Assembly: GCA_040905475.1 (NCBI GenBank)
Contig: JBBDRM010000050.1
Location: forward strand, 1-41,147
Length of the DNA: 41,147 nucleotides
Reading direction: 5' to 3'
Source: Actinomycetota bacterium
Lineage (GTDB): Bacteria; Actinomycetota; AC-67
Under the pieces are notes generated by a model. That model was not told where the DNA came from, did no database searches, and was given only the letters and a program-made list of their open reading frames with translations. The position numbers were made by a program, and so were the translations under genes. Positions 1-41,147 of this stretch are shown piece by piece. Positions within the stretch are counted from its first letter, which is position 1. Each line of letters starts with the position of its first letter.

Positions 1-936
1 AGCCCCACACCTTCCCCCACCCCGTCCTCGACCCCAACGCCGAGCCCGTCCCCCACGCCGACACCTACGCCTCCTCCGGTGGTTCCCGGCCAGCTGTACG
101 CGCCGACCTCGTTCTGGAACACGCCGATCCCGGCCGATCCGGCGATCGATCCGAACTCGGCTGCGATCGTCCAAGCCTCACTGACGAACTTCGCCTCGAA
201 CGCCAACTTCGCCAACACCGAAGGTTGGGGGATCCCCGTCGTGTACGCGTCGGTCACCGACAAGGAGTACACGATCGGTTGCACCTACTTCGATTGCGGC
301 ACGACCGTGAAGTTCCGGATCCCGGCGGGCGCCAAGGCCACGACCGGCAGCGACAAGCATCTCGTCGTGATCGACCTCGCCAAGGGGCTCGAGCTCGACA
401 TGTGGCGAGCCGAATACAACGCGACCACCGACTCGTGGTCGGCCGGCAGCCGCTACACGACCAACGTGCTCGGATGGGGTGCGATCTGTGCGCTCGGTCA
501 GCACTGCAACGGCGCGGTGGCGTCCGGTTTCGCGGCCTTCGGCGGCATCCCGCGGCCCGAGGAGTTCGCGCAGCCGGTCATCCCGCACGCGTTGACGCTC
601 ACGCCACCGCTCACGCGCGACGACTACATCGCGTGTCCCGCAACGCACACCGACGGCGAGGATCCGAGCCCGGCGATACCCGAAGGGGCCCGGGTTCAGC
701 TCGATCCGACGTTCAACGTGGATGCGCAGTCGTGGCCGGCGTGGAAGAAGACGATGGCGCGCACGCTCCAGGTCTACGGCGCGTACATCTCGGACACGGG
801 TGGGACGCTGGCGCTGCGCGGCGAGTCCGACGTGAACCGTCAGGGCGCCTGGGCCGCGGTCGGGATGCCGGAGTGGGCGAGCCTTTCGGATCTTCCGTGG
901 AGCAAGATGCGGGTCCTGCAGCTGACGCAGTGCTGA
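1..936 (+). CDS. Secreted protein of unknown function, 3' part
   Basis: The reading frame is open from the first base, so the true start lies upstream. The first ~25 codons encode a Pro/Thr/Ser linker (repeated SPTPTP-like units), the usual spacer between a signal or anchor region and a folded exported domain. The remaining ~285 residues form a globular domain rich in Trp, Gly and Asn, with four cysteines near the middle (IGCTYFDCG, AICALGQHC) that could pair as disulphides. It ends at TGA just before the converging gene on the other strand. I do not recognise the family and see no catalytic motif. Extracytoplasmic location is inferred from the linker and cysteines. An internal ATG-like start after the linker is unlikely because the linker is in frame and codon bias is continuous. 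Confidence 0.7.
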   Translation, partial: SPTPSPTPSSTPTPSPSPTPTPTPPPVVPGQLYAPTSFWNTPIPADPAIDPNSAAIVQASLTNFASNANFANTEGWGIPVVYASVTDKEYTIGCTYFDCGTTVKFRIPAGAKATTGSDKHLVVIDLAKGLELDMWRAEYNATTDSWSAGSRYTTNVLGWGAICALGQHCNGAVASGFAAFGGIPRPEEFAQPVIPHALTLTPPLTRDDYIACPATHTDGEDPSPAIPEGARVQLDPTFNVDAQSWPAWKKTMARTLQVYGAYISDTGGTLALRGESDVNRQGAWAAVGMPEWASLSDLPWSKMRVLQLTQC

Positions 937-947
937 CGAGCCGTCTT

Positions 948-1949
948 CTACCAGGACGCGTCGTGGAAGCCCTTGCCTAGGAAGAACGAGCGCCCATCCG
1001 TGTAGCGGAAGAGCTTGAGCCCGGAGCCGCTCCGCCTCCAGAAGAGGAGGCTCGTCCCCGACGAGTCGTAATCGACGGGGAAGGCGTCGCCCTCGATGAG
1101 CACGCGCCATGTGTCCGCCGCCGGGTCGTACACGATGATGGGATACGACTCGCTTCCATCCACGTCCGAGTATGCGACGCCGAAGGCAACCGTTCGCCGG
1201 CCGGGCCGGACCGTCGGGCTTGTTAGCGTCAGCCCGGGATATGAGAGCTCGATCCCGCTCGGATCGTCGTCCTCATCGACGGTCGGCCAATCCATCCCAT
1301 CGAGCGGGCCGCCCTTCCGGGTATCGAGGAGGAAATGCCGTGCCGAGTCCGAACCGGCACGAGCGACGACGAGGAAGCGAGGATCGGGCGCCCATCGCGG
1401 ACTCCCGTAGCCACCTTCCCACGTGCCGATCCACTCGCGTTCCGCGCCGGTCTCGAGGTTTCGCACGACCATCCGGTGCCGCCGGTCGCCGCATGAATGG
1501 CTTGCGTCGTAGGCGAGCCGGCGCCCGTCCGGGCTGATGACCGGCCCGTAGCCGCCCCGGATCACCTCTCGGATGGATCCACCATTGATGGCGACCGAGT
1601 AGATACCTCCGCACGCGCCGAGCCCGGCATCGGAGAAGTAGACGGTCTGGCCGTCCGGAGTGACCTCGACGTCGAACGTGGTCCGGCTCTGCGCATCCGC
1701 CATGGCAAGCGTGCACAGCTCGTTGCCGTCCGAGGCTCGAAGGAGCACGATCTTTCCCTTTGTACTTGCGACGATCGGAGCAGGGTCGACGTGCTTCGGC
1801 CGGCATGTCCCAGACTGCGGGATCGTTTGCGAAGTGGGGAAAGTCGCCGTCGGCGTCTTCGCGGGAGAAGGTCCGGCGCTCGTCCTGGGTGCTGTCGCTT
1901 CACACGCCCAGAGAAGCGACAGGGCGATCAGCAACAGCCGTGACCTCAT
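948..1949 (-). CDS. Putative lipoprotein with TolB/PD40-type beta-propeller
   Basis: A 333-residue protein. It begins with a short hydrophobic signal (MRSRLLLIALSLLWAC) whose Cys at residue 16 follows Leu-Trp-Ala, a plausible lipobox. A Thr/Pro/Ser-rich tether to about residue 50 comes next. The body has repeats of the TolB/PD40 kind: VTPDGQTVYFSD, ISPDGRRLAYDA and similar strand-turn patterns with D-G pairs. Such propellers usually bind proteins or ligands outside the membrane and are not enzymes. It is divergent from the ECF sigma gene that begins 78 bp away, and the protein downstream of that sigma factor is also an exported propeller, so a shared envelope role is possible. The family assignment is moderate and the specific role is unknown. 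Confidence 0.65.
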   Translation of the reverse strand: MRSRLLLIALSLLWACEATAPRTSAGPSPAKTPTATFPTSQTIPQSGTCRPKHVDPAPIVASTKGKIVLLRASDGNELCTLAMADAQSRTTFDVEVTPDGQTVYFSDAGLGACGGIYSVAINGGSIREVIRGGYGPVISPDGRRLAYDASHSCGDRRHRMVVRNLETGAEREWIGTWEGGYGSPRWAPDPRFLVVARAGSDSARHFLLDTRKGGPLDGMDWPTVDEDDDPSGIELSYPGLTLTSPTVRPGRRTVAFGVAYSDVDGSESYPIIVYDPAADTWRVLIEGDAFPVDYDSSGTSLLFWRRSGSGLKLFRYTDGRSFFLGKGFHDASW

Positions 1950-2026
1950 CGACGGAATCTGTCACACCGCGCGCACGTGAACAATGGACGAAGGGGCAAT
2001 AGATCGCCTCCCAGGAAGGCGGTTGA

Positions 2027-2611
2027 TTGGCGCCGAACATCCCACTAATGAACGTGATCGATGCTGCGGCAGACCCGCCACGTTCGATACTTCTCCAGGC
2101 CGCCTCCGGAGAGCCCACGGCTGCGCGTGAGCTGCTGGATGCGACGAGTTCGACCGTGTACGGGTTCATCTTCGCGCGGGTAGGCGGTGTTCAGGAGACC
2201 GCTGAGGATCTGACCCAGGCCACCTACCTGGAGGCGATGCGATCCGCGCGCACCTATCGCGGCGACGCCGCAGTCGAAACCTGGCTCTGCGCGATCGCGC
2301 GCCGGCAGGTCGCGAAGCACTACAAGTCCGAACGCCGGCGGGAACGGCTCGAGCGCAAGCTGCGGCTCGTCGCTGAGGAACCCGAGCCGGATGAGGATAC
2401 CGACGACGGCTCGCCCGTCGACGCGGAGGTCATGATCGCGGCGCTCGGCCGGCTGGTGCCGCTCCATCGTCAGGTCCTCGTCCTCAAGTACCTCGACGGC
2501 CGCTCCGTCGAGCAGATCGCCGAGGAGCTCGGCCGTTCGAAGATCCAGGTCCAGTCGTTGCTGCAGCGAGCCCGTTCGGGTCTGAAGCGAGAGCTCGAGG
2601 CGGCCCGATGA
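2027..2611 (+). CDS. ECF-type RNA polymerase sigma factor
   Basis: A 194-residue sigma-70 family protein of the extracytoplasmic-function group. It contains only region 2 (about residues 40-105, with the AEDLTQATYLEAM core-binding helix) and region 4 (about 143-190, LHRQVLVLKYLDGRS followed by the SKIQVQSLLQRARSGLKREL helix-turn-helix). An acidic linker lies between them. The TTG start at 2027 is preferred because AGGAAGG sits 7 nt upstream. An ATG at 2048 is the alternative and would lose seven residues. Its stop overlaps the next start by 4 nt (ATGA), so the two are translationally coupled. That partner is a membrane propeller, not a canonical zinc anti-sigma protein. A GGAAT-like -35 lies near 1954, but I cannot confirm a matching -10. 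Confidence 0.93.
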   Translation: MAPNIPLMNVIDAAADPPRSILLQAASGEPTAARELLDATSSTVYGFIFARVGGVQETAEDLTQATYLEAMRSARTYRGDAAVETWLCAIARRQVAKHYKSERRRERLERKLRLVAEEPEPDEDTDDGSPVDAEVMIAALGRLVPLHRQVLVLKYLDGRSVEQIAEELGRSKIQVQSLLQRARSGLKRELEAAR

Positions 2612-4854
2612 CTGACCGATTCGAGCGCAAGATCGGCGAGATCGGCGGGCCGCGCTCGCCCGATCCAGAGTTTCGCGACCGCCTCGAGCGCGCCATCATC
2701 CACGAGAGCGCCCCCGAGGTAACCCCGGCAGCGCGGTGGAGGATCGACGGCCCCCGCGCGCTTTCGTCGCGGATGCGGAGCCGAATCGAAGCGGCGATGA
2801 CGCGCCGAAAGAGGTGGAGCCTCTCCCCACTGCGGCTGATCGCGGCAGCGGTGGCCGTGGTCATGCTCGCGGGTACGACGATCGTCATCGTCGATCGGGT
2901 CGGCAAACGAGGAAGCGGTGGAGACGAACGACCTTTCGTGGCGGCGCCTACCAATTCGCCGACTCCGGGTTCGACCCCATCCACGCCGCCCAAGGCTGCC
3001 CCCTCAGGCCCGTCGACGTTGCGAGGCTTCAAGTCGGCCGGCCAGTTCCTCGCGTATGTGCACACCGAAGGTCTGAAACAGAACGGGCCATACGGCATCC
3101 CCGGCAGCATCTTCGAAGGCGGCGGGTACAGCGGCGGACCGGTGGCGGCCGCCCCGGGATCGGCCCCGCGCGCCCCCTCGATGGCGCTGCCGTACGAGCC
3201 GTACTCGACGACGAACGTCCAGGAAGCCGGGGTCGACGAACCGGACATCGTGAAGACGGACGGCAGGCGGATGATCGTCCTGACCCATCGGGAGATCGGC
3301 GGCTCCGTAGCGCGGCTCTTCGACGTCCGGAAGGGGGCCCGCTTCCTGGACTCGATCGGTTTCTCCGAGGGTGAGGCCTCCGGACTTTTCCTGGCCGGCG
3401 ATCGGGTGGTGGTGCTCGAGGATCGACTGGCAGCGCCACGAGAGGCGCGAATGGCCACCCACGTCAGCGCCCGTCGATGGACCACCGTGACCGTGCTGAG
3501 CGTCGCAGATCCCGAGAACATCATGGTGGTTTCCTCGATGCATATCGAGGGGTCCTACGTCGATGCGCGCCTCGCCGGCGGCGTGGTGCGTCTGGTCGTC
3601 GCCTCCGATGCTCTTGGGCCCTCGCCCGTGTCCGTAGGAAAGGGCTCCCCCGAAGAGCTCGAAGCGGCGGAGAAGGCGAACGAACGGTCGATCCGACGGT
3701 CGATTGCGGGCGACTGGGTGCCGCATTTCGTGCTCCAGCGGACGGGGAGAGCCACGACGACCGGACACGTGCACGACTGGTCCGCGATCAGCCGTCCCCC
3801 CGACCAAGCCGGCCTCGGCATGTTGACCGTCCTGACGATCGACCCGGCCGACCCGGCCCCCGACAACGCGATGTCGATCGTCGGCGCCGGGAACGAAATC
3901 TACGCCAGCCTCGGGAACCTCTACGTGACGTCGAACCGCTGGGAGGACACGATCGCTGCACGGAACGGGCAGCCGACCGGAGGGATGGTGACGCGCATCC
4001 ACAAGTTAGACATCAGTGATCCGGCAAGCACGACCTACCTCGCGAGCGGAGAAGTGTCGGGATTCCTGCTCAATCAGTTCTCGATGTCCGAGTACGCCGG
4101 ACGCTTGCGGGTGGCGACCACCGTCGAGTCGTTCGTCGGGAATACCGATACCTCTGAGAGCTTCATGACCGTCCTGTCCGAGACGGCGGGGAGGCTGGTC
4201 CGCGTCGGATCGGTCGGCAACCTCGGGAAGGGTGAGCGCATCTTCTCCGTCCGGTTCGCCGGCCGCACGGCGTACGTCGTCACGTTCCGTCAGCTCGATC
4301 CGCTCTACGTTGTGGATCTGCGCAAGCCGAATCACCCGCGTGTGCGCGGACAGCTGAAGGTTCCCGGGTTCTCCGAGTACCTCCATCCACTGAGCGAGGC
4401 ACTCCTGGTCGGTGTCGGCAGGGATGCGAGCCGGTCCGGCGTCGCCAAGGGCCTTCAGCTTTCTCTCTTCGACGTCTCGAACCCGGCGAGTCCGGAGCGG
4501 ATCGACAACCTCATCCAGGGGGACTACGGGCAGTCGGGGCTCGACCGAGATCATCACGCGTTCCTCTACTGGGAGCCGGAGCGGTTGATGGTCGTGCCGG
4601 CCGTGATCTCGTCCGACCCTCAGGGAATCGATTTCGTCGGAGCGATTGCGCTGACCGTGAGCCCGACGGGAGAGTTCGGAGACCCGGTGCGCCTCACGCA
4701 CGTCGGCCGTTCGGGTGTGAACAAGGATGCGCCGCCGGAGATCCAGCGCTCCCTCGTGATCGGGCGACGGCTCCTCACGATCTCCGAAGAGGGGATCCTC
4801 CTGAGCGATCTCGGAACGCTGGACGATCGCGCCTGGGTGCCGTTCCTGTCGTAA
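2608..4854 (+). CDS. Membrane-anchored beta-propeller protein (Beta_propel/PF09826-like), possible ECF regulator
   Basis: A 748-residue protein coupled to the sigma gene by a 4-nt overlap. Residues 1-75 are predicted cytoplasmic and charged. One membrane segment spans about 76-96, followed by a Pro/Thr/Ser linker. From about 195 an extracytoplasmic propeller begins with the family signature STTNVQEAGVDEPDIVKTDG (200-219), which is typical of 'secreted beta-propeller' proteins. Later repeats carry D/G-rich strand turns. The gene position is where anti-sigma factors normally sit. The cytoplasmic N-terminus lacks the HxxxCxxC zinc motif, but contains amphipathic helices (DPEFRDRLERAI) that could hold the sigma factor. 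A sensor or anti-sigma role is inferred from position and topology only. Its stop is 4 bp from a convergent gene. Confidence 0.8.
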   Translation: MTDRFERKIGEIGGPRSPDPEFRDRLERAIIHESAPEVTPAARWRIDGPRALSSRMRSRIEAAMTRRKRWSLSPLRLIAAAVAVVMLAGTTIVIVDRVGKRGSGGDERPFVAAPTNSPTPGSTPSTPPKAAPSGPSTLRGFKSAGQFLAYVHTEGLKQNGPYGIPGSIFEGGGYSGGPVAAAPGSAPRAPSMALPYEPYSTTNVQEAGVDEPDIVKTDGRRMIVLTHREIGGSVARLFDVRKGARFLDSIGFSEGEASGLFLAGDRVVVLEDRLAAPREARMATHVSARRWTTVTVLSVADPENIMVVSSMHIEGSYVDARLAGGVVRLVVASDALGPSPVSVGKGSPEELEAAEKANERSIRRSIAGDWVPHFVLQRTGRATTTGHVHDWSAISRPPDQAGLGMLTVLTIDPADPAPDNAMSIVGAGNEIYASLGNLYVTSNRWEDTIAARNGQPTGGMVTRIHKLDISDPASTTYLASGEVSGFLLNQFSMSEYAGRLRVATTVESFVGNTDTSESFMTVLSETAGRLVRVGSVGNLGKGERIFSVRFAGRTAYVVTFRQLDPLYVVDLRKPNHPRVRGQLKVPGFSEYLHPLSEALLVGVGRDASRSGVAKGLQLSLFDVSNPASPERIDNLIQGDYGQSGLDRDHHAFLYWEPERLMVVPAVISSDPQGIDFVGAIALTVSPTGEFGDPVRLTHVGRSGVNKDAPPEIQRSLVIGRRLLTISEEGILLSDLGTLDDRAWVPFLS

Positions 4855-4858
4855 GCGT

Positions 4859-6166
4859 TCAGCGTCCTTCGGCGGCGGCCTGCGCCGCGAGTGCGTCCGC
4901 GTGCTTCGCCTTGGCTTTCTCGAGCGCGGCGGGGATCCAGCGTGTCGGCCATTCGCCAGGTGCCGGCTTGAAGTCCTTCAGGATCTGGCGGGCGGCGGTG
5001 ACCGTGTGGACTTCGGTCGGGCCGTCCATGATCCCCATCATCGGTGCGAGCATCCACATGTAGCCGAGCGGCATCTCGTTCGAGACCCCAAGCGCTCCGT
5101 GGACGTGAACGGCTCGCTCGACGACGCTGCGGAGCACCTTGGCGGCCTGGACCGTCGCGGCCGCGATCTCCTTGCGCACGGCCGCGGTTCCCTCGCGATC
5201 GATCCGCCACGCCGTGTACAGGACGAACAGCCGGAACTGCTGGATCTCCGCCCAGGACTCCGTGATCGCTTGCTGCACCAGCTGCTTCTCGGCGAGCGAT
5301 GAGCCCTTCGTCTCGCGGCTCAGCGCACGCTCGCACATCATCTCGAACGCCTTGTTGCACACGCCCACCGTCCGCATCGCGTGGTGGATGCGGCCGCCGC
5401 CGAGCCGTGTCTGCGCAACGACGAAGCCGAGGCCCTCGTCGCCGAGGAGGCTCTCGGCCGGAACCCGGACGCCGTCGTATCGGATGTGCGCGTGCCCGCC
5501 TTCCTCGCTGAGGTCCTCGCCCATCGTGCCGACGTCTCGCAGGATCGTGATGCCCGGCGTATCCGACGGCACCAAGAACATCGAGGTCCCCTTGTACGCG
5601 CCGGCGTCCGGGTTCGTCAGCGCCATCACGATGAAGAACGCGGCGTTCCGCGCGTTCGAGGTGAAGAACTTCTCGCCGTCGATCACCCATGCGTCGCCGT
5701 CGCGGACCGCGCGGGACCGGAACATCGTGGGGTCGGCGCCCCCTTGCGGCTCCGTCATCGAGAACGCCGAGAAGACCTCCCCGTCGAGCAGGGGTTGCAG
5801 GTAGCGCTCCTTCTGCTCGGGCGTGCCGTAGTGCGCGAGGATCTCGGCGTTGCCCGTGTCGGGGGCCTGGCAGCCGAAGATCGTCGGGCCCCAGCGCGTG
5901 CGTCCCAGGATCTCGTTCATGAGCGCGAGTGACACCTGACCGAAGCCCTTGCCCCCGAGCTCGGGCCCGAGGTGACACGCCCAGAGGCCGCGCTCCTTGA
6001 CCCGGCCTTTGAGCGGGTCGATCACGGTGCGGAGCCAGGGCGCCGGGGGAGCGTGGTGCAGGTGCGGCCAGAGGAGGTCCAGCGGCTCGACCTCGTCCTC
6101 GACGAAGCCGCGCATCCACGCGAGCTGCTCCTCGAACACAGGGTCGGTCTCGAACTCCCAGCTCAT
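4859..6166 (-). CDS. Acyl-CoA dehydrogenase (ACAD10/11- or LvaC-like)
   Basis: A 435-residue flavoprotein of the acyl-CoA dehydrogenase superfamily, close to the usual length. The FAD/substrate signature FSAFSMTEPQGGAD is at about 132-145, and GTPEQKERYLQPLL comes before it. The C-terminal region contains the helical VHGALGVSNEMPLGYMWM segment near the active site. It is the last gene of a minus-strand operon, and its ATG overlaps the stop of the upstream kinase-like gene by 4 nt. Mammalian ACAD10/11 fuse these same two domains, and Pseudomonas LvaA/LvaC separate them. In those systems the kinase phosphorylates a 4-hydroxyacyl-CoA and the dehydrogenase-like enzyme eliminates phosphate. That substrate is inferred for this pair; simple alpha,beta-dehydrogenation of a branched acyl-CoA is the alternative. 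Confidence 0.92.
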   Translation of the reverse strand: MSWEFETDPVFEEQLAWMRGFVEDEVEPLDLLWPHLHHAPPAPWLRTVIDPLKGRVKERGLWACHLGPELGGKGFGQVSLALMNEILGRTRWGPTIFGCQAPDTGNAEILAHYGTPEQKERYLQPLLDGEVFSAFSMTEPQGGADPTMFRSRAVRDGDAWVIDGEKFFTSNARNAAFFIVMALTNPDAGAYKGTSMFLVPSDTPGITILRDVGTMGEDLSEEGGHAHIRYDGVRVPAESLLGDEGLGFVVAQTRLGGGRIHHAMRTVGVCNKAFEMMCERALSRETKGSSLAEKQLVQQAITESWAEIQQFRLFVLYTAWRIDREGTAAVRKEIAAATVQAAKVLRSVVERAVHVHGALGVSNEMPLGYMWMLAPMMGIMDGPTEVHTVTAARQILKDFKPAPGEWPTRWIPAALEKAKAKHADALAAQAAAEGR

Positions 6167-7167
6167 GCGCGGCCCAGCATCGCTCGAGCGCGAGCGATCA
6201 TGTCGGGGATGTGCGCCGGGCTGAACGCCTCAGCCTCGCCGCGCTTCCGTGCGTTCTTCACGAGGAGTGCGGTTACGGACGCGATCTTGAACAACGCGTG
6301 CGCTTTGAACCAGTCGAGGTCGTCGACCGGAACGCCGCCCGCGCCCAGGTACTCGGCGAGCAGCTCGTCGTCGCCCGGCATCCCGATGGCCTCGCGGATC
6401 GCGCTCGGGTGACCGGCCGCGTTCGAGGACAGCAGGAACCACGCGACGTCGACGCGGGGATCGCTTCGCGCCCAGATCTCCCAGTCGACGATCGCGTTCA
6501 CCTCTTTGCCTTCGCACAGGGTGTTCCCGACGCGGAAGTCGCCGTGGACGAGCGTGGAGGGAACGGCCGCCGGCATAGAGCGGCGGAGCGCCTCGGCGCA
6601 GTCGTCCGCGCCCGGCTTCATGTCGTCGTCGACCGTCGCGAACGCGCGGACCCAGCGCTCAACCTCCTCGACGAGGTCCACCTCCGGCTCGTCGCCGAGG
6701 CCGACCTCCCCGGGACGGACCGCGTGAAGCGCCGCCATCATGCGCGCGCACTCCCGAGCGCGGGCGTCGATCTCCGCGGGCGAAGGCAACTCGTCCGCGT
6801 GGTCCAGCGTCGGCTCGAAGCAGACGCCTTCCGCGAAGCTCATGGCGAAGAACGGCGGGATCTCAGGCGGCATGCCCGTCTCCTCGAACAGCACCAGCGG
6901 CACCCGAACGCCGTTCGCTCCCTCGAGCGCGCGGAGCAGGCGCGCCTGACGGAGCACATCGCGGTTGCGCACCGGCGCGAGCCCCGCCGGGGCGACCTTG
7001 ATGACGATCCGTTCGTGCTCGGGCGGCCCGCCGGCGACGGGGGCGACGAAGGTCAGGCTCGAACGGCCGCCTTTGAGCTTCTCGAGCTCACCGATCGTCG
7101 AACCCGGCGCCCACCCGGCGGCTGCGGCCGCGACTCGTTCGGTCAGATCGCCGATCTCTTCCGCCAC
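6163..7167 (-). CDS. APH/choline-kinase-like phosphotransferase
   Basis: A 334-residue aminoglycoside-phosphotransferase-fold protein with a GTG start. The N-lobe has the nucleotide-binding Lys region (IVIKVAP, about 55-60). The catalytic loop LVHGDFRVGN (206-215) supplies the base Asp and metal-binding Asn. The second metal site is IVDWEIWARSDPRVDVAWFL (226-245). Drug resistance is unlikely given the context. It lies between a crotonase and an acyl-CoA dehydrogenase, 6 nt after the former and overlapping the latter by 4 nt, the arrangement expected for the kinase half of ACAD10/11 or LvaA. The probable reaction is phosphorylation of the hydroxyl of a 4-hydroxyacyl-CoA (inference from family and context). 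Confidence 0.9.
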   Translation of the reverse strand: MAEEIGDLTERVAAAAAGWAPGSTIGELEKLKGGRSSLTFVAPVAGGPPEHERIVIKVAPAGLAPVRNRDVLRQARLLRALEGANGVRVPLVLFEETGMPPEIPPFFAMSFAEGVCFEPTLDHADELPSPAEIDARARECARMMAALHAVRPGEVGLGDEPEVDLVEEVERWVRAFATVDDDMKPGADDCAEALRRSMPAAVPSTLVHGDFRVGNTLCEGKEVNAIVDWEIWARSDPRVDVAWFLLSSNAAGHPSAIREAIGMPGDDELLAEYLGAGGVPVDDLDWFKAHALFKIASVTALLVKNARKRGEAEAFSPAHIPDMIARARAMLGRA

Positions 7168-7173
7168 GGCCGC

Positions 7174-7980
7174 TTACTCGCTCGTCGGCCCGCTGAAGGT
7201 CGGCGGCCGCTTCTCGACGTGCGACGCGAGGCCTTCGGCGACGTCGGGGCCGCCGAACCCGTAGAACTCCAGCGCGAGCGACGCGTCGAAGATCGGGCCC
7301 ATCATCCGGTACCAGTTGTTGAGCGCGTACTTCGTCCAGCGGATCGCGCTCTGCGAGCCGGAGGCGAGCTTGCGTGCGACCTCCATCGCACGATCCTGCA
7401 CCTCGCTGTCGTCGACACACAGCGACACGAGGCCGATCCGCTCGGCTTCCTCGCCGGAGAGCGGCTCGCAGGTCAAGAGGTGGTACTTCGATCTGGCCAT
7501 GCCGCACAGGAGCGGCCAGCAGATCGCGGCGTGATCGCCGGCGGCGACGCCGAGCCGCGTATGTCCGTCGATGATCTTCGCCGTTCGGGCCGCCACCGAC
7601 ACGTCGGCGAGGAGCGCGACGACGAGCCCTGCGCCGACGGCCGGGCCGTGGATCGCCGACACGATCGGCTTCGAGCAGTTGATGACGTTGTAGACGAGAT
7701 CCCGTGCCTCGCGCATGACCCGCGTGCGGACGCCGAAGTCGTCGATCATCGTGCGGATCTCCTCGAAGCTTCCGCCGGCCGAGAACGCCTTGCCGGCTCC
7801 GCGGATCAGCGCGACGCGAACGTCGGGGTCACGGTCGACCTCGAGCCATACGTTCGCCAGCTCGCGATGCATCTCCGGGCCGACCGCGTTGAGGCCCGGC
7901 GCGTCGAGCACGATCTTCAAGATGCCCGGCTCGGGCGCCTCGAACGTGAGGCTCGGGAACGCCGCGTAGCGGTCGCTCAT
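7174..7980 (-). CDS. Enoyl-CoA hydratase/isomerase (crotonase family)
   Basis: A 268-residue crotonase-fold protein. I chose the ATG at 7980 (MSDRYAAF), 10 nt after the SDR stop, over a much longer open frame upstream that overlaps the SDR. The oxyanion-hole loop [11 protein letters not shown] and the second loop [17 protein letters not shown] are recognisable. The usual GLvPdgG catalytic region reads [19 protein letters not shown], a variant seen in some actinobacterial paralogues in which the standard catalytic Glu pair is not obvious. The exact reaction (hydration, isomerisation or other) cannot be read from sequence. It is the second gene of the four-gene acyl-CoA operon. Confidence 0.88.
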
Positions 7981-7990
7981 CGTCGGCCCT

Positions 7991-8914
7991 TCAGCTGGTG
8001 ACGTCTGTTCGGAGCTGCGACTTCGGGGGAGCGTACACGGGGGGCTTGTCGCCGAACATCCCGGGGACCTTCTCGACGAGCTCCTCGACGGTCCAGCGGT
8101 CGTTCTTCTCGAGCTGGTGCACGGGACCCCACCCGCCGTAGAGCTGGAGCGTTCCGCCGCCCGTGTAGAAGACCTGCCCGCTGATCCCGACCGCCTGATC
8201 GGTCGCGAGGAAAACCACGATCGGCGCCACGTTCTCCGGTGCCCATGAGTCGAATGTTCCTTCGACCTTGATCTCGCCGAACGTGGCTTCGGTGAGGCGC
8301 GTGCGCGCCGCCGGCGCGATCGCGTTCGCCGTGACGCCGTAGCGGCCCATCTCCATCGACACGATCTGAGCGAACGCTGCGATCCCCGCCTTCGCGGCAC
8401 CGTAGTTGGATTGACCGGCGTTGCCGAGCAGCCCGCTCGTCGACGACGTGCAGATGATCCTCCCGCCGACCGGCCCTCCGGTCTCCTTCGAGCGCTCGCG
8501 CCAGTAACCGCACGCGTGCCGGGTGGGAGCGAAGTGACCCTTCAGGTGGACCCGGATGACGGAATCCCAGTCGGCCTCGCTCATGTTGAAGATCATGCGG
8601 TCGCGGAGGATCCCCGCGTTGTTGACCAGGATGTCGAGCCCGCCCAGCTGATCGATCGCCTGCCGGATCATGTGCTCGGCGGCGGAGAAATCGGCCACGT
8701 CGTCGTAGTTGGCGATCGCGGTTCCGCCTGCGGCGTTGATCTCGTCGACGACGAGCTGTGCCGGGCGCTGGTCGGCTCCGCTGCCGTCCCACTCGCCGCC
8801 GAGGTCGTTGACCAAGACCTTCGCGCCGTGCTGCGCGAGCAGGAGCGCCTCCCCGCGTCCGATCCCGCGGCCCGCCCCGGTCACGATCGCAGTCTTCCCG
8901 TCCAAGAGTCCCAT
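7991..8914 (-). CDS. Short-chain dehydrogenase/reductase, 3-hydroxyacyl-CoA dehydrogenase type
   Basis: A 307-residue classical SDR. The start at 8914 ([13 protein letters not shown]) is preferred. A GAGGGGGAG ribosome site lies directly upstream and the Rossmann motif TGAGRGIG (12-19) is at its usual position. An in-frame extension of 52 codons to 9070 does not resemble the family. NNAG is at 98-101, the catalytic Ser at about 158 and YxxxK at 171-175. VLVNDLGG after the cofactor motif is typical of the SDR domain of peroxisomal multifunctional enzyme type 2 (HSD17B4-like), which oxidises 3-hydroxyacyl-CoAs with NAD. It opens the minus-strand operon and is divergent from a TetR gene that probably controls it. 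Confidence 0.9.
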
Positions 8915-8984
8915 CCGCTCCCCCTCGCTGGGTGGTGTCGTGTCGTCCCTGCACGTCGTCCTTCCGACTACTCGAGACTCCACG

Positions 8985-9000
8985 ATGAACGAAGATTCAT
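8985..9000. promoter_or_regulatory. Candidate TetR operator in the SDR/TetR divergent region
   Basis: An inverted repeat ATGAA-N6-TTCAT (ATGAACGAAGATTCAT) lies 70 bp upstream of the SDR start. The arms are only 5 bp, so chance is possible. It coincides with the first possible ATG of the TetR frame, which suggests that the true TetR start may be further downstream and that this is promoter DNA. Confidence 0.3.
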
Positions 9001-9773
9001 GTTTTCGGCCAATCGGGATCATTCCTCCAGACCGTACCAAGGGGTATAAACAAGTCAGCTCTTCTCTCACGGGGGGAGGGCAGAGTAGGGGAGGCCATCA
9101 GCTGCAGACCAGCGAAGAACCGTCTCCCGACCGTTCGCCCGCTGTTCCCGTTCCCGGACGCGACGTTGTCGCCGAAACGGGAGGCAGGCTGAGGCGCGGC
9201 GACCAAACGCGCGCCAGGATCCTGGAGGCAGCCGAGGAGGTCTTCGGACTCCGCGGCTACCATGCGTCGTCGATCGTCGATATCACGCGCCGCGCCGGTG
9301 TCGGGCTCGGCACGTTCTACGTCTACTTCCCGAGCAAGATCGAGATCTACCGACATCTGTTGCGTTCTCGGCAGGAAGAGCTCTTTCGCACCGCGCGAGC
9401 CGTAACCGATGGTGCCGGCGACTATCGAGATACCTTGCGGGCCTCATTCGGTGCATTGTTGGATTGGCTGGGCAATCATCCATTCATCCCCCGGCTGATG
9501 CGCGAAGCCGACTTCGTCGACCCGGCGCTCATCACCGAACTCTATGCGCACCCCGGGGAGGAGTTCCGGAAGGGCCTCGAGCGCTTGATGGATCGCGGGG
9601 ATATCGCCAAGGCCGACGCGGAAGTCCTCGCGTGGTGTATCACCGGAATGACGGAGCTGGCGGCAATGCGGTTCCTGGTCTGGCAGGGCAAGGAACGAAT
9701 GGATCCCGAACATTTCGAGACGTTCCTCGAGATCCTGGCTCGCGCGCTCGCCGTTCAGCCACCGCCCGGCTGA
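8985..9773 (+). CDS. TetR/AcrR-family regulator of the acyl-CoA operon
   Basis: A 262-residue frame if read from ATG 8985. The DNA-binding domain (TRARILEAAEEVFGLRGYHA, then ITRRAGVGLGTFYVYFPSK) starts only at about residue 70, so an unusually long Pro/Ser-rich N-terminus precedes it. An alternative is CTG 9102, which has AGGGGAGG 7 nt upstream and a TATAAA box at 9045-9050 ahead of it and would give a normal-length protein. The ligand-binding half is helical with no distinctive motif. It is divergent from the SDR-crotonase-kinase-dehydrogenase operon, so repression of that operon with an acyl-CoA as inducer is the natural hypothesis. The stop lies 5 bp from the convergent arfB gene. Confidence 0.85.
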   Translation: MNEDSCFRPIGIIPPDRTKGYKQVSSSLTGGGQSRGGHQLQTSEEPSPDRSPAVPVPGRDVVAETGGRLRRGDQTRARILEAAEEVFGLRGYHASSIVDITRRAGVGLGTFYVYFPSKIEIYRHLLRSRQEELFRTARAVTDGAGDYRDTLRASFGALLDWLGNHPFIPRLMREADFVDPALITELYAHPGEEFRKGLERLMDRGDIAKADAEVLAWCITGMTELAAMRFLVWQGKERMDPEHFETFLEILARALAVQPPPG

Positions 9774-9778
9774 TCAGA

Positions 9779-10207
9779 TCAGTCGTCGTCGGGTCGGGCG
9801 CGCTGAAGCTTCACTTTGCTGCGGCTCTTCTTGCTCGCGAGTCGCCGCTCGCGGGCGGCCCTCGTCGGCTTGGTGGCGACGCGGGGTCGCGGCGGGGGGC
9901 GGAGCGCCTCGGCCAACTGATCGCGGAGCGTGTCGAGCGCCCGTTCCCGGTTCCGGGCTTGGGTGCGTTCTGTGGAGGACACCACCCGCAACCGGCCCCG
10001 TGCGTCGAGCTTTCTGCGCAACCGTGCGAGCGCTCGGCGCCGAAGCTCCGGCGTGAGCGCCGCCGACGCCGCGACGTCGAAGATGACCTCGACCCGCGTG
10101 TCTCGCTTGTTGACGTTCTGACCGCCGGGACCGCCCGAGCGCGAGAATCGCTCCGTCAGCTCGGCAGCCGGGATCACGACCCCGCGGCCGACGCGCAGAT
10201 CGTCCAC
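9779..10207 (-). CDS. arfB: Alternative ribosome-rescue factor / peptidyl-tRNA hydrolase ArfB
   Basis: A 142-residue class-I release-factor-like protein. The GGPGGQNVNK segment (25-34) carries the GGQ tripeptide that hydrolyses peptidyl-tRNA. The C-terminal ~35 residues are very basic (ATKPTRAARERRLASKKSRSK split over that tail), which in ArfB/YaeJ enters the empty mRNA channel of stalled ribosomes. It has no codon-recognition domain, as expected for the family. It lies downstream of a crotonase gene on the same strand with 1 nt between them. Confidence 0.93.
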   Translation of the reverse strand: MDDLRVGRGVVIPAAELTERFSRSGGPGGQNVNKRDTRVEVIFDVAASAALTPELRRRALARLRRKLDARGRLRVVSSTERTQARNRERALDTLRDQLAEALRPPPRPRVATKPTRAARERRLASKKSRSKVKLQRARPDDD

Positions 10208-10208
10208 G

Positions 10209-10946
10209 CTAGAACCTCGGCTCGCGCTTCTCGAGCATCGCGCGCATGGCCTCGCCTGCTTGCCCCGACTCGAACGCGGCGACGAGCCGGTCGATGCTGC
10301 GCCGCGCCGCCGCGCGATACGCCTCGTCGGTCCAATCGCGGAGCACGCGCTTCTGCTCGATCAGACCGGCCGGCGCGAACCGCGCGATCTTGTCCGCCCA
10401 CGCGAGCGCTTCGCTCTCCAGTGCATCGGGTCGTGCGACCCGGTTCACGAGCCCGATCCGATGGGCCTCAGCGGCGTCGATCATGTCGCCGTCGAAGACC
10501 AGCGAGGACGTGTGACCCAGCCCGCAGATCTGCACAAGCCACCACGCGTCGATCACGCTCGGGATGCCGACCTGTATCTCGGGCATGCCGAAGCGGGAAC
10601 CGGCCGACGCGACCCGGAGATCGCACGCGGCGGCCACCTCGAGGTGTGCGCCGAGGCACGGTCCGTCGACGACCGCGATCACCGGCGCATCGAGATCGCG
10701 GATCGCGCGGCAGGACTCGTGGAGCGCGGTGATGAACCGGCGCGCGCTGTCACCGCCGAAGGCGGCCATCTCGCGCACGTCGGCCCCGGCTCCCGAGCAG
10801 AAGAGCACGGCCACACGCGGGGGATCGGCCGCGATCGTTCGGAACGCGTCGTCGAGGGCCGCGATCATGGACGAACCGAGGAGGTTCAGCGGAGGCGCGT
10901 CGAGGCGGAGGATCTCGACGTCGCCGCGCCGCTCGCGCGTGATCAC
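10209..10946 (-). CDS. Enoyl-CoA hydratase/isomerase family protein
   Basis: A 245-residue crotonase-fold protein with a GTG start (MITRERRGDVEILRL). Typical landmarks are present: the N-terminal substrate loop PPLNLLGSSM, a first oxyanion loop that is shortened (CSGAGADVREM), the second loop DGPCLGAHLEVAAACDLRVA and the FGMPEIQVGIPSVIDAWWL region. The usual AGG of the first oxyanion loop is replaced by SGAGADV, so activity may differ from true hydratases. It starts 4 nt after the HAD phosphatase gene and runs into arfB, so the three genes are probably co-transcribed. Confidence 0.87.
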   Translation of the reverse strand: MITRERRGDVEILRLDAPPLNLLGSSMIAALDDAFRTIAADPPRVAVLFCSGAGADVREMAAFGGDSARRFITALHESCRAIRDLDAPVIAVVDGPCLGAHLEVAAACDLRVASAGSRFGMPEIQVGIPSVIDAWWLVQICGLGHTSSLVFDGDMIDAAEAHRIGLVNRVARPDALESEALAWADKIARFAPAGLIEQKRVLRDWTDEAYRAAARRSIDRLVAAFESGQAGEAMRAMLEKREPRF

Positions 10947-10950
10947 TCGG

Positions 10951-11730
10951 TCAGGCGCGCTTCGGCCGCCGCGCCGCCCAGAATCCGACAGCCATACCCG
11001 CCCCGAACATCGCCGCGCCGCCGAGCGCGCTCGGGATACCGATCAGAAGGGCCCGGCGCCGGGTGCGGAGCTCATGGATCGGCCAGCCGCGCGCGCGCGC
11101 GATGCGACGGAGGGCGTGATCCGGGTTGACGGCATGCGGATTCCCGACCGACTCCAGTAGTGGCAGGTCGTTGATCGAGTCGGAGTAGGCGGCGGAGTCG
11201 CGCATCTCGATGCCGCGCTCGTCGGCGAGCTCGGCGGCGATCTTCGCCTTGGCCGGGCCGTGCGCGATCTCTCCGACCAACTCGCCCGTGTAGCGGCCGT
11301 GCTCGTCGATACCGGCGATGGTGCCGCGCGCGCCGGTCATCCCCAGCCCGGAAGCGACGAGCTCCGCGAGCTCCTGAGGGGCGGCGGTCAGGAGCCAGGT
11401 CTGGTCGCCGGCCTCGTTGTGCTGGCGGATGACCGCCGCGATGTCCGCGTAAACCCGCGGAAGGACCTGCTCCTCCGCGATCTCCCGGCCGAGCGCGCGG
11501 ATCTCCGCGGCGTCGCGGCCCTTCACGAACTCGAGCGCGGCGTTCCGAGAGCTCTCCATCCCCGCCTCGGTCTCTTTGCCGAAAGATCGGAAGACGAACT
11601 GGCCCCATGCGAGGCGAGCGATGTCCCGCGCGCGGTAAAAGTCGCGGTCGTACATCCCGCGCGCGAGCAGGAACAAGCTCGAGCCGGGAACGAGCGTCTT
11701 GTCGAGGTCGAAGAACGCGGCGCGTGCCAT
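10951..11730 (-). CDS. HAD-superfamily subclass IB phosphatase
   Basis: A 259-residue protein. I chose the ATG at 11730, which puts the catalytic DxD (FFDLDKT, Asp8 and Asp10) at the usual distance from the N-terminus. A longer frame to 11817 adds an unrelated Arg-rich stretch. Motif IV is SDSINDLPLLESVG and a HAD-IB cap lies between the motifs. The family includes phosphoserine phosphatase and the C-terminal half of lysophosphatidate-type enzymes. The C-terminus has a single predicted membrane segment (IGIPSALGGAAMFGAGMAVGFW), so the enzyme is likely membrane-attached. The substrate is unknown. First gene of a three-gene minus-strand set. Confidence 0.88.
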   Translation of the reverse strand: MARAAFFDLDKTLVPGSSLFLLARGMYDRDFYRARDIARLAWGQFVFRSFGKETEAGMESSRNAALEFVKGRDAAEIRALGREIAEEQVLPRVYADIAAVIRQHNEAGDQTWLLTAAPQELAELVASGLGMTGARGTIAGIDEHGRYTGELVGEIAHGPAKAKIAAELADERGIEMRDSAAYSDSINDLPLLESVGNPHAVNPDHALRRIARARGWPIHELRTRRRALLIGIPSALGGAAMFGAGMAVGFWAARRPKRA

Positions 11731-11810
11731 GACGCCGACAAGCCTACCCCTCGGGCTCCGGACGGCCCGGGTCGCGGGGGTGATCACATCTGCTCGTTCA
11801 GCGGAACGCC

Positions 11811-11845
11811 GACCCAAAACCGCCGCTGAGCGTACGTTTTGGGTC
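11811..11845. repeat. Dispersed hairpin repeat, copy 1
   Basis: Perfect 10-bp arms GACCCAAAAC / GTTTTGGGTC enclose a 15-nt loop with CGCTGAGCGTA. It lies in the 224-bp gap between two minus-strand genes. A second copy is at 20101-20135. Both loops share CGCT(G/C)AGCGTA and both copies follow an ATCTGCTCG-like sequence ~20 nt upstream. Two stem pairs differ between copies in a compensatory way. Confidence 0.7.
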
Positions 11846-11954
11846 TCCCCTCCCGAGGAATCGAGAGGATCGGCGCGAACGACCCCGCCCCGTCCAGCGC
11901 GGAACGCATCCGAGGCGCGATCCAGACGAGTCGACGCCGTCCTCCTGGAACCGA

Positions 11955-14057
11955 CTACTCAGTCGTTGGTTTCGTCGCGCCCAGGGACCGCCCCCGCCTG
12001 GGCGGCGCCAGCAGCGGACCGTAGAAGGCGGCGGCGGCCAGCAGGAACGTGGGCGTCACGACGATGATCCCGGTGTCGTTGGACGCCATTGCGGCCGCTC
12101 CTCCGACGACCGCGGCGACAAGGGCCGCGCGCCGGCCCGGCATCCCCCAGAACCCGCGCGCGAGCAGATCCATCCGACGCAGCAGCAGCAGGAGCACGGG
12201 CACTGAGATCACGATCGCGACGGGCAGCCAGATGGTGGTCCCGGTGATCTCGAGGAACGACGACAGCTTGCGTCCGATCAGTGGTCCGACCGGCGTTCCC
12301 CCGGCGAGTTCGCGGCCGATGTGCGATCGGCTCTCCGGCGACGAGAGCACGTCGAGGACCGCCAGGGTGGAGGCGGCGAGAACGGTCGCGATCCCGATCC
12401 CGACAGCGGCGGCACGATCGAGCCGGCGTCCGGCCGCCAGCACCACGAACACGCCGAACGCCGGGACGAGGGTGAACGGTGCGCCGAACTTGCTCCCAAA
12501 CGCGGGCGCGCCGGCGAGCAGCGCCACGGCCGCTAGCGGCACGGCCGCCGTCGCCGCGCGCCCCTTCGCGCCGACGGAGGCGTCGACCCAGGACGCTCCC
12601 GCGACGAGCGCCCCGGCGAGCAAGACGCCGAGCATGCCCTCGTCGATCCCGTAAAAGCGCCCGCCGCCCGCGATCTGGATACCGAGCGCGGACCGGGCGG
12701 ACAGAGGGGTCCCGGCGAACAGATCGCCGGCGACGAGCGCGACATCGAGCAGCGCGATCGCGCCGAGGCCGTGCCGCACCCCGAGCGTCACTCGCGCGCA
12801 CGTAGCGACGCCGACGGCGAGCGCCAGCGCCCACCAACCCACCGGCGCGACGCCGTCCCCTAGCAGCGGGGCCAGCATGAAGCCCGCTGGGGCGGCGGCG
12901 ACGGCGAGGAGTCCGGTCGCGATGAGATCGCGCCCGCGCCGGGGGAGGCGCTCACGGTCCGGCGCGCGCCCGCGGCCTGCCGCCACGGCCAGGAACGCCA
13001 TGAGCGACAACGCCGCCCCGAGGATCATCCAGATGCGGGTCAAGGGTTGCCGCGACGCCCGTGCGAGGTCGAACTCCGCGTCGAGCTCGGCCGCCGTCCG
13101 CAACGGATCGGCCGATGCGGCGAAGCGCGCGGCCCGTCCCTGCATCTCTTCGGGAACCGCGACGCCGGCGCGTTCAAGGATCGTCGGCGCGAGGTCGGTG
13201 AGCGCGAGCACGCCCGGCCGTCGCGTGGTTCCGCTGAACGGAAGCCCGCGCGCGCCGGACAGCGCTACCGCCGCGAGGTGCGTCCCGCTACGAACCCGGG
13301 CCAGCGGCGGCACGAGCGACGCGACGATGAGCGTGTCGCCGGGATCGAGCAACGTGCGTACCTCGGCGGTGAAATCGTTCGCCTCGCGGAGCGCGCGCGC
13401 TATCCAAGGTGCGCGATCCGACGGCTCGCCGGCGAACGCCTGGTCCGCGCGCACGGTGTCGCCGAGGTCCACGACGACGAGCGTCGCCCAGCTGAGCGTG
13501 CGCGACAACGACGCGAGCAGGGCCTGGTAGTCGGTGCGGCGCCCGGCCGGCGAAGACGGGTCGGTTCGCCAGGTTTGAGGGATGAGCCGCGGCCGGCCCG
13601 GGGACGGATCGACGGCGATCGACAGGTCGGCGCGCATCGCGGCACGGCGGGCGGGCGCGTCGGTTCGGTCTTCGCCGGACGCGTCACCGATCGCGGCGGC
13701 CCCGAGTCCGGCGCGGCTCAGCGCTTCGCCGAGCGCCCCGGCGAGGACGCCGCGTCCGGCGTCCGTGTCGGGCGGACCCGGTTCGACTTCCGCCGCGGCG
13801 CCGGCGCCGAGCGTGGTGTAAGCGGCCGATCGCAGCAGGACTTGATCCGCGGAGGACGTTCGGGTCCGCGTCGCCAGAAGCCCCACCGATCCGAGCGACG
13901 CGAACGCCTCCGAAGCCCGCCAGTCCTCGATGGTGGTCCCGTCTACCGTGAGGAGGACGATGCGGCCCGAGCCTTGCCGGGCGTGGGCGGAGGCGGCCGG
14001 GACGGCGGTCCATGCGATCCAGACGGCGAGCACCGGCACGAGGACGCGGCGGAGCAC
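11955..14057 (-). CDS. Large membrane protein with alkaline-phosphatase-like ectodomain
   Basis: About 700 residues from GTG 14057. The open frame continues upstream, but there it lies antisense to tldD. A signal or anchor segment (VLVPVLAVWIAWTAVPAASA) opens the protein. The next ~300 residues resemble a phosphatase/sulfatase-like fold: RIVLLTVDGTTIEDW, WATLVVVDLGDT, TDLAPTILERAGV. The order of these strands is typical, but the usual metal-binding Asp/His set is incomplete. From about residue 320 at least eight hydrophobic segments follow, with a GGGRFYGIDEGMLGVLLAGA motif between them that recurs in related membrane proteins. A role in envelope polymer metabolism is possible; I do not know the family's function. 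It is divergent from tldD. Confidence 0.7.
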   Translation of the reverse strand: MLRRVLVPVLAVWIAWTAVPAASAHARQGSGRIVLLTVDGTTIEDWRASEAFASLGSVGLLATRTRTSSADQVLLRSAAYTTLGAGAAAEVEPGPPDTDAGRGVLAGALGEALSRAGLGAAAIGDASGEDRTDAPARRAAMRADLSIAVDPSPGRPRLIPQTWRTDPSSPAGRRTDYQALLASLSRTLSWATLVVVDLGDTVRADQAFAGEPSDRAPWIARALREANDFTAEVRTLLDPGDTLIVASLVPPLARVRSGTHLAAVALSGARGLPFSGTTRRPGVLALTDLAPTILERAGVAVPEEMQGRAARFAASADPLRTAAELDAEFDLARASRQPLTRIWMILGAALSLMAFLAVAAGRGRAPDRERLPRRGRDLIATGLLAVAAAPAGFMLAPLLGDGVAPVGWWALALAVGVATCARVTLGVRHGLGAIALLDVALVAGDLFAGTPLSARSALGIQIAGGGRFYGIDEGMLGVLLAGALVAGASWVDASVGAKGRAATAAVPLAAVALLAGAPAFGSKFGAPFTLVPAFGVFVVLAAGRRLDRAAAVGIGIATVLAASTLAVLDVLSSPESRSHIGRELAGGTPVGPLIGRKLSSFLEITGTTIWLPVAIVISVPVLLLLLRRMDLLARGFWGMPGRRAALVAAVVGGAAAMASNDTGIIVVTPTFLLAAAAFYGPLLAPPRRGRSLGATKPTTE

Positions 14058-14093
14058 GCGAGCGAGTGTACAGACCGCTAGGATGCCGCGCGC

Positions 14094-15476
14094 ATGATCG
14101 ATGACGGCGCTCTCCGTAAGGTGCTCTCGGCCGCGCTCGCCACCGGCGGAGAGTTCGCGGAGCTGTACGCCGAGAAGCGCCGCTCGACCTCCGTTCATCT
14201 CGAGGAGCGCAAGGTCGAGGAGGTAACCAGCGGGAGCGATCGCGGTGCCGGCGTGCGGGTCATCCGCGGCAATTCCACGGCCTACGCGTACACGAACCGG
14301 CTGGACCCCGACGCCCTGGTCGATGCCGCGCGCGTCGCGGCCGCGGCCCTCACCGACGAGCCCAAGGTGACGGTGGCCGACCTCCGTCACCAGCCCGAGC
14401 GGGTGCTCAATCCGGCGAGGATCCCACCGGACGACGTGGAGACGGTGCGCAAGGTCGACGTCGTGCGCGAGATGGACGAAGGTGCGCGCGGCGCAGGCGG
14501 CGAGGTTCGCCAGGTGATCGCCTCGTATTCCGAGGGCGCCCAAGAGGTGCTCATAGCCAACAGCGAGGGCTGGGTGATCGGAGATCGCCGCGTGCGCACG
14601 CGTCTGGCGTGCACGGTCGTCGCAGCCCGCGACGGGAACGTTCAGACGGGATCGTGGAACCCCGGCGCCAGCTCCGGATTCGAGCTCATCGACGAACATC
14701 CGCCCGCGCAGGTCGGAGCGAAGGCCGCGGCGCAAGCGATCGTCATGCTCGACGCGGTCGGTGCGCCGGCCGGTGAGATGCCGGTCGTGCTCGCGCCGGG
14801 CGGCGGCGGTGTGCTCTTCCACGAAGCGAGCGGCCACGGGCTCGAGGCCGATCTCATCAGCAAGGGCGCGAGCGTCTACCGCGATCGCACCGGCGAGAAG
14901 ATCGGAAGTGAGCTGCTATCCGCGGTCGACGACGGCTCCGTCCCCGGCTTGTGGGGCTCGTTCGCGTACGACGACGAGGGAACCCCCTCGCAGCGGACGC
15001 TTCTCTTCGAGCGCGGCGTGCTGACCGGCGCGATGACCGACTTCCTTCGAGCGCGCTCGATGGGATTGACGCGGACCGGGAACGGCCGCCGGCAGTCGTA
15101 CGCGCACCTGCCGATCCCGCGCATGTCGAACTCGAACATCCTGCCGGGAACCGACGACCCCGAAGCGATCATCCGGGACGTGAAGAACGGGCTCTACGCG
15201 AAGTCGTTCGCCGGCGGTCAGGTCAACACGGCCACCGGCGACTTCGTCTTCGGGCTCTCCGAGGCCTACCTGATCTCCAACGGCGAGCTCACGCGGCCGG
15301 TGCGAGGCGCGAACCTCGTGGGCAATGGGCCGCAGGTCCTGGCCCTGATCGACGCCGTGGGCAGCGACTACGAGGTTTGGTGGGGCGTCTGCGGCAAGGA
15401 CGGCCAGGGCGTTCCGGTCACGTGCGGGATGCCGACGCTGCGGATCGCGCGTATCACGGTCGGGGGGACGGGATGA
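14094..15476 (+). CDS. tldD: TldD metallopeptidase subunit
   Basis: A 460-residue protein of the TldD/PmbA family, the normal length. The zinc motif HEASGH (243-248) sits in GGGGVLFHEASGHGLEAD. A C-terminal Cys within VTCGMPTLRI fits the third zinc ligand known for TldD. TldD pairs with TldE to degrade unfolded peptides and mature modified peptides such as microcin B17 and CcdA-type antitoxins. The downstream tldE overlaps by 4 nt (ATGA), consistent with stoichiometric synthesis. It starts 36 bp from the divergent membrane-protein gene. Confidence 0.95.
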   Translation: MIDDGALRKVLSAALATGGEFAELYAEKRRSTSVHLEERKVEEVTSGSDRGAGVRVIRGNSTAYAYTNRLDPDALVDAARVAAAALTDEPKVTVADLRHQPERVLNPARIPPDDVETVRKVDVVREMDEGARGAGGEVRQVIASYSEGAQEVLIANSEGWVIGDRRVRTRLACTVVAARDGNVQTGSWNPGASSGFELIDEHPPAQVGAKAAAQAIVMLDAVGAPAGEMPVVLAPGGGGVLFHEASGHGLEADLISKGASVYRDRTGEKIGSELLSAVDDGSVPGLWGSFAYDDEGTPSQRTLLFERGVLTGAMTDFLRARSMGLTRTGNGRRQSYAHLPIPRMSNSNILPGTDDPEAIIRDVKNGLYAKSFAGGQVNTATGDFVFGLSEAYLISNGELTRPVRGANLVGNGPQVLALIDAVGSDYEVWWGVCGKDGQGVPVTCGMPTLRIARITVGGTG

Positions 15477-16828
15477 GCTCGACCGAGGAGCTTCTGGCGC
15501 TCGCGCGCGGTGCGCTCGAGGCGGCGAAGCCCGGCGAGGCCGTCGAGGCCTACGCGGCATGGGGTCGCGAGACCGAGGTGAAGGTTTACGAGGGCGAGGT
15601 CGAGTCGCTCACGAGCGCCGAGTCGAGTGGCGTCGGCGTTCGCGTCATCGTCGAAGGAAGGCTCGGCTACGCGTACGCCGCCGATCCGGATCGAGCCGAG
15701 CTCGCGGAGCTCGTCCAGCGTGCCCGCACCAACGCCGCGCTCGCCGCGCCCGATGAGGGAAACGTGCTGCCCGAGCCGCGACCGATCCCGCCGCTCGAGG
15801 GGATCCTCCTCCCGGAGCTCCTCGATGCCTCCACCGAAGACAAGGTGCGGCTCGCGATGGAGATCGAGCGCGCGTGTCGCGCGGCCGACGCGCGCGTGAC
15901 CGGCGTCGAGACCTCGCAATACGGCGAGGGGATCGGGCGAGCCGCGATCGCCTCGACGGCCGGCGTGGAAGCGGCCGGGGAGCGCGGCGACTGCTGGGCG
16001 GTCGGGGTGGCGCTCGCCGGAGCCAACGGCGAAACGCAGACCGGGTTCGGGCTTCGCATCGGGCGCCGGCCCGGTGATCTCGACGTCGACGGTGCGGGAC
16101 GGGAAGCGGCGCAGCGCGCCGTTGTGATGCTCGGGGCGCACAAGCCGAAGACCGAACGCATGGCGGTCCTGCTCGATCCGATCTCGGCGGCGTCGTTCCT
16201 GGGCGTGGTCGTGGCCGGACTGACGGCCGAGGCGGTGTTGAAGGGGCGCTCCTTGTTCGCGGACAAGATGGGGGAGCCGGTTGCGTCGGATGTGGTGCGC
16301 TTGGTGGACGACGGGCGGGCCCTCGAGGGTCCGGGCGCCGAACCGTTCGACGGCGAAGGGGTGCCGACCGGGCGGACGTCGCTGATCGAGGCCGGCGTTC
16401 TGAACGCCTTCCTCCACAACACGTACACCGCGACGCGGATGGGGGCGACGTCGACGGGGAACGCGCGGCGCGGCGGGTTCAAGTCGACGCCCGGCGTCGC
16501 GCCGACGAACCTGATCCTCGAGCCGGGCACGGAGACCCCGGATGAGCTCTACGCGAAAGCGGGCCGGGCGCTGCTCGTTCATGAGCTGATCGGTGTGCAC
16601 TCGGGCGCGAACCCGATCTCCGGCGACTTCTCCGTGGGCGCGACCGGAGTGCTGATCGAGGGAGGGGTCGCAGGGGCGCCCGTTCGCGAGGTAACGATCG
16701 CCTCCAACGTTCTCGAGATCCTTCGCGGTATCGTCGCCGTCGGGAACGACATCCGTTACCTCCCGTTCGGAGGATCGATCGGTACGCCGACGATCCTGAT
16801 CGGCGAGATGACCGTCGCGGGGACCTGA
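15473..16828 (+). CDS. tldE: TldE/PmbA metallopeptidase partner subunit
   Basis: A 451-residue paralogue of TldD that lacks HExxxH, as expected for the non-zinc subunit. The equivalent region reads MAVLLDPISAASFLGVVVAGL. Typical family features include the C-terminal FLHNTYTATRMG and SGDFSVGATGVLIEGG segments. The ATG overlaps the tldD stop (ATGA), and its own stop overlaps the next ATG (TGATG), so all three genes appear translationally coupled. It forms the heterodimeric protease with TldD in the cytoplasm. Confidence 0.94.
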   Translation: MSSTEELLALARGALEAAKPGEAVEAYAAWGRETEVKVYEGEVESLTSAESSGVGVRVIVEGRLGYAYAADPDRAELAELVQRARTNAALAAPDEGNVLPEPRPIPPLEGILLPELLDASTEDKVRLAMEIERACRAADARVTGVETSQYGEGIGRAAIASTAGVEAAGERGDCWAVGVALAGANGETQTGFGLRIGRRPGDLDVDGAGREAAQRAVVMLGAHKPKTERMAVLLDPISAASFLGVVVAGLTAEAVLKGRSLFADKMGEPVASDVVRLVDDGRALEGPGAEPFDGEGVPTGRTSLIEAGVLNAFLHNTYTATRMGATSTGNARRGGFKSTPGVAPTNLILEPGTETPDELYAKAGRALLVHELIGVHSGANPISGDFSVGATGVLIEGGVAGAPVREVTIASNVLEILRGIVAVGNDIRYLPFGGSIGTPTILIGEMTVAGT

Positions 16829-18252
16829 TGCCTGCCAAACGCAAGCCTTCGAGACGAGCGGCGCCGGCCCGGCGCCCTGCCGCGCGTCGCCCTGCCGCGC
16901 GTCGCCCTGTGCGGCGCGCCGCCGTGCCGAAGCGAGCGGCGCCGAAGCCGAAGCGAGCAGCGCCCAAGCCGAAGCGGTCGTCACCCAAGGCGGCCGCCGC
17001 GAAACGCCCGGGCCCTCGCCGGGCCGCGCCGAAACCGGCGAAGCTCAAACGTTCGGAGCGCCGGGCAACACCGAAGCGCGCGACACCGAAGCGCGCGACG
17101 GCGTCGAGTCGCTCCAAGACCAGACGCGCCGAGCCGAAGCGGTCGACGACCCGGCGCACGACGCCCCGGCGGTCGACGACCCGCCCTCGCTCGCGCGTCC
17201 GGCGTCTCGAAGCGCCGGAAGCCTTCGTTCCGGCTCCGATCGAGCCGGAAAGCCGGCCGGACGAGGAGGCGTGGCCCGACGAGCCGGAGTTCCAGCCGGC
17301 GATCCGCGGCGAGGTCGCCGTGGCCGGCGTGCCGGCGTCGGGTGAGCCCGTCGCCCCGTGGGAAACCGACCGTCAGCCTGAGTTCCACCTCGCGAAAGAG
17401 GTCTACCGCGAGGACATACCGATCGCGATCGTCTCCGCGGTGCTCGCGGCGTCGACGTTCATGCCTTGGTACAAGGGGCAAGGCGCTCTCGACGTCGGCA
17501 TATCGGCGTGGTCGAGCGGCACGTGGGGGCCGATCATGTTCTTCCTCGGCGTCGGCTCCCTTTTGCTCATCATCCTTCGCCGCGCCGGCGTGCGGTTGTC
17601 GCTTCCGTTCGAGGAAGCTCTGCTCCACGAGCTCGCGGGCTGGGTTGCGCTCGCGGGCGGCGTGATCAAGTCGCGGTACCGGCCGGGTGCGGAGGGTCTG
17701 CTCGGGGTCTCGTGGGGGCTTTGGGTCGGGCTCGGCGCAGCCTTCCTCCTGGCGTTCCTCGCCGGGCGCATGTCGCCGCACGCGCCGCTGGTTCGCCGGC
17801 CGAAGTGGTATCGGCAGAAGGGTGGCGCGCTCGCCGCACTGCTTCTCCTCGTTGTGATCGCGGGGGCGGCGGTGTTCGGGACGATGAATTCCGCATCGCT
17901 CACGGGCGCGCCCATCGACTCGGGCGATCTCCCGGGGCTGGTGCGCGGGCGCCTGCCCACGTGCGCGGGCGCCTTCCCGCTTCCGGAGATCGTCAAGCCG
18001 GTCCAAGGGGTGGAGCAGCCGTGCCAGGCTCACCTCCAGAGCGAGCGTTCCGCCGAGGAGGTGGTTGCGGCCATGAAGGACACGTTGGAGCGAGCCGGTT
18101 GGTCCGTCGGCGTGGGGGAGTCCGGCACGACTTCCACTCTGACGCTGACCAAGCCGCAGTGCGCAACGGTCGCGGTCATCGAGGCCGACCAGGGCTCGGT
18201 CGCGCTCGTTGCCTTCGGGATCTGCGCAACCCCCTCGCCGAGTCCGTCCTGA
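16828..18252 (+). CDS. Membrane protein with histone-like Lys/Arg/Pro/Ala-rich N-terminal tail
   Basis: A 474-residue protein of three parts. Residues 1 to ~128 are almost entirely K, R, A, P, S and T in repeats such as RRPAA and PKPKRAA, resembling histone-H1-like tails. A short acidic Pro-rich linker (about 130-190) follows. Four or five hydrophobic segments come next: IPIAIVSAVLAASTFMPW, WGPIMFFLGVGSLLLIIL, ELAGWVALAGGVI, LGAAFLLAFLAG and ALLLLVVIAGAAVFG. A C-terminal ~110-residue domain with four cysteines (PTCAGAF, EQPCQAHL, KPQCATV, FGICATP) is probably outside the membrane. The basic tail would then be cytoplasmic and could bind DNA, RNA or acidic lipid. Start and stop of tldE overlap. 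I know no such fusion partner of TldDE; function unknown. Confidence 0.7.
   Translation: MPAKRKPSRRAAPARRPAARRPAARRPVRRAAVPKRAAPKPKRAAPKPKRSSPKAAAAKRPGPRRAAPKPAKLKRSERRATPKRATPKRATASSRSKTRRAEPKRSTTRRTTPRRSTTRPRSRVRRLEAPEAFVPAPIEPESRPDEEAWPDEPEFQPAIRGEVAVAGVPASGEPVAPWETDRQPEFHLAKEVYREDIPIAIVSAVLAASTFMPWYKGQGALDVGISAWSSGTWGPIMFFLGVGSLLLIILRRAGVRLSLPFEEALLHELAGWVALAGGVIKSRYRPGAEGLLGVSWGLWVGLGAAFLLAFLAGRMSPHAPLVRRPKWYRQKGGALAALLLLVVIAGAAVFGTMNSASLTGAPIDSGDLPGLVRGRLPTCAGAFPLPEIVKPVQGVEQPCQAHLQSERSAEEVVAAMKDTLERAGWSVGVGESGTTSTLTLTKPQCATVAVIEADQGSVALVAFGICATPSPSPS
16873..16909. repeat. 15-bp tandem repeat in the basic tail
   Basis: The unit CGCCCTGCCGCGCGT is present twice in full plus a 7-nt third start. 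It encodes repeated RRPAA units. Nearby GCCGAAGC(G)AGC and GAAGCGCGCGACACC units also repeat, so the tail seems to have grown by replication slippage. Confidence 0.8.
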
Positions 18253-18270
18253 GCCTCGCCACACCGAGTC

Positions 18271-18299
18271 TTGACAGATTGACACTTAGCGTCTATCTG
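18271..18299 (+). promoter_or_regulatory. Promoter of the TetR-diiron oxygenase operon
   Basis: A consensus -35 TTGACA (18271-18276) and a TATCTG -10 (18294-18299) are separated by 17 nt. Transcription would begin around 18306, only a few bases before the ATG at 18312, so the mRNA would be nearly leaderless. Confidence 0.65.
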
Positions 18300-18300
18300 T
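18274..18300. promoter_or_regulatory. Near-perfect 27-bp palindromic operator
   Basis: From ACAGAT (18274-18279) to ATCTGT (18295-18300), 11 of 13 base pairs are symmetric about position 18287. It spans the space from -35 to -10, where a bound TetR dimer would block RNA polymerase. Autoregulation by the adjacent TetR protein is the obvious reading. Confidence 0.75.
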
Positions 18301-18311
18301 AACATCTGCAG

Positions 18312-18908
18312 ATGGCGCTACGGGCGGACGACGCTATGTCCCTTTCGGCCGAGGAGGCCGCCAAAGGCCGGATCCTCGACGCCGCTTTCTCTTCCGCGGA
18401 GCGCGTCGGCCTTGGCCGGCTCACGATGGCGGACGTCGCGCGCGAGGCGCGCCTGTCCCGCCAGACCGTCTACCGCTACTTCTCCTCCAAGCATGATCTC
18501 TTCATGGCGCTCGTGATCCGCGAGGAGGAAGTTCTCTTCCAGCAGCTCCAGGCCGCGATCGCGCCGCACCGCGAGCTGAGGCCGGCCGTGGAGGCCGCGT
18601 TCCGGACGATGCTCCGCGCCATGCGCGCGCATCCCTTGCTCGACCGCGTGATGGCGACCGAGCCGCAGGAGCTGTTGCCCTACCTCACCGTCGAGGCGAA
18701 CCCGGTGCGCGACATGGGTGTGCGCGCGATGGAGCAAGTGTTCTCCGAGCGCATGGAGGTCGTCTCTCCGATGCTCGCGCACCGCGCCGCGGAGCTTTGC
18801 TCCCGGCTGATCACCTCGTACGCGATCATGCCGCCCGACGACGATCCGGATGTCGTGGCGGTGCAGCTGGCGGAACTGGTCTGCAACGGACTCAGCAAGA
18901 AGCGATAG
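18312..18908 (+). CDS. TetR/AcrR-family regulator
   Basis: A 198-residue regulator. The helix-turn-helix lies at about 18-65 (KGRILDAAFSSAERVGLGRL, then VAREARLSRQTVYRYFSSKHDLF). The ligand-binding half is helical and Met-rich. The ATG at 18312 follows the promoter almost directly; ATG 18336 (MSLSAEEA) is an alternative without a better ribosome site. The 27-bp palindrome over the promoter suggests self-repression. The oxygenase gene begins 9 nt after its stop, so regulator and enzyme are in one operon, and the inducer may be the enzyme's substrate or product. Confidence 0.92.
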   Translation: MALRADDAMSLSAEEAAKGRILDAAFSSAERVGLGRLTMADVAREARLSRQTVYRYFSSKHDLFMALVIREEEVLFQQLQAAIAPHRELRPAVEAAFRTMLRAMRAHPLLDRVMATEPQELLPYLTVEANPVRDMGVRAMEQVFSERMEVVSPMLAHRAAELCSRLITSYAIMPPDDDPDVVAVQLAELVCNGLSKKR

Positions 18909-18917
18909 GAGGCGGGC

Positions 18918-19991
18918 ATGAGCACGGACTACTACGAGCTTCCGGTGAACGACACGACCTGGGGTGTCCCCGGCTCGTTCGACACGATCTTCAACTGGGA
19001 GTACGACGAGATGCGCGGTCGTCTCGTCACGCTCTACCAGAAGGGGAAGCAGAAGCAGTGGGACTCCGAGACACGCCTCGACTGGTCGATCAACGTCGAG
19101 CCCGGCTCGCCCGACAACGGGCCCGACTACTACATCCCGATCTTCGGCTCGCCGATCTGGGAGAAGATGAACGACAAGGAGAAGGAAGAGCTTCGTCACC
19201 ACATGGGCGCGTGGATGAACTCGCAGTTCCTCCACGGCGAGCAGGGCGCGTTGATCTGCACCGCCAAGATCGTGCAGGCCGTCCCGGACATCGACTCCAA
19301 GTTCTACGCGGCCACGCAGGTGATGGACGAGGCGCGTCACGTCGAGACCTACTCGCGCTACCTCCGCGAGAAGATCGAGATGGCATACCCGATCAACAAG
19401 TTCCTCAAGGCGCTGCTCGATCAGGTCATCCAGGATTCGCGCTGGGACTTCACCTACCTCGGCATGCAGGTGATGATCGAGGGGCTCGCGCTCGCGGCGT
19501 TCGCGCTGATCCGCGACTACTCGACCGAGCCGCTCGCCAAGGCGCTCAACACCTACGTCATGCAGGACGAGGCGCGCCACGTCGCGTTCGGACGTCTGGC
19601 CTTGCGCGACTACTACCCGCAGCTGACCGACGCCGAGCGCTCCGAGCGTGAGGAGTTCATCGTCGAGGCCTCGCACCTCATGTACGGCCGGCTCATGGCG
19701 CGCGAGGTGTGGGAGCACCTCGGCTACAACGTCGACGAGGCGCTCGAGTACGTCGAGCACTCCGAGATCATGGCGCAGTTCCGCCGGCTGCTCTTCACAC
19801 GGATCGTCCCGATCGTGAAGGACATCGGACTGTTCGGCCCCAAGGTCAAGGCGTGCTTCGAGAGCCTGGGCGTCATCGACTTCCAGGATCTCGATCCCGA
19901 CGCGATGTCCGCTTCCGACGAGCAGATCGCGGACGAGATGGACCGCCGCAAGGCCGAGATCATGGAGGCCGTCGCGGTCGGCGGCGCTTAG
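18918..19991 (+). CDS. Ferritin-like diiron oxygenase (AurF-like)
   Basis: A 357-residue four-helix-bundle protein. Two E-N29-DEARH sets form a diiron site: Glu108, then Glu138/His141, and Glu188, then Glu218/His221. This EX~30DEXRH twice pattern is shared by AurF/CmlI N-oxygenases, ribonucleotide reductase R2-like oxidases and acyl desaturases. AurF-like or ribonucleotide-reductase-like oxidase are the best guesses, and the substrate cannot be deduced. A strong AGGAGGCGGGC ribosome site precedes ATG 18918. It is co-transcribed with the TetR gene. A G-rich hairpin follows the stop. Confidence 0.85.
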   Translation: MSTDYYELPVNDTTWGVPGSFDTIFNWEYDEMRGRLVTLYQKGKQKQWDSETRLDWSINVEPGSPDNGPDYYIPIFGSPIWEKMNDKEKEELRHHMGAWMNSQFLHGEQGALICTAKIVQAVPDIDSKFYAATQVMDEARHVETYSRYLREKIEMAYPINKFLKALLDQVIQDSRWDFTYLGMQVMIEGLALAAFALIRDYSTEPLAKALNTYVMQDEARHVAFGRLALRDYYPQLTDAERSEREEFIVEASHLMYGRLMAREVWEHLGYNVDEALEYVEHSEIMAQFRRLLFTRIVPIVKDIGLFGPKVKACFESLGVIDFQDLDPDAMSASDEQIADEMDRRKAEIMEAVAVGGA

Positions 19992-20005
19992 TCAGCCGTG
20001 CGTGG

Positions 20006-20034
20006 GATCGGGGGGGGGGCGGGGGGCCCCGATC
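20006..20034 (+). terminator. G-rich hairpin, possible terminator
   Basis: GATCGGGG / CCCCGATC arms (8 bp) enclose a run of Gs and are followed by a short CTTT. It lies 15 nt after the oxygenase stop. The run of ten Gs could also form a G-quadruplex. The U-tract is poor, so intrinsic termination is uncertain. Confidence 0.45.
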
Positions 20035-20100
20035 TTTGGCGCCGGTCTTCGGCCAGCCCGCTTTCCGCGTGACCGGATCTGCTCGATCGTTGGCGTTCCA

Positions 20101-20135
20101 TGCCCAAAACCTTCGCTCAGCGTAGGTTTTGGGCA
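20101..20135. repeat. Dispersed hairpin repeat, copy 2
   Basis: Perfect 12-bp arms TGCCCAAAACCT / AGGTTTTGGGCA enclose an 11-nt loop with CGCTCAGCG. It is related to the hairpin at 11811-11845 in stem, loop and upstream ATCTGCTCG. It lies in the 392-bp gap after the oxygenase gene. A third small hairpin (GCCTAG-N8-CTAGGC, 20281-20300) is in the same gap; I see no gene there. Confidence 0.7.
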
Positions 20136-20383
20136 ACTCGACTTGCGGAACGAGCACATCCGGTCGATCCCCCTGTCCGCGAAGTGCTCGACGAAAGAGC
20201 TGGCCCAGATCGACACGCTGGTTGCCGAGGACCCGCCGCCCCCGGCCCCGGCATGGAGCCAGCGGACCGAGCGGCGAAAGGCCTAGTCCTCGGGCTAGGC
20301 AAGTACAGGAAAACGACGTTCGTTCCGATAATTCCAGCGGGCCAGCGTTGATGGGACGGATCCCCTAAGAAGGGTTGTGTCCT

Positions 20384-21658
20384 ATGCATGCTCGCTCGGC
20401 CCGTGCGTCCGTCTGGGGCGTCGTTCTTTCCGCATCCGTTTTGGTCGGCTTCGCGATCGCCCCGGTCAACGCGGCTCCCCCCCCGCAGGCCAATCCCTCA
20501 TGGGGAGACATCAGTTCGGTCGTTGCAGGGCCGGGTCTGACCGGCGGCGCCACCGAAGGCGACGCCGCGCTCGCCGTTCTGTTCGGAGGGAACGGCTCGG
20601 CGAACAGCGTCGCCCGCTCCGATCACGACCACGACGCTCGCTACGACGCCCGTTACGCGCCGCTGAGCCATTCCCACGAGTTCCCAGCTCACAACCACGA
20701 CGGCCTCTATGCCGTGCTCGGCCACGATCACGACGCTTCCTATCTGGGGCTCGGCGGCGGGACGCTCAACGGGTTCCTGACGCTCGCCGTCGGAGACCTG
20801 ACGCTCCTCGGCTCGGGCGCGCGGCTCGTCGCGCCGCAGCTCGTGTCGACCGCGCCGAACGGCACGGCCCCGCTCGAGGTCGGCTCCGACACCCTCGTCG
20901 CGAACCTTAACGCCGACAAGCTCGACGGCCACGACGCGTCGGAGTTTGCCCTCGCAGGATCCGTGGGTCCTGATCTCTCGGGCTACGCGCAGCTCGCCGG
21001 CAACAACGCGTTCTCCGGGTCGAACACTTTCAACGGTGCCGCCACGTTCGGTAGCACGCTCAACCAGGTGACCGGGGGAGCGAACTTCACGTGGCAGCCC
21101 TTCTACTCGAGCGCGACGAACTACAGCCTGCGGCTCACCGATTCGGGCAAGTCGGCGACGAGACTGATCGTCAACCAGGACGGCCGGGTGGGGATCGGGA
21201 CGACGAGCCCGGCGTTCCCGTTGCACGTTATCGGCGACATCCGCGCGACGAACCTCAACCTCGGTACGGGGATCCTCTCGCCGTTCGCCTACGACATGTC
21301 TTCGACGAGCGACCGCACGTTCTCGTTCACCAACTCAAACGGCGGCGTCGCGAACCTCGCCGTTGAGGGGGACGTGTCGGCCGCGGGCTACCACGTCGCG
21401 ACCGGCGGCTCCGCGGCAAGGGCGGGGAGCGACGCGATCGAGTCGGGCGCGTCGTCACGCACGGTTGCCACGTCGGCGGTCGGCGGCAGTTCGCTCGTCT
21501 TCGTGACGCCGGACGCGACCGGATCGGGCTGCGTTCCCGTCCCCGGCCCGATCTACGTGAGCGCACGCAACGCCGGCACGAGCTTCACGGTTGCCGTCGT
21601 GGGCGCAGCGCCGGGTGCCGGCGAGTCATACTGCTTCTCGTGGTGGGTCGTGAACTGA
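20384..21658 (+). CDS. Secreted histidine-rich, tail-fibre-like protein
   Basis: A 424-residue protein with a signal peptide (about 1-31, ending VNAAPPP). ATG 20384 is chosen because AGAAGGG lies 9 nt upstream. Residues ~80-125 contain repeated HDHDARYDARYAPL, HSHEFPAHNHDGLY and GHDHDASYLG motifs. HxH repeats like these bind iron in trimeric phage fibres. Later come NADKLDGHDASEF and VGIGTTSPAFPLHVIGDIRA, both common in phage fibres and S74-type shaft proteins. The C-terminus has two cysteines (GSGCVPVPG, ESYCFSWWV). No phage gene is nearby and the signal peptide argues for an exported cellular fibre or adhesin. No chaperone peptidase domain is visible. Confidence 0.75.
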   Translation: MHARSARASVWGVVLSASVLVGFAIAPVNAAPPPQANPSWGDISSVVAGPGLTGGATEGDAALAVLFGGNGSANSVARSDHDHDARYDARYAPLSHSHEFPAHNHDGLYAVLGHDHDASYLGLGGGTLNGFLTLAVGDLTLLGSGARLVAPQLVSTAPNGTAPLEVGSDTLVANLNADKLDGHDASEFALAGSVGPDLSGYAQLAGNNAFSGSNTFNGAATFGSTLNQVTGGANFTWQPFYSSATNYSLRLTDSGKSATRLIVNQDGRVGIGTTSPAFPLHVIGDIRATNLNLGTGILSPFAYDMSSTSDRTFSFTNSNGGVANLAVEGDVSAAGYHVATGGSAARAGSDAIESGASSRTVATSAVGGSSLVFVTPDATGSGCVPVPGPIYVSARNAGTSFTVAVVGAAPGAGESYCFSWWVVN

Positions 21659-21661
21659 GAC

Positions 21662-21676
21662 GGACCAAAGAGTCCG
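21662..21676. terminator. Short hairpin after the fibre-like gene
   Basis: GGAC-N6-GTCC within the CGGACCAAAGAGTCCG segment immediately after the stop of the fibre-like gene. No U-tract follows. With the larger palindrome at 21693 it may end transcription from both converging genes. Confidence 0.4.
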
Positions 21677-21692
21677 GATGCGTTTCATGCGA

Positions 21693-21721
21693 GTGACAGA
21701 CATGTCTGTCATGTCTGTCAC
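21693..21721. repeat. Palindrome with repeated TGTCTGTCA half
   Basis: Perfect 11-bp arms GTGACAGACAT (21693-21703) and ATGTCTGTCAC (21711-21721) flank a 7-nt spacer. The left part is also an 18-bp palindrome, TGACAGACATGTCTGTCA (21694-21711). Located between converging genes; bidirectional terminator or protein-binding site. Confidence 0.6.
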
Positions 21722-21756
21722 CTCGGGGCGAAGCCTCCTCCCGGCGTGAACGCGAC

Positions 21757-22566
21757 TCAGCCGCGCGCGAGCGCGGTGAGCAGACCGGCGGTCATCGCGA
21801 AGAAGCAGTAGACGCCGAACGGCCTCAATCCGCGGCGCTTCACGAGCGCGAGCATCGCCTGGATCGCGAGCACGCCGGTGACGCCCGAGGTCAGCACTCC
21901 CAGCGCCATCGCGCCGCCGGCGCCGGACGTCCCCTCGTCGATCATGTCGGGGATCTTCACGATGACGGCCCCGATCGTGATCGGGATGGCGAGCAGGAAC
22001 GAGAACCGCGCCGCGGTCTCGCGGCCGATGCCCCGCCACATGCCGGTCGCGATCGTGGTTCCCGAACGTGAGATCCCGGGGAGGATCGCCGTCGCCTGCG
22101 CCAGCCCGATGAGCCCGGCATCCATCGGGGTCAGCGATCCCTCGGACCGCGGCTCTTCCTTCCGCTGCTCGTAGGCGGACTCCGCCGAGAGCAGCGCCCA
22201 GCCGGTGACGCCGAGCAGCAGCATCGCGATCACCGGCCGCTCGAACGTGGTTTCGATGCGGGACGCGAAGATGCCGCCGAGCACGGCGCCGGGGACGGTG
22301 CCGATCACGATCAAGCCGGCGAGCCGCCGGTCCGGCTCGCGGCCGGGCCCACCGATCACGGCGCGGATGATCTCGATCACCCGCGCGCGGAAGACCCACA
22401 GCAGCGCCGCCAGCGTGCCGATGTGTGTGCTCACGATGAAGGCGAGCGACGGTTCGGGCCACCCGACGATGAACGGAACGAGCACGAGGTGGCCGTCCGA
22501 CGAGACCGGAAGGAACTCGGTCAAACCCTGGACGATGCCGAGGACGAGCGCCTGGATAAGGCTCAC
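21757..22566 (-). CDS. uppP: Undecaprenyl-diphosphatase UppP (BacA family)
   Basis: A 269-residue polytopic membrane enzyme with a GTG start. The first signature QGLTEFLPVSSDGHLVL (14-30) carries the catalytic Glu. The Ser-Ser-Ser-Gly-His core reads SSDGH here. The second signature PGISRSGTT lies at about residue 160. It recycles the undecaprenyl carrier lipid for peptidoglycan and other envelope polymers. It is the last gene of a minus-strand operon, 13 nt after the MTA phosphorylase gene. Converges on the fibre-like gene. Confidence 0.95.
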   Translation of the reverse strand: MSLIQALVLGIVQGLTEFLPVSSDGHLVLVPFIVGWPEPSLAFIVSTHIGTLAALLWVFRARVIEIIRAVIGGPGREPDRRLAGLIVIGTVPGAVLGGIFASRIETTFERPVIAMLLLGVTGWALLSAESAYEQRKEEPRSEGSLTPMDAGLIGLAQATAILPGISRSGTTIATGMWRGIGRETAARFSFLLAIPITIGAVIVKIPDMIDEGTSGAGGAMALGVLTSGVTGVLAIQAMLALVKRRGLRPFGVYCFFAMTAGLLTALARG

Positions 22567-22579
22567 GGCGCCGAGGGTA

Positions 22580-23377
22580 TCAGTGCCCGATGCGAGCGCC
22601 GGACAGCGCGGTGCCGCAGGCGCAGGCGCGTTCCGACGGGATGGCCGGTGCGACCGCGAGCAATAGCTCTCGCAGCCGTTCGTTGTTGTCGGAGAACACC
22701 GACACGACCTCCTCGACGGAGACCGGCGGGACTCCCTCGACCCCCACGTCGTAGTCGGTGATCAGCGAGATGTTCCCGTAGCAGAGCTCGAGCTCGCGCG
22801 CGAGGGTCGCTTCCGGGTACTGGGTCATGTTGATGACCTCCCAGCCGGCCTCCGCGTACCAGCGCGACTCCGCCCGCGTCGAGAACCGTGGCCCTTCGAT
22901 AACCACCACCGTCCCTCGCTCGTGCATCGTGATCCCGAGCGAGCGACCGCGTTCGATCGCGACGCTCCGAAGCTCCGGACAGTAGGGATCGGCGAGCGAG
23001 ACGTGCGTCGTCTCGGGCCCGTCGTAGTACGTTGCGGCGCGCCCGCTGGTGCGGTCGACGAGCTGATCGCACACGACGAAGTCGCCGCGCCGCACGTGGG
23101 GCTGAAGCGAGCCGGCGGCCGCCGGAGCGATGACGCGCTGGACGCCGATCTCCTTGAACGCCCAGAGGTTGGCGCGGTAGGGGACCATATGCGGCGGGTA
23201 CTCGTGCCGGCGGCCGTGGCGAGGCAGGAACGCGACGGAACGGCCCTCGATCTCTCCGACGACCAGCGGTGCCGACGGCTCCCCGTACGGCGTGTCGATC
23301 TTTACCTCTTCGAAGTTTTCGAGGAACGAGTAGAAGCCCGAACCACCGAACACGCCGACCGTTGCGCGACCCGCCAT
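22580..23377 (-). CDS. mtnP: S-methyl-5'-thioadenosine phosphorylase (or close purine phosphorylase)
   Basis: A 265-residue PNP/MTAP family enzyme. GGSGFY (11-16) is the phosphate-binding start, followed by PRHGRRHEYPPHMVPYRANL, APAAAGSL, EGPRFSTRAES and INMTQYPEATLARE. Asn-Met-Thr in the purine-site loop is typical of MTAP and of methylthioinosine phosphorylases. Specificity between MTA and MTI depends on a few residues that I cannot settle. It salvages the by-product of polyamine or autoinducer synthesis. The C-terminal CACGTAL has two cysteines. Third gene of the operon, with 3 nt between it and the FmdB gene. Confidence 0.9.
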   Translation of the reverse strand: MAGRATVGVFGGSGFYSFLENFEEVKIDTPYGEPSAPLVVGEIEGRSVAFLPRHGRRHEYPPHMVPYRANLWAFKEIGVQRVIAPAAAGSLQPHVRRGDFVVCDQLVDRTSGRAATYYDGPETTHVSLADPYCPELRSVAIERGRSLGITMHERGTVVVIEGPRFSTRAESRWYAEAGWEVINMTQYPEATLARELELCYGNISLITDYDVGVEGVPPVSVEEVVSVFSDNNERLRELLLAVAPAIPSERACACGTALSGARIGH

Positions 23378-23380
23378 GCG

Positions 23381-23755
23381 CTAGCTCTTCGATCCGCCGT
23401 CGCCCTTCGAAGGCGACGCCTTCGACGAGGAACCGTCCGGCTTGGGCTTCGACTCGGAGCCCTTCGATCCCGAGCTTTTCGACTCGGAACCCTTGGATTC
23501 CGTGGGCTTCGACTCGGAGCCCTTCGATTCCGAGCTCGTCTCTTTCTTGGACTCGGCTGCGGCGGCCTTCGAGCGGGAGCTCCGGTTGTCGGTGGAGTAG
23601 AAGCCCGACCCCTTCAGCACGATGCCGACGGGATGGAAGACGCGCTTGAGTGGGCCGCCGCAGTGCTCGCAGGTGCGGAGCGGCTCGTCCGAGAAGCTCT
23701 GGACGACCTCGACGTGTCGTTCGCAGGACATACACACGTACTCGTACGTCGGCAT
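23381..23755 (-). CDS. FmdB-family zinc-ribbon protein with low-complexity SESK-rich tail
   Basis: A 124-residue protein. The N-terminal ~55 residues are the FmdB zinc ribbon, with Cys8/Cys11 and Cys29/Cys32 (YVCMSCERHVE and RTCEHCGG), followed by the conserved KGSGFYSTDNRSS. The remainder is a low-complexity repeat of Ser, Glu, Lys and Gly (SKGSESKPTESKGSESK-like). FmdB proteins are small regulators of unclear function, and the tail is probably disordered. Second gene of the operon, between the cyclo-ligase and MTA phosphorylase genes. Confidence 0.9.
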   Translation of the reverse strand: MPTYEYVCMSCERHVEVVQSFSDEPLRTCEHCGGPLKRVFHPVGIVLKGSGFYSTDNRSSRSKAAAAESKKETSSESKGSESKPTESKGSESKSSGSKGSESKPKPDGSSSKASPSKGDGGSKS

Positions 23756-23777
23756 CGCCGGGTATGGTAGCGGCTCG

Positions 23778-24365
23778 TCACGCCGGGCCGCAGCGGACGA
23801 CTCGACGCTCGGTGATCACGATGTCCACCGGCTCGTCGGCTTCTCCGGCGGGCACCTCATCCACGAGCTGAAGATCGAAACAGAGCCCGATCCGCGGCAC
23901 GGAGCGGGGGACCTCGGACAGCAACCCGTCGTAGAAGCCGCCTCCGTAGCCCAGCCGCCGGCCGCGCTCGTCGTACGCCACTCCGGGCACGAGGATCACG
24001 TCCGCGACGGCCAGATCCACCGGCGTCCTCGCGACCGGCTCGCGGATGCCGCGGTAACCGGGCGCGAGATCGCCTATCGAGCCGACCGTAGCGGCGCACA
24101 GCCGTCTCCCGTCGACGTACGGGAGGAGCAGGCGCTTCCCCGCGGCGAGCAAAGCCTCCATCGACGGGTCGGTCGGAAGCTCCGTCCCGAATGACGCGAA
24201 GCCGAGCACCGACCCTGCCCCGGCCACTTCGGGGAGCGTCGTCAGCGCAGCCGCCACGTCCCGGGCGGCGGCGGCTCGCACGCCCGGATCGAGCCGTCCC
24301 CGTCGGGAAAGCACGAGCCGGCGAACCGACGCCTTGCGTGTGGAGAGCTCGTCCTGGGTGGTCAT
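23778..24365 (-). CDS. 5-formyltetrahydrofolate cyclo-ligase
   Basis: A 195-residue enzyme of the usual length when read from ATG 24365 (MTTQDELSTRK). A longer in-frame extension to 24515 lies antisense to the next gene's leader and is rejected. The P-loop-like GYGGGFYDGLL signature near 150 binds ATP and folate, and an Arg/Lys-rich N-terminal helix (RKASVRRLVLSRR) is typical. It converts 5-formyl-THF to 5,10-methenyl-THF with ATP hydrolysis. First gene of the minus-strand operon; divergent from the GGDEF gene. Confidence 0.92.
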   Translation of the reverse strand: MTTQDELSTRKASVRRLVLSRRGRLDPGVRAAAARDVAAALTTLPEVAGAGSVLGFASFGTELPTDPSMEALLAAGKRLLLPYVDGRRLCAATVGSIGDLAPGYRGIREPVARTPVDLAVADVILVPGVAYDERGRRLGYGGGFYDGLLSEVPRSVPRIGLCFDLQLVDEVPAGEADEPVDIVITERRVVRCGPA

Positions 24366-24414
24366 GCGCGCCGCCCATTCTGGGGCATCTGTTGAAGAAA
24401 CGTACGTTCTCATA

Positions 24415-24514
24415 TGCCGGAGGCCGGTGCCCGGCGGGTAAAGTCTTGTGCGGAGCGAACCGAATCCTTCTAGGGGGGACGAAAGAGGCATTCCCGGCGC
24501 CGGCCGCTCCGGCA
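24415..24514 (+). ncRNA. Structured leader (riboswitch-like) of the GGDEF gene
   Basis: A 17-bp helix with one 2-nt bulge and one G-U pair joins 24415-24431 (TGCCGGAG, GCCGG, TGCC) to 24496-24514 (GGCG, CCGGC, CTCCGGCA). It encloses a 64-nt core with GGTAAAG, AGCGAACC and GGGGGGACGAAAGAGGC. The ribosome site AAGGAGGAGG follows within 6 nt, where an aptamer could control translation. The gene makes c-di-GMP, so that nucleotide is the first ligand to consider. The core only loosely resembles the GEMM GGGACGCAAAGCC element and I recognise no known class. Confidence 0.5.
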
Positions 24515-24529
24515 CCCTTAAGGAGGAGG

Positions 24530-26566
24530 ATGTCGCTCCGCTCGCGTCTGACGATCGCGTTCCTCGTCGTCCTCACCCTGCCTCTCATCACCGTCGTGCT
24601 CCTCCTGCGCGGCGGAGTGGACGAGGAGGTTCGTGCGCGCGCCGCGGCCGAGCTCCGGGCCGCGCATGCCGCTGCACCGGCGCTGTACCGCGCGCAGCAG
24701 GCCCGGGCGGCCGACCTCGTGCGCGGCGTTGCCGCGGGCCTCGGCCCCCGGCTCGAGCGCGTGTTCGGCGATCCCGCCGTCGCGGCGAACTTCGCGGAAG
24801 AGGCGCGCGGCTCGCTCGATATCTTGGCCGTCGTCTCCGGCGACGGAACCGTCCTCGGGTCGGCTTCCGCCGAGCCCGAGCTCCTTCCCGGCGCGGTCGC
24901 GCTTCCCGTCGCCGAAGTGGTGCGCACGCGTGCGTCGTCCCGCGCGGCCCTCGCCGAAACGGTCGTCGCCGGCAGCGCCGGCTCGCCGGGAAGTCTGGTG
25001 GGCGGCTTCTGGCTCGACGGCTCGTTCCTGTCCGCGCTCGGGGCGACCGACGTCGAAGCGATCGTCCTCGTGGATGGGGTAGTGACGGCGGCAACCGATC
25101 CTTCGATCGCGCGTGCGATCAGCCCCGACTGGGATCCATCGGGCCCCCTGCTCGAAGGCGACATCGCCGGGCGTGAGGTCGTCGCCTTCGCCGGCCCGCT
25201 CGTCGAAGGTTTGCCGCCCAGCAAGCTTTCCGTCGTGACCTACGGGAACCGCGACGCGCTGCTCGCCTCGGACCGGCCGTCGGGGGTCGCGGTGTGGGCG
25301 GTCGTCGCACTGGCGGTCATCGCCGGGGGAGTGGTCGCGTGGATGCTCTCACGTCTCTTCACGCGACCGCTGGACGACATGGCCATCGCGGCGCGGTCGC
25401 TCGCACGCGGCGGCGCCGTGGGGACGTTCGACGTCGATTCCACCGACGAGGTCGGCCGGCTCGCCTCCGCGTTCAACGAGGTGCTGGAAGGCACGCAAGC
25501 GCGGATGCTCGAGCTCGAGGAGTCCCGCGACGAGACGCGTCGCTACGTCGAGCGTCTCGGCGAAGCTCTCCGCTCCACGCACGATCTTTCGAAGCTGCTC
25601 TCCGTCGTTCTCGAGACCGCCGTCGCCGCGGTGCAGGCGCGCGCCGGCGCCGTGTGGCTTCTCGCGCCTTCCCGGGTCGAGCTTTCGCTCAAGGTCTCGC
25701 GAGGGTTCCCGCCTGAGGCGCTCGACCGACGGACGCGCGTCGGTGAGGGGCTCGCCGGTCACGTCGCGCAAGCTCGTCAGCCTGTGCTCATCCCGTCGAG
25801 CGGCGCAGCTCCGACCGCGGCGCCCTGGGAGCCGCAGGAGCCGACGATGCTCGCCGTCCCGCTCGAGAGCGAGACGCAGCTGATCGGCGTGATCTCTCTG
25901 TACGGTCGCACGCATCCCAAGCCGTTCGACGCGACCGACCTCGACACGGTGCGATCGCTTGCGCGGCAGGCCGCCGTCGGCGTCGAGAACGTCCTGCTCC
26001 ACCAAGAAGCGCAGCGGCTGTCGATCACCGACGGCCTCACGAGTCTCTGGAACTACCGGTTCCTGAACATGCGGCTCGCGCAGGAGGTCGAGCGTGCGAT
26101 CCGATTCAATCGTTCACTCTCGCTCCTCATGATCGACATCGACCACTTCAAGGACGTGAACGATCGGTACGGTCATCAACGGGGGGACGCCATCCTTTCC
26201 GAGCTGGCGAATCGCGTCGTGACCGAGACGCGCGCGCAGGTCGACACCGTCGCGCGGTACGGCGGCGAGGAGTTCGTTCTCCTTCTCCCGGAAACGCCGT
26301 TGGAAGGCGGACGCGTCGTCGCGGAGAAGATCCGCGGATCGATCGCGTCGAGGCCGTTCGGATCCGGCGATGAAGCGATCAGCGTCACGGTCTCGATCGG
26401 GATCGCGTGCTTCCCCCAGCACGGCGCGACCGCGCAGACGCTTCTTCGTTCCGCCGACCAAGCGCTGTACGAAGCCAAGGGGCGGGGTCGTAACGTCGTC
26501 GTGTCCTCCGATGAGCTCGATCAGGCCCCGCCGTCGCCGGTTGCCGATGACCCCGGGCAATCGTAG
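24530..26566 (+). CDS. Membrane diguanylate cyclase (HAMP-GAF-GGDEF)
   Basis: A 678-residue signalling protein. TM1 is about 7-27, an extracytoplasmic sensor ~28-250 (dCache-like length), TM2 252-272, HAMP ~273-325, GAF ~355-490 and a GGDEF domain ~495-660. The active site is ARYGGEEFVLLLPE (GGEEF at 578-582). The inhibitory RxxD motif is absent: the Arg position is Ala (AQVD before TVARYGGEEF). Product feedback through an I-site is therefore not expected. ATG 24530 follows AAGGAGGAGG. A structured leader lies directly upstream. galU begins 13 nt after the stop, so the two are likely co-transcribed. Confidence 0.93.
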   Translation: MSLRSRLTIAFLVVLTLPLITVVLLLRGGVDEEVRARAAAELRAAHAAAPALYRAQQARAADLVRGVAAGLGPRLERVFGDPAVAANFAEEARGSLDILAVVSGDGTVLGSASAEPELLPGAVALPVAEVVRTRASSRAALAETVVAGSAGSPGSLVGGFWLDGSFLSALGATDVEAIVLVDGVVTAATDPSIARAISPDWDPSGPLLEGDIAGREVVAFAGPLVEGLPPSKLSVVTYGNRDALLASDRPSGVAVWAVVALAVIAGGVVAWMLSRLFTRPLDDMAIAARSLARGGAVGTFDVDSTDEVGRLASAFNEVLEGTQARMLELEESRDETRRYVERLGEALRSTHDLSKLLSVVLETAVAAVQARAGAVWLLAPSRVELSLKVSRGFPPEALDRRTRVGEGLAGHVAQARQPVLIPSSGAAPTAAPWEPQEPTMLAVPLESETQLIGVISLYGRTHPKPFDATDLDTVRSLARQAAVGVENVLLHQEAQRLSITDGLTSLWNYRFLNMRLAQEVERAIRFNRSLSLLMIDIDHFKDVNDRYGHQRGDAILSELANRVVTETRAQVDTVARYGGEEFVLLLPETPLEGGRVVAEKIRGSIASRPFGSGDEAISVTVSIGIACFPQHGATAQTLLRSADQALYEAKGRGRNVVVSSDELDQAPPSPVADDPGQS

Positions 26567-26579
26567 ACTCGGCACCCCT

Positions 26580-27452
26580 ATGTCGGTGACCAAGGCAGTC
26601 ATCCCCGCCGCCGGCCTCGGCACGCGATTCCTCCCCGCGACGAAGGCGCAGCCGAAAGAGATGCTCCCTGTCGTGGACAAGCCGGCGATCCAGTACGTCG
26701 TCGAGGAAGCGGTCGCCGCGGGCTGCACCGACATCTTGATCATCACCGGCCGCGGGAAGCGTTCGATCGAGAATCATTTCGACCGCTCCTTCGAGCTCGA
26801 GTACTGGCTCGAGACGAAAGGGGACGAAGCCAAACTTGCCTCGGTTCGCGCCGTCAGCGACATGGCGGACATCCATTACATCCGTCAGAAGCAGCCGCTC
26901 GGTCTCGGCCATGCTGTGGCGACCGCCGAGCGACACGTCGGCGACCAACCGTTCGCCGTGCTGCTCGGCGACGACATCATCGGGGAGAACCTCCTCCAGA
27001 AGATGCTCGCCGTGTACGGACAATACGGGCGGAGCGTGATCGCGTTGCAGGAGGTCCCGCGAGAGGACATCCGCTTCTACGGCGCCGCCACGCCGGAGCC
27101 GGTCGAGGAGAACCTCGTCAAGGTGCTCGACATCGTCGAGAAGCCGGACCCGGCGAAGGCGCCCTCGAACCTCGCGGCGATCGGGCGCTACGTCTTTACC
27201 CCGGAGATCTTCGGTGAGCTGCGGAAGGTGCAGCCCGGGGTGGGTGGAGAGATCCAGCTGACCGACGCGATCAACTCGCTGGCGAAGCTGCAGGTCGTCT
27301 ACGGCTACCTGTTCGACGGCGTTCGGTACGACATCGGCAAGAAGATCGACTACCTCCGCGCCACGGTCGAGCTGGCCGCAGAGCGTGAGGATCTGGGCGA
27401 GGAGTTCCGAGAGTTCCTCGCCGAGTTCGTAACGCGCAAGAAATTGGTGTAA
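26580..27452 (+). CDS. galU: UTP-glucose-1-phosphate uridylyltransferase
   Basis: A 290-residue enzyme from ATG 26580 (MSVTKAVIPAAGLGTRF), the family length. The nucleotide-binding motif GLGTRFLPATKAQPKEMLP is near the start, VLLGDD holds the metal-binding Asp, and GEIQLTDAI and YDIGKKIDYLRA lie near the C-terminus. It makes UDP-glucose for glycans and glycolipids. A longer frame upstream overlaps the GGDEF gene and is rejected. The galU followed by SepX-like order is a recurrent actinobacterial arrangement. Confidence 0.95.
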   Translation: MSVTKAVIPAAGLGTRFLPATKAQPKEMLPVVDKPAIQYVVEEAVAAGCTDILIITGRGKRSIENHFDRSFELEYWLETKGDEAKLASVRAVSDMADIHYIRQKQPLGLGHAVATAERHVGDQPFAVLLGDDIIGENLLQKMLAVYGQYGRSVIALQEVPREDIRFYGAATPEPVEENLVKVLDIVEKPDPAKAPSNLAAIGRYVFTPEIFGELRKVQPGVGGEIQLTDAINSLAKLQVVYGYLFDGVRYDIGKKIDYLRATVELAAEREDLGEEFREFLAEFVTRKKLV

Positions 27453-27508
27453 AACCCTTCGTATGCACCCTTCCCCGGCGGCTTCGCGCATGCCTGGATC
27501 CGGGGTGC

Positions 27509-27536
27509 TTGAAACAGGAGATGGGGGTGTTACGCT
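27509..27536 (+). promoter_or_regulatory. Promoter for the SepX-like gene
   Basis: TTGAAA (27509-27514) and TACGCT (27531-27536) are spaced 16 nt apart, a good match to housekeeping promoters. Transcription would begin near 27543, ~30 nt before the gene. Confidence 0.5.
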
Positions 27537-27574
27537 CGCGATGAAGGCCGAAGGAAGGGGCTGGCCTGGGGATC

Positions 27575-28036
27575 GTGTTCGTCGCCGTACTCGCCCTGAT
27601 CTGGGCGATGTTATTAGTCCCCTCCTTCCGCGGCCGTCTCGAGTCCTCTCCCATCGACGGCGTCCGTAGCTTCGAAAGGTCGATGGGAGTCTTGGCGAAC
27701 ACACGCAAAGGGAAGGCGAGCCCGCCGGGCCGTTGGATCATGGTGCCTCGTACCGAGGTCACCCAGCCCGTCCGCAGGCGAGGCCGGGTGCTCCGCCGCC
27801 GCCGTCAGAACTTCGAGCGGCTGCTGATCGCGGCCGGCGCGACCCTCATGCTCGGCTTCGTTCCGGCTCTGCGTTGGATGTGGTTCGTCCACCTCGCGAT
27901 CGACGGCATCATCGGTTTCTACGTCTCCCGGCTCCTCCGCTGGAAGCGCGATGAGCTCGAGCGGCAACGGGTCGTGACGCCGCTCCCGGCCGAGATCCCG
28001 CTCGAAGAGCAGCAGCAAGCGCGCCGGACCAGCTGA
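27575..28036 (+). CDS. SepX/GlpR-like divisome membrane protein
   Basis: A 153-residue membrane protein. An N-terminal hydrophobic segment (VFVAVLALIWAMLLVPSF), a basic central region (VRRRGRVLRRRRQNFERLL) and two closely spaced C-terminal hydrophobic segments (LIAAGATLMLGFVPALRW, FVHLAIDGIIGFYVSRLL) match the layout of SepX (Streptomyces) and GlpR (Mycobacterium), which act in cell division. The galU neighbourhood supports this. The start is uncertain: GTG 27575 has its AAGGAAGGGG ribosome site 14 nt away. CTG 27566 is 5 nt from it and would give an N-terminus closer to family members. Confidence 0.7.
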   Translation: MFVAVLALIWAMLLVPSFRGRLESSPIDGVRSFERSMGVLANTRKGKASPPGRWIMVPRTEVTQPVRRRGRVLRRRRQNFERLLIAAGATLMLGFVPALRWMWFVHLAIDGIIGFYVSRLLRWKRDELERQRVVTPLPAEIPLEEQQQARRTS

Positions 28037-28064
28037 GCGCCCCGAACGCCCACTCCGCGCTACG

Positions 28065-28697
28065 ATGCCCGGCATGGTCGATCTGAACAACGTCTCCGAG
28101 CAGATCCGGAAGCGTCTGGATGCGAAGTCGGAAGCGCGCGAGAAGGGGCTTCGTGGCTCTCGCCAAGCGATCCGCGAGTGCGCGAACTCGATCCGTGCGA
28201 CCCACCGGGCCGACCTCGATCTGGCGCAAGAGCTGATGGCCGCAGCGAAGAGCTCGCTCGACGGCGCTCGAAGCGCGATGAAACCGTTCCCCGACATCTA
28301 CTACGCGGGATTCCTCCAGGACGCCGAGAAGGAGTACGCGGAAGCGCGCGCGACGTACGTGCTCATCAACGGGGGAGAGGTCCCGACCCCGGAGGATCTC
28401 GAGGTCGGCGACGCGCCGTACCTCAACGGACTCTCCGAAGTGATCGGTGAGCTACGCCGACACATCCTCGACATCATGCGCAAGGGAGAGCTCGAGCGCG
28501 GCGAGGAGCTGCTCGGCGCGATGGACGATATCTACTACGTCCTGGTGTCGATGGATTACCCCGACGCGATGACCGGCGGGCTGCGGCGATCGACCGACGT
28601 CGCGCGCTCGATCATGGAACGAACGCGCGGCGACCTCTCATTGACGCTGGTTCAGCAGAACATCGCCGACACGATGGCCGGGCACCGCAAAAGCTAG
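28065..28697 (+). CDS. Translin-family RNA/DNA-binding protein
   Basis: A 210-residue all-helical protein with the translin signature YYAGFLQDAEKEYAEA (about 80-95), PYLNGLSEVIGELRRHIL and YVLVSMDYPDAMTGGLRRSTD. Translin is best known in eukaryotes and archaea, where it forms octameric rings that bind nucleic acids and, with TRAX, cleave RNA. Short bacterial members occur in some Actinobacteria and relatives. The TRAX-type acidic catalytic set is not obvious, so binding rather than nuclease activity is the safer call. The ATG at 28074 is an alternative. Its stop overlaps the convergent M23 gene stop by 4 nt (CTAG). Confidence 0.85.
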   Translation: MPGMVDLNNVSEQIRKRLDAKSEAREKGLRGSRQAIRECANSIRATHRADLDLAQELMAAAKSSLDGARSAMKPFPDIYYAGFLQDAEKEYAEARATYVLINGGEVPTPEDLEVGDAPYLNGLSEVIGELRRHILDIMRKGELERGEELLGAMDDIYYVLVSMDYPDAMTGGLRRSTDVARSIMERTRGDLSLTLVQQNIADTMAGHRKS

Positions 28698-29866
28698 AGC
28701 CAGTGCGTCGGATTCACCGGCTTGGTCGCCAAGCGAACCTCGTAGTGGATGTGGGGGCCCGTGCACCAGCCGCTGCAACCCACCGCCCCGATCTTCTCGC
28801 CGGCGAGAACCCGGTCGCCCGCCTGAACGAACGCGCGCGACATGTGCGCGTAGACCGTCGCCAGAGAGTCGCCGTGGTCGATCACCGCGGCCAGACCGTA
28901 AGCGCCCATGTAGTCGACCGCCACGACGCGACCGGAAAGGCTCGCGACGATCTCGTCGCCGTAGTTCGCGCCGACGTCGATGCCGGTGTGGAACGAGCGG
29001 TAGCCCCACAGCGGGTGGATCCGCCAGCCGTACGCCGAGGTGATCCGGCGGGACTCGACCGGCCAGCGAAGGAAGTACTCGCCTTCCTCGGCAACCTCTT
29101 GGTTCTTCTGCGCTTCTTGGAGCAGTGTTGCGATCTTGGTGTCCGTACCGCTGTACGCCTTGACGATGATGTCGAAGCCGTGCTTGCGCAGCTCGTCGAG
29201 CCCGCCGAAGTCGGCGATGAGCTCGTTGATGAGCAGCTGGCGCCGGCTGAACTCAACCTGCTGATCTTCGAGCAGCTCCGTCTCTTCCTGCTCGATCTCC
29301 TTGACCTGCTTCCGAAGATCGATCGCCCTCGCTCTCGCGGCCCCGTACGCCTTGGTGGCCGCCTCCTTCTTGGCGCTCAGGTCGTGCATCACGCTGATGA
29401 AGTCGTTGAGCACGGACTCCGAGAAGACCTCGACCCGGACCATGTCGCTCACGCTCTGCGCATTGAGCATGGCGTTGACGTAGCTCCACGGCCCCCGCAT
29501 GTAGAGCGACGCCGCGCTGTCGCGCGTGAGGAGCTTCTGCGCCTCGAGCGCTTCCGTTGCCGCAACGAGCGCTGCCTGGCGCCGGACCAGCTCGATCTCG
29601 GCCTTCTTAAGCTTCGTACGGACCTTGTTCAGCCGTTGCTGGATCGCGATCAGCTCGAGCTCGAGGGCGCGGAGCCGGCCTTCCACCGCGTCGCGCTTGC
29701 CGTCGAACTTGGCGAAGATCCCGTTGAGCTTGGCGTCTTCCGCGCTGGGGGACGGCTCCGGGCTTGGGCCCGCCTGAGCGGTCGCGCCGAGCGCCATGAA
29801 CACGGCAAGGGCCACGGCCGTCCAGCGGCCGGGCCTGCGGACACGGTGCGTCAGCTCTCGATTCAT
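28694..29866 (-). CDS. Secreted M23 (LytM) peptidase with coiled-coil N-terminus
   Basis: A 390-residue exported protein from ATG 29866. A longer frame to 30403 crosses a terminator and a broken gene and is rejected. The signal peptide is 1 to ~32. Long coiled coils follow at about 46-120 and 170-235, as in EnvC/RipA-type division hydrolases. The LytM zinc site is complete: His293 and Asp297 in FHTGIDVG, and His372/His374 in HIHYEV. It cleaves peptidoglycan cross-links or activates amidases; complete zinc ligands favour an active endopeptidase. It is convergent with translin. Confidence 0.92.
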   Translation of the reverse strand: MNRELTHRVRRPGRWTAVALAVFMALGATAQAGPSPEPSPSAEDAKLNGIFAKFDGKRDAVEGRLRALELELIAIQQRLNKVRTKLKKAEIELVRRQAALVAATEALEAQKLLTRDSAASLYMRGPWSYVNAMLNAQSVSDMVRVEVFSESVLNDFISVMHDLSAKKEAATKAYGAARARAIDLRKQVKEIEQEETELLEDQQVEFSRRQLLINELIADFGGLDELRKHGFDIIVKAYSGTDTKIATLLQEAQKNQEVAEEGEYFLRWPVESRRITSAYGWRIHPLWGYRSFHTGIDVGANYGDEIVASLSGRVVAVDYMGAYGLAAVIDHGDSLATVYAHMSRAFVQAGDRVLAGEKIGAVGCSGWCTGPHIHYEVRLATKPVNPTHWL

Positions 29867-29916
29867 GGGGTGACCATCATGCATAACGTTCGGGACCCCC
29901 CGCCAGGTGCGAATAG

Positions 29917-29943
29917 AGGAGAAAAGAACCCCACATCTGGGGT
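29917..29943 (-). terminator. Intrinsic terminator
   Basis: Read on the minus strand: ACCCC-N6-GGGGT (29943-29928) followed by TTCTTTTCT. It lies downstream of the broken EEP gene and upstream of the M23 gene. A good match to a rho-independent terminator. Confidence 0.7.
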
Positions 29944-29955
29944 GACCAAGCACTT

Positions 29956-30313
29956 TCAGTCGCCCCACAGTAGGCCTCGGGACCTGCGTCCTATCCCTTG
30001 AGGGCGCGGGCGGAAGCCGCGGCCTATGGGCGAAGCGTCCCGAAGGGTCTCGTTGGCATCGCCGGCGACGACCACTTGATCGGGAAGCGCGGCGAGCGTG
30101 ATCAACGCGGCACCGCGTCGATCGATCCTGCGGACCCGCGAGAAGCGGAAGCGGCGCCATGCGGAGCGCGTCGCGCAGGCGCGTTCCGTCGCTGCGCTTC
30201 ACCTCGTTGAGGCAGACGACGTCGGCCTCGTGCGCGGCGATCTCCCCGGCGATCTCCGCTATCGAAGCATCCCGAGCTCCGTGGATGTTCCAGGTAAGGA
30301 TGCGCAACGGCAC
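29956..30313 (-). pseudogene. Broken endonuclease/exonuclease/phosphatase (EEP) gene
   Basis: The GTG at 30313 opens a frame reading MPLRILTWNIHGARDAS, then AHEADVVCLNEVKRSDG, the N-terminal metal-binding Asn and Glu motifs of the EEP superfamily. About 60 codons in, the frame ceases to fit. A shifted frame then encodes ALITLAALPDQVVVAGDANETLRDASP (here cited as parts), which contains the late EEP motif VVAGDANETL, and ends at TGA 29956-29958. The middle third of a normal EEP domain, including the HL motif, is missing. So both a frameshift and an internal deletion have occurred. The terminator still follows. Confidence 0.7.
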
Positions 30314-30368
30314 ACGTTGGCATGAAATCGGGCGCGCGGCACCGTGAGGCCCACGTAGGATCGGCCCG

Positions 30369-31208
30369 GTGGATGAGCCGGCGGGGGACTTCAAGCGCGA
30401 CACGGCCGTCGAGGGCGGCGACGGAAGTTACCGGGCCATGCTCTCGGACGGGTGGGAGCTCTGGGGCCCGGCCGGCGGCTACGTCTCCGCGATCGCGTTG
30501 CGCGCCGCCGGCGCGCACAGCCGCTTCGCGAAGCCGGTGAGCTACTCGTGCAACTATCTCGGCGTCGCCGGGTTCGCTCCGGCCGAGATCGACGTCGTCA
30601 CCCTGAACGCCGCGCGGCGCTCCGAAGTGATCCGCGTCTCGATGTCACAGGAGGGACGGCTCTTCCTCGACGCAACCGTCTGGACCGTCGACGAAGGACT
30701 GGCCGGCTTCGACTTCGACGCCGCGCCGATGCCCGACCTGCCGGGCCCGGACGGCATCGTGCCGTGGAGAGATGTCGCGCCGCCGCCGCCCACGTTCCGG
30801 CGGTTCTGGTCGAACATCGAGGAGCGGATGATCGGGCCCATGATCGAGCGATGGGAGGAGCGCGTCCCCGGTGCGCCGATCCGCCGAGGCTGGTGCCGGT
30901 TCGATCCGACGCCGACGTTCAAGGATCCTTATCTCGACGCGGCGCGTTCGCTCATGCTGATCGAGACGATGGGGTGGCCGGCTTTCATGGCGGGCCAAAC
31001 CGGCCGCCCGCCGTTCGTGGCGCCGACGATCGAGCTTGCGGTGCGGTTCCACCGGCCGGCTTCGAGATCGGAGTGGTTGTTGTGCGTCACCGAATCGCCG
31101 CTGGCGGCCGACGGGTTGATCGCAAGCACCGGACGAGTTTGGGCAGAGGACGGAAGCCTCGTCGCGAGCGGCGGACAGCACATGCTCTGTCGCCCGGCGC
31201 CGGGGTAA
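30369..31208 (+). CDS. Acyl-CoA thioesterase-like protein (TesB/double hot-dog)
   Basis: A 279-residue protein with a GTG start. A double hot-dog arrangement is suggested: an N-terminal half with WGPAGGYVSAIALRAAGAH, the typical helix entry of the 4HBT_3/TesB fold, and a C-terminal half with TIELAVRFHRPASRSEWLL and ASTGRVWAEDGSLVASGGQHML. These strand patterns recur in thioesterases acting on acyl-CoA. The catalytic residues cannot be assigned confidently. It is divergent from the broken EEP gene and ends 49 bp before tRNA-Ala. Confidence 0.82.
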   Translation: MDEPAGDFKRDTAVEGGDGSYRAMLSDGWELWGPAGGYVSAIALRAAGAHSRFAKPVSYSCNYLGVAGFAPAEIDVVTLNAARRSEVIRVSMSQEGRLFLDATVWTVDEGLAGFDFDAAPMPDLPGPDGIVPWRDVAPPPPTFRRFWSNIEERMIGPMIERWEERVPGAPIRRGWCRFDPTPTFKDPYLDAARSLMLIETMGWPAFMAGQTGRPPFVAPTIELAVRFHRPASRSEWLLCVTESPLAADGLIASTGRVWAEDGSLVASGGQHMLCRPAPG

Positions 31209-31257
31209 CGCGCGCCGCCGGGCCCCGGAACGGGGTGGTAGCATCGGGCCTGCTCCA

Positions 31258-31330
31258 GGGGGTGTAGCTCAGTTGGTAGAGCGCTGCGTTCGCAACGCAG
31301 AGGTCGACGGTTCGAATCCGTTCACCTCCA
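31258..31330 (+). tRNA. tRNA-Ala (anticodon CGC)
   Basis: A complete 73-nt cloverleaf. The acceptor stem GGGGGTG pairs with CACCTCC and includes G3-U70, the alanine identity pair. The anticodon stem CTGCG/CGCAG closes a TTCGCAA loop with anticodon CGC. The T-arm is ACGG-TTCGAAT-CCGT. The 3' CCA is not encoded; the following bases are CTTG. Its 3' end abuts a toxin-antitoxin module and is repeated downstream. Confidence 0.95.
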
Positions 31331-31338
31331 CTTGTTAA

Positions 31339-31360
31339 AGTGTACGCTTCTATGTACACT
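31339..31360. promoter_or_regulatory. Operator of the tRNA-linked toxin-antitoxin module
   Basis: Perfect inverted repeat AGTGTAC-N8-GTACACT, 8 nt before the antitoxin ATG and 8 nt after the tRNA. Phd-type antitoxins bind such sites to repress their own operon. A decayed copy of it lies at 31997-32016. Confidence 0.7.
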
Positions 31361-31367
31361 CCTTCGT

Positions 31368-31655
31368 ATGGCAAGAACCGTACCGGTCAAAGAGTTGCGG
31401 GCCGAGCTGGCCGAGTTGCTCGATGACGTCGCCGATAGACGAGAACACGTCATCGTGACCCGACACGGCCGCCCGGTCGCGGCCATCGTTCCGATCGATG
31501 AGTACGAGGGGCTCGAGGAGACGGCGGAGGTGCTGTCCGACCCTGCGGCCGTCCGAGCGATTCAGCGCGGGATAGCCGACCTCAAAGCCGGCAAAGTCGC
31601 GACGCTTGATGAGGTCAGGGCGGATCTGGCGAAGCGTAAACGCCGATCTCGTTGA
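31368..31655 (+). CDS. Phd/YefM-family antitoxin
   Basis: A 95-residue protein from ATG 31368; an in-frame extension to 31332 would run into the operator. The N-terminal Phd/YefM domain (VPVKELRAELAELLDDVADR, then VIVTRHGRPVAAIVPIDEYEGL) binds DNA as a dimer. The charged C-terminus would wrap the toxin. The RelE-type toxin gene follows after 3 nt. The gene lies directly behind the tRNA with only the operator between, so readthrough from the tRNA could also express it. Confidence 0.92.
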   Translation: MARTVPVKELRAELAELLDDVADRREHVIVTRHGRPVAAIVPIDEYEGLEETAEVLSDPAAVRAIQRGIADLKAGKVATLDEVRADLAKRKRRSR

Positions 31656-31658
31656 TCC

Positions 31659-31922
31659 ATGGCTCGTATCGTGTTCTCGCGCTCAGCGCGCGAACAACTT
31701 GCCGCGCTCGATGTCCGGATCGTCGAAGCGGTTCTAGACACAGTCACCCTGCTCGAGGGGGATGCCGAAGCCGGCAAACGACTGCGGGGCCGACTTGATG
31801 GGCTGTGGTCACTTCGAATCGGCAGCTACCGCCTCGTGTACGAGATTCGAGCCAAGGCGAAGACTGTTCGCATCGTCGCAGTCCTCCCACGTCGGATCGC
31901 ATATCGCTCGGATCCGCGCTAG
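31659..31922 (+). CDS. RelE/ParE-superfamily toxin
   Basis: An 87-residue toxin of the RelE/ParE fold. The N-terminal strand is IVFSRSAREQL, a helical hairpin follows, then GRLDGLWSLRIGSYRLVYEI, the strand pair typical of mRNA-cleaving RelE toxins (Arg in the SLRIGSYRL segment). VRIVAVLPRR forms the last strand, and the C-terminus carries RRIAYR. It probably cleaves ribosome-bound mRNA and is neutralised by the upstream antitoxin. Confidence 0.92.
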   Translation: MARIVFSRSAREQLAALDVRIVEAVLDTVTLLEGDAEAGKRLRGRLDGLWSLRIGSYRLVYEIRAKAKTVRIVAVLPRRIAYRSDPR

Positions 31923-31966
31923 AGGATTAGCGATTCGATGGTGAGCCGGCGTAGAACTGAAAGTCT

Positions 31967-31990
31967 CGGTTCGAATCCGCTCTTCTCCAC
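31967..31990 (+). repeat. tRNA 3'-end-like repeat 2
   Basis: Identical at 21 of 24 positions to the tRNA-Ala tail 31308-31331, including GGTTCGAATCCG and CTCCAC. The bases upstream do not form a cloverleaf. The T-loop is common to all tRNAs, so it may come from another tRNA gene. Confidence 0.6.
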
Positions 31991-32024
31991 TTGAAAAGTG
32001 TACCTTATGATGCACTCTTAACTC

Positions 32025-32117
32025 ATGGCGAAGATCGTTCCAGTCAAGGAGCTGCGGGTCGAACTGGACTAGTTGCTTGACCAGGTTGCCGATCGTCGCG
32101 AGCACGTGATCGTCACC
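32025..32117 (+). pseudogene. Decayed second copy of the Phd-type antitoxin gene
   Basis: The frame reads MAKIVPVKELRVELD, then TAG at codon 16 (32070), then LLDQVADRREHVIVT. It aligns without gaps to the first 31 codons of the intact antitoxin (31368-31460) and then stops matching. It is preceded by a decayed operator (AGTGTAC-N8-GCACT) and a tRNA-like tail, so the whole block 31308-31460 is duplicated. The remainder of the copy, including its toxin, has been lost where the BNR-gene segment begins. Confidence 0.85.
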
Positions 32118-32135
32118 TGGATCATCAGGTGGGGT

Positions 32136-33563
32136 CTAGTCGGTCGCTGTTCTCATGAAGAACACGTCGGTCGCACCCACCTGTGCCTGTGGCGCGCCGA
32201 GGTTGAACGTGGCGCCGAACCCACCTGGAAGGGCAACGAGGCCGAAGTAGTCGCCCCACTCGGGGCTGCTGGTCACGTGATCCGGCAACGTGCGCGCGTC
32301 GAAGGGTCCGCCGAGCGCCACCTCGCTCCACGTCGCGCCGGCGTCGCGGGTCTCGCGCAACCAAGCGGAGACGAGCGTTCCGGCGTTTCCGGCGACGTCG
32401 TCCCGAAGGTCGTAGAACGTCGCAGCCCAGTGGCCTCCAGGATGCGCCGCGACCGAGGCGATGAACGCCGGCGTCGCGAGATCGGCGACGGTCACCGGTG
32501 GCGCCCAGGTCGCCCCGCCATCGTTGGATGCCTTCACCAGAACCCGCGCGGCCGGATCCGCACTGCGGTCTACCCACGCAACGAGCACGGTCCCGTCGGA
32601 CGCGATCGAGGTGCTCACGTCTTGGAAGGGGACTCCGTCCAGCGGTGGGCCGCCGTCCGGATCATTGAGCGTCTCGCTGGCCAGCTCGGTTACCGTGACC
32701 GGTGCCGACCAGGTGCGCCCGTTGTCGAGAGAGCGCGTGGCCTTGACGAAGAACGCGCCTTCTTGGAAATCGCCGGTCACCAGCAACAGCGGTTGGGAGG
32801 GGAACTCCAGGAACGTCGCCAGCAGGCTGCCGTCTGCCATTACGTGGATCTCGCTGTCGAAGACGGCGCGATCCGGCGGAGGCGCGTAGATCGTCACACG
32901 CTCTGACCAGGTTTGGCCGTGATCGTCCGTGCGCGACACCAGGTTCGAGGTGGTTCCGGGGAACAGGGCGATGCTGCTCCAGGTTGCGTACGCGCGCCCG
33001 GCAACATGCGGGTCCGCGCGGATCGTGGTCTTGTCCGTCACGGTGATCGGCAAAAGCTCTCGCGCAACGATGACGCTGTCTCCCCACGTGCGCCCTCCGT
33101 CGTGCGAAACGTTCACCCCGACCGCGAACTCATGGGGATTCTTGAGCGCCGGCGCGTCGGCGTCCTGGAGCGACGCGATCGCATAGGCGGCGCCGTCGGC
33201 TCCGATCGACACCCACGGATCCCAGGCGTAGTCGTCGGGTGCGTCGCTCGTGCAGGAAGTCAGCCGCGGAAGCATCGATCGGTTCCAACTCTGTCCACCA
33301 TCGGAGGAGTACGCCGCGACGGTGCCGGAGTTGTCGTCCTGATCCCACGCCACGATCAGGTTCTCGGGATTGGAGGGATCGACCGCGAGGAACTGATCGT
33401 GCTCACTGTCCACCACGGGTCTCTCGCCGCAGGGCCCGTCGCGATAGGGGCTCGCGCCGGAGATGAGGATGGGCGCCACCGCCAGGCCGGGAGCGCCCTG
33501 CGAAGGCAGCGTGATGAACGTCAGGCAGAGTCCGGCCGCCACGATCCATGAGCGGTGTCGCAT
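32136..33563 (-). CDS. Secreted BNR-repeat protein (sialidase-like propeller)
   Basis: A 475-residue exported protein. ATG 33563 is chosen because GAGGAGAAGGAG lies just upstream, and it gives a clean signal peptide (MRHRSWIVAAGLCLTFITLP). At least six Asp-box/BNR motifs of the SxDGGxTW type occur: SSDGGQSW, SHDGGRTW, TDDHGQTW, SLDNGRTW, SNDGGATW and TRDAGATW. This is the sialidase/Vps10-type propeller. The arginine triad that defines true sialidases cannot be confirmed, so I call it sialidase-like. It lies between repeats of the tRNA tail. Confidence 0.85.
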   Translation of the reverse strand: MRHRSWIVAAGLCLTFITLPSQGAPGLAVAPILISGASPYRDGPCGERPVVDSEHDQFLAVDPSNPENLIVAWDQDDNSGTVAAYSSDGGQSWNRSMLPRLTSCTSDAPDDYAWDPWVSIGADGAAYAIASLQDADAPALKNPHEFAVGVNVSHDGGRTWGDSVIVARELLPITVTDKTTIRADPHVAGRAYATWSSIALFPGTTSNLVSRTDDHGQTWSERVTIYAPPPDRAVFDSEIHVMADGSLLATFLEFPSQPLLLVTGDFQEGAFFVKATRSLDNGRTWSAPVTVTELASETLNDPDGGPPLDGVPFQDVSTSIASDGTVLVAWVDRSADPAARVLVKASNDGGATWAPPVTVADLATPAFIASVAAHPGGHWAATFYDLRDDVAGNAGTLVSAWLRETRDAGATWSEVALGGPFDARTLPDHVTSSPEWGDYFGLVALPGGFGATFNLGAPQAQVGATDVFFMRTATD

Positions 33564-33871
33564 GTCGTGCTCCTTCTCCTCGATCAAAAGGCCCGAGGGT
33601 TGTTCGGGCACGACCTGCGTGCAGCGATCTGGCCGCTGACGTGACTAATACGACGCGAGCCGGCAGTTCTCCTTCCTGTCGTGCTCAAAGCTGCGCGCCC
33701 CAACCGCGCGCCGGTGCTTCATGAAACCAGCTTCGTAGGGTCTTGTTGAACGCTCATGCGCGGCGTAATCGCCGTGCTTCGACCAATGATTTGGACGTGG
33801 CTGTGCCATGTTCTTCAAGCAACGCAGGTCACGAGCAGCGCCTTCAGCGCCCGGAAGTGTCTTGAATAGTG

Positions 33872-33886
33872 TCCGTTCACCTCCAC
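33872..33886 (+). repeat. tRNA 3'-end repeat 3 (15 bp exact)
   Basis: TCCGTTCACCTCCAC is identical to tRNA-Ala positions 31317-31331 and has the same orientation. A possible att-type remnant. Confidence 0.6.
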
Positions 33887-34028
33887 AGGGCAGTGACGAG
33901 CAGATTCCCCGCACAGCTATCGTGGCAACGGTCGACCCTCGAGACCTTGGGAAGCTCGCGAGACACGCGTCAAACGTCTCGATCGCCGACATCACATGAG
34001 ACTCGACGCACGAATCGAGAGCGCTGTG

Positions 34029-34069
34029 AGCAGGTCGAGGCGGTTCACGCAACGTCGGCTTACGTCCAC
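34029..34069 (+). repeat. Degenerate tRNA-tail-like direct repeat, left copy
   Basis: About 83% identical, with one gap, to 39834-39875 (shared AGCAGGTC, AGGCGG, CGTC, GCTTAC, TCCAC). Together they flank the GH31 cluster. Both end in TCCAC like the tRNA. Confidence 0.5.
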
Positions 34070-34129
34070 CAGAAGCCCCATTTGAAACTCTTTTCTCCAC
34101 CGAGGAGACCCGGCCTGGGCGGTCAGGGC

Positions 34130-35146
34130 TCAAGCCGTGTTGTTCCTGAGATCATCCGTCGTCAGGAACGCGTAGCCGCGAGTGAAAGCGATCGTGCCCG
34201 CGACCACGTGGTCGACGGGCTCGAGGATCGCGGAGAACGGCATCGACGTGATCGTGGAGCCGGGGCCCGGGATCGCCCCCTCGAGGCGAACCGTCGCCGT
34301 GCCGACGATGGGGTCGGGGAATTCCGTGAGCGGGGTACGCCGCACGTCATAAAGCGGCACGAGAGACGCCGGCGTGAACTTGACCATCGCGGGGTCGTGC
34401 GTCGGCACATTCTCGTCGTACGGGCGCGTCTGGACGAACAAAGGCTCGCCGTACTGCCCCCAGGCCCGAACCTGCTCGACGTGCTCGCCGGGAGGACCGA
34501 GCTCTTCGGGTTTCCATGAGATGGTAAGCACGTTGCCGTCCTCGATGGTTGTTGAGCCCGGCCCGCCCGCCTGACCGTCGGCCTTCCCCCATCCGGTGGC
34601 GGCGGCGGCCCAGGTTCCGTCCTCCAGGCGGCGCAGCGATGCGTCGGCCATGTACTTCGGCAGACCTACGCCGCGGCCGGCGCCGTACTGCGACGGGTCG
34701 TTCAGCGGCTGGGCGAGATCCCACCAGCCCTCCGAGTAAGGGAATCCCTCCGCCGCGGGGAAACCGACGCGTATCGCGACCGATCCTTCGGCGTACCCAG
34801 CGCCGGGATCCGTATCGATCGAGCTCGTCGGGTTCATCGGAAGGTCCAAGCGGAACATCAATACGGCGATCTCGCGGCGACCGGACGGCGGCGGCGTGAA
34901 CGGCGGCGGGATCAGCGAGTCGTAAGAGGCCGTCGCGGCCTCGCCTTCGCGCAGCGGGAGGATCGCCGCGACCGACCATACGTCGATCGCCGGATACGCG
35001 ATCGAGAGGCAGTCGGGATCGGGCGGCACGCGTGATGCGCACAGCGCCTCGATCAGGCCCGGCTGGAGTTGTGGTTCCGCCGGCGCCGCGAAGGAGACGG
35101 CGAGGATCGCCATCAGGATCGAGATCAGTCGCCGCGCCGGTCTCAT
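34130..35146 (-). CDS. Secreted protein of unknown function
   Basis: A 338-residue protein with a signal peptide (about 1-25, ending AAPAEPQ). The central part GAGRGVGLPKYMADASLRRL and later segments have the look of an acetoacetate-decarboxylase-like beta barrel. The resemblance is weak and the Schiff-base Lys cannot be verified. It starts 13 nt after the stop of the PQQ-type propeller gene and is the third gene of the GH31 operon. It may act on the sugar or lipid that the other exported proteins handle. Confidence 0.6.
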   Translation of the reverse strand: MRPARRLISILMAILAVSFAAPAEPQLQPGLIEALCASRVPPDPDCLSIAYPAIDVWSVAAILPLREGEAATASYDSLIPPPFTPPPSGRREIAVLMFRLDLPMNPTSSIDTDPGAGYAEGSVAIRVGFPAAEGFPYSEGWWDLAQPLNDPSQYGAGRGVGLPKYMADASLRRLEDGTWAAAATGWGKADGQAGGPGSTTIEDGNVLTISWKPEELGPPGEHVEQVRAWGQYGEPLFVQTRPYDENVPTHDPAMVKFTPASLVPLYDVRRTPLTEFPDPIVGTATVRLEGAIPGPGSTITSMPFSAILEPVDHVVAGTIAFTRGYAFLTTDDLRNNTA

Positions 35147-35159
35147 AGGCGAACCCCTC

Positions 35160-36680
35160 TCACGGTCGGTAGGCGATCAGGAACTCGTTCGCGGCCGCGT
35201 ACACGGTGTTGCGCGCGATCGCGACGCCCGCACTAGTGACGTCGGCGTTGAGTAACAGCGCGCCGACATCGGCGTGCATCGGTCGATGCGCTACAGGTAC
35301 GCCGTCGGCCGCGCGGTAGATGTCGAGGAAGCCCTTGGTATCGGTGGTGTAGACCAGACCGTTGGCGTAGGCGACGCCGTTGTAGTGGAGAAGGTCCACT
35401 ATGGGCGAGATCCATTCGTAGGCGCCGTCGTGGGCGGTCAGCGAAACCATATGGCCGGGCAGGCTCGCGCCCACGAAGATCGACGTTCCGTCCGTTGCCG
35501 CCGTCGACGCGTTCCCGTAGAAGAACGGCGGTGCCAGCGGGGCCGTCCACACCTTCTGCATCGTGTCGGCGCGCGCGACGTGATAGACGCCGGCCTTCTG
35601 CAGGGCACCGACGTAGGTGCCGTCCGGCCCCGCGAAGATCTGTGGCGACGCGCCGAAGTCGAGGTCCATCTGTACACACAGCACACTTCGGACATAGACG
35701 TCGAAGTCGCGCCCGACGAAGTCTGGTCCGATCGCGGAGCCGTCGTTCGGGAAGCAGGTCGGCGGATCGGGCAGCGGCAGGTAGCGTTCGGGCAGCCCCT
35801 GGTAGGCACCCACGATGCGGCCGAACGTGGGCCGTGTGCGGTCGACGTCGAACTTGAGGATGGCGTCGGTGTGGGGATGCTGCCGGTTGCCGGCGTCGGG
35901 ATTCGATGTTCCGACGTACGCGTGCTTCGTCGCCGGATCGACGGCCGGGGTCGCCCAGACGCCTCCACCGCGGTACCCCTCCGAGTAGTCGGCGTCGTCG
36001 ATCGTGTAGGTCTTGATCAGTTGCTCGCCGGTGACCGCATCGAAGATCGTCCAGCCGCCGCGGTTCGTTGTGCCGGTCTGATCGCCGTTGAATGCGGCGA
36101 TCACGATCCCATCGAACGCGATCGGGCTGGCGCAGTTGTAGACGAGCTCCGTCGTGTCGATCACCTGCGACCAGAGCACGTGTCCCGTTGCTTGGTCGAG
36201 TGCGGCCAGATACGGGCTTCCCGCCTGGCTCACGATCACGTAGACGCGACCGTTCTCGACCGCCGCCGCACCGACGATACCGGTGCAAAGGAGGCCCGCG
36301 TCTTCCACCGGCAGCTGCGTCGCCCATACGACCTCGCCGGAGTCGGCGTTGAGCGCGAACACCCACCCGTCGGTCGTCCCGATGAAGGCGCAGCCGTCGG
36401 CGATCACGGCCGTTCCGTTGATCACGCCGGCCGCTCCCTCCTGCTGGGAGACCTGAAAGTGCCAAGCCTTCTGCAACGCCCCGGCGTTCGACGCGTCGAT
36501 CAGGGTCTCCGCCGGTTGCGAGCGCGTGATCTGTAGATCGCCGCCGTAGCGGGTCCACTCGCCGCCCGGTGCGGGGTCGGCGCAGGACACCGCCGAGCGT
36601 GCGCCCCCCGGTGCGACGACGAGCGCCGCAAGGGCGAGCAGGGGAAGGACCCTGGTGATTCCTCTGCTCCTCCGGGTCAC
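35160..36680 (-). CDS. Secreted PQQ-type beta-propeller protein
   Basis: A 506-residue exported propeller with a GTG start, preceded by AGGAGGAG. The signal peptide is 1 to ~30. Repeats of the PQQ/quinoprotein type are clear: GTTDGWVFALNADSGEVVWAT, LAALDQATGHVLWSQV, FDAVTGEQLIKTY and AHDGAYEWISP. Such folds occur in PQQ dehydrogenases and in binding proteins. I cannot confirm the active-site Asp or the disulphide of a true PQQ dehydrogenase. It begins 14 nt after the GH31 stop, so they are one operon. Confidence 0.8.
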   Translation of the reverse strand: MTRRSRGITRVLPLLALAALVVAPGGARSAVSCADPAPGGEWTRYGGDLQITRSQPAETLIDASNAGALQKAWHFQVSQQEGAAGVINGTAVIADGCAFIGTTDGWVFALNADSGEVVWATQLPVEDAGLLCTGIVGAAAVENGRVYVIVSQAGSPYLAALDQATGHVLWSQVIDTTELVYNCASPIAFDGIVIAAFNGDQTGTTNRGGWTIFDAVTGEQLIKTYTIDDADYSEGYRGGGVWATPAVDPATKHAYVGTSNPDAGNRQHPHTDAILKFDVDRTRPTFGRIVGAYQGLPERYLPLPDPPTCFPNDGSAIGPDFVGRDFDVYVRSVLCVQMDLDFGASPQIFAGPDGTYVGALQKAGVYHVARADTMQKVWTAPLAPPFFYGNASTAATDGTSIFVGASLPGHMVSLTAHDGAYEWISPIVDLLHYNGVAYANGLVYTTDTKGFLDIYRAADGVPVAHRPMHADVGALLLNADVTSAGVAIARNTVYAAANEFLIAYRP

Positions 36681-36694
36681 GCTGGTACTCCTCC

Positions 36695-38941
36695 TTAGAA
36701 CGGCGGCGGCATGTCGCAGCGGTGGAACCAGGGGAGGCTCTCGAGCGGGGCGGCTACGGCCCGCTCGCCGGGCCCTGTGTATAGCTCCCCCGTCTCACCG
36801 TGCTGCCAGCAGCCGGCGGGGAAGTAAACGGGACGCGAGGTCGCGCCCTTCGTCACCACGGGCGCGACGAGCACTTCCTCGCCGAGCATCCACTGCTGGT
36901 CCTGCTTCGCAGCCTCCGGATCGTCGGGGAAGGCGAGCCACATGGGCCGCTGCATCGGCATCCCGGTGTCGGCCGTCTGCTCCCACAGCGCGAGCACGTA
37001 TGGCCGAGCCCGCATGTGAAGTCGCGCGGCGGCGATCCACCGCGACAACGTCGGCTCGTCGAACGACCATGGCATCTTCGTGCCGTTCGAGAACGAGTTG
37101 TGCACCCGGAAGAACGGAGTCAGGGCGGACCATTGCGACCAGCGCGTGAACAGTTCCTCGTCGAGCTCATCGGTCGACCAGGAGTCCAGGTAGCCGCCGA
37201 TGTCGGTGTTGAAGCCGACCGCACCGCCGATCGCCCGATTGAGCATGTCCGTCGCGAGCGCTGCGATCCCGTTCGAGCGGCTCCAATCGGGATGCTCGTC
37301 GCCGGGGAACGTCGACGACTCGTAGGCAGCAGAACCCGGCCGGCCGGTGAATCCGGCGCGGACGTACATGAATATCGGCCCGCGCTCGGGATGCTCAGTC
37401 TCAAAGCGATCGACGATGGAGCGCGTCACCTGATGGAAAACAACCGGGAACCGGTTGTGCATCGTGACGCCCGTCTCCCCGTTGTGGAAGACCATGTCCT
37501 CCATCACCTGCTCGCCGAAGTCCTGCATGAAGCCGTCGAAGCCGAGATCGAGCATGTGCCGGATCTTCCGCTCCTCCCACCAGGCGACGGTATCCGGATT
37601 CGTGAAGTCGAGGAGCGCCGCCGGCCCGACCGCAACGCCGATCCACGGCGCGCCGCCAGGGGTCATCGCGACCAATCCCCGGGAGACCGCGTCTTGGAAT
37701 GTCCCGTCCGCATCGAACGTCCCGTCGTCACTCACGAAAGCGCGTACGTAGCCGATCGGACGGATGTCGCGCGCGGTGAGCCACGCGTTCGTCTCTCGCA
37801 CGAAGTCCTCGGGTAAGCCGTCCCATCCTTCGTAGGAGTAAGCCTCGACCGGCATCCCGGCTTCGGACATGTAGCGTTCGATCTCGACCAGATCCTCGGC
37901 TACCTTCGTCTGATAGTCGTACGCGCCGGAGACGGCTCGCTTCAGCGTGGGGCCCATCGCCCATGCCGGCGGGACGCGCTGGCGCCCCGTGATCGCGGTG
38001 ATCGCGCGGATCGCCTCCGGCGCCGGGCCGACGGCAACCGTGTAGTCGAGCCCATCACGCCGCACATCGAGGCGCCACGCGTCGTCGCGCTCGGCGGCCA
38101 TGCGCCAGCGCGTGAGGGCCGTCTCGTTGGCGAGGAACCCGTACGGCCGCGATGAGACGAACATGTTCTGGACGTAGTAGGCGGCCGTAGGGCCATTGGG
38201 GAAGAGGTAGTCCTCGTCGCCGACGTCGGGGATCGGGTCGACGAGCGGCTTCAGCGGGCCCTGGTTGAAGTTCTCCTCCTCGACCCACGCATAGAAGTCG
38301 TTACCGTGCTGGTCGAGGGTGTTGTGGCGGCCGCCGAAGCCATGGAACGCTTCGTCCGGACCCGAGGAGAACGCGTCGCCCATCGCGACGACGCCGGCCG
38401 CGGGCTGCGGCGTAACCTGCACACGCAAGGCGCCCGGCCCGTCCGAGGAGATGGTCACCCCGAGCGTGCGGCCGGGCTCCGTCGTGGATAACGTCATCGC
38501 GAGCGTTCCATCCTGCTCGACGGTCTCAAGAACGGCCGTCGCGTGATGTACGACGCCGCCGCGGACGCCGGCGAGCATGTTGCCCGTCCAGAACAAGACC
38601 GGCCACTGCGTTCCTTTTTCGGCTCCGACCTCGTAGGCGAACGGCGCGTAGGCCGCGACTTCGGGGAGCTGATCGACGCCGCCGGGTTCCGGGGCGAGGT
38701 TCGCCGACGGCATCGCCTGCATCAGAGGCGGCGTGACCTGCTCGAGCACGGTTCTTCCCGACGTGTCTTGGAAGGCGAGTCCGAAGGGCGAGTCTCTGAC
38801 GACGACGCGCGCGCCGTCGAACTCATGTGTCACGCTGGACGGGGAAGCGCCCGAGCCGCCCGGCACAGCCGCCACCAGTGCAGCGGCGATGCACCACGCC
38901 GCGCGCCGAGCCCCGCGCCGCGCCGTTCCCGTACCAGCCAT
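36695..38941 (-). CDS. Secreted glycoside hydrolase family 31
   Basis: A 748-residue GH31 enzyme when read from ATG 38941 (signal peptide to ~33). The start is not fixed by a ribosome site; GTG 38974 and GTG 39013 are also in frame. The N-terminal galactose-mutarotase-like domain carries GFGGRHNTLDQHG (202-214). In the (beta/alpha)8 barrel, MQDFGE (472-477) supplies the nucleophile Asp474, FPGDEHPDW the probable acid/base Asp548, and DIGG (580-583) another conserved loop. These motifs resemble the YihQ-like sulfoquinovosidase/alpha-glucosidase branch more than human maltase types, but the SQ-binding residues cannot be confirmed. First enzyme of the cluster, under a TetR gene upstream. Confidence 0.88.
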   Translation of the reverse strand: MAGTGTARRGARRAAWCIAAALVAAVPGGSGASPSSVTHEFDGARVVVRDSPFGLAFQDTSGRTVLEQVTPPLMQAMPSANLAPEPGGVDQLPEVAAYAPFAYEVGAEKGTQWPVLFWTGNMLAGVRGGVVHHATAVLETVEQDGTLAMTLSTTEPGRTLGVTISSDGPGALRVQVTPQPAAGVVAMGDAFSSGPDEAFHGFGGRHNTLDQHGNDFYAWVEEENFNQGPLKPLVDPIPDVGDEDYLFPNGPTAAYYVQNMFVSSRPYGFLANETALTRWRMAAERDDAWRLDVRRDGLDYTVAVGPAPEAIRAITAITGRQRVPPAWAMGPTLKRAVSGAYDYQTKVAEDLVEIERYMSEAGMPVEAYSYEGWDGLPEDFVRETNAWLTARDIRPIGYVRAFVSDDGTFDADGTFQDAVSRGLVAMTPGGAPWIGVAVGPAALLDFTNPDTVAWWEERKIRHMLDLGFDGFMQDFGEQVMEDMVFHNGETGVTMHNRFPVVFHQVTRSIVDRFETEHPERGPIFMYVRAGFTGRPGSAAYESSTFPGDEHPDWSRSNGIAALATDMLNRAIGGAVGFNTDIGGYLDSWSTDELDEELFTRWSQWSALTPFFRVHNSFSNGTKMPWSFDEPTLSRWIAAARLHMRARPYVLALWEQTADTGMPMQRPMWLAFPDDPEAAKQDQQWMLGEEVLVAPVVTKGATSRPVYFPAGCWQHGETGELYTGPGERAVAAPLESLPWFHRCDMPPPF

Positions 38942-38957
38942 AAGCAGGGGGTTCGCA

Positions 38958-38974
38958 GTGAGACGCCGTCTCAC
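38958..38974. promoter_or_regulatory. Perfect 17-bp palindrome upstream of GH31
   Basis: GTGAGACG-C-CGTCTCAC lies 17 bp before the preferred GH31 start. CTGAGACG recurs 13 bp upstream on the plus strand side (38987-38994), and ATGAGAC occurs at the TetR start. The adjacent TetR protein is the likely ligand. Confidence 0.6.
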
Positions 38975-39063
38975 CTGCCCGCGCGCTGAGACGATTTTCG
39001 ATTTGTCCCACACGACCGAGGGACGGGACGATGCCGAGACGACACGCAGGTCTTCGTACTCGC

Positions 39064-39765
39064 CTAAAGGGATCGCGATCCGTCTGATCGGTCCGCCGTC
39101 CGCAAGAGCAGCCCGATGATCTCAACCGCCAGGTCGAGGTCGGGCTCGTTGTCGGCGATCACGTCTGCGTAGAGGAAGCTCTCCCCGATCCGAACGATGA
39201 GATAAGCGAGCGTGTGTGGATCCATCGTTAGGGCGAGACGGCCCCGGTTCGTCTCCTCGGCCAGAGCGCGCTCGGTCAGCCCTACGAGCCCAGCCTGTAC
39301 CGGGCCGTGTTTCGACGTCAGAATCCGCAGCGCAGCCTCCGGCTCCTGCTCGAGGAGCCGACGCAATGCGGGTTGCGCGTGCACAAAGCGCATGAAGCGG
39401 TCGGCGACGGTTAGGACGCGGGCCGCGCCGTGCAGTCGTGTGGTCTCCTCCAGCGCGGGCACCATCGCTCGCCTTGTGAGGTACCAGATCACCTCACCGA
39501 GCAGCCGCTCGCGGCTGCCGACGCGCCGGTAAAGCGTAGCGCGTCCCATGCTCAGCTCCGAGGTCAGCGCGCCCATGTCGAGACGGCGTCCGTCGAGAAA
39601 GGTTGCCAGTGCCGCCTGGAAGATCGGGGGCGGTATCGTCGCGGGCATCTCGATGCCCTCGGGGATGAGCAGGAGAGTGCTTTCGCGGAGGGTTCCGATC
39701 GCTCGCGCTCGTGCTCGGTCCGGCGACATCGCGTCAAGCGTAGCGGGGGCCGGCCGTGGTCTCAT
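39064..39765 (-). CDS. TetR/AcrR-family regulator of the GH31 cluster (QsdR-like)
   Basis: A 233-residue regulator. The helix-turn-helix region (TLATFLDGRRLDMGALTSEL-like, then LSMGRATLYRRVGSRERLL) is offset by a ~40-residue N-terminus. The ligand-binding half is helical. ATG 39765 and ATG 39729 are both possible and neither has a strong ribosome site. It lies upstream of the GH31 operon on the same strand, separated by a 122-bp promoter region with a perfect palindrome, which supports control of that operon. It resembles QsdR-type regulators in spacing only. Confidence 0.85.
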   Translation of the reverse strand: MRPRPAPATLDAMSPDRARARAIGTLRESTLLLIPEGIEMPATIPPPIFQAALATFLDGRRLDMGALTSELSMGRATLYRRVGSRERLLGEVIWYLTRRAMVPALEETTRLHGAARVLTVADRFMRFVHAQPALRRLLEQEPEAALRILTSKHGPVQAGLVGLTERALAEETNRGRLALTMDPHTLAYLIVRIGESFLYADVIADNEPDLDLAVEIIGLLLRTADRSDGSRSL

Positions 39766-39833
39766 GCCTTATCGGGGCGTGAGTGATTCCAGCGCGCTGC
39801 CAACCTATGCAGAGTCCGCTATCTAGCGAAAAC

Positions 39834-39875
39834 AGCAGGTCCAGGCGGCTCATCACATCGTCCGCTTACCTCCAC
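39834..39875 (+). repeat. Degenerate tRNA-tail-like direct repeat, right copy
   Basis: The partner of 34029-34069. The end TCCGCTTACCTCCAC differs from the tRNA tail TCCGTTCACCTCCAC at two positions. It lies in the 249-bp gap between the TetR gene and the higBA locus, where I see no gene. Confidence 0.5.
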
Positions 39876-40014
39876 GAACTGTCATTGATGTACTGAGCAG
39901 TAGAGGACTTTCTTCCTGCAGCAGGATCGAGCAGAGCCGCGGTCGGGCCTGAACCCGCTCTTGCATGGGAACCGTGAAAGGATGTAATCCGTCCGCCGTG
40001 AGGAGCGGGCACCC

Positions 40015-40305
40015 TTGATCGGGTCGTTCAAGGATGACGCGACCAATGCCCTTTTCGACGGCGAGCGCGGGAAGGCAGTTCGGCGCATCCCGTCGGACAT
40101 CCGGTCGGTTGCTGTGAGGAAGCTGGACATGCTCAACGCCGCTCACGAGCTCGGCGACCTCCGGGCCCCACCAGAAACAGGCTGGAAGCCCTCAAGGGAG
40201 ATCTGAAAGGCAAACACAGCATCCGCATCAACGACCAGTGGCGGCTCGTCTTTCGATGGAAAGCCGGGCAGGCGCACGAGGTAGAGATCGTTGACTATCA
40301 CTGAG
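40015..40305 (+). pseudogene. higB: HigB-type toxin gene with two frameshifts
   Basis: From TTG 40015 (AGGAG 9 nt upstream) the frame reads [18 protein letters not shown], then [22 protein letters not shown], clear HigB. A one-base deletion near 40174 shifts it to the frame [20 protein letters not shown], then QWRLVFRWK. An extra A in the run at 40260-40263 shifts back to the original frame for [13 protein letters not shown] and TGA 40303-40305. The catalytic-type residues of both parts are retained. Either a decayed toxin or two homopolymer sequencing errors. The frame as it stands would give only 63 residues. Confidence 0.85.
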
Positions 40306-40313
40306 GAGATCTG

Positions 40314-40601
40314 ATGTTGCCCAACAAGCGAGTCCCGATCCATCCGGGTGAGGTCTTGAGCGAGGAATTCCTCAAGCCGCTCGGACTTACTCAGGTTGCC
40401 CTCGCCGCCCATCTGAGCGTTCCGATCCAGCGCGTCAACGAGCTGATCCGAGGCAAGCGAGGCGTGACCCCGGAAACGGCCTGGCTGCTCGCGGGTGCGT
40501 TCGGCACGTCGCCGGAACTCTGGTTGAACCTTCAGGCCAATCATGACCTCGCCAAGGCGCGGCCGAGTCGGCGCGTCCGTCAACTCCCCGCGACTGCCTG
40601 A
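40314..40601 (+). CDS. higA: HigA-family antitoxin
   Basis: A 95-residue HigA protein with the classic opening HPGEVLSEEFLKPLGLTQVA. The XRE-type helix-turn-helix continues as LAAHLSVPIQRVNELIRGKR, and the signature GTSPELWLNLQANHDL closes it. A GAGGAGATC ribosome site lies just upstream. It represses its own operon and neutralises HigB. The toxin gene 8 nt upstream is frameshifted, so the antitoxin may now be free of its partner. Confidence 0.94.
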   Translation: MLPNKRVPIHPGEVLSEEFLKPLGLTQVALAAHLSVPIQRVNELIRGKRGVTPETAWLLAGAFGTSPELWLNLQANHDLAKARPSRRVRQLPATA

Positions 40602-40603
40602 TC

Positions 40604-40945
40604 ATGCTCAATCGTGCGGCCCTGATCCTTCGCTACAAGCAGCCGTTCCTCGATTGGATCAACGGGGTAGACCCGTCGCCGGAGTCGCACATCATGACGC
40701 CGTCAATCCTGGACCAAGAGAGAACGGTCTACCTTGTTGAGGTCGAGGACGAAAAAGAGCTCGAGGAGTGGCTGGAGCTGAATCACGAAGCGCTCTTCGA
40801 AGAGGAACTCTTTGGGTGGTACACAGATCCGGGGTTATGGCCGCGGGATCGCTCGTTGAAGCAGTTCCGGGAGTGGTGCTCACCAGAGTTCCATTCGGTG
40901 GTCGTTGATACCGGGCGCTCTCCGCTGGAAGACGACGATTCATAG
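40604..40945 (+). CDS. Small acidic protein of unknown function
   Basis: A 113-residue protein starting 2 nt after the higA stop, so co-transcribed. It is acidic and rich in Glu/Trp: VEVEDEKELEEWLELNHEAL, then EEELFGWYTDPGLWPRDRSL, and a C-terminal acidic DDDS. No catalytic or membrane motif. Its position next to a toxin-antitoxin pair may be incidental. I do not recognise a function. Confidence 0.75.
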   Translation: MLNRAALILRYKQPFLDWINGVDPSPESHIMTPSILDQERTVYLVEVEDEKELEEWLELNHEALFEEELFGWYTDPGLWPRDRSLKQFREWCSPEFHSVVVDTGRSPLEDDDS

Positions 40946-41059
40946 ACTCAGCGCCGGGACAGGCCAAGCTCGGGCAGCGGCTGTCCTGCGGCGCTGGTCA
41001 AATCACGAACTGACAAAGCTGCTCCCGAAGGTTCGAATTGTGACCCGTTAGTTCCACCG

Positions 41060-41147
41060 CTAGCCCGCGGGTCCTCGCAGGAGGAAGGACTTCGTGTCGC
41101 CCTTGCCCTTCAGGTCGACGGTTCCTCGTGGTTCGAGGTCGAAGGTC
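41060..41147 (-). CDS. C-terminus of a class III adenylate/guanylate cyclase-like protein
   Basis: The last 28 codons of a minus-strand gene whose start lies beyond the window. The text FDLEPRGTVDLKGKGDTKSF, then LLRGPAG and TAG, matches the usual end of bacterial class III cyclase domains (ExRGxVxLKGxGxxxxYLL). Only the tail is visible, so catalytic residues cannot be judged. Confidence 0.7.
   Translation of the reverse strand, partial: TFDLEPRGTVDLKGKGDTKSFLLRGPAG

Follow-up and report, generated by a model that had tools for sequence, protein, structure and literature searches.

The window, the whole stretch of 41,147 nucleotides analysed here, carries two Phd/YefM-RelE cassettes at tRNA-Ala(CGC), an intact one (~0.65-0.66 kb) and a decayed one. 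Probably they are a row of toxin-antitoxin (TA) cassettes at the 3' end of that tRNA gene, moved by a large serine recombinase (LSR) acting in trans at tRNA-tail-like sites. With less assurance, we lean towards a general reading in which the 3' ends of tRNA and tmRNA genes are docks where a tRNA-targeting LSR clade collects one-module TA cassettes in rows, the attachment site being a tRNA-tail mimic that encodes the LSR C-terminus. Cassette collection has so far been tied to the integron integrase; tRNA-end-targeting serine recombinases seem to play a comparable part for TA modules across an actinobacterial-type phylum. If this is true, solitary chromosomal TA modules would have a concrete route to spread without phage or plasmid, some TA pairs beside tRNA genes would be explained, and a serine recombinase family with natural tRNA/tmRNA target sites would be at hand for study.

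Two cassettes behind tRNA-Ala(CGC) in the window

The locus consists of the following parts, all on the plus strand (handles beginning with G, C and L denote genomes, contigs and loci throughout).

31258..31331, +, intact tRNA-Ala(CGC), the anchor, its 3' end being the presumed attB (ARAGORN; Rfam RF00005, 73.7 bits)
31309..31334, +, 3' tail of tRNA-Ala(CGC), GGTTCGAATCCGTTCACCTCCACTTG, which recurs behind the toxin gene
31339..31360, +, perfect operator AGTGTAC-N8-GTACACT, 7 nt past the tRNA-Ala end (read from the sequence)
31368..31655, +, Phd/YefM antitoxin, 95 aa, ATG start (PF02604, 4.7e-21)
31659..31922, +, RelE/ParE-superfamily toxin, 87 aa (PF05016, 2e-11)
31923..31993, +, presumed right end of cassette 1, a spacer plus a tRNA-tail mimic (31968-31993), in the position equivalent to the 52-bp site of relatives
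31997..32018, +, decayed operator AGTGTAC-N8-GCACTCT, opening cassette 2 (read from the sequence)
32025..32117, +, decayed and truncated second antitoxin, the remnant of cassette 2, with TAG as codon 16 (32070-32072) (tblastn)

Both Pfam matches were above the curated cut-off, and the domains together with the operator indicate a type II TA pair of the Phd/YefM-RelE/ParE kind. As in YefM-YoeB and Phd-RelE modules, a PF02604 antitoxin accompanies a toxin of RelE/ParE fold and a palindromic operator precedes the antitoxin gene; what is unusual is the tRNA-docked cassette setting, not the proteins. The TA unit lies directly behind the intact tRNA and ends in a tRNA-tail mimic, upon which the next unit begins. 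This second tail (GGTTCGAATCCGCTCTTCTCCACTTG, 31968-31993) differs from the tRNA-Ala tail at 3 positions and is its sole other copy in the window at up to 5 mismatches. Codons 1-31 of the second antitoxin showed 81% amino acid identity to the intact antitoxin (tblastn), and the block as a whole recurs at 75% across about 150 bp with an E value of 4e-19; this repeat is therefore not due to chance. The initial annotation had described the same order of tRNA-Ala, operator, Phd-RelE pair, second tail, decayed operator and stopped antitoxin, with similarity running from the tRNA tail through antitoxin codon 31. Every detail that was checked proved correct.

No second tRNA-TA locus was found in the genome of the window (G000), and the two copies at this single locus belong to one family, the second of them decayed. 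Simple local duplication of a TA pair next to a tRNA, by slippage or recombination and outside any cassette system, would produce such a picture. We consider it unlikely, however: the repeated block begins inside the tRNA tail, its anatomy and spacing are as in rows elsewhere, and the pair most closely related to that of the window, found in a genome from its family (G002), likewise lies behind a tRNA, tRNA-Asn(GTT). Three relatives in that family possess tRNA-Ala(CGC) without this TA pair behind it; the site is therefore not always occupied. Elsewhere in G000, a tRNA-Ala-like gene has its first 25 nt repeated ~1.1 kb from tRNA-Ala(GGC) (C160, 3656-3729 and 4824-4848).

Related TA pairs, cassette rows and their right ends

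An antitoxin-profile scan of bacterial genomes gave 55 loci, and a sample of the phylum added more; the set used below comprised 57 distinct loci with antitoxin identity of at least 50%. The operator GTGTAC-N8-GTACAC (up to 3 mismatches) preceded the antitoxin in 56 of them. At 11 loci the 3' end of a same-strand tRNA lay within 120 nt of the TA pair, against ~0.07 expected by chance (P about 1e-21; 8e-11 at a tenfold higher chance rate). The docking tRNAs were Val(CAC) four times, Tyr(GTA) twice, and Ala(CGC), Asn(GTT), Val(GAC), Leu(TAA) and a Ser/Tyr-like tRNA once each; the last (L091), called as Ser(GGA), closely resembles the tRNA-Tyr of L079 and hence is listed in this way. Spacing from the tRNA to the antitoxin start was 31-36 nt at 10 of the 11 loci and 97 nt in the tRNA-Asn case. 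A search for independent tRNA-TA junctions with one boundary, as proposed in the initial annotation, thus yielded 11 of 57 loci at seven kinds of tRNA; these loci, together with a ~90% identical cassette found behind different tRNAs, support its proposal of a compact cassette targeting tRNA 3' ends. Among the relatives in Nitriliruptoraceae and Thermoleophilia, none was directly behind a tRNA or had a tail mimic. Five Nitriliruptoraceae loci (L049, L058, L104, L105, L110) share another repeat (GCAACGCCCGG...) downstream of the toxin, possibly attC-like as in integrons.

In Acidimicrobiia-type genomes, TA modules occurred as cassettes of 0.6-1.3 kb in rows, each ending in a tRNA-tail-like site of ~52 bp. 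In most Acidimicrobiia-type loci the toxin gene is followed by this right-end site, which includes a T-loop-like GTTCGAAT together with an acceptor-like GGCCCACC, and where a TA pair had no preceding tRNA, such a site often occupied that place. Of 21 genomes, 15 contained a 26-nt pattern of the right end, while the reversed control gave none; the pattern often appeared in rows at a spacing of 600-1260 nt behind tRNA-Val(GAC), Val(TAC) or Val(CAC). Between the sites there were mostly single TA modules of various kinds in either orientation, and some cassettes had no recognised module. According to Pfam matches on partial sequences, the modules in rows included YefM-RelE, VapBC-type PIN pairs, HicAB, TacA-type, AbiEii-type and Rv0623-type antitoxins. 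A second class of right-end site (GTTCGTATTGTGTGNCCCAAGGCCCAC) is present within the same rows (L157 at 825 and 1710; L166 at 2740).

Comparison of cassette copies delimited these units. Copies of the YefM-RelE cassette behind Tyr, Val(CAC) (L081), Val(GAC) and Ser/Tyr-like tRNAs were 87-93% identical, and identity between tRNA-docked and row copies reached 95%. When a YefM cassette in a row (L157) was aligned with one behind tRNA-Val (L174), the match started at GCCCACC, the common end of tRNA and site. G450 and G441 share a 1023-bp stretch of 99.4% identity; the match breaks off where the site ends, and the following 60 nt show no similarity. G443 and G409 have a HicAB-type cassette in common at 96% identity, with unrelated right flanks. 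A left half-site (CGnTATTCGAAC), the inverted partner of the right end, was found at the left ends of several cassettes but is lacking in the YefM cassettes. Judged from these sequences, the cassettes appear to be self-contained mobile units made of operator, antitoxin, toxin and tRNA-tail-like right-end site. Against this reading, neither an empty site in a near-identical strain nor an excision product was seen; the empty-site comparison, in the genus of G409, found no relative that retains the flank. An exact search of viral contigs for the right-end site gave no match.

The single orientation and near-constant spacing of the docked pairs (31-36 nt in 10/11) would also be expected if TA pairs were favoured behind tRNAs by readthrough transcription, with no dedicated mobility. 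This is extremely unlikely in view of the sharp common ends of the cassettes, the rows behind one tRNA, the reverse-oriented pairs within rows, and the 99.4% identical stretch that has different right flanks in two genomes. The suggestion in the initial annotation that the TA pair stabilises an island integrated behind it found no support. In most loci the cassette or cassette row is itself the insertion.

Link between the right-end site and large serine recombinases

The conserved ~52 bp of the site showed a three-base periodicity on the minus strand, and most right ends encode on that strand V-G-R-R-H-S-Y-S-N-x-x-D-[VL]-R-x-R-L or a near variant of it. In L169, the first cassette holds an LSR gene that meets tRNA-Val(CAC) head-on and whose final codons, FEYGDV, enter the antisense tRNA; the protein has the domains PF00239 (Resolvase), PF07508 (Recombinase) and PF13408 (zinc-ribbon). 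Related LSR genes are likewise placed head-on against Val(TAC), Ala(TGC) (twice), Leu(TAA), Gly(GCC) and Tyr(GTA), with C-terminal codons (...FEYG/FEYE) extending into the antisense tRNA; the LSR beside tRNA-Ala at L249 is a 64% relative of the L169 protein. Where the neighbour is a site instead of a tRNA, the LSR frame runs on as VGRRRSYSN..DVRQRL, the peptide of most right ends; such continuations read VGRRRSYSNSNDVRQRLEAL in L165/L244, with similar ends RYSNLGQLRDRL in L243 and YSNPAELREPL in L159. The right-end site is therefore the distal part of an LSR gene. With both halves combined, taken from right ends and from LSR left ends, the ~52-bp site (GAGGTTCGAATACGAGTGNCTACGGCCCACC + ACATCGCCGTATTCGAACTTC) by eye comprises two inverted half-sites around GGCCCACC, and this composite, next to the end of an LSR gene, looks as expected for a serine-recombinase attP. 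A reading of the site as an attC-like hairpin was rejected: the single strands folded weakly and inconsistently, and the conservation is better accounted for by the coding frame of the LSR.

The cassettes resemble those of integrons in size, arrangement in rows, TA content and growth from a fixed anchor, and an atypical integron, with a tyrosine IntI acting on degenerate attC sites and the tRNA end as attI, would account for these features. We regard it as very unlikely. The site reads GTTCGAA (core GTTCGAATACGAG), not GTTRRRY, and does not contain the boxes RYYYAAC...GTTRRRY; its codon periodicity is accounted for by the LSR reading frame. Among the PF00589 matches listed, none is on a row contig except one on G447:C49, upstream of the tRNA, in a test that relied on PF00589 rather than on IntI-specific models.

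As a predictive check, the LSR search across the phylum covered 397 genomes and found relatives in 61, with 28 loci reaching the C-terminus. At 14 of the 28, the convergent 3' end of a tRNA or tmRNA was within 60 nt (Arg, Val, Met, Pro, Ile, Glu, tmRNA). The family of the window is represented: in G001 the LSR is 8 nt from tRNA-Glu(CTC), and in G002 a partial LSR adjoins a tail (GGGTTCGAATCCCGCCACCTCCAC) behind smpB, which is most likely the end of ssrA; this ssrA-like tail and tRNA-Ala(CGC) have CACCTCCAC in common. A search of phages and plasmids for close relatives of the LSR gave only matches below 60% identity, about 23-34% among those listed. It counts against the LSR reading that several genomes with cassette rows, G080 and G409 among them, have no LSR. 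G000, at 97% completeness, has no PF07508 protein, and hence no LSR was found in it. The minus strand of the right end in the window reads VEKSGFEPRLSVLRRLTIESLIL*; the frame is open and resembles ordinary antisense tRNA, and this right end is like an ordinary tRNA tail, unlike the 52-bp site of Acidimicrobiia. With the LSR missing and the right end simply tRNA-tail-like, the place of the window in the tRNA-docked cassette system is inferred rather than observed, and because G000 has no PF07508 recombinase, its cassettes are now probably stranded.

Successive islands of tyrosine integrases at tRNA-Ala, of which only remnants are left, could also have placed a TA pair at the tRNA-side end, the second tail then being a classic attR. 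G000 encodes 19 tyrosine recombinases, and tRNA-Ala(CGC) in two genomes of other families has classic att-like tail duplications of 45-46 nt:

G010:C242, 14745 and 46845, tRNA-Ala(CGC) tail duplication covering tRNA positions 30-74, 32 kb apart
G038:C23, 53057 and 34334, tRNA-Ala(CGC) tail duplication covering tRNA positions 29-74, 19 kb apart

The cassette units, however, are of 0.6-1.3 kb and have no integrase gene; G080 has a row yet only two tyrosine recombinases (PF00589), probably XerC/D; and the coding sequence in the right-end site is that of LSR C-termini, not of a tyrosine integrase. We therefore think that island remnants are an improbable source of the window locus. A tyrosine recombinase was also considered as the mover of the cassettes and was rejected because the PF00589 matches listed showed no consistent linkage to rows.

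Proposed route of cassette collection and comparison with known systems

In the favoured reading, an LSR supplied in trans would use the attP-like junction of a circular cassette to recombine it with the 3' end of a tRNA or with a cassette junction already present. Cassettes would be added one by one, leaving the tRNA undamaged. The TA pair, autoregulated via its own operator, may make loss of the cassette costly, so that cassette and site would stay occupied. The cassettes would then be passengers that use LSR attachment sites, forming an integron-like store of TA modules built on serine recombination.

Chromosomal integrons with TA cassettes, such as the Vibrio superintegron, are similar in their rows of one-module cassettes, recombination site at the 3' end, richness in TA modules and fixed anchor. 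They differ in three respects: the site described here is a tRNA-tail mimic encoding an LSR C-terminus and not attC, many tRNA genes serve as anchors in place of a single attI, and the linked recombinase is an LSR, not IntI.

Integration into tRNA genes by serine recombinases has been called rare, and elements of this type include Mycobacterium AICEs in tRNA-Leu and phage phiRSM1 in tRNA-Ser (PMC3218068). These elements likewise have an LSR at a tRNA 3' end, whereas here one LSR clade adjoins about a dozen types of tRNA as well as tmRNA, and its sites are shared by small passengers that lack a recombinase. tRNA ends are usually targeted by tyrosine integrases (PMC5704250, PMC8092301). The integrative mobilizable elements (IMEs) and islands that such integrases place in tRNA genes resemble the cassettes in the tRNA 3' target, the intact tRNA, tandem accretion and TA cargo, but are of kilobase scale with their own integrase, whereas the cassettes hold little beyond a TA module (PMC5704250, PMC8092301). 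In the papers that we searched on TA cassettes beside tRNA genes, no such arrangement was described.

Two further observations concern recombinase genes. In G443, G447, G450 and G457, tyrosine recombinases are numerous, up to 70 in G457, and many stand in tandem as pairs or triples that resemble recombinase-in-trio elements. At L263, L088 and L172 (G453, G080), 3' remnants of LSR genes lie between tRNA-Val and TA cassettes, which suggests that the LSR was lost while the cassettes stayed.
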